This document shows positions 1-47,671 of a stretch of 47,671 bases of DNA, piece by piece (within the stretch, counting starts at the first letter, position 1; each line of letters opens with the position of its first letter). The DNA comes from Clostridia bacterium (GTDB taxonomy: Bacteria > Bacillota > DULZ01). The position numbers and the translations under genes are program-made. The notes beneath the pieces are model-generated. The model did not search any database, was not told where the DNA came from, and saw nothing but the letters and a program-made list of their open reading frames with translations. The DNA lies in NCBI GenBank assembly GCA_012840125.1, contig DULZ01000105.1, positions 1-47,671 of the forward strand, written 5' to 3'.

Positions 1-1547
1 GGGCCTTAGTGGCTATGAAGCATATCGGTGTCAATGTGGCCGCCGACCCCCTTTTTACTTTTTCCTATACGGGAGTTAACGGGGGATTGGTGCTGGTCTC
101 CGCCGATGACCCGGGCATGCACAGTTCCCAAAATGAACAGGATAATCGCAATTATGCCAAATTTGCCAAGATCCCGGTCCTGGAACCGAGTGACAGTCAG
201 GAATGCAAGGACTTCGTCGTGTTAGCTTACCGGATCAGTGAAGAATTCGATACGCCCGTCATGGTCAGGACCACCACCCGGGTGGCCCACGGCCAATCCC
301 TGGTCTCCCTGGGAGAACGGCGGGAACAGGAACTGGGAGAATACAAGAAAAACGCTCCCAAGTACGTCATGCTGCCGGGCTACGCCAGGCAGCGGCACCC
401 GCTGGTGGAAGCCCGCCGGGAGGCATTGGTCCGGTATAATGAAGCGGCACCGGTCAATAGAATCGAGTGGGGCGATAAGAAAATCGGGGTCATCACCAGC
501 GGCGTGGTTTATCAATACGTGAAAGAAGCCCTGCCGGAAGTGTCGGTGCTCAAACTCGGCATGACTTTTCCCCTGCCGGAAAAGTTAATTAAAGACTTTG
601 CCGCCCAGGTGGAACAACTTTATGTCATTGAGGAATTGGAGCCTTTCCTGGAAGACCAGCTGAAAGGGATGGGGCTCAACGTGATCGGGAAGGAACTGTT
701 CCCCAGGATTGGAGAGCTCAGCCCGGAACTGATCGCAGCCTCGATGAAGATCGCGGCCCGGGAAACGGCGGCAGCGGTAGAGGTGGAGGTTCCCGCCCGG
801 CCCCCGGTCTTGTGTCCCGGCTGCCCGCACCGGGGTGTGTTCTATGTCATTAACAAGCTGAAGTTAACGGTAGCGGGGGATATTGGCTGCTATACCTTGG
901 GGGCTACCCCACCCTTGACGGCTATGGATACATGTATCTGCATGGGGGCCAGCATCAGCGGTGCGCTGGGGCTGGAAAAAGCCCGGGGTCCGGAGTTTGC
1001 CAGGAAACTGGTGGCGGTTATCGGCGATTCCACTTTCCTTCATTCCGGCATTACCGGTCTGGTGGATGTGGTCTATAACGGGGGTACTTTTACCACCGTT
1101 ATCTTAGATAACAGCACCACCGCCATGACCGGGCACCAAGATCACCCGGGTACCGGCTTTACGGCTAAGAAGGAGCCTGCCCCGGCGGTGAACTTGGAAC
1201 AGCTGGTGCGTTCTCTGGGCATTCAAAGGGTGCGGGTGGTGGACCCGTACAATCTGGCGGAAGTAGAAGCAGCCCTCAAAGAAGAGACCGCCGCACCGGA
1301 GCCCTCCGTCATCATCGCCAAGAGACCCTGCGTGCTGCTGAAAGGCCAGCAGCCCACCGGGGGTCCGGTGGCCGTCGATGAGGACAAGTGTACCGAATGC
1401 GGCCGCTGCCGCCGGCTGGGGTGCCCGGCCCTGGTATTCATGCAAGCCAAGCCGTCGGTGGATCTCACGTTGTGCAACGGGTGCGGCCAGTGCGTTCAAG
1501 TTTGCCGCTTTAACGCCCTGCAGAAAGTGGGTGAAGCTCATGCCTAA
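1..1547 (+). CDS. iorA: indolepyruvate:ferredoxin oxidoreductase, alpha subunit (5' end outside window)
   Basis: Catalytic subunit that oxidatively decarboxylates aryl pyruvates (from aromatic amino acid transamination) to aryl-acyl-CoA and reduces ferredoxin; cytoplasmic, oxygen-sensitive. The frame is open to the window edge and the first visible residues (ALVAMKHIGVNVAADP) match the interior of the family, so roughly 80 N-terminal residues are missing and the GTG at 9 is not a real start. Visible are the pyrimidine-domain motif DDPGMHSSQNEQDNR, a TPP-binding domain (GDIGCYTLG, then GDSTFLHSG and DNSTTAMTG), and a C-terminal double [4Fe-4S] ferredoxin domain (CTECGRCRRLGCP and CNGCGQCVQVC). 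It overlaps iorB by 8 bases, which implies translational coupling. Family identity is clear; physiological direction (catabolic or synthetic) cannot be read from sequence. Confidence 0.96.
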   Translation, partial: ALVAMKHIGVNVAADPLFTFSYTGVNGGLVLVSADDPGMHSSQNEQDNRNYAKFAKIPVLEPSDSQECKDFVVLAYRISEEFDTPVMVRTTTRVAHGQSLVSLGERREQELGEYKKNAPKYVMLPGYARQRHPLVEARREALVRYNEAAPVNRIEWGDKKIGVITSGVVYQYVKEALPEVSVLKLGMTFPLPEKLIKDFAAQVEQLYVIEELEPFLEDQLKGMGLNVIGKELFPRIGELSPELIAASMKIAARETAAAVEVEVPARPPVLCPGCPHRGVFYVINKLKLTVAGDIGCYTLGATPPLTAMDTCICMGASISGALGLEKARGPEFARKLVAVIGDSTFLHSGITGLVDVVYNGGTFTTVILDNSTTAMTGHQDHPGTGFTAKKEPAPAVNLEQLVRSLGIQRVRVVDPYNLAEVEAALKEETAAPEPSVIIAKRPCVLLKGQQPTGGPVAVDEDKCTECGRCRRLGCPALVFMQAKPSVDLTLCNGCGQCVQVCRFNALQKVGEAHA

Positions 1548-2127
1548 GGTAACCAATATTTTATTGGTAGGTGTCGGCGGTCAGGGCACCGTTTTGGCGA
1601 GTAAGGTCTTAGGGCAAGTGGCTGTCAGCCTGGGACAGGAAGTCAAGGTGGCGGAGATTCATGGGATGTCCCAGCGGGGCGGCAGCGTCGTTACCCAAGT
1701 GCGTTTCGGGGAGACAGTCTACGCTCCCACCATTCCCAAAGGACAGGCGGATGTGATTCTGGCCTTTGAAAAGATGGAAGCCTTGCGTTGGTTGCCTTAT
1801 CTTAAGCCGGGCGGTCAGATCATCGTCAATGACCAGGAAATCGATCCCATGCCCGTCATCGTGGGCTCCGTCTCTTATCCGGACAAGGTCATCGAGCAGT
1901 TGACCGCGGCAGCTCGGGTGACAGTGGTGCCCGCCCTGAAACTGGCTGAGGAAGCAGGCAATGTGAAGGCAGTCAATGTGGTGCTGCTGGGGGTGCTGGC
2001 CCAGGAGCTGGGCATCGAAGCTGATACCTGGCGCCGGGTTCTGGCCGAGGTGGTCCCGCCCAACACCCTGGCGGTAAACCAGAAAGCCTTCGAACTGGGG
2101 TTGGCCTTCAAACCCTGTGAAGCATGA
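1540..2127 (+). CDS. iorB: indolepyruvate:ferredoxin oxidoreductase, beta subunit
   Basis: Gamma-type domain subunit of the IorAB complex (195 aa, normal family length), partner of the upstream IorA. The N-terminus MPKVTNILLVGVGGQGTV carries the GxGGQG motif of pyruvate-ferredoxin oxidoreductase gamma domains; EIHGMSQRGGSV follows. The ATG at 1540 lies inside the end of iorA and gives a product beginning exactly at the family N-terminus; the longer open frame upstream is an iorA shadow. A strong hairpin terminator follows, so iorAB is the end of its transcription unit. Confidence 0.95.
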   Translation: MPKVTNILLVGVGGQGTVLASKVLGQVAVSLGQEVKVAEIHGMSQRGGSVVTQVRFGETVYAPTIPKGQADVILAFEKMEALRWLPYLKPGGQIIVNDQEIDPMPVIVGSVSYPDKVIEQLTAAARVTVVPALKLAEEAGNVKAVNVVLLGVLAQELGIEADTWRRVLAEVVPPNTLAVNQKAFELGLAFKPCEA

Positions 2128-2172
2128 TCATCTTCACCGTCACGAAACGCAGCGGTTAGTTCAAAATAAAGG

Positions 2173-2205
2173 AGAGCTGCCTGGCCACAGGCAGCTCTTT
2201 TTGTA
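2173..2205 (+). terminator. rho-independent terminator after iorB
   Basis: Perfect 10-bp stem (GAGCTGCCTG / CAGGCAGCTC) with a GCCA loop, followed by a run of T. Confidence 0.9.
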
Positions 2206-2314
2206 TTTTTGTAGGCGCGCATCGATGAGGGCTCCTTCACCAGAACAAAGATGTCTTTGCGCAATACAAGAGGTTGTCTACTGTATTATAAAATAGATAA
2301 ATTAAAATCTTGTG

Positions 2315-2343
2315 TTGAATCTAAATTTGAATGTTACTATAAT
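2315..2343 (+). promoter_or_regulatory. sigma-A-type promoter for the lipoprotein pair
   Basis: TTGAAT (2315-2320), 17-bp spacer, TATAAT (2338-2343). It sits in a very AT-rich gap (about 2206-2448) that otherwise shows no gene; the leader to the first start at 2449 is about 100 nt and has no terminator-like hairpin. Confidence 0.7.
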
Positions 2344-2448
2344 AAACTTAAGTTAGCAGCTTTATGCAATAGCAAAGAACTGCAGTGAAATCAAAACAAA
2401 AAACGCCCCCAAACTTGTGAAAAAAATATCTAAACGGGAGGGTAACCC

Positions 2449-3147
2449 ATGAAAAACATCATTAAAAAAGGTTGGTTTGTCTTGTTGTTGGTGTTAATCT
2501 TGGCAGGTTGCGGGGGTCAGGGTCAGGAAGCGGTGAAAGAGATTCCGGTGGCTGAACCGGATGAAACCAGCATGTTCGGGGTGGACAAGAATATCAATAT
2601 TAAGACCATCGATGAATGGTTGGGCAGGGATGATGTAGCTTACATAGATGTGAGGATGCTGGAGGACCCGGCGGATTATACCGCCATCGGTGGGGATCCG
2701 GTGCTGTCAGGAACCGTCAAAGGGTTTGAAGTTGTGCCATATCCCTACCTGGCTAATCTGACGGGTTTGCCGGAAGCTGTGGCCGCTACCCAGTATACGG
2801 GGCCCACCCTGTTTACCCTTACTTGGGACGAGCAGGGTAAGATTGCATCGGTAGTTCCCAATTACCGGGAATCGGAAATGATCATTAACGATCTATTTCC
2901 CAAGGATAAGCCCATCTTCCTCATGTGCGGCGGGGGAGGATATGCCAGCTTTACCAAAGCATTATTGATAGAACTGGGTTACAATCCTGACTTGTTGTAT
3001 AACATAGGAGGGTTCTGGGAGTATCAAGGAGATAACGTGGTGCATGTAAAAGTCTCCTATGGTGAGAACAACAAGTATGAATATAACGCTTTCCACCGGC
3101 TGAAATATCATTTAATTGATTTCGACCAGTTAACTAAGATCAATTAG
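2449..3147 (+). CDS. rhodanese-like lipoprotein
   Basis: Exported lipoprotein of 232 aa with a rhodanese-like fold. The N-terminus has two lysines, a hydrophobic stretch and a lipobox LAGC with Cys21 as the lipidated residue. Rhodanese signs are YIDVR near residue 68 and LMCGGGGYASFTKALL with a candidate active Cys160, followed by LYNIGGFWEY. The active loop is glycine-rich rather than the usual CxxGxR, so sulfurtransferase activity is uncertain. The start follows GGGAGG at a good distance. It is 11 bp upstream of a second lipoprotein and the two clearly form one unit. Substrate unknown; action outside the membrane is inferred from the lipobox. Confidence 0.8.
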   Translation: MKNIIKKGWFVLLLVLILAGCGGQGQEAVKEIPVAEPDETSMFGVDKNINIKTIDEWLGRDDVAYIDVRMLEDPADYTAIGGDPVLSGTVKGFEVVPYPYLANLTGLPEAVAATQYTGPTLFTLTWDEQGKIASVVPNYRESEMIINDLFPKDKPIFLMCGGGGYASFTKALLIELGYNPDLLYNIGGFWEYQGDNVVHVKVSYGENNKYEYNAFHRLKYHLIDFDQLTKIN

Positions 3148-3158
3148 CGGAGGGCCAT

Positions 3159-3755
3159 ATGAAGAGACTTGGTGCCGGTTTGTTATTAATCTTGCTGCTC
3201 GCCCTGTTGCCGGGATGTGAAAGGGAGCAGGTCTCCCAAGAATACCCTAATTTCAGCAGTGATAGGGTCATAACTTACAAGCATCGCAAGCCTGGCGAAG
3301 AACGCGATTTTGCGGCCGTAATTCTATTTGAATATGAAATGGACAACTATACGAAATATCAAGTGAGCTATTTATCGTGTACTTGCCGGGCTCCATCGGA
3401 GAATTTCCAGCAGCTCTTATATGTGGAGCTGAACAACAATAATAACAGCCCTGAGGAAGCCACCATCAGAAACATCGCCTTCCAGTTTTGGGGTGACAGT
3501 GCAGTAAACCCGGTTAACGGGTTAACTTACGAAATGATCGAACAAGAATTTCTACCCTATTTGCAATACAAGAGTAAGGCTGAAATCGATGCTATCATCA
3601 CCCTGAAAGATATCAAAGATGCGAAGCCGGTCATAAGAAACGGGAAAGAAGTTGACTTTGTGGACGGTTATACAGGCGCAACTGTATCGGTAGATAATAC
3701 CATATCTGTTCTACAGGCTCTGTTTGATTACCATGTAAAAAAATACTACCGGTGA
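3159..3755 (+). CDS. lipoprotein with FMN-binding-like C-terminus
   Basis: 198-aa lipoprotein: lipobox LLPGC with Cys20. Near the C-terminus it has VDGYTGATVSVDNT (residues about 168-181). This matches the [ST]GA[TS] signature of FMN_bind domains, in which ApbE attaches FMN to the last Thr (here Thr175). The middle region, including the SCTC pair near residue 73, is not recognised. Co-transcribed with the rhodanese-like lipoprotein. A surface flavoprotein carrying electrons is an inference; no ApbE is encoded in the window. Confidence 0.65.
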   Translation: MKRLGAGLLLILLLALLPGCEREQVSQEYPNFSSDRVITYKHRKPGEERDFAAVILFEYEMDNYTKYQVSYLSCTCRAPSENFQQLLYVELNNNNNSPEEATIRNIAFQFWGDSAVNPVNGLTYEMIEQEFLPYLQYKSKAEIDAIITLKDIKDAKPVIRNGKEVDFVDGYTGATVSVDNTISVLQALFDYHVKKYYR

Positions 3756-3761
3756 TAAGCT

Positions 3762-3797
3762 GAGAGCTGCTTGGTGGCAAGCAGCTCTCTTAATTGT
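3762..3797 (+). terminator. rho-independent terminator after the lipoprotein pair
   Basis: Perfect 12-bp stem (GAGAGCTGCTTG / CAAGCAGCTCTC, loop GTGG) followed by TTAATTGTT. It sits between two convergent genes and overlaps the end of the minus-strand DUF3048 gene, whose stop codon starts at 3790. The stem core resembles the terminator at 2173. Confidence 0.8.
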
Positions 3798-4797
3798 TAT
3801 CGGCTACCTTATGGATTGCTTTTCCCGGCCTGAGTATCTGCACCCAGGTTTTGCCCCGGACTAGTTTAATAGGATTTCCCTGGTCGTCCAGGTACTCCGT
3901 GGGGGAATGCAAATCCTTTTTCCGCCAGGTGCCGGTGAAATGCTTGCCGCCCAGGAAATACTCGGCTTTGCCTTCCCCGGTTAGCTCCACGTCGATATGG
4001 AGGAGTTTCGTGCCCAGGTCCCGGTGCCTGGCGTACTGGATGATCACATTGCGGGCTGCGATTTGCTGCCCGGTAGCTTTGTCCAGGTGCGGTTTGCCGT
4101 TGATATAGCGGAGGTATACCCCTTGTTCCTCATCAAAAACATAGCTGGGGCGGTTGTACTGGTCGTAGGAAAAACTGATCTCCTTGTACTCGGGCGGTCC
4201 CTCCGGCGGGTCGACAAATTCCCAGTCATGAAACTTGCCGTTTTCCGCCTTGCCTTCCAGGGCTTCTTTAAGATTCAGGTATGTATTATGAGGACGCTTG
4301 CCCGTTTTGTCTACCCAGAAGCCTTTATGTCCTCTCACGTCATCCAGATCCCGGATACCCCATTCCTTCACCTTGGCAAAAGCATCATCAGAACCGCCTA
4401 CATGGGCAAAATAGGCGTCCCATTCCTTGGCCAGCATCATCACATAGGGCCTGGCGCTGCGCACCGACCCCACGTTTTCCGGCAGCTCCCCGTAAAAGAA
4501 GGCCAGGAAGCGGGTTACCATGCCTTCCATCTCTACCTCATATACCAGGTCGGCGCTGCCTAACCCGGTCTGGGGCCGGGCGGCAGGGGCGTTGTTGATC
4601 ATGACGGCGATGAGGTGAGTGGCCTTTTCGATGGGTTCCCCGGTTAAGGGATTGGGAAAAGTGTCTCTGGGCGGCGGGGCTTCCTCCACTGCCGTTACCG
4701 GCGGGGGAGTGTCCTCCACCTCGGGTTGTTGACCGCCGCAGCCGGATAGAGCCAGTGCCAGAGCTACCATAACAGCGAAATAGATTGTGCGCTTCAT
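3790..4797 (-). CDS. DUF3048 family lipoprotein (YerB-like)
   Basis: 335-aa lipoprotein related to B. subtilis YerB; function unknown. A signal peptide ends in the lipobox LSGC, then a Pro/Glu-rich linker (PEVEDTPPPVTAVEEAPPP), then the DUF3048 domain with NPLTGEP, AVMINNAPAARPQTGL, GSVRSARPY and the C-terminal WRKKDLHSPT. Two ATGs are in frame: the one at 4803 touches AAGGAG, whereas the one at 4797 is spaced 6 nt from it and is preferred. Monocistronic and convergent with the previous unit. Confidence 0.85.
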   Translation of the reverse strand: MKRTIYFAVMVALALALSGCGGQQPEVEDTPPPVTAVEEAPPPRDTFPNPLTGEPIEKATHLIAVMINNAPAARPQTGLGSADLVYEVEMEGMVTRFLAFFYGELPENVGSVRSARPYVMMLAKEWDAYFAHVGGSDDAFAKVKEWGIRDLDDVRGHKGFWVDKTGKRPHNTYLNLKEALEGKAENGKFHDWEFVDPPEGPPEYKEISFSYDQYNRPSYVFDEEQGVYLRYINGKPHLDKATGQQIAARNVIIQYARHRDLGTKLLHIDVELTGEGKAEYFLGGKHFTGTWRKKDLHSPTEYLDDQGNPIKLVRGKTWVQILRPGKAIHKVADNN

Positions 4798-4973
4798 AGA
4801 CATCTCCTTGCTAAAGAAAAATGACGGCTATAAATTCGCCCCGAGGGGACCGGTTACCTGCTTTTCTTCATCATTGCCATAATATTTTACCCGGAACGGA
4901 AAAGGTATTTTGCCACACTATATCGAATACAATGCAATATAGTATAACATATTTGTGCATGGGGGGATAATTT

Positions 4974-6068
4974 GTGAGCAAAATTACCTTGTCTGTGATT
5001 AAGGCCGATGTTGGGGGCTGGGTAGGTCACACCAGCGTCCATCCCCAATTGCTCTCTAAAGCCGAGCAAGTACTGTCCGAAAGTAGTATCTTAAAGGATT
5101 TCCATGTCACCAGCGTGGGAGATGACATCAACCTCATCATGACCCACGAGTTAGGGGTGGATAATGCGGAGATTCACCAGTTGGCCTGGGATACTTTCGT
5201 GGCATGCACGGAGGTGGCTAAGGAGTTAAAGCTGTACGGAGCGGGACAAGACCTGCTGTCCGATGCTTTTTCCGGCAATGTGAAGGGCTTAGGCCCCGGG
5301 GTTGCGGAAATGGAATTCGAAGAAAGAAAAGCGGAGCCCGTCATTGTTTTCATGGCCGATAAGACGGAGCCCGGCGCATGGAATCTCCCTTTATATAAAA
5401 TGTTTGCCGATCCCTTCAATACCATTGGCCTGGTGATCGATCCCAAGATGCACCAGGGCTTTATCATGGAAGTTCATGACCTGATCGAACATAAGAGCGT
5501 GAAGTTCTCCCTGCCTGAGGAACTGTATGATCTCTTGGTGTTTATCGGGGCACCGGGACGTTATGCAGTCAAAGCCGTCTATTCCAAGACCACCGGAGAG
5601 ATCGCTGCTGCATGCAGTACACAAAGACTGAACCTTACTGCCGGGCGTTATGTGGGTAAGGACGATCCCGTGTGCATTGTCCGCTGCCAGTCCGGTTTGC
5701 CGGCGGTAGGGGAAGCGGTGGAGCCCTTTGCTAACCCGCACCTGGTGGCAGGTTGGATGCGCGGTTCCCATCAAGGTCCCCTGATGCCGGTCGGCTTGCA
5801 AGATGCTCACCCGACCCGTTTTGACGGTCCGGCCCGGGTGGTGGCCCTCGGTTTCCAAATTGCCAACGGGAAACTGGTGGGACCGCGGGACCTGTTTGCT
5901 GACGTGTCCTTCGACCGGGCCAGGAAGCAAGCTCTGGAAATCGCCGATTACCTGAGAAGACTTGGACCGTTCGAGCCCCACCGGCTGCCCTTGGAGGATA
6001 TGGAATACACCACCATGCCTGAGGTCATGGAGCGGCTGAAAGAGCGTTTTGTGCCCATTGAGGATTAG
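4974..6068 (+). CDS. fbp: fructose-1,6-bisphosphate aldolase/phosphatase
   Basis: Bifunctional gluconeogenic enzyme (class V FBPase family, 364 aa, typical length): condenses triose phosphates to FBP and dephosphorylates it to fructose-6-phosphate. Recognised from SVIKADVGGWVGHTSVHP, GVDNAEIHQLAWDTF, LSDAFSGNVKGLGPG and ADKTEPGAWNLPLY, which supply the many Mg-binding acids. The start is GTG, 7 nt after GGGGGG. The family is common in archaea and deep-branching or thermophilic anaerobes that fix CO2, in keeping with the other metabolic genes here. Single gene; no clean promoter found upstream. Confidence 0.95.
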   Translation: MSKITLSVIKADVGGWVGHTSVHPQLLSKAEQVLSESSILKDFHVTSVGDDINLIMTHELGVDNAEIHQLAWDTFVACTEVAKELKLYGAGQDLLSDAFSGNVKGLGPGVAEMEFEERKAEPVIVFMADKTEPGAWNLPLYKMFADPFNTIGLVIDPKMHQGFIMEVHDLIEHKSVKFSLPEELYDLLVFIGAPGRYAVKAVYSKTTGEIAAACSTQRLNLTAGRYVGKDDPVCIVRCQSGLPAVGEAVEPFANPHLVAGWMRGSHQGPLMPVGLQDAHPTRFDGPARVVALGFQIANGKLVGPRDLFADVSFDRARKQALEIADYLRRLGPFEPHRLPLEDMEYTTMPEVMERLKERFVPIED

Positions 6069-6101
6069 TAAAAAAATCTCAGGTTCCACTGCCGCAACCC
6101 C

Positions 6102-6130
6102 TTGCATTTTCCCGGCGAATATGATGTAAT
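6102..6130 (+). promoter_or_regulatory. promoter for the PLP decarboxylase
   Basis: TTGCAT (6102-6107), exact 17-bp spacer, TGTAAT (6125-6130), with an extended -10 TGA immediately upstream. Confidence 0.55.
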
Positions 6131-6166
6131 ATGCTTATGTGCTTTTGGCACTCTTTAAGGAGGAAG

Positions 6167-7684
6167 ATGCGACTGGGGGGTTGCGGAGTGGACCAGACAA
6201 GAACACCTATCTTTGACGCGGTAAAGAAATATATCGACGAGGGAATTATGCCCTTTCATGTCCCCGGACATAAACAGGGAAGCGGTCTGCCTGAGCTCCG
6301 GGCTTATGTAGGCGAGACAGTGCTGAAGATGGATCTGACTTGCCTGCCTGGTCTCGACAACATCTGTAACCCTAAAGATGTCATTGCCGAAGCGGAAGCG
6401 CTGGCAGCGGAAGCTTTTGGGGCTGATAAAGCCTTCTTTCTGGTGAATGGTACCACTTCCGGCATCCAGGCGATGATCATGGCTGTGTGCAAACCGGGGG
6501 ATAAACTGATCATACCCCGTAATGCCCACAAGTCGGCCATCGGCGGTTTGATCATGAGCGGGGCTAACCCCGTCTATATTGAACCTGAGATCGACGCCGG
6601 CTTTGGCATTTCCATGGGGGTTACTCCCGAGCAGGTGGAAAGAGCCATTTTGCATCATCCTGATGCCAAAGGAGTTTTCATTATCAATCCCAATTACTAT
6701 GGTACTGCTTCGGACCTTCAGGCTATTGTAGAAGTCGCCCATCGTCATGGGATACCGGTGATTGTGGATGAAGCTCACGGAGCTCACTTGCCTTTTAGTG
6801 AAAGGCTGCCCTTATCCGCCATGGAAGCAGGGGCGGACCTGGCGGCCTGCAGCACCCACAAGCTGGGCGGGTCCATGACCCAGAGTTCCATGCTCTTGTT
6901 AAAAGAAGGTCTGATCAGCGCCAAGCGAGTGAAAGCAGTGCTGAATATCACCCAGACCACCAGCCCGTCCTACCTGCTGTTGACTTCTTTGGATGTGGCC
7001 CGGAAGCAGATGGCCCTGCATGGCCGGGAGCTGGTGGAAAGAACCCTGACCCTGGCGGCCTGGATTAAGAAAGAATTAAGCGCCGTGGAGGGGATCCAGC
7101 TTTTCGGGGATAACGTGGTCGGGCGGCCCGGCTGTTATGCCTTCGACCCCACCAAGATCATTATCAACGTGACGGGGTTGGGTATGTCCGGCTATGAAGC
7201 GGAGTATCTCCTGCGCGACAAGTACCGGCTGCAGGTGGAACTCTCTGACCTGTATAACATCATGTTCGTGATTACCGTCGGCGATACCTGGGAAACAGCC
7301 CGGTATTTAGTCGACTGCATCAAGTCTATTTGCAAGGCGAACCCGCTCAAGAACGTGGTGAAATACTGTCCTCCCTTGCCGGAAATCCCCCGGATGATGG
7401 TGCTGCCGCGGGATGCTTTCTACAGCGAAACCAAGGTGGTTCCCTTAGCGGAAGCGGCCGGGGAGATCAGCGCCGAGGCGATTATGGCTTACCCGCCCGG
7501 TATTCCTTTGATATGTCCCGGCGAATTGATTACCCAAAATGTGGTGGATTATATCAATATCCTGAAGCAGGAAGACGCAGAACTACAAGGTACTGAGGAT
7601 AAGCAGATCAACTATATCAAAGTACTGAAGCATGCCGTGGCCATTGCCAGGGAAAAAGAAGAAGTATGTGTTGACGTAGGTTAA
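6167..7684 (+). CDS. Orn/Lys/Arg decarboxylase family protein (fold type I PLP)
   Basis: Decarboxylase of the SpeA/YaaO (Gram-positive arginine/lysine decarboxylase) type, expected to start polyamine synthesis. Seen: PFHVPGHKQGSG near the N-terminus, LVNGTTSGIQAM, VDEAHGAHLPFS (PLP-ring Asp/His region) and STHKLGGSMTQSS with the Schiff-base lysine at about residue 232; the C-terminal domain has PPGIPLICPGE. ATG at 6167 has AAGGAGG only 3 nt upstream; GTG at 6188 (VDQTRTP) behind GGGGGG is an equally sensible start and fits homologues well. Substrate (Arg, Lys or Orn) cannot be set from sequence. Own promoter and terminator. Confidence 0.9.
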   Translation: MRLGGCGVDQTRTPIFDAVKKYIDEGIMPFHVPGHKQGSGLPELRAYVGETVLKMDLTCLPGLDNICNPKDVIAEAEALAAEAFGADKAFFLVNGTTSGIQAMIMAVCKPGDKLIIPRNAHKSAIGGLIMSGANPVYIEPEIDAGFGISMGVTPEQVERAILHHPDAKGVFIINPNYYGTASDLQAIVEVAHRHGIPVIVDEAHGAHLPFSERLPLSAMEAGADLAACSTHKLGGSMTQSSMLLLKEGLISAKRVKAVLNITQTTSPSYLLLTSLDVARKQMALHGRELVERTLTLAAWIKKELSAVEGIQLFGDNVVGRPGCYAFDPTKIIINVTGLGMSGYEAEYLLRDKYRLQVELSDLYNIMFVITVGDTWETARYLVDCIKSICKANPLKNVVKYCPPLPEIPRMMVLPRDAFYSETKVVPLAEAAGEISAEAIMAYPPGIPLICPGELITQNVVDYINILKQEDAELQGTEDKQINYIKVLKHAVAIAREKEEVCVDVG

Positions 7685-7695
7685 CCTGACGCTCC

Positions 7696-7727
7696 ATGCC
7701 GGAAAACACTCCGGCATTTTTGTTTTT
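7696..7727 (+). terminator. rho-independent terminator after the decarboxylase
   Basis: 8-bp stem ATGCCGGA / TCCGGCAT, 6-nt loop, followed by TTTTTGTTTTT. Confidence 0.9.
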
Positions 7728-7827
7728 GTGCAACATTATTGAAAGGAAAAGTGAACTCCTTAGCGAATACATGAAATAAGGGAAATAACGGCAGAGTTTC
7801 AAACCATAAAAGCAGGGGGTGGCAATT

Positions 7828-8001
7828 TTGGATTGGTTCATGATCGCTTTTGTCGGCCTCTTGTGCATCGGTGTGGCATATTACATTGAGAGGCAGATTA
7901 ACGATCCGGGGATAAAAGTCTTCCCTTTTAACTCCATTAGCCAATACGCCAAAGAAGACGCTGTTGAAGACCAGAGCAACACCCAAAGCGCAGCCAGTTA
8001 A
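7828..8001 (+). CDS. small single-span membrane protein
   Basis: 57-aa protein of unknown function: MDWFMIAFVGLLCIGVAYYI forms one N-terminal membrane helix, followed by a short polar tail. TTG at 7828 sits 6 nt after AGGGGGTGG and gives the most plausible N-terminus; GTG at 7819 is possible but would overlap the ribosome site. It has its own terminator, so it is probably a genuine gene. Confidence 0.55.
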   Translation: MDWFMIAFVGLLCIGVAYYIERQINDPGIKVFPFNSISQYAKEDAVEDQSNTQSAAS

Positions 8002-8007
8002 ATCCTT

Positions 8008-8040
8008 ACCCCACGGTTTTCGTGGGGTTTGCTGTTTTTT
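8008..8040 (+). terminator. rho-independent terminator
   Basis: Stem CCCCACG / CGTGGGG with a 5-nt loop, followed by TTTGCTGTTTTTT. Confidence 0.85.
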
Positions 8041-8105
8041 CAAGGAACTTTTTCCAGGGAAACACGTCTAACCAGATAAAAAAAGAGAAGGAGTGAAAGC
8101 GAGCC

Positions 8106-10259
8106 ATGAAGTCAAAACTCCTAGCCGGTTTAGTAGCGGCCTTATTTTTGGTGGTAAGTATTTTCGCCGGCGGCCTGCCCGCCGTGGGAGCCAGCGGGAA
8201 ATCCCTGGAGCAGGCTATCAAAATCGCCAAGAGCAGTTTTACGGTGCCTTCCCAGTACACCGAATTCACCTCCCGTTACAGTGAATACGGCGAAACGGCA
8301 ACCTGGTGGCTGAACTGGCGCGGCGAGACCGGGGAAATGAGTATCGAAGTAGATGCGGTGACCGGGGAAGTGCTGCGGATGTATCATTATCCCCAGAGGG
8401 AAGCCGGCAGCATCAAGCTGCCGAAGCTGAGCTATCAAGAAGCCAAAGCCATTGCCGATGAAACGGTGGGCAGGCTGCAGCCGGACCGGGTGGATGAATT
8501 GGTCTTGAAGGCGGATCCCAGCAGGCCCTCCCTCGATGTGAATCCCTGGAGCCCGCCCAGCTACGGGTTCCGGTATGAAAGAACGGTAAAAGGAATTCCT
8601 TACCCGGATAACGGCATTAACATCACCGTGAACGGGGATACGGGGGAAATCCTCAACTACACTTTTGATTGGTATAAAAAAGAACTGGTGGTGCCGGATA
8701 AACTCTTGTCCCAAGAAGAAGCACAGCAAATCTTTAAGCGGGAGTTTCCCCTGGAGCTGATGTACTTCCGGACCGTTCCGGACGACCAGAAAGAAAAACC
8801 CGATATTAAGCTGGTGTTCAAACTCCGGGACCCGGGCCTGGTCAGGATCGATCCCGTCACCGGCAGGATCCTGGAACCGGAACCCAGGTATATCATCTTT
8901 GCCGCTGACGGGGTAGCTTCCCGGGAGCTGGCGGCGGGCAGTGCGCCGAAAGTAGAGCTCACCCCGGAAGAAATTGCCGAGATCGCGAAAATTAAGAACC
9001 TGATTGATAAAGAGAAAGCGGCGGCCGCCGCGGCCAAGGTGATGGAGCTTTCGTCCGACTACAAACTGCAAGGCAGTTCTCTCCAGAAGCTGTGGCAGGA
9101 ACCGGACCGGCTGGTTTGGCAGTTGTCCTGGCAAGCCCAGAAAGGCGAGGAACTCCGCGGTTATGCCAGCGCCGCGGTGGACGGTGAAACCGGTGAGATT
9201 CTCAGCTTCTACCGTTACCGGTATGAAAGTGGGGAAGGCCAAAAAGAACCTGAGTACGATTACGAACAGTGCAGGGAATTGGCCTGGGAGTTGATCAACA
9301 AACTGCAGCCTGAAAAGGCCGCGGAGGTGCGGATTTACGAACTAAAGACCGCCCGGCAGCAAGAAAAAGCCCGTTCCTACCGGTTTGTCTACGAGCGGAT
9401 GGTCAACGGGATTCCCTTCCCGCAAAACGGTTTCGAAGTAAGTGTGAACGCCGTGACCGGGCAAGTGGAGAGCTACAACATGAATTGGAGCAAGGCGGAA
9501 TTTCCTGCCCCGGATACCGTGATTGATGCAGCACAAGCCACGGAGTGGTACAGCGAGGAAGTGCCCCTGCGGTTGGAGTTTGTCACCTCTTACGACCGGC
9601 AGACCGGTGAACCTGTCGTGCGGCTCCTTTACCACCTGGGTGACGTGCCCTACACCATGCTGGATGGCGTGGCCGGCACACCCCTCAACTGGCAAGGTAA
9701 ACCTTTCGAAACCACCAAGCCGGCGGTGTTTGCGGACCTGGAAAACCACCCGGCCAAGAGCGCCGTTGAGCTCTTAGCCGCCGCCGGGGTGATTGAGGGA
9801 ACGGAGGATGGGAAATTCTACCCGGATCGCCCCATCACCCAAGGGGAGCTGGCGAAAATACTCTCGAAATTGGAGAACCGGGGCGCCCCCATTATCCCGC
9901 TGCCCATGCCGCGCATCGAGCTTGACCCGGCTGCCTGGTACACCAGCTGGATCACGGATGTGTTGAAAAAGGGCCTGTTAAAACCCGGGGAAGTGGACCC
10001 GGAAGCCACCGTCACCAGGGAATTGTTAGCCGCCACTTTAATCAGGTATACCGGTTTGGAAAAAGCCGCAGCATTACCTGAGATCTACAAAGTGCCCTTT
10101 GCCGACGGCCAGGATATTTCCAGGGAATACACCGGCCATGCGGTGTTGGCCGATGCCCTCGGCATCGTGCCTGCCGTCGACGGTAAATTCTTGCCCCAAA
10201 ACCTAGTGACCAGAGGCGAGGCAGCCATCGCCGTGGTTAAAGCCTTACAATCCGATTAA
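8106..10259 (+). CDS. YcdB/PepSY-repeat surface protein with C-terminal SLH domains
   Basis: 717-aa secreted protein: signal peptide (hydrophobic core LLAGLVAALFLVVSIFAGG, cut near AVGA), then two copies of a roughly 230-residue module. Each has a PepSY-like strand pair (WWLNWRGETGEMSIEVDAVTGEVL; WQLSWQAQKGEELRGYASAAV) and a YcdB-type second half (YERTVKGIPYPDNGINITV; YERMVNGIPFPQNGFEVSV). From about residue 540 come two or three S-layer-homology repeats (FADLENHPAKSAVELLAAAGV with FYPDRPITQGELAKIL; ending RGEAAIAVVKAL). SLH domains anchor proteins to cell-wall polymer, so it should be cell-surface. PepSY modules in peptidases are inhibitory, but no peptidase domain is present. The Shine-Dalgarno AAGGAG is rather far (about 13 nt) from the ATG. 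Confidence 0.8.
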   Translation: MKSKLLAGLVAALFLVVSIFAGGLPAVGASGKSLEQAIKIAKSSFTVPSQYTEFTSRYSEYGETATWWLNWRGETGEMSIEVDAVTGEVLRMYHYPQREAGSIKLPKLSYQEAKAIADETVGRLQPDRVDELVLKADPSRPSLDVNPWSPPSYGFRYERTVKGIPYPDNGINITVNGDTGEILNYTFDWYKKELVVPDKLLSQEEAQQIFKREFPLELMYFRTVPDDQKEKPDIKLVFKLRDPGLVRIDPVTGRILEPEPRYIIFAADGVASRELAAGSAPKVELTPEEIAEIAKIKNLIDKEKAAAAAAKVMELSSDYKLQGSSLQKLWQEPDRLVWQLSWQAQKGEELRGYASAAVDGETGEILSFYRYRYESGEGQKEPEYDYEQCRELAWELINKLQPEKAAEVRIYELKTARQQEKARSYRFVYERMVNGIPFPQNGFEVSVNAVTGQVESYNMNWSKAEFPAPDTVIDAAQATEWYSEEVPLRLEFVTSYDRQTGEPVVRLLYHLGDVPYTMLDGVAGTPLNWQGKPFETTKPAVFADLENHPAKSAVELLAAAGVIEGTEDGKFYPDRPITQGELAKILSKLENRGAPIIPLPMPRIELDPAAWYTSWITDVLKKGLLKPGEVDPEATVTRELLAATLIRYTGLEKAAALPEIYKVPFADGQDISREYTGHAVLADALGIVPAVDGKFLPQNLVTRGEAAIAVVKALQSD

Positions 10260-10271
10260 CCGGAAAGGAGT

Positions 10272-10308
10272 AAAGCCCTGCAGGGAACAGCCCTACGGGG
10301 CTTTTTTG
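10272..10308 (+). terminator. rho-independent terminator after the SLH protein
   Basis: AAAGCCCTGCAGGG pairs with CCCTACGGGGCTTT (one mismatch, one G-U), ending in TTTTTT. Confidence 0.8.
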
Positions 10309-10378
10309 TATGGGGAAAGAGGATTTTGCCAACAAATGGTGAAGTAGAGAATGTTTTTTAGTACGAGGAGGAGTGGGC

Positions 10379-11251
10379 TTGAAGACGGCATTTATTATTA
10401 ATCCCGCAGCCGGCCGGGGCCGCACGGAAAGGATCTGGTCAAAGCTCCGGACCGACTTACCCCCAGGCATTAATGCCGGGGAACCATATTTGACTTCCGG
10501 TCCCGGCGATGCGGAAAAGCTGGCCGCCAGGCTGTCCCAGGGCGGTTACCGGCAAATCTTTGTTTTTGGCGGCGACGGGACCGTCAATGAAGTGCTCAAC
10601 GGGCTGCAGCTTAACGGTACCGCCTTGGGCATCGTGCCGACGGGCACCGGCAACGATTTGTGCCGCACCCTGGGTGTAGCCAAGAATCCTGAGGAAGCTT
10701 TGAGGCAGTTGGCCCGGGGTAAGATCAAAATGGTGGACATGGGCCTCATCAACGGCAGGCGGTTCTTGAATGCCGTGGGGACGGGCTTTGACGCCGAAGT
10801 AGTCAGGGTTACTAATGAACAGTTTCGCCGGTTGAGGGGCATGCCGGCCTATTTGGCTTCCCTGGTGAAAGTCCTGGCTACTTACCGCAGCCGGGAAATC
10901 ACGGTGGAGACTGGTGATGCCGAGTTTACGGGAAAACTGCTGTTGGCCGCAGTCGGCAACGGCCGGTATATCGGCGGCGGCCTCCGGATGTTCCCCCATG
11001 CCCGGGTGGACGACGGCGTGTTCCAGGTGGTCCTGGTGGGGGATGTGGCCAAGACCCAGTTTATTATGAGCTTTCCGAAGATATTCTCCGGTACCCATCT
11101 TTCTCACCCCCGGGTCAGCAGTTTTACCGCCAGCAAGCTGGTGATTAAAGGCGATCACACCCTGGCGGTCCAGGTGGACGGGGAGATCATCCTGCACCCG
11201 CCGTTGGAGATCGAATTGGTGCCGAAAGCCTTGCCTGTGCTGGTACCGTAA
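10379..11251 (+). CDS. diacylglycerol/lipid kinase (DagK/YegS family)
   Basis: 290-aa soluble lipid kinase that phosphorylates diacylglycerol or a similar lipid at the membrane surface. Catalytic-domain motifs: INPAAGRGR at the N-terminus, FGGDGTVNEVLNGL (nucleotide-binding GGDGT), PTGTGNDLCRTLG, and GTGFDAEVV. The C-terminal half carries VGNGRYIGGGLRMFPHA. The TTG at 10379 is 7 nt from AGGAGG and gives MKTAFIINPAAG; the GTG at 10373 would overlap the ribosome site. Lipid specificity is not visible. Stands alone before the groESL promoter. Confidence 0.88.
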   Translation: MKTAFIINPAAGRGRTERIWSKLRTDLPPGINAGEPYLTSGPGDAEKLAARLSQGGYRQIFVFGGDGTVNEVLNGLQLNGTALGIVPTGTGNDLCRTLGVAKNPEEALRQLARGKIKMVDMGLINGRRFLNAVGTGFDAEVVRVTNEQFRRLRGMPAYLASLVKVLATYRSREITVETGDAEFTGKLLLAAVGNGRYIGGGLRMFPHARVDDGVFQVVLVGDVAKTQFIMSFPKIFSGTHLSHPRVSSFTASKLVIKGDHTLAVQVDGEIILHPPLEIELVPKALPVLVP

Positions 11252-11276
11252 CCGGGGGATTTTTCTTCTCAAGGAC

Positions 11277-11305
11277 TTGACAGGAGTATTTCTCCTATGT
11301 ATCAT
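11277..11305 (+). promoter_or_regulatory. groESL promoter
   Basis: TTGACA (11277-11282), 17-bp spacer, TATCAT (11300-11305). A nearby TATAAT at 11305 would need a 22-bp spacer and is less likely. The CIRCE operator begins 14 bp downstream, close to the expected transcription start. Confidence 0.75.
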
Positions 11306-11319
11306 ATAATTGGTTGTTG

Positions 11320-11346
11320 TTAGCACTAGCCAGCAGTGAGTGCTAA
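11320..11346 (+). promoter_or_regulatory. CIRCE operator (HrcA binding site)
   Basis: TTAGCACTA-N9-GAGTGCTAA, matching the CIRCE consensus with one mismatch in the left arm. In Firmicutes this inverted repeat is bound by HrcA, which represses groESL and dnaK until heat stress. hrcA itself is not in the window. Confidence 0.95.
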
Positions 11347-11380
11347 CAGGAAGAAATACAGTCTGAAGGAGGGAGCTTTG

Positions 11381-13295
<1,915 letters not shown>

Positions 13296-13305
13296 TCTTG
13301 TGGGT

Positions 13306-13341
13306 AAAAAGGGTAGGGATGATATGCCCTGCCCTTTTTTA
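13306..13341 (+). terminator. rho-independent terminator after groEL
   Basis: 13-bp stem AAAAAGGGTAGGG / CCCTGCCCTTTTT with one G-U pair and an 8-nt loop; the T-run is part of the 3' arm. Confidence 0.9.
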
Positions 13342-13408
13342 TTGATGCAGCAGGAAAAAGGGGCAGCAGGGGAGAAAACCTTGAGAGCATCTTTACCAGG
13401 AGGAGAAA

Positions 13409-14017
13409 ATGAAAGGGTCCTTTGATCAAGAAAAAGCGCTGCGCGCCTGGCAGCGGTTTGTCCAGATGGGTGAACTGGTGCCCCAGGTTCCTGCCCCTAT
13501 TGCTCGTTCCTGGCTTCGCTGCAAGAACCGGGGGCAGCTGCCGGTCCAGTTCATGCCCGCTCGCTTGCCTAAGACGGAACCCTCGCCGGCAGGGGATCCT
13601 GCTCTGATGGAAGCCTTCCGGGGGACTTTTCGAGAGTTGGAGGAGTACTTAGCCGGGGATGAGTTATTGCTGGTGCTGCTGGACCCGCAAGGAGTGCTGC
13701 TGGACTGGCAGGGCAACAGCCGTTTGCTGGTATCCGGGGAGCTGGAGCCGGGGATGTGCTTTGATGAAGCCACCGTAGGAACCATGGCTATGAGCCTGGC
13801 GCTGGAAGAAAACAACACCGTGTTTGTCGGCGGAGCCCAGCATTATTACAGCTGCTATCACCGGGTGGCCAGCAGCGCGGCGCCTGTTTTGGCCGCCGGC
13901 AGGGTGGCAGGCATCCTGGGAGCATGTACGGGCGTCCACCAGAGCAGCTTAGGGATCCTGGCCGTGCTTTTGGGCAAGAAAGTCTTGGAGGCCCGTTTTC
14001 CCGCCGGGCATGCATAA
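13409..14017 (+). CDS. orphan AcoR-type GAF sensor domain protein
   Basis: 202-aa protein equal to the N-terminal signal-sensing part of AcoR-like sigma-54 activators. It has WQRFVQMGELVPQVPAPIARSWLRCKNRG (the N-terminal SW.RC motif), LLVLLDPQGVLLDWQG, GMCFDEATVGTMAMSLAL (normally GTNA in the family) and AQHYYSCYHRVASSAAPV with a closing GILGACTGV. It ends soon after the GAF domain: no AAA+ ATPase, GAFTGA loop or Fis-type HTH follows, and no downstream frame restores one before the nfu promoter. Good start (ATG behind AGGAGG). Either a stand-alone sensor/anti-regulator or the stub of a truncated regulator. Confidence 0.7.
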   Translation: MKGSFDQEKALRAWQRFVQMGELVPQVPAPIARSWLRCKNRGQLPVQFMPARLPKTEPSPAGDPALMEAFRGTFRELEEYLAGDELLLVLLDPQGVLLDWQGNSRLLVSGELEPGMCFDEATVGTMAMSLALEENNTVFVGGAQHYYSCYHRVASSAAPVLAAGRVAGILGACTGVHQSSLGILAVLLGKKVLEARFPAGHA

Positions 14018-14068
14018 GTTCCATCCGGTATGCAAACCATAGGTTTGCCGGCAGTAATTATTTATTAG

Positions 14069-14099
14069 TTGACATTTTTCCGTGGCACTGTGGTATAAT
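14069..14099 (+). promoter_or_regulatory. promoter for the NFU gene
   Basis: TTGACA (14069-14074) and TATAAT (14094-14099) with a long 19-bp spacer, compensated by an extended -10 (TGG). Confidence 0.65.
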
Positions 14100-14120
14100 G
14101 ATCCAGAAAGGGGTGACAGC

Positions 14121-14339
14121 ATGGTCGATAAAGTTAAAGATGTATTGGATAAGATCCGTCCCCGTTTGCAAGCGGATGGTGGAGACGTGGAGTTAGTGGC
14201 AGTGGAGGATGGCGTCGTCAAGGTTCGTTTGGTAGGAGCTTGCGGCGGGTGCCCGATGGCTACCATGACTTTGAAGCAGGGCATCGAAAGAGTTTTGAAA
14301 TCCGAGATTCCCGAGGTTAAGGAAGTAGTGCAGGTTTAA
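14121..14339 (+). CDS. NifU-like (NFU domain) Fe-S scaffold protein
   Basis: 72-aa protein consisting of just the NifU C-terminal domain, which binds and passes on [4Fe-4S] clusters. Seen: [19 protein letters not shown] and the cluster ligand motif [18 protein letters not shown] (CxxC). ATG at 14121 is 8 nt past AAGGGGTGA; the longer open frame runs over the -10 box. Monocistronic with its own promoter and terminator; it may serve the many Fe-S enzymes of this organism. Confidence 0.92.
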
Positions 14340-14354
14340 AATGTGAAGTTAGGG

Positions 14355-14386
14355 GCGGGCTGATAAAATCAGACCGCTTTTTTTAG
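14355..14386 (+). terminator. rho-independent terminator after the NFU gene
   Basis: GCGGGCTGA / TCAGACCGC stem with one central mismatch, followed by TTTTTTT. Confidence 0.75.
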
Positions 14387-14415
14387 TAACTCGAAGTAGT
14401 CGCTAGGTGGTCAGA

Positions 14416-15297
14416 ATGTTTAAAAAAATCAGTTCACGCATTACTTTTCTGCAAGGTACCAACGGGGGCAGAGTCCCCCATGCCAACAGCTTGCTCATCC
14501 AAGATGACGTGACAGCGGTTATTGATACCGGTGCCGACCGGGGGGACCTGGAGGAGGTAGCCTCCGGTTGTGCCCCGGACCTGGTGATCAATACCCATTT
14601 TCATCTTGACCATTCCCGGGGCAATCGTTTGTTTTCCGGAGCCAGCATTTTGGCCCATCCATGGGATGCCCGAGCCCTGTCCAGCGAAGAGAACTACTTG
14701 CAAGCCAGCGGCTTGGCCCGGCTCGGCCGGGATTATGTGTTGAACTACTTTTACAGCCGCGGCTCCCTGCCCGTTTGCCGGGTAGACGGTTTCTTGGCCG
14801 ACGGGGACGTGATGGATTTCGGGGGCACCAAAGCGAGGGTGATCCATACCCCGGGGCATACGCCGGGACATTGTGCTTTCTTTTTTGAGGAAGAAGAGAT
14901 CCTGTTTGCCGGGGACATTGACTTGACTTCTTTCGGCCCCTGGTACGGGAATCCCGAGGCGGATATTATTGCGTTCCGGGACTCCATCATCAAACTGCGA
15001 GATCTCAAACCGAGGCTGGTTTTGACAGGCCACCTGGAGCCGGTAGAGGAAAACATTACCGAGCGCTTTAACCAGTACCTGGCGGTCCTCGACCGGCGGG
15101 ATGAACTCCTGCTGGAATTCTTACGGGAGCCGCGGGCCTTGGAGGCAATCGTGGATGCGAAATTGATCTACCGGAAGCATCCCGAGCCTGAACTGGTTTT
15201 CCGGTTTTTTGAAGAGATGATGGTGCTCAAGCACCTGGCTAAACTGGAGCAAGAAGGCCTCATTGCCAAAGACGATGGCGTCTATTTTGCCCTGTAA
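14416..15297 (+). CDS. MBL-fold metallo-hydrolase
   Basis: 293-aa protein of the metallo-beta-lactamase superfamily. Metal ligands are visible: THFHLDHS (HxHxDH), HTPGHTPGH, AGDID, and a later His in TGHLEP. After the MBL core, a helical C-terminal extension of about 80 residues (ERFNQYLAVLDRRDELLLEFL to HLAKLEQEGLIAKDDG) resembles the winged-helix tail of LACTB2/hydrolase-glyoxalase-like members. ATG at 14416 is preferred, 5 nt from AGGTGG. Substrate unknown (thioester, nucleic acid and others are possible in this family). The gene ends 60 bp before the SMR pair and may share its transcript. Confidence 0.8.
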   Translation: MFKKISSRITFLQGTNGGRVPHANSLLIQDDVTAVIDTGADRGDLEEVASGCAPDLVINTHFHLDHSRGNRLFSGASILAHPWDARALSSEENYLQASGLARLGRDYVLNYFYSRGSLPVCRVDGFLADGDVMDFGGTKARVIHTPGHTPGHCAFFFEEEEILFAGDIDLTSFGPWYGNPEADIIAFRDSIIKLRDLKPRLVLTGHLEPVEENITERFNQYLAVLDRRDELLLEFLREPRALEAIVDAKLIYRKHPEPELVFRFFEEMMVLKHLAKLEQEGLIAKDDGVYFAL

Positions 15298-15357
15298 AGC
15301 AGAAGGAGAGGAGAAGCAAAACTAACGCAAACGCTGCTGTGTCCTGAGGAGGAAAGC

Positions 15358-15717
15358 ATGTCTTGGGCATATGTGTTTTTGGCGGGTATCGTTGAAATAC
15401 TATGGGTTATAGGATTGAGGCATTCCAATACTGTCTGGCATTGGATCGGTACCGGGATCATGATCATCTTGAGTTTCTATTTTATCATCAAGGCCTGTGA
15501 AAGATTGCCGGCGGGCACAGTTTATGCCGTTTTCACCGGTATGGGCGCCGCCGGTATTGTGCTGGTGGACTGGTTGATCCTCAAAACAGCCATTTCCGTC
15601 ATCCAGTTTGTCTTCATCGGGTTGATTATCACCGGGGTGATTGGCATTAAACTGGTGACCGGTACCTCCGATGCGGAACAGGTGAACCAGGTCCGGAGCC
15701 GGGACAAGTACAAATAG
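15358..15717 (+). CDS. SMR family efflux subunit, YkkC-like
   Basis: 119-aa four-helix small multidrug resistance protein. The N-terminal helix has the essential Glu in LAGIVEILWVIGLRHS; ERLPAGTVYAVFTGMGAAG and IGLIITGVIGIKLVTG are characteristic of YkkC. Expected to form a heterodimer with the next gene, exporting small cations; some relatives export guanidinium. Strong Shine-Dalgarno GAGGAGGAAAGC before ATG. The 60-nt upstream gap has no recognisable guanidine riboswitch. Confidence 0.88.
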   Translation: MSWAYVFLAGIVEILWVIGLRHSNTVWHWIGTGIMIILSFYFIIKACERLPAGTVYAVFTGMGAAGIVLVDWLILKTAISVIQFVFIGLIITGVIGIKLVTGTSDAEQVNQVRSRDKYK

Positions 15718-15810
15718 AACGGGCTTTTGCAGATCAAAAGGCCGGTTGCCTTTGTATTTGCTGCCGGCGGCCTGTGTCCCGGGAAGCCCCCGGGGTGGGG
15801 TTGCCGCTAC

Positions 15811-15840
15811 TTGTGCAGTTTGGAACAAATATGCTAAGAT
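15811..15840 (+). promoter_or_regulatory. possible promoter for the second SMR gene
   Basis: TTGTGC (15811-15816), 18-bp spacer, TAAGAT (15835-15840) with extended -10 TGC. A weak hairpin (AAAGGC / GCCTTT, 15737-15753) lies between the two SMR genes. Confidence 0.4.
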
Positions 15841-15884
15841 CATATTGGAGGCTGCCAATGACGGATGCAGGGGAGGGGGAGGGA

Positions 15885-16199
15885 ATGGCTTGGGTGGCGC
15901 TGGTGCTGGCCAGTCTAGGGGAAGTTTTTGGGGTCATGTGTATTAACCTGTACTTGCGGCAAAAAACCCTGGGTCGTTTGCTCCTGGTAGTTGTCACCTT
16001 CGGCACGGGTTTTGTGTTCCTGGCCCGGGCCATGCAGGACATACCCATCAGTACCGCCTATGCCGTTTGGACCGGGCTGGGCGCCGCCGGAGCCGTTGGT
16101 ACGGGCATTGTTTTCTTCCATGAAGCGGCCGGTTGGAAGCGCTTGCTCTTCCTGGCTTGTATTATTGCAGGAGCGGTGGGGTTGAAACTGTTTAGCTAG
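15885..16199 (+). CDS. SMR family efflux subunit, YkkD-like
   Basis: 104-aa four-helix SMR protein, probable partner of the YkkC-like subunit. MAWVALVLASLGEVFGVMCIN carries the membrane Glu; MQDIPISTAYAVWTGLGAAGAVGTGI and CIIAGAVGLKLFS match YkkD. ATG at 15885 follows GGGGAGGGGGAGGG and fits family length; ATG at 15858 (behind GGAGG) would add nine polar residues and would leave almost no leader if the proposed internal promoter is used. The 167-bp gap after the YkkC-like gene is unusual, as such pairs are normally adjacent. Confidence 0.85.
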   Translation: MAWVALVLASLGEVFGVMCINLYLRQKTLGRLLLVVVTFGTGFVFLARAMQDIPISTAYAVWTGLGAAGAVGTGIVFFHEAAGWKRLLFLACIIAGAVGLKLFS

Positions 16200-16209
16200 G
16201 ACTGGTGAA

Positions 16210-16238
16210 TTGACAGTTTGGACCCCCCAGCCTATAAT
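16210..16238 (+). promoter_or_regulatory. full-consensus sigma-A promoter
   Basis: TTGACA (16210-16215), 17-bp spacer, TATAAT (16233-16238): perfect consensus in both boxes, driving the CcmH-like gene 50 bp downstream. Confidence 0.88.
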
Positions 16239-16288
16239 TTGAATTGAGTATTGTTACGCCTAATCATGCTGGGAAAGGAGCAATTGGT

Positions 16289-16777
16289 TTGAAAGCAAAG
16301 AGTGGACGGTTGGCACTGGTTCTGATTCTGGCTTGGCTTCTCATGGCTCCTGTGGGAGTGTTGGCCCAAAACGATGAACTGACAGCGGAGCAGCAGTCAC
16401 TATATAACGAAATGATGAAAGCTTTTGTGGCCCCCGACTTTTGCGGCAAATCCCTGGTGGAATGTCCCGCCCCTATCACCGTGGAAATGCGGGAGGGCAT
16501 TTTGGAGCAGGTGAAAAGCGGGGCGACCAAAGAAGAGATCATCGCTTACTGGACCGGTGTTTATGGCGAGCGGATCCTGGCAGCGCCGCCGAAATCAGGG
16601 TTTTTCCTGTCCGCCTGGGTGTTGCCGGTGGTGGGCATCATCGCCGGTGTAGGGATCTTGGCGGTGGCCATGAAGGGAAGAATGGGAACGCCGCACGGCT
16701 CTGCCAAGGGCAAGAAACAAGCGATACCCGGTGAATATGAAGAAGAGCTGCAGCAGGAGATTATCAAGCACTTGTAG
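16289..16777 (+). CDS. CcmH-like cytochrome c biogenesis protein with divergent Cys motif
   Basis: 162-aa membrane-anchored protein related to the CcmH/CycL thiol component of cytochrome c maturation. Order: N-terminal signal/hydrophobic helix, then APDFCGKSLVECPAPITVEMR, VKSGATKEEIIAYWTGVYGERILAAPPKSGF (the typical CcmH G.s..EI..y....YG..iL..Pp), a transmembrane helix (SAWVLPVVGIIAGVGILAVAM) and a charged tail. The canonical LRCxxCQ is replaced by Cys52-x6-Cys59, so a disulfide is possible but the geometry is different. TTG at 16289 is 8 nt from AAGGAG. No other ccm/ccs gene is nearby. Family placement is by motif; activity is uncertain. Confidence 0.75.
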   Translation: MKAKSGRLALVLILAWLLMAPVGVLAQNDELTAEQQSLYNEMMKAFVAPDFCGKSLVECPAPITVEMREGILEQVKSGATKEEIIAYWTGVYGERILAAPPKSGFFLSAWVLPVVGIIAGVGILAVAMKGRMGTPHGSAKGKKQAIPGEYEEELQQEIIKHL

Positions 16778-16788
16778 AGGGTGCCGGA

Positions 16789-16817
16789 CAGCCTCCCTCC
16801 CATGGTGGGGGAGGCTG
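16789..16817. terminator. terminator hairpin between convergent genes
   Basis: 11-bp stem CAGCCTCCCTC / GGGGGAGGCTG with one G-U pair, between the CcmH-like gene and sfsA; the following T-run is poor on both strands. Confidence 0.55.
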
Positions 16818-16851
16818 AAGTATTTTCCGGGACAGCCGGTTACAAACCATT

Positions 16852-17532
16852 CTACAAGCGCACCGGGATGAAATCAGCAGCCCGGATGGAATCAGGAGTC
16901 ACAATGCAGTCCAGGGCCAGCACCTTCACCCCTTTGGCAGCCGCTTCTTTCAGTGCCCGGGCAAATTCCGGGTGTGTTGCGGCATTGGGAGTAAAATAAT
17001 CAACGTTTTTCATCTGCACGATAAAGATTATCCATGGTTCGTAGCCGTCATTGATACTGCCCGCCAGCTCCATGATGTGCTTGACACCCCGCTCCGTGGG
17101 AGCATCAGGGAACATGGCTGCATTATCAATTTCCAAAGTGACCCCCTTGACTTCCACCAAGACTTTCCCATTTTTCGTCTCCAGGTAAAAATCAAACCGG
17201 GACTGCTTGTACCGGTACTCCGGTTTAATCAGGGACAGGCCGGGGAAAAAGCCGCTGTTTTCCACCCATTCCTGAAACACCGGGTTGGGAACCTGGCTGT
17301 CGATATTGACCAGCCGGTCTCCTTTGTAGACGCCGATGAGATCGTATTTGGTTTTCCGGTTGGGATTATCCGTCTCCCGGACAAATACCCCGGCGCCGGG
17401 GATTAAGAGTTCCTTCAGCCGGCCCGTGTTTTTGACATGGCAGGCTTCCACCCTGCCGTCGATCTCAATGTGGCACAGGAAGCGATTGCTGCGGGACAAA
17501 AACTTGGCCGGTTTAATGTTGTTGTATTGCAT
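16852..17532 (-). CDS. sfsA: SfsA family DNA/RNA nuclease-like protein
   Basis: 226-aa SfsA (sugar fermentation stimulation) protein, a family with an OB-like N-terminal part and a PD-(D/E)XK-type nuclease core. Visible: RVEACHVKNTGRLKELLIPGA, SRFDFYLET and VLVEVKGVTLE (the E-x-K catalytic strand), FPDAPTERGVKH, and a C-terminal PNAATHPEFARAL. The start at 17532 (MQYNNIKPAKF) follows GGAAAGGAG; the longer frame adds a non-homologous extension. Cellular role in this organism unknown. Confidence 0.92.
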   Translation of the reverse strand: MQYNNIKPAKFLSRSNRFLCHIEIDGRVEACHVKNTGRLKELLIPGAGVFVRETDNPNRKTKYDLIGVYKGDRLVNIDSQVPNPVFQEWVENSGFFPGLSLIKPEYRYKQSRFDFYLETKNGKVLVEVKGVTLEIDNAAMFPDAPTERGVKHIMELAGSINDGYEPWIIFIVQMKNVDYFTPNAATHPEFARALKEAAAKGVKVLALDCIVTPDSIRAADFIPVRL

Positions 17533-17742
17533 GGTTCTCCTTTCCAGGCCCCGGGCAGGGCCGTGCACAGTAGTGATAACACTATTTTAGCATGAACTGG
17601 GGAGGAGAAGGACCAAGGTGTCCGGGGGAAGGGGCGGTGGGCCGGCGCATTTCGAAGGCGTCCCGCCTGCCGGGCTTGGACCCTGGGTAAGGGAGCACCC
17701 GGCGCGTGAACCGGACAATATGATTTGTTGATCAGATTGTTA

Positions 17743-17771
17743 TTGACGGTATGTTATGAATTTGATATACT
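17743..17771 (+). promoter_or_regulatory. promoter for the ferredoxin
   Basis: TTGACG (17743-17748), 17-bp spacer, TATACT (17766-17771) with extended -10 TGA. The preceding gap (17590-17720) is strikingly G/C-rich and carries no gene that I can support. Confidence 0.7.
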
Positions 17772-17818
17772 ATTCACAGATTTTTCCGTCTAATTATAAC
17801 CACGGGAGGGCGACTGCG

Positions 17819-18031
17819 TTGGCCAGGGTTTATAAGTGGACTTATCGAATTGATCCGGAGAAGTGCATGACTTGTGCCACTTGTGAGTTGGAGTGCCGTG
17901 ACGGTGGCATTTACGTCTATGACAACTTGGTCTTTGCGATTAACGAAGAGAACTGCACCAGGTGTGCGCGCTGCTACAATGCTTGCCCGGTAGGAGCCGT
18001 GCTCCGGATTCCTAACGAGGCGGCTGTGTAG
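17819..18031 (+). CDS. 2x[4Fe-4S] ferredoxin (FixX-like)
   Basis: 70-aa ferredoxin with two complete cluster motifs, CMTCATCELEC and CTRCARCYNACP (each C-x2-C-x2-C-x3-C/P). The spacing and the RIDPEKC start resemble FixX-type and dicluster ferredoxins. TTG at 17819 is 8 nt from GGGAGGG; the longer frame starting at 17756 would begin upstream of the transcription start. Own promoter and terminator, so the redox partner cannot be inferred from neighbours. Confidence 0.88.
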   Translation: MARVYKWTYRIDPEKCMTCATCELECRDGGIYVYDNLVFAINEENCTRCARCYNACPVGAVLRIPNEAAV

Positions 18032-18066
18032 TTGAGACAACCTGCGAAATTTGTCGAAAAACTGGG

Positions 18067-18093
18067 ACCACAGCTATGCTGTGGTTTTTTGTT
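18067..18093 (+). terminator. rho-independent terminator after the ferredoxin
   Basis: 8-bp stem ACCACAGC / GCTGTGGT with a TAT loop and a T6 run. Confidence 0.9.
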
Positions 18094-18155
18094 TGTGCTA
18101 TACTTAACGTATAATAATAACTGTGGCTATAATTGCTGTACCGGTGGTGTAAAAA

Positions 18156-19289
18156 GTGTATCGAATTCCTGTTGATGCCCTGCAGCCGGGCATGAAAATC
18201 GCCAGAGCAGTTTTTACCAGCGACGGCCATGTTTTGATTAATCAGGGGGTTGTATTAAAGCAGAGTTATATCAATCACCTGCGCCGTTTTGGGATCGCGT
18301 CCGTTTATGTGGAAGATGCCCTGGCTTTGGATTTGGCCGCTGAAGACGTCATCGATGAAGCCACCCGGATTGAAGCCGTGAAAACGGTGCGGGATTTCTT
18401 CGTGAGCAGCCGCCAAAACGGGTCCGGGCGCTGCCTGATATCCACCCGGAAATTAGAGGAAACCGTCAACCACATCATTGAGGATTTGCTGAGCCAGAGA
18501 AATCTGATGGTGAACCTGCAGGATATCCGCGCCATGGACGACTACACCTTTGGCCATTCCGTCAACGTCTGCGTGCTGTCCCTGGTCGCCGGCATCGGCC
18601 TGGGCTTCTCCCGGACCCAGTTGATGCATCTGGGCATGGGTGCGTTAATGCACGACATAGGCAAACTGAAGATCCCGCCCAGTATCATGAATAAACCGGG
18701 CAAATTGACGGATGAAGAGTTTGCCGTCATGAAGCAGCATACCACCTTCGGTTATGAGCTGCTGCGGCACGAAGTGAGCCTGCTCACCGCCCACATAGCC
18801 TTAGAGCACCATGAAAGATTTGACGGCGCCGGTTATCCCAATCGGATCAGCGGCAACGATATCCACTTGTTTTCCCGCATTTGCAGCGTGGCTGACGTCT
18901 TTGACGCCCTCACTGCCGACCGGGTGTATCGAAAAGCTTATCCACCCCATGAAGCCTATGAGTACCTGGCTGCTTCAGGAGGAAGCCAGTTTGATTATCA
19001 CGTGGTAAATGCTTTCTTACGCAATGTGGCGGCTTACCCCACAGGGACCTGGGTGGAACTGAATACCAGGGAAATCGGGGTGGTCGTGGAGACAAAACCG
19101 GGCTTTGCCACCCGCCCCCTGGTACGCCTGTGCTTTGGCCCGGCGCCGGAACGGGAGCAGCTGCGCCAGCCGGAGGATGTGGATTTGACCCGTGTGCTGG
19201 ATCGCTTGATCACGCGAGTCGTGCCGCGGGAGGAAGTAGAAAAAACAGCCCGTAACTTGCCTCGATTAGACAGCCATGTGTTAAAATAA
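18156..19289 (+). CDS. HD-GYP domain cyclic-di-GMP phosphodiesterase
   Basis: 377-aa cytoplasmic signalling protein. The N-terminal part (to about residue 110) resembles the DUF3391-like leader of many HD-GYP proteins (VDALQPGMKIARAV, VLINQGVVL). The HD-GYP domain follows: FGHSVNVCVLSL, MHDIGK (His166-Asp167), LEHHERFDGAGYP (GYP at about 226-228) and VADVFDALTADRVYRKAY. The signature residues for c-di-GMP hydrolysis are all there. A C-terminal region of about 100 residues starting with GTWVELNTREIGVVV is the common PilZ-like or beta extension. GTG start 7 nt from GGTGGTG. No receiver domain, so the input signal is unknown. Confidence 0.92.
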   Translation: MYRIPVDALQPGMKIARAVFTSDGHVLINQGVVLKQSYINHLRRFGIASVYVEDALALDLAAEDVIDEATRIEAVKTVRDFFVSSRQNGSGRCLISTRKLEETVNHIIEDLLSQRNLMVNLQDIRAMDDYTFGHSVNVCVLSLVAGIGLGFSRTQLMHLGMGALMHDIGKLKIPPSIMNKPGKLTDEEFAVMKQHTTFGYELLRHEVSLLTAHIALEHHERFDGAGYPNRISGNDIHLFSRICSVADVFDALTADRVYRKAYPPHEAYEYLAASGGSQFDYHVVNAFLRNVAAYPTGTWVELNTREIGVVVETKPGFATRPLVRLCFGPAPEREQLRQPEDVDLTRVLDRLITRVVPREEVEKTARNLPRLDSHVLK

Positions 19290-19307
19290 TAGTTGAGGTG
19301 AAAAAAG

Positions 19308-19526
19308 ATGCCTACTTATGATTTTACCTGCAACAGCTGCAACCATAAATTCTCCGTTTTTACGTCCATCAGCGGCCGCAAGAACGTCAAGTGCCCGGAA
19401 TGTGGGAGCGGCGATGTCACCCAGCGCATGACCGGATTTCTCTATGCCAAGTCCGGTAGTAGTAACGGATCCGGTGGCTCTTCCGGTTGCTCCGGCGGCA
19501 GCTGCGCCGGTTGTTCCGGCTGTTAG
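19308..19526 (+). CDS. FmdB-like zinc-ribbon protein
   Basis: 72-aa FmdB family protein: MPTYDFTCNSCNHKFS and CPECGSGDV supply the two CxxC knuckles of a zinc ribbon; the tail is a low-complexity Gly/Ser/Cys stretch (SSGCSGGSCAGCSGC) as in other family members. FmdB was named as a putative regulator near formamidase/amidase genes, but the family's function is not established. It lies 18 bp after the HD-GYP gene, probably in the same transcript. Confidence 0.85.
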   Translation: MPTYDFTCNSCNHKFSVFTSISGRKNVKCPECGSGDVTQRMTGFLYAKSGSSNGSGGSSGCSGGSCAGCSGC

Positions 19527-19529
19527 TGC

Positions 19530-19731
19530 AGGGGCCTCCGGGGTATTGTTCACGGCAAGGAATATCTTGGAGGTCTTCCAGACTGTAGACATAATCGCAG
19601 GGCTGGGGAGCGAGGGAACTCATCCCCCAATAGGGCTCCCTGCACACGGCGATTGACGGCAAAGGCCAGCGAAGGAGTCTGTCAACAAGTTGAGAGGCCC
19701 CTAAGGAATACCTTAGAGGCCTCGTTTTTTT
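19530..19731 (+). ncRNA. candidate rod-shaped structured RNA (6S-like architecture)
   Basis: A 170-200-nt non-coding stretch that folds by eye into a nested rod: AGGGGCCTC (19530-19538) with GAGGCCCCT (19694-19702); CAGACT (19579-19584) with AGTCTG (19676-19681); AATCGC (19593-19598) with GCGATT (19649-19654); AGGG/CCCT and TGGGG/CCCCA inside. A large internal bubble and a terminal stem recall 6S RNA, but I cannot confirm sequence conservation. It begins right after fmdB and ends at a strong terminator, so it could also be a structured 3' UTR. The outer helix uses the same bases as the terminator's 5' arm. Confidence 0.35.
19694..19731 (+). terminator. rho-independent terminator
   Basis: GAGGCC-C-CTAAGG / CCTTAG-A-GGCCTC with an AATA loop and T7. 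Confidence 0.9.
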
Positions 19732-20023
19732 AGCTGCGGCCCAGTTGTTCGAATTGGTCCGTATGCTCTTGGGACCACTGGTCTAAGCGGTCCCGGTCTT
19801 GCCATTGGCGCCGGTCCCTGTTTCCTTCCTGGTCGTCAAGCAAGTTCTTGGCAAACCTAAGGGGCATCGAGACGGCTGTTTGGCCGATTTGGCTGATCTG
19901 TCGCAGCATCTTGCCGGAAGGATTATTCCGGTCGCCGGTCAGTTCCCGGGTCAACGCAAAAGGCAGGGTTGCCAGTTCTTCCGTGGCGTCAAGTCCTTGC
20001 TTGATGATGGAAATAATGGACAC
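19730..20023 (-). CDS. conserved-looking small hypothetical protein
   Basis: 97 aa, not recognised. The N-terminal half (MSIISIIKQGLDATEELATLPFALTREL) is amphipathic/hydrophobic; the C-terminal third is highly charged and Gln/Asp/Arg-rich (RDRRQWQDRDRLDQWSQEH). GTG start 6 nt from a clear GGAGGG on the minus strand supports it as a real gene. It lies alone between the terminator at 19694 and the branched-chain operon promoter. Confidence 0.6.
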   Translation of the reverse strand: MSIISIIKQGLDATEELATLPFALTRELTGDRNNPSGKMLRQISQIGQTAVSMPLRFAKNLLDDQEGNRDRRQWQDRDRLDQWSQEHTDQFEQLGRS

Positions 20024-20141
20024 ATGGATCCCTCCAAGACACTTTTTGCTTATTATGATCCTAAGCTTAAGCCGTTATGAGGGACAAAAAAGGTAAATGC
20101 AGGCAGGAACCCGGGGAATAGATCTTTTCTGTAAGTAACTA

Positions 20142-20170
20142 TTGACAGGGAATCTGTAAGCAACTATACT
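20142..20170 (+). promoter_or_regulatory. promoter of the branched-chain amino acid operon
   Basis: TTGACA (20142-20147), 17-bp spacer, TATACT (20165-20170). Two near-identical 15-mers, TCTGTAAGTAACTAT (20128-20142) and TCTGTAAGCAACTAT (20153-20167), overlap the -35 and -10 with a 25-bp period. Confidence 0.8.
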
Positions 20171-20176
20171 ATTATT

Positions 20177-20480
20177 CAAAATCATTTGCCGAAGCGTATA
20201 AAAATGCAATTCGAAAAAGCAATGACGGGGGCCATGCCAATTAAATGTCTCAGGTCACAGAGAGCCGGGGCAGGTGGGAGCCGGTACCGGGCTTTAGTTG
20301 GAATCTCTCCTCGTAGCTGCTTTGGTGAACGGCACAGGGTGCCCAGTAATCAAAGACGGTGTGCGCGACCGTTATTTCGCGACAACGAGTTGGCTGTTTC
20401 ATGCAGCAAACAGGGTGGTACCGCGGGAACCAGTGCCTCTCGTCCCTGGTAGTGATTGCCAGGGACGAGGGGTTTTTTTA
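20177..20480 (+). promoter_or_regulatory. T-box leader, probably leucine-specific (CUC specifier)
   Basis: tRNA-sensing leader of the ilv-leu operon. The T-box sequence AGGGTGGTACCGCGG is at 20412-20426, followed by a terminator (TCGTCCCTGG 20440-20449 with CCAGGGACGA 20459-20468, then T7). Stem I can be drawn: AAAGCA with TGCTTT, ACGGGG with CCTCGT, CCAATT with AGTTGG. This leaves the specifier bulge AATCTCT at 20302-20308, in which CTC (Leu) at 20305-20307 is the best-placed codon; ATC (Ile) at 20303 is the alternative. Uncharged tRNA would stabilise the antiterminator and switch on all ten downstream genes. Confidence 0.93.
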
Positions 20481-20530
20481 TTCTTCGTCCTGTAATAAAT
20501 GTGCAATAAATAATTAAGGAGGGGCCATGC

Positions 20531-21418
20531 ATGAGTTTAATCATTTACCTGGACGGCAAATACGTTCCCGAAGAGGAAGCGAAGTTATCGGTTTTTGACC
20601 ACGGGGTACTGTACGGGGACGGCGTATTCGAAGGGATCCGGGCTTATCACGGCCGCGTTTTCAAGCTCCGGGAGCACCTGGTCCGGCTCTATGAATCTGC
20701 CCGCACCATTAACCTGAACATATGGCTATCCCTGGAGGAAATGCAGGAGGTTGTGCTGGAAACCCTGCGCCGCAATAACCTTAGGGATGGGTACATTCGC
20801 CTGGTGGTAACCCGGGGCAAGGGGGATTTAGGTTTAGATCCCAGGAACTGCCCGAAGGCCAGCATTTTCTGCATTGCCGCCAGCATCAAACTGTATCCGG
20901 AAGAGATGTACCAAAACGGCTTGGAAATCGTGACGGTGGCCACCCGGCGCAATATTCCGGAGGCCTGCAATCCCCAAGTGAAATCCTTGAACTACTTGAA
21001 TAACATTTACGCCAAGATCGAGGCGGCCCAAGCCGGGGTAGCGGAAGCCTTAATGCTCAATCAGGAAGGCTTCGTGGTGGAGGCCACCGGGGACAACATT
21101 TTCCTGGTGAAAAACGGCAAGCTCATCACCCCGCCGCCCTACCTGGGACTGTTGAAAGGCATTACCAGGGATACGGTCATGGAACTGGCCCGGGAAATGG
21201 GAATTGAGGTGGAGGAAGCGGTCTTTACCCGCAATGAAGTGTACAATGCCGACGAGGTCTTCCTGACCGGCACGGCGGCGGAACTGATTCCGGTGGTGAA
21301 AGTAGACAGCCGGGTCATAGGCGACGGCAAACCGGGACCGGTCTTTGCCAGACTGCTGGAGGCTTACCGGGAACTGACGAAGATCAACGGACCGAAAATT
21401 TACCCCGATGAGGAGTGA
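20531..21418 (+). CDS. ilvE: branched-chain amino acid aminotransferase
   Basis: 295-aa fold type IV PLP enzyme that makes the last step to Val, Leu and Ile with glutamate. Motifs: [40 protein letters not shown] with the PLP lysine, [19 protein letters not shown] and [17 protein letters not shown] at 20531 is preceded by AAGGAGGGG. First gene after the T-box terminator. Confidence 0.95.
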
Positions 21419-21423
21419 GAAAC

Positions 21424-23085
21424 GTGCCAAGCAAAACCATGAAGGAGGGCCTGGAAAAGGCACCCCACCGTTCTTTGTTAAAAGCCCTAGGCTTAACTGA
21501 CGCGGAAATCCGCCGGCCCCTGGTCGGCATTGTGAATTCCTTTAATGAGGTGGTCCCCGGGCACATGCACCTGCGGCAAATCAGTGACGCGGTGAAGGCG
21601 GGAGTGAGGATGGCCGGGGGTACTCCTTTGGAGTTTCCCACCATCGCCGTGTGCGACGGGATTGCCATGAACCACGAGGGGATGCGGTATTCCCTGGCTT
21701 CCCGGGAACTGATCGCCGATACGATTGAAATCATGGCCAAAGCCCATGCCTTTGACGCCCTGGTGTTTATTCCCAACTGCGATAAGAACGTACCCGGCAT
21801 GTTGATGGCTGCCGCCAGGCTGAACCTGCCTGCCGTCTTTGTCAGCGGCGGTCCCATGCTGCCCGGCGAACACCGGGGGCAGAAATTAACCTTAAACAGC
21901 ATGTTTGAAGCCGTGGGCCGGGTGGCGGCCGGCACCATGACCATGGAGGAACTCCAGGAAATAGAAGATGCCGCCTGTCCCACCTGCGGCTCCTGTGCCG
22001 GCATGTTTACCGCCAATTCCATGAACTGTTTGACGGAAGTGCTGGGCATGGGTCTGCCGGGCAACGGCACCGTGCCGGCGGTTTATTCCGCCAGGCTCCG
22101 GCTGGCTAAAGTAGCCGGCATGAAAGTGATGGAACTGTTGGCCCGGGATATCAGGCCTTTAGATATTATGAAGCCGGAAGCTTTTGGGAATGCTTTGGCC
22201 GTGGATATGGCCATGGGCTGTTCCACCAATACGGCCCTGCACTTGCCTGCCATTGCCCGGGAAATCGGCATGAAGCTGGATTTAAGTCTCATCAATGAAA
22301 TCAGTCAAAAGACGCCGCACTTGTGCAAACTGTCCCCCGCCGGGGAAGCGACCATGGACGACTTGGACCGGGCCGGCGGTGTGCCAGCCGTCATGAAGGA
22401 ATTGGCGGATCACGGCCTTTTGGACGACAGTTTAATGACGGTTACCGGCCAAACCATCCGGGAGAATTTGAAAGATGTGGCCGTGTTGGACCGGTCCGTT
22501 ATCCGGTCCGTAGAGGATCCCTACAGCCGCGACGGCGGCTTGGCGGTGCTGTGGGGCAATCTCGCCCCTGACGGAGCCATTGTGAAAAAGGCTGCCGTGG
22601 CTCCGGCCATGCTGGTCCATGAAGGACCCGCCCGGGTCTTTGATGCCGAAGAGGAAGCCGTTGCCGCCATTCTGGGTAAGAAAATCCAGCCCGGCGATGT
22701 AGTCGTGATCCGGTATGAAGGGCCGAAAGGCGGTCCCGGCATGCGGGAAATGCTGACCCCCACTTCCGCTTTGTGCGGCATGGGATTGGATGATAAAGTG
22801 GCTCTCATTACCGACGGTCGTTTCTCCGGCGCCAGCCGGGGCGCAGCCATCGGCCATGTCTCGCCGGAGGCCGCTTTGGGAGGTCCCATTGGGTTGCTCC
22901 AAGACGGGGACCGGATCAAAATTGATATTCCTAACCATTCTCTCCAGGTGTTACTTGACGAAGCGGAACTGGCAGCCAGGCGGGCCAATTGGCAAGCGCC
23001 TGCGCCTCGGATTAAGAGGGGCTACATGGCCAGATATGCCAATACGGTGACTTCCGCGAGTACGGGGGCGATTGTAGATGGCTAA
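21424..23085 (+). CDS. ilvD: dihydroxy-acid dehydratase
   Basis: 553-aa Fe-S enzyme that dehydrates dihydroxy-isovalerate and dihydroxy-methylvalerate to the 2-keto acids. Cluster Cys are visible in [12 protein letters not shown] and [16 protein letters not shown]; the C-terminal [18 protein letters not shown] is diagnostic. GTG at 21424 is 8 nt from the AGGAG that lies inside the end of ilvE; the frame is also open from a GTG at 21415. Overlaps ilvB by 8 bases. Confidence 0.96.
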
Positions 23086-24763
23086 GAAGTTAACAGGAGC
23101 GCAAATCCTGTTGGAAGCTCTGCAGAGGGAAGGGGTGGACACCATTTTCGGTTACCCCGGCGGAGCTGTCCTACCAATCTATGATGCTTTGTTTAATACA
23201 CCGTCCATCCGGCATGTCCTGGTGCGGCATGAACAAGGGGCGGTGCATGCCGCCGACGGTTATGCCCGTTCCACCGGTAAACCCGGGGTGGTCTTTGCCA
23301 CCTCGGGCCCCGGGGCGACGAACCTGGTTACCGGCATCGCTACCGCCTATATGGACTCGGTGCCCCTGGTGGCGGTGACGGGCCAGGTGGCGCTCAGTCT
23401 CCTGGGCCGGGACTCTTTCCAGGAAGCCGACATTACCGGCATTACCTTGCCGATCACGAAATACAACTACCTGGTGAAGGATCCCAACGAATTAGCCTAT
23501 GTGATTCACGAGGCTTTTTATGTAGCTACTTCCGGGCGCCCCGGACCGGTGTTAATCGATATCCCCAAGGATGTCCAGGCGGCGCTGGTGCCCTTTGATG
23601 AGTACCCGCCGCGGGAGCTGGAATTACCGGGCTACCAGTTGACGGAAAATCACTTGGAAGAAAAGCTGGCGACCATTTTGGGAGAACTGGCCGAGGCGGA
23701 AAAGCCGGTCATCTTCGCCGGCGGCGGCGTGATTAAATCCGGTGCCGCCGGGGAGCTCATGGCTTTGGCGGAAAAGACCAACATCCCCGTGGCGTACAGC
23801 CTGATGGGCAAAGGGGCTTTTCCGGACAATCATCCCTTGTGCCTCGGGATGGTTGGCATGCACGGCTTGGCCCATACTAACTATGCCTTTACCGAATGTG
23901 ACTTCTTGCTAGGGCTGGGAGTTAGGTTTAGCGACCGGGTCACGGGAAAACTGGATGAATTCTGCCCGCGGGCGACCATCGTCCATGTGGATATTGACCC
24001 GGCGGAAATCAACAAGAACATCCGTGCCCATTATCCCGTAATCGGGGATATTAAGAATGTTTTGAAAATCATGCTGCCGCTGTTAGAAAAATTCACCTTC
24101 AAGGACTTTACCCCTTGGCATGAAAAAATTGCCGCATGGAAACAACAATACCCCCTCCGGTATGAGAATAAAGGGTTGAAACCGCAGTATATTATACAGC
24201 AGATCAACGAGTTGACTAACGGTGAAGCTTTCATTACCACCGAAGTAGGGCAAAACCAGATGTGGGCGGCCCAGTACTACCGGGCCACCAGGCCCAGGAG
24301 CTTTATCTCCTCCGGAGGTTTAGGCACCATGGGCTACGGCTTGCCGGCGGCCGTCGGCGTGCAAATCGCCCACCCGGATGCGGTGGTGGTGAATATCTCC
24401 GGGGACGGCAGCTTCCAGATGAACGTGCAGGAACTGGCTACCGCCGTCCAAAATGAGCTGCCCATCAACGTCGTGATTCTAAATAACGGCTATTTAGGCA
24501 TGGTACGCCAGTGGCAGGAGATGTTCCTGGACCGCCGCTACTCTCATGTGGATATTACCTTCGGTCCCGATTTTGTCAAACTGGCGGAAGCCTACGGGGC
24601 CGTGGGCCTGCGGGTGGAGCGGCCGGAGGATGTGCGCCCTGCCTTGGAAGAGGCCCTCAAATCGAAGCGGACCTATGTCATTGACTGCATTGTAGAGCGG
24701 GAAGAAAACGTGTTACCCATGGTACCCGCCGGAAGTGCCATTCACAACATGTTAGGGAGGTAA
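23078..24763 (+). CDS. ilvB: acetolactate synthase large subunit, copy 1
   Basis: 561-aa ThDP/FAD enzyme that condenses two pyruvates to acetolactate, or pyruvate with 2-ketobutyrate. Motifs: [32 protein letters not shown] (with the ThDP-activating Glu), [20 protein letters not shown], and the ThDP-binding [17 protein letters not shown] with [12 protein letters not shown]. Coupled to ilvD by overlap and followed after 4 bp by its regulatory subunit. A second large subunit gene lies on the other side of ilvN. Confidence 0.95.
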
Positions 24764-24767
24764 TGGC

Positions 24768-25262
24768 ATGAAGCATACCCTGTCAGTCTTGGTGGAAAAT
24801 AAGCCCGGGGTCCTGACCAGGATCGCCGGATTATTTGCCCGCCGGGGATACAACATCGACAGCTTAGCCGTCGGGCGTACGGAGGATCCGGCGGTGTCCA
24901 GAATGACCATCGTGGTTGACGGCGACGAGCGGGTCATTGAGCAGGTGACGAAACAGCTGAACAAGCTGGTGGATGTCATCAAGCTGACTGACATGACCAA
25001 CGAGGAATATGTGGACCGGGAATTAATCCTGATCAAAGTGCATGCAGACCCGACCACCCGGGCCGAGATCATGCAGATCGTGGATATTTTCCGGGCGAGG
25101 ATCGTGGATATCGGGCGTAACAGCTTGATCATTGAATGTACCGGCGACGCAGGCAAGATTAACGCCATCGAAAGTGCCCTCAGGCCTTTCGGGGTGCGGG
25201 AACTGGTACGGACCGGAAGAATTGCTCTGGCGCGCGGATCAAAACACAAGAACGGCAGTTGA
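24768..25262 (+). CDS. ilvN: acetolactate synthase regulatory (small) subunit
   Basis: 164-aa IlvH/IlvN type subunit: N-terminal ACT domain ([36 protein letters not shown]) that binds valine for feedback inhibition, then the C-terminal half with [12 protein letters not shown] and [22 protein letters not shown]. Normal length. Placed between two ilvB genes; it could serve either or both catalytic subunits. Confidence 0.95.
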
Positions 25263-25284
25263 TTCCCGAAAAGGAGGGTTAGGT

Positions 25285-26973
25285 TTGAGTATCACAGGTG
25301 CCAAGGCATTGATTAAGAGCCTGGAAGCGGAAGGAGTCGAAATAGTTTTCGGCTATCCGGGGGGAGCTGTCCTTTCCATCTACGATGCCCTGCGGGAATC
25401 TTCCATTCGACACGTGCTGGTGCGGCAGGAACAGGCCGCCGTCCACGCGGCCAGCGGTTATGCCCGGGTGACCGGTCGTCCGGGGGTGTGCCTGGCTACT
25501 TCCGGACCCGGGGCTACCAATTTGGTGACCGGCATAGCCACCGCCTACATGGACTCCATTCCCATTATCGCCATCACCGGCCAGGTGGCCACCAGCATGG
25601 TGGGAACCGACGCTTTCCAGGAAGTTGATATCTTCGGCATTACCATGCCGATTACCAAGCATAACTATTTAGTGCAAAGAGCCGAGGACTTACCGCGGGT
25701 TGTGCGGGAGGCGTTTCACATCGCCAGTACCGGCCGGCCCGGCCCGGTCTTAATTGACATTCCCAGGGATGTGTCCGGCGGCCTGTTGGAGGAATACGCG
25801 CCGGTAACGCGAGTGGAACTGCGTGGCTACAAGCCCACCTACCGCGGCCACCCCGCTCAGGTGCGCAACCTGGCCCAGTTGATCAAGGATGCCCAAAGGC
25901 CGCTCATCTATGCGGGCGGGGGCGTGCTGCGGTCAGGCGCTCATGAGGAACTGCTGAAATTGGCTGAGCTCATCAGCGCTCCTGTCACCACCACCCTGCA
26001 GGGGATCGGGGCTTTCCCGGAAAATCATCCCCTGTCATTGGGGATGCTGGGCATGCACGGTACTCCCTATGCCAACTTGGCCGTGCAGCAGTGTGACCTG
26101 TTAATCGGGCTGGGAGTGCGGTTTGACGACCGGGTGACCCTGGCGGTGCAGAAATTTGCTCCCCAAGCCAAAATCGTGCACGTGGATGTGGACCCGGCCG
26201 AGATCGGGAAAAACGTGGTAACAGATCTTCCCATCGTGGGCGACATTCGCCTCGTACTGGAGGACCTGCTGGGCTTGCTCAGCAAAAAGGAATGCCCGGA
26301 GTGGGTGGAGGAAATCCACCGGCTGAAAAAAGAACACCCGTTATACTACGGCAATCCCCAGGAGGGGCTTAAGCCGCAATACGTATTGGAAAAACTTGGT
26401 GAGATGCTGAGAGAGGAAGAAGCCATCGTTACCTCTGATGTGGGGCAGCATCAAATGTGGGCGGCCCAGTACTGCAAGTTTCTACGGCCCAATACCTTCT
26501 TGACCACCGGTGGATTAGGCACCATGGGCTACGGGTTCCCCGCCGCCGTGGGAGCGCAGATTGCCAATCCCAAGGCCAAGGTGGTGGCCGTGACCGGTGA
26601 CGGGAGTTTTCAAATGCACATGGCCGAATTAGGCACGGCGACGGAAAACCGGCTTCCCATCAAAATCCTCCTGTTCAATAACAGCTATTTGGGCATGGTG
26701 AAGCAGCTGCAGCACTTCTTTGTCGGAGGCCGCTACGCCGGGGTGGAGTTCCACGGCAACCCGGATTTTGTGAAGCTGGTCAGCGCTTATGACAACGCTT
26801 GCGGCTACCGGATCACGTCCCCCGGGGATGTGGAACCGGTGCTTAAAGAAGCCCTGCAAAACGACAAGCTGACCTTGATTGAATGCGTGATCAGCGATAA
26901 TGAATGGGTCTATCCCATCGTACCAAACGACAAGGGGTTGGATGAAATGATCCAGTTTCCCAGGGAGGAATAG
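25285..26973 (+). CDS. ilvB: acetolactate synthase large subunit, copy 2
   Basis: 562-aa second acetolactate synthase catalytic subunit, clearly diverged from copy 1 but with the same ThDP and FAD motifs: [73 protein letters not shown] at 25285 is 7 nt from AAAGGAGGG and yields (M)[18 protein letters not shown]; the longer open frame overlaps ilvN and is not used. It occupies the place where ilvC (ketol-acid reductoisomerase) is found in many related operons. The two copies may differ in substrate preference or valine sensitivity; this is inference. Confidence 0.95.
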
Positions 26974-26980
26974 AGTCAGG

Positions 26981-28561
26981 ATGAAGGATCGAGTATACAT
27001 TTTCGATACAACCTTAAGAGACGGGGAACAAACGCCGGGCGTCAGCCTCAATATTCATGAAAAACTGGAAATTGCCGCCCAGCTGGCCCGGCTGGGGGTG
27101 GACGTGATTGAAGCGGGTTTTCCCATCACCTCCAAAGGGGATTATGAGGCGGTCAGGGCCATTGCCGGGTCCATTAAAGGCCCAGCTATCTGCGCCCTGG
27201 CCAGGGCTTCCGAAAAAGACATCGATGTGGCCTGGGAAGCCCTGCAGGAAGCGGAGAATCCTCGCATTCATACTTTTATCGCCAGCTCCGATATTCATTT
27301 GAAATACAAATTGAAAATGACCAGGGAAGAAGTCCTGGAGGCTATCACCAGGGCCGTTACCTACGCCAGGCGGTATACAAGCAACGTGGAGTTTTCCCCG
27401 GAAGATGCCTCCCGGACGGACCGGGACTTCATCTGCCGGGTAGTGGAAACCGCCATCAAGGCGGGGGCGAAAGTGGTCAACATCCCCGATACCGTGGGCT
27501 ATGCCACTCCCGAAGAATTCGGCAGTTTTATCGCCAACATCACCAACCGGGTACCCAATATCGATCAAGCCATTATCAGCGTCCACTGTCACAATGATTT
27601 GGGCCTGGCGGTGGCCAATACCCTGGCGGCTTTGAAAAACGGGGCCCGGCAGGTGGAAGGAACCATCAACGGCATTGGGGAACGGGCCGGCAACGTGTCC
27701 CTGGAGGAAGTGATTATGGCCCTGGTCACCCGCAAGGACCAGTACGGCTTAACCACGGGGATCAATACGGAAGAAATCTACCGCACCAGCCGGCTGGTCA
27801 GTTCCATGACGGGCATGGCTGTCCATGCCAATAAACCCATCGTGGGGAAAAACGTCTTTGTCCACGAGTCCGGCATTCACCAGGACGGGGTCCTGAAAGA
27901 AAGGACTACCTATGAAATCATGAACCCGGCCACCATCGGTATGACGGTGAACAACATCGTCTTAGGCAAGCATTCCGGCCGGCATGCTTTCCGGGAAAGG
28001 CTGGCGGAACTGGGCTACAAGCTCAGTGAAGAGGCCCTGGAAAAAGCATTTGCCCGGTTTAAGGACCTGGCGGACCGGAAGAAAGAAATCACCGACCGGG
28101 ATCTGGAAGCCATTGTGGAAGACCAGATCCGGATTGTGCCGGAAAAATTCCACTTGGAGCACATGCACATTTCCAGCGGCAACCGGGTGCTGCCCACCGC
28201 CACCGTGGGGATCCGTTTCGATGACCGGCTGGTGGAAGAAGCCGCCTGTGGAGATGGGCCCATCGATGCGGTGTTTAAAGCCATTGACAAGATTACCGGC
28301 ATCCCCGTATGCCTGAAGCATTACGCTTTAAATGCCGTCACCGGCGGCAAGGATGCCATCGGGGAAGTGGTGGTGCGCCTGGCGGTGCGGGACAAAGTGT
28401 TTATCGGCCGCGGCTTGAGCGTGGATGTCATTGAAGCCAGCGCCAAGGCTTATATCAACGCCCTGAATAAAGCGGTTTTTGAACTAGGTGAAGAAATTAT
28501 GCATAGCGGCAAGGAGAGTGAAGCCAATGGGAATGACCATCACGGAAAAAATACTTGCTGA
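26981..28561 (+). CDS. leuA: 2-isopropylmalate synthase
   Basis: 526-aa Claisen-type enzyme: 2-ketoisovalerate plus acetyl-CoA to 2-isopropylmalate, first committed leucine step. TIM-barrel motifs [17 protein letters not shown] and [15 protein letters not shown] (HxH metal ligands), [18 protein letters not shown], and a C-terminal regulatory domain ([12 protein letters not shown]) for leucine feedback. The last 35 bases overlap leuC, which adds a non-conserved tail ([15 protein letters not shown]). Confidence 0.95.
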
Positions 28562-29789
28562 GCACGCCGGCAAGGAATTTGTGGAGCCGGGGGAACTGAT
28601 CAACGCCCGGCTGGACCTGGTGCTGGGAAATGACATTACCGCACCGGTAGCCATCAAGGAATTTGAAAAACTCGGCATCGAGAAGGTGTTTGATCCGGAT
28701 AAAGTAGTGCTGGTGCCGGACCATTTCACTCCCAACAAGGACATCAAGTCCGCTGAGCTGGCGAAAACCGTGCGGGAATTCGCCAAGAAGCAGGGTTTGA
28801 CCAATTATTTTGAAGTAGGCCGGATGGGCATTGAGCACTGCCTGCTCCCGGAACAAGGGCTGGTCCTGCCGGGCGACGTAGTCATCGGTGCCGATTCCCA
28901 CACCTGCACCTACGGCGCCCTGGGGGCTTTTGCCACCGGGGTGGGCAGCACCGACATGGCCGCCGGTATGGCCACCGGGGAAGCCTGGTTTAAGGTACCT
29001 GAGACCATCAAGTTCATCTACTACGGCAAGCTGAGACCTTATGTCAGCGGCAAAGACCTGATTCTCTACACCATCGGTTTGATCGGCGTCGACGGGGCCA
29101 GGTACATGGCCATGGAGTTTACCGGCGAAACTATCAAGGAACTCTCCATGGATAACCGGCTCACCATGGCCAACATGGCCATTGAAGCCGGGGCGAAAAA
29201 CGGCATCTTCGAGCCGGACGAAATCACCCTGGCTTACGTGGAAAAGCGGGCCAAGCGGCCCTATCAGGTCTACCACAGCGACCCTGATGCCAAGTATGCC
29301 CAGGTGATCGAGATTGATGTGAGCAAGATCGAGCCCCAAGTGGCTTTCCCCCATTTGCCGGAAAACACCCGGCCCATCAGCGCGGTAGGCGAGGTCAAGA
29401 TCGACCAGGTGGTGATCGGTTCTTGCACCAACGGCCGCATTGAGGACCTCAGAGTGGCCGCCTCCATTTTGAAAGGTAAGAAAGTCCACCCGGATGTGCG
29501 CCTGATCGTGATCCCCGGGACACAGGCCATTTACCTGCAGGCCGTGCGGGAAGGGCTGGTGGAGGCCATCGTGGAGGCCGGCGGCGCTTTCAGCACCCCA
29601 ACTTGCGGCCCGTGCCTGGGCGGCCACATGGGCATCCTGGCGAAAGGGGAAAGAGCCGTCTCCACCACCAACCGCAATTTTGTCGGCCGCATGGGCCACC
29701 CTGAAAGTGAAGTATATCTAGCCAGCCCGGCGGTGGCGGCTGCCAGCGCCATTCTAGGCAGGATTGCCGGGCCCGAGGAGGTAGCGTAA
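28527..29789 (+). CDS. leuC: 3-isopropylmalate dehydratase large subunit
   Basis: 420-aa aconitase-family subunit that isomerises 2- to 3-isopropylmalate and also serves the citramalate pathway. Cluster ligands: [35 protein letters not shown] and [18 protein letters not shown] at 28527 ([10 protein letters not shown]) is best spaced from AAGGAG; 28533 is too far. Two-subunit (short, archaeal/clostridial) form with LeuD next. Confidence 0.95.
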
Positions 29790-29790
29790 G

Positions 29791-30291
29791 ATGCTGTTTC
29801 AAGGCAAAGCATTTAAATTCGGCAATGATATCGATACCGATGCCATTATCCCGGCGCGGCACATGAACACCGCCGTGCCGGAGGAACTGGCGAAACACTG
29901 CATGGAAGACGCGGATCCGGAGTTTGTCAATAAAATGTCCCCCGGTGACATTATTGTGGCCGGGAAGAACTTCGGCTGCGGCAGTTCCCGGGAACATGCC
30001 CCTATTGCCATCAAGTACGCCGGCGTCTCCTGTGTGGTGGCCAAATCTTTTGCCCGGATCTTTTACCGCAATGCCATCAACATCGGCCTGCCCATTTTTG
30101 AATGCCCGGAAGCGGTGGACGGCATCGAGGAAGGGCATCAAGTGGAAGTCAATGCTGATACTGGCGTGATCAAAAACTTGACCACCGGGCAGGAATACCA
30201 GGCAAAGCCCTTCCCGGAGTTCATGCAGCAGCTGATTGAGGCCGGGGGATTGATGGCTTACGTGAAAGAGAGGGTGAAGGTCCGTGGCTAG
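29791..30291 (+). CDS. leuD: 3-isopropylmalate dehydratase small subunit
   Basis: 166-aa swivel-domain subunit: [36 protein letters not shown] and [13 protein letters not shown]-like end. Short form typical of Clostridia and archaea. One base separates it from leuC, and it overlaps leuB by 8 bases. Confidence 0.95.
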
Positions 30292-31363
30292 AATCGCCGT
30301 ATTGCCCGGGGACGGCATTGGCAAGGAAATCGTCCCTGAGGCGCAAAAGGTGCTCAATGTGGTTGCCGGTATTTACGGTTTAGAATTGGAATATGAAGAA
30401 GGGCTCATCGGCGGCGCCGCCATCGACGCCACCGGTGTGCCCCTGCCGGAGGAAACGGTGCAGCTGTGCCGGTCCAGCGACGCCGTGCTGCTGGGCGCCG
30501 TGGGCGGTCCCAAGTGGGATAACCTGCCCGTGGAGAAACGACCGGAAGTCGCCGCCCTCCTGCCCCTGCGCAAGAAACTGGGCTTGTACGCCAATATCCG
30601 TCCCGCTTTCCTGTTCCCGGCCCTGGTGAATGCCTCCTCCCTGAAACCGGAAGTGGTGGCAGGCACTGACCTGGTGGTGATCCGGGAATTGACCGGTGGT
30701 ATTTACTTCGGGGAGAAAAAACGGGAAAAACATGAAAGCGGCGAAATGGCCCTGGATGCGCTGGTCTATACCACGGAAGAAATCGAAAGGATCTTGAGGC
30801 TGGGCTTTGAAACCGCCAGGCAGAGGCGGAAGAAGCTGACCTCCGTGGATAAAGCGAATGTCCTGGAGAGCTCCCGTCTATGGCGGGAAACCGCCGCGAG
30901 ACTGGCCCAGGAGTATCCTGATGTGGAATTAGAGCATATGTATGTAGATAACTGCGCCATGCAGCTCATCAGAAAACCTACCCAGTTTGACGTGATCGTT
31001 ACGGAAAACATGTTTGGCGATATTCTCACCGATGAAGCCTCCATGCTGACCGGCTCCATCGGCATGCTGGCCTCCGCCAGCATCGGCGGCCAAGTGGCCC
31101 TGTATGAACCGGCCCACGGTTCCGCTCCTGATATCGCCGGGCAGGGCAAAGCCAACCCGCTGGCCACCATCCTGTCCGCCGGTTTAATGCTCCAGTACAG
31201 CTTCAACCTGCCGGAAGCTCTGGAGCGCATCAAAAGGGCCATCGGCAGCGTGTTGGAGGCCGGTTACCGGACACCGGACATTATGGAACCGGGTTGTACA
31301 CTAGTAAACACCAGCACCATGGGAGATCTGGTCTGCCAGTATCTAAGTGGGGAGAAGCTATGA
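30284..31363 (+). CDS. leuB: 3-isopropylmalate dehydrogenase
   Basis: 359-aa NAD-dependent oxidative decarboxylase giving 2-ketoisocaproate; can also act on methylmalate in the citramalate route. Motifs: [38 protein letters not shown] and [25 protein letters not shown]-type NAD/substrate loop. GTG start within leuD; ends in an ATGA overlap with cimA. Confidence 0.95.
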
Positions 31364-32949
31364 ACAAGATCTGGGTCTACGACACGACACTCAGGGACGG
31401 CTCCCAAGGAGAGGGGGTCTCCTTAACCGTTGAAGACAAGTTGAAAATCACCGCGCGCTTGGACCATCTGGGCGTGGACTACATCGAAGGGGGTTGGCCC
31501 GGTTCCAACCCCAAGGATTTAGAGTACTTCCGGCGGGTGGGCGAGTTGAAGCTGCAGCATGCCAAAGTTACGGCTTTCGGCAGCACCCGGCGCCCTGGCA
31601 TCAAAGCGGAAGAGGACGCCAATTTACAGGCCCTGATCAATGCCGGCGTGCCGGCGGCGGCCATCTTCGGCAAGAGCTGGGACCTGCATGTGCTGGAGGC
31701 CCTGGGTACCACCCTGGCGGAAAACCTGCGCATGATCGAGGATTCCGTCCGGTTCCTGAAAAGCCGGGGGATGGAAGTCATCTTTGATGCGGAGCATTTC
31801 TTTGACGGGTATAAGAGAAATCCCGATTACGCTTTGCGGGTCCTGGAGGCCGCCTTTAACGCCGGGGCCGACTGGCTGGTTCTCTGCGACACCAACGGAG
31901 GGAGCCTGCCCGAGGAAGTTTTCCGGGCGGTGGAAGAGGTGGCCCGGCGTTTTCAACATCCCCTGGGCATCCACTGCCATAACGACGGGGAACTGGCGGT
32001 CGCCAACACCCTTATGGCCATTCAAGCCGGGGTGACCCAGGTGCAGGGAACCATCAACGGGATGGGCGAAAGGTGCGGCAACGCCAACCTGTGCAGCGTG
32101 ATCCCCAATTTGGAGTTAAAACTGGGTTACCAGTGCTTGCCGAAAGGCCATATCCGGCACCTGACTGAGTGCTCCCGCTATGTCAGTGAAATCGCCAATT
32201 TAGTGCAGCACAATAACCAGCCTTTTGTGGGCCAGAGCGCTTTCGCCCATAAGGGCGGCATTCACGTGAGCGCAGTGCTGAAGCACCCGGAAACCTATGA
32301 GCACATGCCCCCGGAAGCAGTGGGCAACACCCGCCGCATCTTGGTCTCGGAGCTCTCCGGTGCTTCAAATCTAGTCGGCAAGGCGGAGCAATTCGGGGTT
32401 GATTTTTCCGACAAAGCCTTTACCAAGGAGTTAATCCAGAGCATTAAGGAAATGGAATTCCAGGGCTATCAATTTGAAGGGGCTGAGGCTTCCCTGGAGT
32501 TACTGGTCAAAAAGGCTACCGGCGAGTACAGCCCTTACTTCCAGGTGGATTCCTTCAAGATCCTGTCGGAAAAGGTGGCCGAGGGCAAAACCATTTCCGA
32601 GGCTATGGTGAAGGTTCGGGTAGGGGACCGGATGGTGCATACCGCCGCCGAAGGCAACGGTCCCGTGAACGCCTTGGATAACGCCCTCCGCAAAGGATTG
32701 GAGGAGTTTTTCCCGGCCATCGCCGAGATGCATTTAAGCGACTACAAGGTCCGGGTGCTGGACGAAAAAGATGCCACCGCCGCCAAGGTGCGGGTTCTCA
32801 TCGAATCCCGCGATGTCACGGGCGCCTGGAGCACCGTCGGCGTCTCCACCGACATTATCGAAGCCAGCTGGGAAGCGCTGCTGGACAGTTTCAACTATTT
32901 CCTCATGAAAAGAAACGCCGGCCAGAAGTTGGCGGCCAACGATGCTTGA
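31360..32949 (+). CDS. cimA: (R)-citramalate synthase
   Basis: 529-aa LeuA-family enzyme of the CimA type: pyruvate plus acetyl-CoA to citramalate, a threonine-independent route to 2-ketobutyrate and isoleucine when combined with Leu[24 protein letters not shown] and [17 protein letters not shown] are characteristic of this branch rather than Leu[15 protein letters not shown] gives the metal site, [15 protein letters not shown] follows, and a C-terminal regulatory domain is present. ATG at 31360 overlaps the leuB stop. Last gene of the operon before a strong terminator. Confidence 0.92.
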
Positions 32950-32950
32950 G

Positions 32951-32989
32951 TCAAAAGCTGTCAGGCGACAGCTTTTGATTTTTTTTTTC
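32951..32989 (+). terminator. rho-independent terminator of the ilv-leu operon
   Basis: Perfect 12-bp stem TCAAAAGCTGTC / GACAGCTTTTGA, AGGC loop, T10 run. Confidence 0.95.
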
Positions 32990-33091
32990 TTGAAAGTAGA
33001 CAAAAATAGCAGTATTTCCCGAAGGAGTTTTTTCGCCTTTTAGCCAATAAACTGGTAACAAATGGAAAATCCACCCGAACGGAGTGATGGG

Positions 33092-35026
33092 ATGAGCAAG
33101 AACAAGGGAAAAAGCAAGGCAAAAAAGGCGAAAAGCAAATCCGTCGTACCGGCCAGTGTGGTCAGGGTGAGCGGCCGGTTGGCCAATATCTTGGATCACG
33201 TCAAACAGGCCCTTTATCACGAGCCGTTAACCTATGAAGAGTTGTACCGGCGTGTCCGGGAAAAACTGCCCTTGGTGGACCCGGACAAACTGGAGCGGGA
33301 TCTTAAGCGCTGCCTGGGCAACAACGTTTCCTTTTATTTCAAAAACAACCGGTGGCAGATGGACAAGACCGGCAGCCCCGGCAACGATCCCTTTTATCAA
33401 TACTTGATGACCCTCGGGTATCCGGTGACTTTTCGCGAATTGAGGGCACTGGCCGAGGAAAACGGGTATGGGGAGATACCCGTCCGGGAACAGGATTTTG
33501 CTTATGACGGTCGTTTCATCCGGTTGAAAAACGGCAAATGGGGCCTTACTTACTGGCAAGTCTCCCTGGAAGTCTCCCTGCAGGACTTGCAGCAAGTGGT
33601 GCGCCTGCTGCAGCGGTGCGAGTACCCGTTAGATTCAGAGCGGATCGCCAGGGAGGTCTTCGGCATCGGCGTCACCGACACGAACCTGGAGCAGGCATTA
33701 CACAAGGACCAGCGTTTCCTGGAAGTGGCCCCGGGACTCTGGTACTTAAAGAGCAAAATCGATGCCTTAATTGCCGACATCACGGCACCGGACGAGTTTT
33801 CCTTTATCCGGCAAGCGGAAATCAGCGCCCTGCAGGAAGCGGAACTGATGCTGATTATCGAAGAAGCCGATGCTTCCAAGCGGGAGTATATCGTTTCCTC
33901 CTGGGACTTGGAGAAAGGCGTCCTCCGGCTGAGCAAGCGGCTGGCGGAGCTGTTTGAACCCATTGACCAGATTGCCTATTTAAAGGTAAAAACCGGCAAC
34001 GGGGAATTGGGCGTTTGGTTTCTTAAAGAACAGCGCTGCCTGGCGGGACTGCGGCCCTGGTTTGAAGAATACGGCCTGGAACCGGGCAGCAAAGTGGAAG
34101 TGAGCCGGGACGACGATCCCGGGTATATCAAGTTAAAAGCCAGCGGCGAACGAGAAGCGGAAGTCTTCGCCGAAGGCCTGCGGGTCAAGAAACTGGTGAA
34201 ATTGAAAAAGGAATGCGCCGTCGCCGCCCCTTCTTTGGAAGAAGTGGTGACGGAAATACTGCAGCTTTACCCGGATGGGTTGGACATGCCCACCCTGTCC
34301 ACCCTGGTGATGCTGATCCAGGGTGCGCCGGAGGAAGAGTTGTCGGAGTTGCTGGACCAATACCCCTATTACGAGCGGGACAAGCATGGGATCTGGTCCT
34401 GCAACGTGCCCATGCGGCAAGCTTACCACCAGTGGCAAAAGGAAAGAGAAGAGTTCCGGCGGCAAATCGCCACCGCCACGGAAGACTACCAGGCCTTGCT
34501 GGAGGCCAAGACCACTTTGGAAGAAGAACTGGCATACCTGCAGGATCACCACCGCCAGGAAGAGGCCCTGTTCCAGGCGAAAATTGAAGAACTGTCGGCG
34601 GCCAATGAGCACCTGGCGTTGGAAAACAGCCGCCTGAAAAACGAGTGTAGCCTGCTGGAGGCCCGGCAGAAAGAATTACTGGAGCACGTGGAGCACCAGG
34701 GGAGCCAGCTGGTGGCTTTAAGGGCGGAGAAAAACAAGCTGAAAGTGAAACTGGAACAGCTGGAAAACCGGGCCATGCAGCTCCAAAGCACCCTGAACCA
34801 GCTGATGGAGGACGCTCACCAGGAAGTGGAACGCCTCAAGCGGGAACTGGCGGAGAAGACCCACCAAATGGACAGCCTGCAGTATGCCAACAAGGAACTC
34901 CAGAAGAACCTGGCGCGGCTCCACGAAGAACGCCGGCAGATGAAGCGCCAGATTTCTTCCTGGCCCATCAGGATTGCCATGTTCTTAACCGGGTTAGTGG
35001 AACGGCGGCGCACCATTGGCGGTTAA
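33092..35026 (+). CDS. winged-helix-repeat / long coiled-coil protein, function unknown
   Basis: 644-aa protein not matched to a named family. Order: Lys/Ser-rich basic N-terminus (residues 1-18), a HARE/RpoE-delta-like winged helix (about 30-90: YHEPLTYEELYRRVREKLPL ending NNRWQM), two further short winged-helix-like units (about 100-147 ending LKNGKWGLTYW; about 155-212 ending VAPGLWYLK), a beta-rich domain (245-355), a fourth unit (370-430 ending KHGIWSC), then about 180 residues of heptad-like coiled coil and a C-terminal amphipathic stretch SSWPIRIAMFLTGLVERRR. ATG at 33092 is 7 nt from GGAG. The architecture suggests nucleic-acid binding plus oligomerisation, perhaps chromosome-associated. 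Single gene with its own terminator. Confidence 0.7.
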   Translation: MSKNKGKSKAKKAKSKSVVPASVVRVSGRLANILDHVKQALYHEPLTYEELYRRVREKLPLVDPDKLERDLKRCLGNNVSFYFKNNRWQMDKTGSPGNDPFYQYLMTLGYPVTFRELRALAEENGYGEIPVREQDFAYDGRFIRLKNGKWGLTYWQVSLEVSLQDLQQVVRLLQRCEYPLDSERIAREVFGIGVTDTNLEQALHKDQRFLEVAPGLWYLKSKIDALIADITAPDEFSFIRQAEISALQEAELMLIIEEADASKREYIVSSWDLEKGVLRLSKRLAELFEPIDQIAYLKVKTGNGELGVWFLKEQRCLAGLRPWFEEYGLEPGSKVEVSRDDDPGYIKLKASGEREAEVFAEGLRVKKLVKLKKECAVAAPSLEEVVTEILQLYPDGLDMPTLSTLVMLIQGAPEEELSELLDQYPYYERDKHGIWSCNVPMRQAYHQWQKEREEFRRQIATATEDYQALLEAKTTLEEELAYLQDHHRQEEALFQAKIEELSAANEHLALENSRLKNECSLLEARQKELLEHVEHQGSQLVALRAEKNKLKVKLEQLENRAMQLQSTLNQLMEDAHQEVERLKRELAEKTHQMDSLQYANKELQKNLARLHEERRQMKRQISSWPIRIAMFLTGLVERRRTIGG

Positions 35027-35037
35027 TACCAGTTGAT

Positions 35038-35068
35038 GCTTCCAAGGACCGGCTTGGAAGCTTTTTTG
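35038..35068 (+). terminator. rho-independent terminator
   Basis: 9-bp stem GCTTCCAAG / CTTGGAAGC, 6-nt loop, T6. Confidence 0.9.
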
Positions 35069-35106
35069 TCACTTTTTATTTGATAGTCTGGCGGGAAGCC
35101 GTCAAA

Positions 35107-35136
35107 TTGACAGGAATTTTGAGCTTATTGTAGAAT
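35107..35136 (+). promoter_or_regulatory. promoter of the hydrogenase operon
   Basis: TTGACA (35107-35112), 18-bp spacer, TAGAAT (35131-35136). Confidence 0.7.
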
Positions 35137-35142
35137 ATATAA

Positions 35143-35334
35143 ATACTTAAAAACTTTTTCGCCCTGAAACGTTATTACTGGGTTCCGGCGAAACAGGGCA
35201 TTCGGGACGAAAGAGGGAAACAATTAATCGCAAAATTCAGAAGTTTGCTAATTCTCAAAGAAAGGAGATGATGGGTCAAACCAGCCGGATCGCACCAGCC
35301 CAGAGCAATTCAAATTGCGGAGGTGGAAGCAAGC
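35143..35334 (+). other. long 5' leader of the hydrogenase operon
   Basis: About 190 nt from the expected transcription start to the first gene. It contains two mutually exclusive 6-bp helices: TTCGCC (35158-35163) with GGCGAA (35187-35192), and GCCCTG (35161-35166) with CAGGGC (35194-35199). No known riboswitch class was recognised and there is no U-tract terminator, so any control would be at translation or through a protein. Confidence 0.35.
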
Positions 35335-36420
35335 ATGGAATTGGATGACCTGCTTAGAAGCAGAGGCATGAATAGAAGGGAGTTCATCAAACTGCTGACG
35401 GCGGCGGCCGTGGCCATGGGCTTCTCCGCGACGGACGTGCCGGCCATGGCCCAGGCTATTGAAGAAGGGGTGAAGAAAACCCCGGTAATCTGGATGAAAG
35501 GGCAGTTGTGCACCGGCTGCACCTGTTCTTCCATTTCCACCCTGGACCCCGGTCCTGCTGAGGTGGTCCTGGACCTGCTCTCCTTCCGGTACAACCCCAC
35601 CATAATGGCTGCGGCGGGACACCAGGCCCAGCAAGCCATGGAGGACACCATCAAAGAAGGTGGCTACCTTTTAGTGATGGAGGGCGCCGTGCCCACGGCT
35701 GATGACCGGTTTGTGGTGTCCGGGGGCAAACCCGTGCGGGAAAAGCTGCTGGAGGCCTCTGCCAATGCTGTCGCCGTAGTGGCGGTCGGGGCTTGCGCCA
35801 GTTTCGGCGGGATCCCGGCGGCGGGGCCTACGGGAGCGGTAGGAGTCGACAAGATCGTTACCGGTAAGCCCGTCATCAACCTGCCCGGCTGCCCGGTGAA
35901 CCCGAGATGGCTGTACGGTACGGTGATGTACTACCTCATGTACCAGGAGCTTCCCGAACTGGACGCTTATAATCGCCCCAAGATGTTCTACGGCAAGCTG
36001 CTCCATGACAACTGCCCGCGCCGCGGCCGCTTTGAGCGCGGCGAATTCCTGACCGATTGGAACAGCGATGAGCAAAAAGACTGGTGCCTGCTTTTGATGG
36101 GCTGCAAGGGGCCTAAAACCTACACCGATTGCCCGCAGGGACTGTGGAATGACGGGGTAAACTTCTGCATTAATGCCGGGTCCCCCTGCTCAGGCTGTAC
36201 CCAGCCGGAATTCTATGCCGCCGGTTTTGGTGACACCCGGGCCGGCTTCTCGCCCTTGTACGCGAGACAGAATTCCTTTGCTTTACCCGGCTTGGGCGGC
36301 ATTGAAGCCACCAAGGTGGGCAAGGTGATGGCCGGGGTGACGGCCGCCGGTATCGGTCTCCACTTGGCGGCGCGCACCGTGAGCGGCAGCAAGCACAAGA
36401 GCGGGGGTCACAGTGAATAA
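35335..36420 (+). CDS. [NiFe] hydrogenase small subunit, Tat-exported
   Basis: 361-aa electron-transfer subunit of a group 1 (membrane-bound uptake) hydrogenase. Twin-arginine signal NRREFIKLL (residues 13-21) with hydrophobic AAAVAMGF. Fe-S ligands: proximal CTGCTC (Cys59, Cys62 plus an extra Cys64) with VGACASFGG and LPGCPVNP; distal/medial HDNCPRRGRFERG, CLLLMGCKGP, and FCINAGSPCSGCTQPEF. A hydrophobic segment (VGKVMAGVTAAGIGLHLAARTV) near the C-terminus is a likely membrane anchor. ATG at 35335 is 8 nt from AGGTGG. It carries the large subunit through the Tat system as a folded complex. Confidence 0.95.
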   Translation: MELDDLLRSRGMNRREFIKLLTAAAVAMGFSATDVPAMAQAIEEGVKKTPVIWMKGQLCTGCTCSSISTLDPGPAEVVLDLLSFRYNPTIMAAAGHQAQQAMEDTIKEGGYLLVMEGAVPTADDRFVVSGGKPVREKLLEASANAVAVVAVGACASFGGIPAAGPTGAVGVDKIVTGKPVINLPGCPVNPRWLYGTVMYYLMYQELPELDAYNRPKMFYGKLLHDNCPRRGRFERGEFLTDWNSDEQKDWCLLLMGCKGPKTYTDCPQGLWNDGVNFCINAGSPCSGCTQPEFYAAGFGDTRAGFSPLYARQNSFALPGLGGIEATKVGKVMAGVTAAGIGLHLAARTVSGSKHKSGGHSE

Positions 36421-37973
36421 TGGCGCAGAAAATAGTGATCGATCCCGTAACCAGGATTGAAGGCCATCTGAAAATTGAAGTGGTGGTGGAAAACGGCCAG
36501 GTGACCGATGCCTGGGTGGTGGGTACCGCCGCCAGGGGTTTTGAAATCTTGCTGCGAGGAAAAGACCCGCGGGATGCCACTTATGTGACGGAAAGAGTGT
36601 GCGGTGTCTGTGCCGGGCCCCACGGCTGGGCTTCTTCCATGGCCGTGGAGACAGCCCATGGGGCAACCTTGCCCGAAGCAGCCCGGGTCATCAGGAACCT
36701 CATTATCGGGGCCATGTGGCTCCACAACCATCCCTTGCATTTTTACCACCTGTCGGCCCTGGATTACCTGGATGTCATGGCCGTGGCCGAGTACCGGGGC
36801 AATGACAAGCAGCTGTTGGAAGTCAGGGACAAGATCCTGGCGCTGGTGAAAGCGGGGGATACGGCTCCCTTGACACCGCGCTACGAGCCCGATGAATACT
36901 GCATCAGGGATCCGGAAACCGTGATCACGTGCGTGGCTCATTACCTGAAGGCGTTGGAAATACAGGCCAAGGCCAGGAAGCTCTCCGCTGTCTTCGGCGG
37001 CAAGCAGCCCCACCAGTCCAGTATTGTGGCCGGCGGGGTTACGATCAAGCCCAACCCGCAGCAGATACTGAAATACAAATCCATGCTGAAAGAACTGGTT
37101 AAATTCATGCGGGAAGTCTATGTACCGGACGTGGTTGCCCTGGGCACCGGCCCCCTGCTGCCGCTGGCCCAAGCGGGACTGGGTGGGGGCAACGGGAATT
37201 ACCTGTCCTACGGCGTGTTCCCCCTGGGGGACGGCAACCACTTGTTTAAGCCCGGCGTCGTTTTCAACGGTCAGCTCAACAACGTGCAGCCCTTGGACCA
37301 GGGCAGGATCACGGAAGACGTCAAGCATTCCTGGCTCAAGGACGAGGCAGCCGGGCACCCCTCCGCCATGACGACGGAGTTTGATCTAGACAAGGCGGGG
37401 GCTTACAGCTTCCTGAAAGCACCGCGGTATGAGGGCCAAATCATGGAAGTTGGTCCCCTGGCCCGGATGCTCGTCCACCAGCCCCCGGCTTTCATGGAGT
37501 TCATAGAGAAGTATCAGATCAAGCCCGGTGCCGTGGCGCGGCATGCGGCCAGGGCCTTTGAAATCCTGATGCTCTGCGACGCCATGGAGGAATGGATCGA
37601 TGAACTGCCGTACCTCTTAGCCGGTAAAGATGCCCGGATTCACGATACCGACCACTGGAACCCGCCCAAATCGGGCAGTGGGTACGGGCTGCTGGATGCA
37701 CCGCGGGGCGCCTTGGGCCACTGGATTGAGATCGAAGATTACAAGATCAAGAATTACCAGATGGTGGTGCCTACTACCTGGAATTTCTCGCCCAGGGATG
37801 AAAAGGGCAACCGGGGACCGGCGGAAACGGCTTTACTCGGAGTTCCCGTGCCGGATCCGGACAATCCCATCAACATTGTCAGGGTGGTACGTTCCTACGA
37901 TCCTTGCCTGTCTTGCGCGGTTCACCTGATCGAAGCCGACAGAGAGCAAGTCCGGCAATTCAAGATTTGCTGA
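36420..37973 (+). CDS. [NiFe] hydrogenase large subunit
   Basis: 517-aa catalytic subunit, H2 to 2H+ plus 2e-. The NiFe site ligands are RVCGVC (L1) and DPCLSCAVH (L2). After the His of L2 exactly 15 residues remain (LIEADREQVRQFKIC), the classic C-terminal peptide that a dedicated protease cuts off after Ni insertion. IDPVTRIEGHLKIEV at the N-terminus is diagnostic. It overlaps the small subunit stop by one base (TAATG). Hyp maturation genes are not in the window. Confidence 0.97.
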   Translation: MAQKIVIDPVTRIEGHLKIEVVVENGQVTDAWVVGTAARGFEILLRGKDPRDATYVTERVCGVCAGPHGWASSMAVETAHGATLPEAARVIRNLIIGAMWLHNHPLHFYHLSALDYLDVMAVAEYRGNDKQLLEVRDKILALVKAGDTAPLTPRYEPDEYCIRDPETVITCVAHYLKALEIQAKARKLSAVFGGKQPHQSSIVAGGVTIKPNPQQILKYKSMLKELVKFMREVYVPDVVALGTGPLLPLAQAGLGGGNGNYLSYGVFPLGDGNHLFKPGVVFNGQLNNVQPLDQGRITEDVKHSWLKDEAAGHPSAMTTEFDLDKAGAYSFLKAPRYEGQIMEVGPLARMLVHQPPAFMEFIEKYQIKPGAVARHAARAFEILMLCDAMEEWIDELPYLLAGKDARIHDTDHWNPPKSGSGYGLLDAPRGALGHWIEIEDYKIKNYQMVVPTTWNFSPRDEKGNRGPAETALLGVPVPDPDNPINIVRVVRSYDPCLSCAVHLIEADREQVRQFKIC

Positions 37974-37985
37974 GGTGGTGACGGC

Positions 37986-38603
37986 ATGAGCAGTCAGGAA
38001 CAATTTCACTGGCCCCAACGATTAGCCCACTTAATCAACCTGATCGCCATTGTCCTCTTGATCTTTACCGGTTTTTACATCTACTATCCCTTTGCGGCCG
38101 GGTTGATGGGGGCGGCTCGTTATTTCCATTATATTGCGGCCTTTGTGCTGATCCTGAATATGGTCTGGCGGGTCTACTATGCCTTTTTCGGCAAATACCG
38201 GGATTACTATGAATACAAACCGGAACTGGGCAAGATCCTGCGCGTGGTCAAGTATTACTGCTTTATGGGGGAAGCCCCGGCTGCCAGGGGCAGGTACAAT
38301 GCCCTGCAAAAACTGGCTTACCTGAGCATTCCCTTTCTGGTCATGTACCAGGCCTGTACCGGTATGGCCCTGGCCATGCCGGACCGGCTGGCCGGGTTCA
38401 TCGAAGCCCTGGGAGGCATGGCCAACGTGCGAGCCCTGCATTATTTTGGGACTTGGCTCTTTATCTGCTTTGTCCTAATCCATCTCTACATGGTGTTTTC
38501 GGAAAAACCTTACCAGGTGATGGTGATGTTCCTGGGTAAGGAACCAGGTCAACAAAAACCGTTGATGAAGCAGGCAGGTTCCCATGTGCAGCAAAAACAG
38601 TGA
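37986..38603 (+). CDS. hydrogenase b-type cytochrome subunit
   Basis: 205-aa integral membrane diheme cytochrome b of the HyaC/HupC type that passes electrons from the hydrogenase to quinone. Four predicted helices, with candidate heme His in QRLAHLINLIAI, RYFHYIAAFVLIL, RALHYFGTWLFICFVLIHLYMV. Located directly after the large subunit, as in hya/hup operons; overlaps the protease gene by 20 bases. Confidence 0.9.
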   Translation: MSSQEQFHWPQRLAHLINLIAIVLLIFTGFYIYYPFAAGLMGAARYFHYIAAFVLILNMVWRVYYAFFGKYRDYYEYKPELGKILRVVKYYCFMGEAPAARGRYNALQKLAYLSIPFLVMYQACTGMALAMPDRLAGFIEALGGMANVRALHYFGTWLFICFVLIHLYMVFSEKPYQVMVMFLGKEPGQQKPLMKQAGSHVQQKQ

Positions 38604-39066
38604 GGCAAACAAAATCCTTGTGTTAGGCGTAGGCAACGTCCTTTTGCAGGATGAAGGTTTCGGGGTACACCTGGTGCGGGAAATGGCCGCCATGGAATGG
38701 CCCCCGCAAGTAGAATTTATCGACGGGGGCACGGCCGGCATGGAACTGATCCACCTGTTTGAAGATGCTGCTTTGTTGATCGTGGTGGACAGCCTTAACG
38801 CCCAGGTGGAACCGGGGAGCGTTTTCAAATTTCAGGTGGGGGATGTGGCCGATTTGCCGAAGAAGATTAAAACATCTTTTCATGATATCGGGTTGCTGGA
38901 GGTCTTGCAGGTAGCCGGCATCCTCGGCTGCCTGCCGGAAACAATTATTTACGGCGTCCAGCCCAAGACCGTGGACTGGGGTTTGGAGCTGACGCCGGAA
39001 CTGAGCGAGGTCAAAAGCAAGGTCATGTCTTTGATTGCGGAGGACATAGCCGCCAGGACCAGGTGA
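38584..39066 (+). CDS. hydrogenase maturation protease (HyaD/HupD type)
   Basis: 160-aa endopeptidase (peptidase M52) that removes the C-terminal peptide of the large subunit. VLGVGNVLLQDEGFGVHLV has the Asp/Glu that senses nickel; EFIDGGTAGMELIHLF and VDSLNA follow; FHDIGLLEVL carries the conserved His. Its presence fits the cleavable 15-residue tail on the large subunit. Last gene of the operon. Confidence 0.93.
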   Translation: MCSKNSEANKILVLGVGNVLLQDEGFGVHLVREMAAMEWPPQVEFIDGGTAGMELIHLFEDAALLIVVDSLNAQVEPGSVFKFQVGDVADLPKKIKTSFHDIGLLEVLQVAGILGCLPETIIYGVQPKTVDWGLELTPELSEVKSKVMSLIAEDIAARTR

Positions 39067-39083
39067 ACATGGCCGGTTTTTTC

Positions 39084-39110
39084 GAGCCACGGCTTCAGCC
39101 GTGGCTCTTT
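39084..39110 (+). terminator. rho-independent terminator of the hydrogenase operon
   Basis: Perfect 10-bp stem GAGCCACGGC / GCCGTGGCTC, loop TTCA, followed by TTT. Confidence 0.8.
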
Positions 39111-39116
39111 GACGTT

Positions 39117-39156
39117 TAAAAACCAAAGCCCACCGGCGCCGGCGGGGCCGGTGGGC
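39117..39156 (-). terminator. terminator of the DUF881 genes
   Basis: On the minus strand GCCCACCGGC pairs with GCCGGTGGGC and is followed by TTTGGTTTTT. Confidence 0.75.
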
Positions 39157-39168
39157 GGTACCGCTGTT

Positions 39169-39873
39169 TTATTGGGGCGTGACTACCCGGGCGTAAATCC
39201 AGGGCTCCACGGACTTAACCGCCGGGATGTGGATTTCCTGTCTTTGCTGTACTTCCGGGTGGATGTTGTACTGGGTTTTCCAGATATCGATGAGCCCGCC
39301 GGTGAATGTAAGTCCTTTTTCCAGGGTATGGGGGTCGCCGATGGCTTTGACGATGACCGGAAAGAGCAGTCTTTCCCCGTCGATGGTAATGTAAAAGGAA
39401 AAGGCGTCGCTGGCTTCCGCGATGCTGGTGCGAGCGGTGATGCGGTGATCATTGACGGAGATAGCCTCCGCCCCGGTGGCCCAGAGCTCATTCACCAGGT
39501 CCACCAGGTCGAGGAAATACAGGGGCGCATCACCGGTAATCGTGACCGTAATCCCCGGCCCGGTAACCGGGGTAATGCCGCTGACCAACCGCAATTTGTT
39601 GATGTCATCCGTCATGGTCTTCAAAGCGGAAGTTTCCTTCTCCGATTGAGCCAGCAGGTCCCGGTAGGCCGCATCCAGGTTTTGGATTTCTTCCTGCAGT
39701 ACACGGTTTTTGTCGTCCAGGTTCTTCCAAACCGTAATAAGGTCTTCCTTACGCTGGGCGTCCAAAGCCGTCAGTACCTTTTGTTGGGTTTGAAACTGGG
39801 TAGAAAGCAAGAATCCGAGAACAATAAATACTAAAGTGAGGGAGATATACCAGCCTTTGTTTTTAATATTCAT
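39169..39873 (-). CDS. DUF881 family protein, copy 2
   Basis: 234-aa membrane-anchored protein: N-terminal helix (WYISLTLVFIVLGFLLST), a coiled-coil (residues about 30-85), then the DUF881 domain (VTGPGITVTITGD, DLVDLVNELWATGAEAISVNDHRI, PVIVKAIGDPHTL). Related to YlxW/YlxX-type proteins of Firmicutes, whose function is not established. Translated from an 11-base overlap with the upstream paralogue. Confidence 0.88.
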   Translation of the reverse strand: MNIKNKGWYISLTLVFIVLGFLLSTQFQTQQKVLTALDAQRKEDLITVWKNLDDKNRVLQEEIQNLDAAYRDLLAQSEKETSALKTMTDDINKLRLVSGITPVTGPGITVTITGDAPLYFLDLVDLVNELWATGAEAISVNDHRITARTSIAEASDAFSFYITIDGERLLFPVIVKAIGDPHTLEKGLTFTGGLIDIWKTQYNIHPEVQQRQEIHIPAVKSVEPWIYARVVTPQ

Positions 39874-40615
39874 CGGTTTCCTCCTCCCCCTTGACTTCCT
39901 GCAAGTGACTGGCGGACAAACTACCCTTGTAAGTGGGGATGAGGATGTTTTCTTCCTGCACGATACTGACCGGGAAATCCCGGTTTTTCAGCCAGGGATA
40001 AGTTTGCCCGTTGGTCACGTGATACGTCAGGATTTCCGGATCGCCGATGGCCCTGATTTCATAGGGCGGGGCCAGGCGCATGGAATTGACCAGGATGACG
40101 GTGCCCACACAGCGGATATCACTGGGGGTAGTGATTCTCTGGTTGTTGATGGAGATGGCTTCGGCACCGCCGGCTTTTAAGTCGTTGACCAGGTAGAGCA
40201 GGTCCTTGTCATGGATAATATATTTATTAGGATCAAAAGTAAGGGGATCAGACGCCTTGGCGGCAGCAGCCATGGCTTCATTGTCGTCCAGGGTGACCAC
40301 GATACCGGGGCCGCTCACCTGGGTGAGGCCGGTCATCCGGCGCAGCCATTCCAGCTCCGTTTGCAAGCCGGCCAGCTGGTCCACGTCATGGATCTGCCGC
40401 TCCCGGATCTGGTCATTCCTGTCCCTTTTCTGTTCAATGAGTTCTTCCAGGGTCAGGGTTTCCTCTTCCAGCCGGTTGATGATTTCAATCAAATCAGCGT
40501 TAGGGCTTTCCGCCGCCTCGCCGCGGTGGGCTTGATAGGTCATTATTAATGATATAAGGATAATACCAGCTGCCACTGATAGTACCGTCAACGCAAACTG
40601 CCATTTCCTGGACAT
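39863..40615 (-). CDS. DUF881 family protein, copy 1
   Basis: 250-aa paralogue of its neighbour: N-terminal helix (ALTVLSVAAGIILISLIM), Glu-rich coiled coil, then VSGPGIVVTLDDNE, YLVNDLKAGGAEAISINNQRI and PPYEIRAIGDPEIL. First gene of a two-gene minus-strand unit, divergent from cdaA. In other Firmicutes DUF881 genes sit near cell-division genes, so an envelope role is plausible. Confidence 0.88.
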   Translation of the reverse strand: MSRKWQFALTVLSVAAGIILISLIMTYQAHRGEAAESPNADLIEIINRLEEETLTLEELIEQKRDRNDQIRERQIHDVDQLAGLQTELEWLRRMTGLTQVSGPGIVVTLDDNEAMAAAAKASDPLTFDPNKYIIHDKDLLYLVNDLKAGGAEAISINNQRITTPSDIRCVGTVILVNSMRLAPPYEIRAIGDPEILTYHVTNGQTYPWLKNRDFPVSIVQEENILIPTYKGSLSASHLQEVKGEEETDEY

Positions 40616-40640
40616 TAAACTGTCCTCCCTTCATGTTTTT

Positions 40641-40669
40641 ATTTTACTGGAATACACATGCCTTAGCAA
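40641..40669 (-). promoter_or_regulatory. promoter of the DUF881 pair
   Basis: On the minus strand TTGCTA, 17-bp spacer, TAAAAT. Shares the 250-bp divergent gap with cdaA, for which no clear promoter was seen. Confidence 0.5.
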
Positions 40670-40864
40670 TAAAAAGGGGCGGGGGAGGAAGAACCATAAA
40701 AATTCTGTTCAGGTAAATTTTAATAGCTAAAGGAATTCCCCTGGCTTTCGTCGAAAATGGATATGCAAATCCTCTGACCTATCCCCTCCCATGCCCGTCA
40801 AGGTTGAATTAAGGGATTCTGGTAATTGCTTTTCCAAGGAATCTCTCCCAGAGGTGAAGCAGAC

Positions 40865-41689
40865 TTGAATTTATTGCAAATCCTGCCCTCCTTTAATTTC
40901 ATCGATCTCATTCGCGTGGCCGTGGACATAACAGTGGTGGCCTTTGTGCTCTACCGTTTTATTATGCTCATCCGCGGCACCAGGGCAGTCCAGCTGATCA
41001 AGGGATTGGCCATCCTTTTTGCTGCTTCCTTCCTGGCAGAGATCCTGGGGCTGACCACCATCGATTGGATCTTGGAACAGGTGCGGTTGGCTTTAGTGGT
41101 GGCCCTGCCCATCGTGTTCCAACCGGAGCTGAGGAGAGCTTTGGAACAGCTCGGACGCGGTAAGTTTTTTGCCCGTCCCTTGTCGTTTTTAGGTGAAGAA
41201 GATATGTCGCGGCTGATCAGTGAAGTGCTGCGGGCCACTCAAGTCCTGGTGAAATTGCAATACGGGGCTTTAATTGTCATCGAACGGGAAACGGGCATCA
41301 ACGATTATATTGAAACGGGAGTAACCCTAGACAGTGTCGTCTCGGCTGAACTCCTGATCAATATCTTTGTCCCCAATACCCCCCTCCACGACGGGGCCGC
41401 CGTCATCCGGGGGGACCGGGTCGCTGCCGCCGGGTGTTTCCTGCCTTTAAGCGACAGCCCTTACCTGAGTAAACAATTAGGTACCCGGCACCGGGCTGCG
41501 CTGGGGATTTCCGAGAATTCCGACGCTATCGCCATTGTGGTTTCCGAGGAGACAGGCACCGTGTCCCTGGCCCAGGACGGGAAGCTGGTGCGGTTCCTGG
41601 ATGAGAAAAAGCTGAGAGAAATGCTGGAAGAAGCACTGCTGATCAAACCTAATGCCCAAACAGGCTATTTCTGGCAAAAGAGGTGGTAG
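40865..41689 (+). CDS. cdaA: diadenylate cyclase CdaA (DacA/YbbP)
   Basis: 274-aa membrane enzyme making c-di-AMP from two ATP, controlling K+/osmolyte homeostasis and wall integrity. Three N-terminal membrane helices, then the DAC domain: TPLHDGAAVIRGDRV (DGA motif) and LGTRHRAALGISE (RHR motif) plus IVVSEETGTVSLAQDG. TTG at 40865 is 7 nt from AGGTGA and gives the usual N-terminus. Standard first gene of the cdaA-cdaR-glmM cluster. Confidence 0.94.
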   Translation: MNLLQILPSFNFIDLIRVAVDITVVAFVLYRFIMLIRGTRAVQLIKGLAILFAASFLAEILGLTTIDWILEQVRLALVVALPIVFQPELRRALEQLGRGKFFARPLSFLGEEDMSRLISEVLRATQVLVKLQYGALIVIERETGINDYIETGVTLDSVVSAELLINIFVPNTPLHDGAAVIRGDRVAAAGCFLPLSDSPYLSKQLGTRHRAALGISENSDAIAIVVSEETGTVSLAQDGKLVRFLDEKKLREMLEEALLIKPNAQTGYFWQKRW

Positions 41690-41692
41690 CGG

Positions 41693-42616
41693 ATGTGGGA
41701 ACATTTTAAGACAAACCTGCCTTACCGGATCATATCCATCTTGCTGGCCATCAGCCTGTGGGCGTGGGTGACCATGGCCCAGAACCCGGTGAAAGAAGCG
41801 GTGTACGAGATTCCGCTGGAAACCAAGAACCTGTCCAGCGATTTGATGGTGGCGGATAAGCCCTCCACCGTCACCGTGCGGGTGCAGGCCCGGCAATCGG
41901 TACTGGCCAACGTGACTTCCAGGGATTATCAAGCCTACGTTAATTTAAGCAATGCCCACATCGGCACGAATGTGGAACCGGTAGAAGTGAATACCCCCAG
42001 GGGCGTGGAGGTCATCCACACCAGTCCTTCCCAAGTCAATATTGTCATCGACCAGATCACCCAGGTGCAGCTGCCGGTGCGGCCCATCCTAACGGGAGAG
42101 GTGGCCACCGGCTATGCGGTGCTGGATCCCAGCATCAGCCCTACGGAAGTGCTGATTGACGGCCCGAAAAGCATTTTGGACCGCATCGCTGATGTGGTGG
42201 TCGACGTGTCCCTGAAGGGGCAGCGGGAGAGCTACCAGGAGCGGGTACCCATCAAAATCTTCGATGTGGACGGGAACCCCATCCAGGACTGGTTGAAAAT
42301 CAAACCGGAGACGGTGGAAGTCTTTGTCCCTGTGATCCGGGAATTACCGGCGAAAAGATTGATCATCAAACCCGTCCTGGAAGGAGAATTGCCCAGTGGC
42401 TTGACCGTCAAGCAGGTAGTGGTGGAACCGGAGATGGTGCAGCTCTTCGGCCGGTGGGAGCTGTTGGAAAAACTCGATTACCTGTACACGCGGCCCGTTA
42501 GCCTGGAGGAGGTTACGGAAACGGCGATTCTGGATGCGGAGTTGGATGTCCCGGAGGGCACTTACTTGGGCATACCTTCCCGGGCCAAAGTCATTGTGGA
42601 AATTGCCTCGGACTGA
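41693..42616 (+). CDS. cdaR: CdaA regulator CdaR (YbbR)
   Basis: 307-aa protein with one N-terminal membrane helix (YRIISILLAISLWAWVTM) followed by about three extracytoplasmic YbbR repeats (for example VTVRVQARQSVL, PTEVLIDGPKSILDRI, VRPILTGEVATGYAV). It binds and modulates CdaA in Firmicutes. Starts 3 bp after cdaA. Confidence 0.92.
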   Translation: MWEHFKTNLPYRIISILLAISLWAWVTMAQNPVKEAVYEIPLETKNLSSDLMVADKPSTVTVRVQARQSVLANVTSRDYQAYVNLSNAHIGTNVEPVEVNTPRGVEVIHTSPSQVNIVIDQITQVQLPVRPILTGEVATGYAVLDPSISPTEVLIDGPKSILDRIADVVVDVSLKGQRESYQERVPIKIFDVDGNPIQDWLKIKPETVEVFVPVIRELPAKRLIIKPVLEGELPSGLTVKQVVVEPEMVQLFGRWELLEKLDYLYTRPVSLEEVTETAILDAELDVPEGTYLGIPSRAKVIVEIASD

Positions 42617-42620
42617 ACTA

Positions 42621-42648
42621 AATCCCTCTTTTTGGAGGGATTTTTTGT
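42621..42648 (+). terminator. rho-independent terminator after cdaR
   Basis: AATCCCTC / GAGGGATT with a 6-nt loop and T6; separates cdaAR from glmM. Confidence 0.85.
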
Positions 42649-42652
42649 TAAC

Positions 42653-42681
42653 TGGTCAAGAAAGCGATGATATACTATAAT
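42653..42681 (+). promoter_or_regulatory. promoter for glmM
   Basis: TGGTCA (42653-42658), 17-bp spacer, TATAAT (42676-42681); overlapping TATACT just upstream. Confidence 0.5.
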
Positions 42682-42728
42682 GAGCATTGGGTGGTTGGCA
42701 TAAGTAATGATGATGGAGAGGTGATCGC

Positions 42729-44066
42729 ATGGGAAAACTTTTTGGCACCGACGGAGTGCGAGGCGTGGCCAACCGGGACTTGAGCCCTGAATTGGCCTAC
42801 CGTCTAGGCCGGGCCGGGGCTTACGTGCTGGCTTTACGAGATAAAAACCCAGCCGGGATCGTGATCGGCAAGGACACCCGCATTTCCGGGGATATGCTGG
42901 AAGCAGCGCTGGTGGCCGGCATTTGTTCCGTAGGGGTGGATGTCTATCGTTTAGGTGTCATGCCCACCCCCGGGGTGGCGTATCTGACCAAAGCCCTCAA
43001 TAAGGCGGCGGGAGCCGTGATTTCTGCATCCCACAATCCCTTTGGAGACAACGGCATTAAATTCCTTGGACCCCAAGGTCTCAAACTGCCCGATGAAGTG
43101 GAGGCGGAAATTGAAGGGCTGGTGTTAAACAACCGGGAGCTGCCCTATCCTACCGGCGAGCGAATCGGCCGGGTATATGACGTGGGCAACAGCCGTGATC
43201 TCTACGGCGCATATGCTAAGAGCTTGTTTAAAGGCTCCCTCGAAGGACTGAGAATAGTGGTGGACTGCTCAAACGGGGCCGCTTCTGCCATTACCCCGCG
43301 GGTTTTAACGGAACTGGGGGCGGAAGTGGTGACCATTTTTGCCGAGCCTAACGGGGTTAATATTAACGAGGGCTGCGGTTCCACCCATCCGGAGACTCTG
43401 CAGCAAAGAGTAGTCGCGGAAAAAGCCCATCTCGGTCTAGCCCATGACGGTGATGCGGATCGCCTGCTGGCCGTGGATGAGAAGGGCAACCTGGTGGACG
43501 GGGACCAGATCATGGTCATCACCGCCTTGGCTCACAAGGCCCAGGGCAAGCTGGAGCAAAACAAAGTGGTAGTGACGGTGATGAGCAACCTGGGCTTGCA
43601 CAAAGCCATGCAAAAGGCCGGCATCGAGGTTTTGGAAACCAAAGTAGGCGACCGGTATGTGCTGGAAAAGATGATGGAAACCGGGGCTGTCATCGGCGGG
43701 GAACAATCAGGCCATATCATTTATATCAAGCAGAATAACACGGGCGATGGCCTCATCACTGCCTTGAATCTGTTACAGGTGATGGTGGATACCCAAAAAC
43801 CCCTATCGGAACTGGCGGCCCAAATGGAGCGTTACCCGCAGGTGCTGGTCAACGTAACCGTGGCTGACAAAGAAAAAGTGCTGCAATCGCAGCAAGTGCA
43901 GGACGCCGTCCAAGCAGCCAAGGCACAGCTGCAAGATCGGGGCCGGATCCTGGTGAGACCTTCCGGTACCGAACCCAAGATCAGGCTCATGGCGGAAGGC
44001 CCTGACGAAGAGGAACTGAAAAGCATTGTCGATGCACTGGCCAAGGTAGTTAAGGAGGCAGAATAG
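42729..44066 (+). CDS. glmM: phosphoglucosamine mutase
   Basis: 445-aa enzyme interconverting glucosamine-6-P and glucosamine-1-P for UDP-GlcNAc and wall synthesis. [10 protein letters not shown] at the N-terminus, active-site phosphoserine in [17 protein letters not shown] (Ser101), metal loop AHDGDADRL, sugar loop GGEQSGHII and phosphate loop [16 protein letters not shown]. CdaA/CdaR regulate GlmM in some Firmicutes. The glmS-like gene that makes its substrate is next. Confidence 0.97.
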
Positions 44067-44080
44067 AACCCAAGCAGCCT

Positions 44081-44147
44081 GTCGTCGATCTGGAGGGCTA
44101 AAGATTGCCGCATCACTCGTTGCGAGATTCCGGCAAAGATCGACGAC
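44081..44147 (+). other. long hairpin upstream of the glmS ribozyme
   Basis: Perfect 11-bp outer stem GTCGTCGATCT (44081-44091) / AGATCGACGAC (44137-44147), an asymmetric 13-nt left bulge, an inner 6-bp stem TTGCCG / CGGCAA (44105-44110 / 44131-44136) and an apical CTCG-TTG-CGAG. There is no T-run after it, so it is not a classical terminator. Function unknown. Confidence 0.6.
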
Positions 44148-44184
44148 TGCTGTCCATTGCTATCGCAAGGACTCTCTGGGACAT

Positions 44185-44335
44185 GTTGCAGCGCCGGGAC
44201 CCTGCCCCGGCAGGGTTGACGAGGAAGGGGTTTATCGAACTTTTCGGCGGGTGCCCCTCGGCTGCCTACGGCCGTGAAAGCGGGACAAAACCGGGGAGCA
44301 ATTCCCGGCACAAATCCCATCGGGTAGGAGGGAGT
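44185..44335 (+). ncRNA. glmS ribozyme (glucosamine-6-phosphate-activated)
   Basis: Self-cleaving leader RNA that uses glucosamine-6-P as cofactor and destabilises the downstream mRNA. The cleavage-site sequence A|GCGCC is at 44190/44191; a P1 hairpin ACCCTG / CAGGGT (44199-44216) follows; the conserved core TTGACGAGG, GGGGTTTATCGA (44227-44238) and TCGGCGGGTGCCCC (44244-44257) are all present. A P4-like stem CCGGG / CCCGG (44291-44308) closes the 3' part. It ends shortly before the Shine-Dalgarno of the glmS-like gene. Confidence 0.95.
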
Positions 44336-44372
44336 CCTTACGCTTCAATTCTCAGACGTAAGGAGATGGAAG

Positions 44373-45500
44373 ATGACGATGACAAAGGAAACCATGGCAG
44401 CGGATAAAGGCGGCTATCCCCATTTCATGCTCAAGGAAATCATGGAACAGCCGGCAGTCGTGGAGCGGACACTGGCGGCCGCCGTCGCTTCGGTGGAAGA
44501 GGTCCAATGGCATGGGGACTTGGCCCGGTTGGACCTGGCCAAGTACGAGAAAGCTCTGGTGGTAGCCTGCGGCACCGCCTATCATGCCGGGCTGGTGGGA
44601 AAACACTTTATCGAAAAGACCGCCCGCATCCCGGTGCAGGCGGAGCTGGCGGCGGAGTTTCGCTATGCCGATCCTTTTGTGGATGAGGACACCCTGGTGC
44701 TGGTTATCAGCCAATCCGGCGAAACCGGGGATACCCTGGCCGCCATGCGGAAAGCAAAAGAGCAGGGCGGCACCATCCTGGCCATCACCAATGTGCCCGG
44801 CAGCACCATTGCCCGGGAAGCCCATTACGTGGTCAACACCGTGGCCGGGAAGGAAGTGGCCATCGCCTCCACTAAGGCTTACCTGGCCCAGATAGTCACT
44901 CTCTACCTCACCGGTGTGCAGCTTGCCACGGCCAAGGGAAGAATCACTCCTCAAGAAGGAGCCGGGTACCTTAGGGCTTTAGCCGGTATGCCCCGGATGC
45001 TGGCGGATATCCTAGCCATGCGGGAAGGATACCGGTCCGTGGCGGAGAGATTAGCTAAAAGCGCCCATGCCTTTTATTTAGGACGGGGCCTGGATGCGGC
45101 CGTCGCCATGGAAGGCTCTTTAAAACTGAAAGAGACCACCTATATCCACGCCGAAGCCTATTCCGCCGGGGAGTTCCGCCACGGGCCCATGGCCCTCATC
45201 GAAGAAGGCGTGCCGGCCATTGTGCTGGCCACCCAGCCGGAACTCGCGCAGCCCAATAAAGCCATTGTGGAAGAACTGAAATCCCGCGGGGCCTGGGTCA
45301 TTGCCGTGACCATGGCCGGCGAGGAATCAGTCCCATCCCTGTGTGACGATGCCATCGTACTGCCGAAAACATTGCCGGAATTGGCTCCGGTGCTGGCGGT
45401 GGTGCCTCTCCAGCTGATCGCTTATTACACCGCTTGCGCCAAGGGCCTGGCAGTGGACACCCCCAGGAACCTGGTGAAGAGCGTTAAAGATGCCCACTAG
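44373..45500 (+). CDS. isomerase-only GlmS (glutaminase domain absent)
   Basis: 375-aa protein matching only the C-terminal half of glucosamine-6-P synthase (usual length about 600 aa). It starts MTMTKETMAADKGGYPHFML, i.e. at the domain linker, with AAGGAG 7 nt upstream; no CGIVGYIG-type class II amidotransferase domain is encoded before it, since that space is the ribozyme. Both SIS domains are complete: CGTAYHAG (66-73), SQSGETGDT (113-121), KLKE254, RHGP (His270), and PRNLVKSV with Lys369. These align with E. coli Glu488, His504 and Lys603 at one constant offset of 234. It may make GlcN6P from fructose-6-P with free ammonia or a separate glutaminase, or run as a deaminase; the ribozyme favours synthesis. 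Confidence 0.9.
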   Translation: MTMTKETMAADKGGYPHFMLKEIMEQPAVVERTLAAAVASVEEVQWHGDLARLDLAKYEKALVVACGTAYHAGLVGKHFIEKTARIPVQAELAAEFRYADPFVDEDTLVLVISQSGETGDTLAAMRKAKEQGGTILAITNVPGSTIAREAHYVVNTVAGKEVAIASTKAYLAQIVTLYLTGVQLATAKGRITPQEGAGYLRALAGMPRMLADILAMREGYRSVAERLAKSAHAFYLGRGLDAAVAMEGSLKLKETTYIHAEAYSAGEFRHGPMALIEEGVPAIVLATQPELAQPNKAIVEELKSRGAWVIAVTMAGEESVPSLCDDAIVLPKTLPELAPVLAVVPLQLIAYYTACAKGLAVDTPRNLVKSVKDAH

Positions 45501-45552
45501 CCTATCATTAGAGGGGATTTGGTGGCAGCAAGACAAGTCATTCATGGGTGAG

Positions 45553-45597
45553 AAAGGGATAAGGGCGCCTTTGCCGCCGCTTATCCCTTTGTCTTCT
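45553..45597 (+). terminator. rho-independent terminator after the glmS-like gene
   Basis: 11-bp stem AAAGGGATAAG / CTTATCCCTTT with a 16-nt, internally paired loop, followed by GTCTTCTGTTT. Confidence 0.75.
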
Positions 45598-45830
45598 GTT
45601 TGAACTTGTTGGCAACCATCCGAGAAGCGGGCGCATCCGGTCGGGCCGTTACTGAATTGAACTGGTTTGCTGGCCTTACCAGCCGGGGGAATTGATGGTA
45701 TCATTATACTGGCAGTGCATCCCAGGGAAAAATGGGAATAACCATCAAGTTGTGGGTTGAGAAGCGGCAGGACATTTCTTCCTGCTGCTGAATATTGACT
45801 GTAGCGCCGGGAGAAAGGAGCTGTGATGCC
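45598..45830. other. intergenic region, no gene seen
   Basis: About 230 bp between the terminator of the glmS-like gene and the PH-domain gene. No supported reading frame or RNA; a TATACT at 45705-45710 lacks a convincing -35. Confidence 0.5.
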
Positions 45831-46211
45831 ATGGCTGATGTGTTGTCCACCAAGTACACCTTTTATTACGAAGTGCCCATCCCGGAAAACCTGTTAAGAA
45901 TGCTGGTACCGGGCGAGCAGGCCCTGTTTGCGGTGAAAACCATTCGCGATGCCGCCGTGTTCACGGATCGGAGGATCCTGATTGCCGATAAACAGGGCCT
46001 GACGGGGAAAAAGGTGGAGTATTGTACCATACCGTATAAATCAATTGTGGCCTTTTCCATAGAGACGGCAGGTACTTTTGATTTTGACAGCGAGATTAAG
46101 CTGACCCTGTCCGGGGGCATCAGAGTAGAATTACAGTTTATGAAAGGCAAGGACATGGACCGGTTGTTGTTCAAAGTGAATGAGACTATTGCCCGTTATA
46201 TGCTGGGTTAG
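45831..46211 (+). CDS. bacterial PH-domain protein
   Basis: 126-aa small protein of the bPH (YvbH/pleckstrin-homology-like) type: VPGEQALFAVKTIRDAAVFTDRRILIADKQGLTGKKVEYCTIPYKSIVAFSIET shows the alternating strand pattern and the TDRRILI / IPYKSI motifs of the family. No signal peptide or membrane helix. ATG at 45831 lies 10 nt from AAGGAG; the frame is open further upstream. Function of the family is largely unknown. Confidence 0.78.
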   Translation: MADVLSTKYTFYYEVPIPENLLRMLVPGEQALFAVKTIRDAAVFTDRRILIADKQGLTGKKVEYCTIPYKSIVAFSIETAGTFDFDSEIKLTLSGGIRVELQFMKGKDMDRLLFKVNETIARYMLG

Positions 46212-46326
46212 CCGGAAATGTCTATGGTGAAGCCTTGCGGTAAGATGGGTAGACACCGCGGTTTGGGCAGGATTTTAGTCAGGATGAAGAATTGGGTATA
46301 TAAACCAGTGCCGGGGGATTGATTAA

Positions 46327-46656
46327 ATGCGACCACCTAAGGTTTTGGACAATAAAAGATTTAGAGTTGTAGATGAGTTAAGAGCGGAGCTTGGTAAAGG
46401 CTCGAAGTTGTCCGTTATTTCCGCGTACTTCACTATCTATGCTTACGCAGAACTGAAAAAAGAGCTCAGCAAGATAGATGGCGTGAGGTTCATTTTTACC
46501 GAGCCGGCTTTTGTACCCAAGGACCATGAGTTCTTTAGAGAATATTACATAGTGCGCAATCCGGAAAAAAAATATCCGGCAATGAACCATAGGTCCAGAC
46601 GCGGCAGCCTGAGATATATGATACCAGCAACCTATTACCGACTACATCAACATTAG
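46327..46656 (+). pseudogene. broken 5' fragment of a PLD/SNF2-type helicase gene
   Basis: The first 80 or so residues (PKVLDNKRFRVVDELRAEL, SKLSVISAYFTIYAYAELKKEL, VRFIFTEPAF, FFREYYIVRNPEKK) resemble the phospholipase-D-like N-terminus of large helicases found in restriction/defence loci. At an A8 run (46565-46572) the frame goes wrong: with one more A the reading gives EKKISGNEP, which restores the family's EKNI-GNE, then meets a TAG. The rest of the roughly 1000-residue gene is missing. Base composition is more AT-rich than upstream, suggesting transfer. Confidence 0.65.
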
Positions 46657-47009
46657 ATGAGTAGAAATGAGTTATGGGTAGCATGAACCAGCTTGTTCTC
46701 AAACCTGAGAAGAGCTCAGTATTGTTGTCGTAAAACGGTCAAGGGCGCAAAGCAGCATTTTGCTCCTGCTTTGGATGCTACGGCAGAGCAAGACTACCCC
46801 GTCAAGAGGTTGAGAAACGAAGGAAAACCATGATATTCTGCAACAACCCTTACGATACAAGGATATTCTCCTTAATCGAGGGGTTAACCAGATTTTACAA
46901 ACATGCTCTACTTGGTAAATGCTGAGGGAGGTTCATGGAAGATTGCATGAGGCCGAAAATGGGCGCATCTGTCATAGAATGGGAAATGGTCCAAGGGGAG
47001 TGATATGAT
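46657..47009. other. degenerate region between two gene remnants
   Basis: No supported gene. Short open stretches are interrupted by stops in all frames. It probably contains decayed parts of the same defence locus, or a deletion junction, but no recognisable motif remains. Confidence 0.4.
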
Positions 47010-47573
47010 ATGGGAAAAAGCTATGAGGAACTGATAAGGCTTTTAAAGCAGATATTCCAAATGGATCAGGCCGATCTGGATTTCGGCATTTACAGAATTA
47101 TGAATTACAAACGACGGGAAATTGAAAGGTTTCTCACAGTTGATCTATTGCCTCAGGTACGTAACCAATTGGAAAACTACTATTCAGTCAAGCAAAAGAG
47201 TCTTAGGAAAGAACTAGATGACTTGAAGAAGACCCTAGATGAAACTGGAGTGGCTTACGAGAGCAGTAAGAAATATCTGGAGCTCAAGCGTGCTCTTGAA
47301 TCCGGAATGGATCTGGAAAAAATTGAAGATGAGGTCTATTCTCACCTGACAGATTTCTTTAGCCGCTACTATAAGGATGGGGACTTTATTTCTCAACGCC
47401 GGTACAAGCAGGGAGTTTATGCCATACCGTACGCTGGTGAAGAAGTTAAACTTTACTGGGCTAATGCTGATCAGTATTACATTAAAACAACTGAGTATTT
47501 CAGGGATTATACCTTCATCCTTCCCAATGGCAGAAAAGTTCATTTTAAATTGAGCCTTTTGCAAAAACGCTAG
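47010..47573 (+). pseudogene. truncated N-terminus of a large adenine-specific DNA methyltransferase
   Basis: 187 residues corresponding to the N-terminal domain of type III/ISP-like site-specific methyltransferases: DQADLDFGIYRIMNYKRREIERFL, YKDGDFISQRRYKQGVYAIPYAGEEVKLYWANADQYYIKT, DYTFILPNGRKVHFKL. The catalytic FxGxG and DPPY motifs would come much later; the frame stops at 47571-47573. A different frame is open from there to the window edge without obvious homology. A frameshift with continuation outside the window cannot be excluded. Confidence 0.65.
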
Positions 47574-47671
47574 TCCTTATAAATCAATGTACTGGATAAC
47601 AAAGAAAAGGACTTCACCCCAAATTGGAGAATCTTTCAAGTAATGACACAAAAAAGAAACCCAAGGAGTGA

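Follow-up and report, generated by a model that had tools for sequence, protein, structure and literature searches.

Background

GlmS is a textbook channelling enzyme; it catalyses the step that yields the first sugar building block of the cell wall in bacteria, with glutamine as the usual source of nitrogen. Its C-tail and Trp74 form the ammonia channel (PMC7948480). Canonical GlmS was described as unable to take ammonia as an alternative donor (PMC9272926), and is considered unusual among amidotransferases in this respect. Docking papers listed Ala602 among the active-site residues. Full-text searches of a limited literature retrieved no description of a glmS ribozyme controlling a GlmS devoid of glutaminase, although single cases may have been noticed earlier. 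Such an arrangement was encountered in the window, that is, the whole 47,671-nucleotide stretch of DNA analysed here.

Results and discussion

The glmS locus of the window

A glmS ribozyme (RF00234) was detected at 44179..44331 on the + strand (cmscan, 94.2 bits against a gathering threshold of 37, E 9.6e-21) and matched the full model (1-167). The core motifs AGCGCC, GACGAGG, ATCGA, TCGGCGG and ACAAA were all present together with an A/G cleavage site, and self-cleavage is predicted at A44190/G44191 (+), inside AGCGCC; the intact core and cleavage site read by the first-pass annotation were thereby confirmed. The same core was common to most other loci combining a ribozyme with isomerase-only GlmS. 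It was the only RF00234 match in the 2.47-Mb assembly, and a chance match was ruled out by the E value of about 1e-20 and by the occurrence of the same element at the same place in relatives.

The ribozyme is followed by a Shine-Dalgarno sequence, AAGGAG (44360..44365, +), located 7 nt ahead of the ATG at 44373, and by an open reading frame of 375 aa (44373..45500, +). Pfam recognised two SIS domains and nothing else. The protein aligned with positions 239-598 of the 601 of model NF001484 (422 bits, above the cut-off of 381), scored just below the cut-off of the TIGR01135 equivalog (404.5 versus 418.05 bits), and was aligned with residues 242-605 of E. coli GlmS (E 3.5e-79), which covers the isomerase domain end to end. 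The class II glutaminase domain with Cys1 was absent from the protein, as the first reading of the sequence had proposed, the match starting at model position 238-239 out of ~600, and there is no room for this domain because only 41 nt separate the ribozyme end from the start codon.

The isomerase active site was intact, again in agreement with that reading. In E. coli numbering, the protein kept C300, G301, T302, S347, Q348, S349, T352, S401, E481, K485, E488, H504 and K603, catalytic Glu488, His504 and Lys603 being residues 254, 270 and 369 of the window protein. Its AlphaFold model (mean pLDDT 82, pTM 0.87, last 12 residues poorly predicted) matched the E. coli isomerase domain (1mos/1moq) with a TM score of 0.84-0.87.

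Directly upstream of the ribozyme lies an open reading frame (42729..44066, +) which, from sequence knowledge, we take to be glmM (phosphoglucosamine mutase), the next pathway step after GlmS. It is preceded by genes presumed, from sequence knowledge, to be cdaA-like (40826-41689, +) and ybbR/cdaR-like (41693-42616, +). The usual gene order is cdaA-cdaR-glmM-glmS, and it was also displayed by loci L073, L074 and L125. A T-box leader was additionally found at 20213-20450 (+, 97.8 bits).

Distribution among relatives

Three samples were considered: 61 related genomes, a draw of 398 genomes from the phylum (best-scoring matches listed, so that weaker ones may have escaped notice) and 54 genomes from the family of G017. 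Isomerase-only GlmS was found in at least 17 genomes, namely the window's own (G000), G001, G002, G008, G017, G133, G262, Pelotomaculum sp. UBA5255 (G398, locus L125), G407, G412, G424, G426, G431, G433, G434 (gene cut by a contig end), G436 and G437. A glmS ribozyme preceded the gene in 11 of them, comprising the window's and ten other Bacillota genomes (G001, G008, G017, G133, G262, G398, G407, G412, G433 and G434), two of which (G017 and G262) are single contigs. An assembly error, in particular the missing amidotransferase segment envisaged by the first-pass annotation as a refutation, was ruled out by this recurrence; nor is the arrangement unique to the window, since it recurs convergently.

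No ribozyme was found at the isomerase-only glmS of G002, which starts 11 nt after glmM (L074 1385-1395), or at five copies from f16 genomes (G424, G436, G437, G426 and G431; loci L226, L228, L229, L230 and L232), and the fetched flanks of these five displayed no glmM match. The ribozyme-less copies count against the use of free ammonia proposed below. In G001, G002, G017, G133, G262, G398, G407 and G434, glmM stood upstream of the isomerase-only gene, and orthologues were 52-76% identical.

Two-domain GlmS occurred besides the isomerase-only copy in the window's assembly, G262, G424 and G431; G262 carried glmM, one ribozyme, the isomerase-only gene and a two-domain glmS in tandem on its one contig (L195 5369-8764). 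None was found in G001, G002, G008, G017, G133 and G398, so that isomerase-only GlmS is the sole GlmS of six genomes, including the single-contig, 98% complete G017. NagB was ruled out as an alternative source of GlcN6P, none being found in eight genomes, these six among them. Separately, for 76 of the 398 sampled Bacillota genomes, some near-complete (G013, G018, G022), no GlmS match at E 1e-60 was among the matches listed.

Independent origins and convergent substitutions

A tree was built from 69 isomerase domains, leaving out positions 489, 602 and the C-tail. On its supported branches, five transitions between the two-domain and the isomerase-only form are required; glutaminase-less GlmS arose at least five times. 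A single ancient origin was rejected, the one-clade tree costing 225 log-likelihood units (AU test, p-AU 2e-60). The five groups consisted of the family of the window's genome together with Pelotomaculum; G008; G017 and G133; G262, which stands next to the two-domain copy of the same genome; and a further nine proteins from f16.

Of 153 columns conserved at 90% or more in two-domain enzymes, 100 stayed unaltered throughout the five origins, and only two, positions 489 and 602, had changed in every one of them. Position 489, beside catalytic Glu488, is Ile in E. coli and was Thr in 17/17 isomerase-only proteins (Thr255 in the window protein, codon 45135..45137, +). Position 602, in the C-tail beside catalytic Lys603, is Ala in E. 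coli and in no isomerase-only protein, where Val, Thr, Ser or Gln were found instead (Val368 in the window protein, codon 45474..45476, +). Ala602 itself presumably lines the channel. Pairwise contrasts for both residues all pointed in one direction; with five pairs, a sign test cannot reach 0.05. By comparison, the catalytic set was kept in all 17 proteins, one displaying Thr for Ser347, and Lys603 in all 16 that reach it. A 610-aa two-domain GlmS with Thr489 and Thr602 was found in G438 (L238), near G017/G133 in the tree, and is plausibly an evolutionary intermediate.

The C-terminal TVE, constant in two-domain enzymes, was not kept in several origins. Together with the altered residue 602, this argues against a split amidotransferase, in which a separate glutaminase would feed ammonia through a protein complex as HisH does to HisF. 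Splits are normal in other amidotransferases, HisF/HisH being an example (PMC11350729), and class I glutaminases are conceivable partners. Nevertheless, in the six sole-copy genomes the GlmS model picked up no stand-alone class II glutaminase, and across the genomes with isomerase-only GlmS the further matches of the GlmS N-domain were confined to proteins of ~460-500 aa (PurF in the window's genome) or of asparagine-synthase size; those of the six sole-copy genomes look like PurF and asparagine-synthase-type proteins. A split enzyme was accordingly considered improbable. Of the two donors suggested by the first-pass annotation, free ammonia is thus the better supported, through the six genomes devoid of other GlmS and NagB, while a separately encoded glutaminase found no support.

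The convergent residues also recall stand-alone SIS proteins. Structures 3fj1, 7kqa and 3hba/8eol displayed Thr or Val at the equivalent of position 489 and a residue other than Ala at that of 602; 8eol, which has Val489, is named a GlcN6P deaminase and releases free ammonia. The window protein might accordingly be a catabolic deaminase derived from GlmS and running towards F6P + NH3, the reaction being formally reversible. Its scores, however, were far under the cut-offs of the deaminase models (146.6 versus 430 for NagB-II, NF046059; 85.8 versus 580 for GlmD, NF041128), the gene lies behind glmM under a ribozyme that would switch it off as the substrate rises, and the six sole-copy genomes would be left with no recognised route to GlcN6P. 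We regard a catabolic role as quite unlikely.

A second, two-domain GlmS in the same assembly

A further glmS gene of the window's assembly is divided between the ends of contigs C94 (4.6 kb) and C59 (5.0 kb), which have exactly 127 nt in common; joined, the two parts encode an ordinary two-domain GlmS. An RF00234 search revealed no ribozyme at this gene. The two contigs (C59 and C94; loci L080 and L081) carry argH, argG and glmS, with divergent hisH, hisF, guaA and carA. The first-pass annotation had called for a search for a full GlmS elsewhere in the genome, and one was indeed found, but on contigs that look foreign. The assembly has a further hisF on contig C4, which shares 70.5% identity with its counterpart in family member G001, whereas the hisF of C94 reaches only 54% with each of these two; argG was found in the assembly on C59 only and is absent from family members G001 and G002. 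GC and tetranucleotide composition of C94/C59 were within the range of the window's genome and thus uninformative as to a foreign source, and no further contigs joined to them via shared 127-nt ends were found among the sampled contig ends. Judged from gene content and identities, the cluster may be either a contaminant introduced during binning or an island that the genome has acquired.

Because the assembly also holds this two-domain enzyme, the window's genome may have a source of GlcN6P besides the isomerase-only copy. That copy might even be a leftover paralogue that does not act as a synthase but has a phosphoglucose-isomerase-like or regulatory role, in which case the true GlmS would be a two-domain copy such as that of C94/C59. 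Two-domain GlmS likewise accompanies the isomerase-only protein in the three genomes mentioned above, and the isomerase domain of the E. coli enzyme is active as an isomerase on its own (Leriche 1996, as cited in PMC7948480). The persistence of the catalytic set across the isomerase-only proteins, the retention of ribozyme and synteny, the six genomes in which no other GlmS copy was found and the foreign appearance of C94/C59 all speak against a leftover paralogue, which we judge very unlikely.

Glutaminase parts missing from GuaA and the his operon

The GuaA encoded on C57 of the window's assembly (L278 9195-10160, - strand) is 321 aa long and matched the GMP synthase model over positions 193-512 only. 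Its gene starts 15 nt behind an hpt-like gene; at the same place, G017 and Pelotomaculum displayed GuaA proteins of 510-513 aa. The his operon on C4 (L241 5056-10976) reads hisG-hisD-hisB-hisA-hisF-hisIE and lacks hisH. The operons of G001 (L243), G017 (L245), G133 (L248) and G262 (L254) also had no hisH between hisB and hisA; hisH was present in that of G008 (L244). In Pelotomaculum UBA5255, the corresponding operon (L255 772-2829) displayed hisB-hisA-hisI, with neither hisH nor hisF there. PurF and PurL of the window's assembly kept their glutaminase domains. No further hisH or carA was found in the ~1.35 of 2.47 Mb of this assembly sampled by stretches.

The glutaminase-less GuaA and the hisH-less his operon suggest that the replacement of glutamine by ammonia extends beyond GlmS in the window's genome. 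Contigs C94/C59 carry glutamine-dependent versions of glmS, hisF and guaA, the native copies of which are without glutaminase parts. That just these enzymes are present there in glutamine-dependent form may be either a coincidence or a clue.

A broader scenario is put forward only tentatively. In several Bacillota lineages, GlcN6P synthesis would independently have exchanged glutamine for free ammonia as its nitrogen source, through loss of the glutaminase and acquisition of the same two substitutions; in the window's lineage this would be part of a wider glutaminase loss (GuaA, HisH), which the foreign glmS-hisHF-guaA-carA cluster may reverse in this strain.

Proposed function

The window protein is probably a GlcN6P synthase that uses free ammonia under product feedback from its ribozyme. 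A ribozyme repressed by GlcN6P and a neighbouring glmM argue for synthesis rather than breakdown; where, as in six genomes, no glutaminase, NagB or other GlmS was found, the simplest nitrogen donor would be free ammonia. Sole-copy genomes that carry glmM need GlcN6P, which counts for isomerase-only GlmS as its maker. Also in favour of the proposal are the five independent origins, the two substitutions common to all of them and partly paralleled in stand-alone SIS proteins including an ammonia-releasing deaminase, the putative intermediate in G438, and the GuaA and his operon of the same genome.

Under this proposal, the starting point would have been an ordinary glmS under ribozyme control, which then lost its glutaminase half. 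The remaining isomerase half would have retained its catalytic set and been changed at the sugar/ammonia site, by Ile489 to Thr and, in the window protein, Ala602 to Val; both changes may be adaptations to ammonia arriving from solvent and not via an internal channel. Cytoplasmic ammonium could push the formally reversible reaction of F6P and NH3 towards GlcN6P, GlmM would consume the product, and GlcN6P in excess would cause the ribozyme to cut the mRNA. Ammonia use, reaction direction and ribozyme activity are thus predictions of this scheme. Since canonical GlmS is reported to be unable to use ammonia (PMC9272926), a gain of function would be required in the isomerase-only enzyme, which counts against the proposal; the obvious place to look for such an adaptation is the pair of convergent substitutions.

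The glutaminase-free versions of GlmS provide a short, testable list of what lets the active site take free ammonia. They further point to the formation of GlcN6P, not to the glutaminase in its own right, as what the ribozyme controls, and suggest that ammonia has taken the place of glutamine in several essential pathways of some anaerobes. A glutaminase-free enzyme should be insensitive to GlmS inhibitors that are glutamine analogues.

Comparison with known systems

Among described systems, canonical GlmS/GFAT (TIGR01135, PRK00331; E. coli 1jxa, 2j6h) shares with the window protein the full catalytic set in an isomerase domain of up to ~52% identity, the gene position after glmM and, in the case of the two-domain glmS of Bacillota, the same ribozyme. 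In contrast, the window protein has no N-terminal glutaminase, and for this reason neither Cys1 nor the Trp74 channel gate; Ile489 and Ala602 are replaced and TVE is not kept. Stand-alone SIS GlcN6P deaminases (NagB-II NF046059, 8eol; GlmD NF041128) are likewise glutaminase-free with a single SIS pair, also differ from GlmS at positions 489 and 602, and are expected to share the F6P/GlcN6P + NH3 chemistry; unlike them, the window protein falls in the GlmS clade and stands in a biosynthetic, ribozyme-controlled context. HisF, which in vitro can work with ammonium salts when HisH is missing, offers a parallel for the synthase half of an amidotransferase using free ammonia (PMC11350729), although this is an in vitro property of a subunit whereas the window gene is naturally without glutaminase. 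Finally, the ribozyme resembles other members of RF00234 in its full-length match, core, A/G cleavage site and location just upstream of the gene, and differs from them in governing an isomerase-only GlmS.
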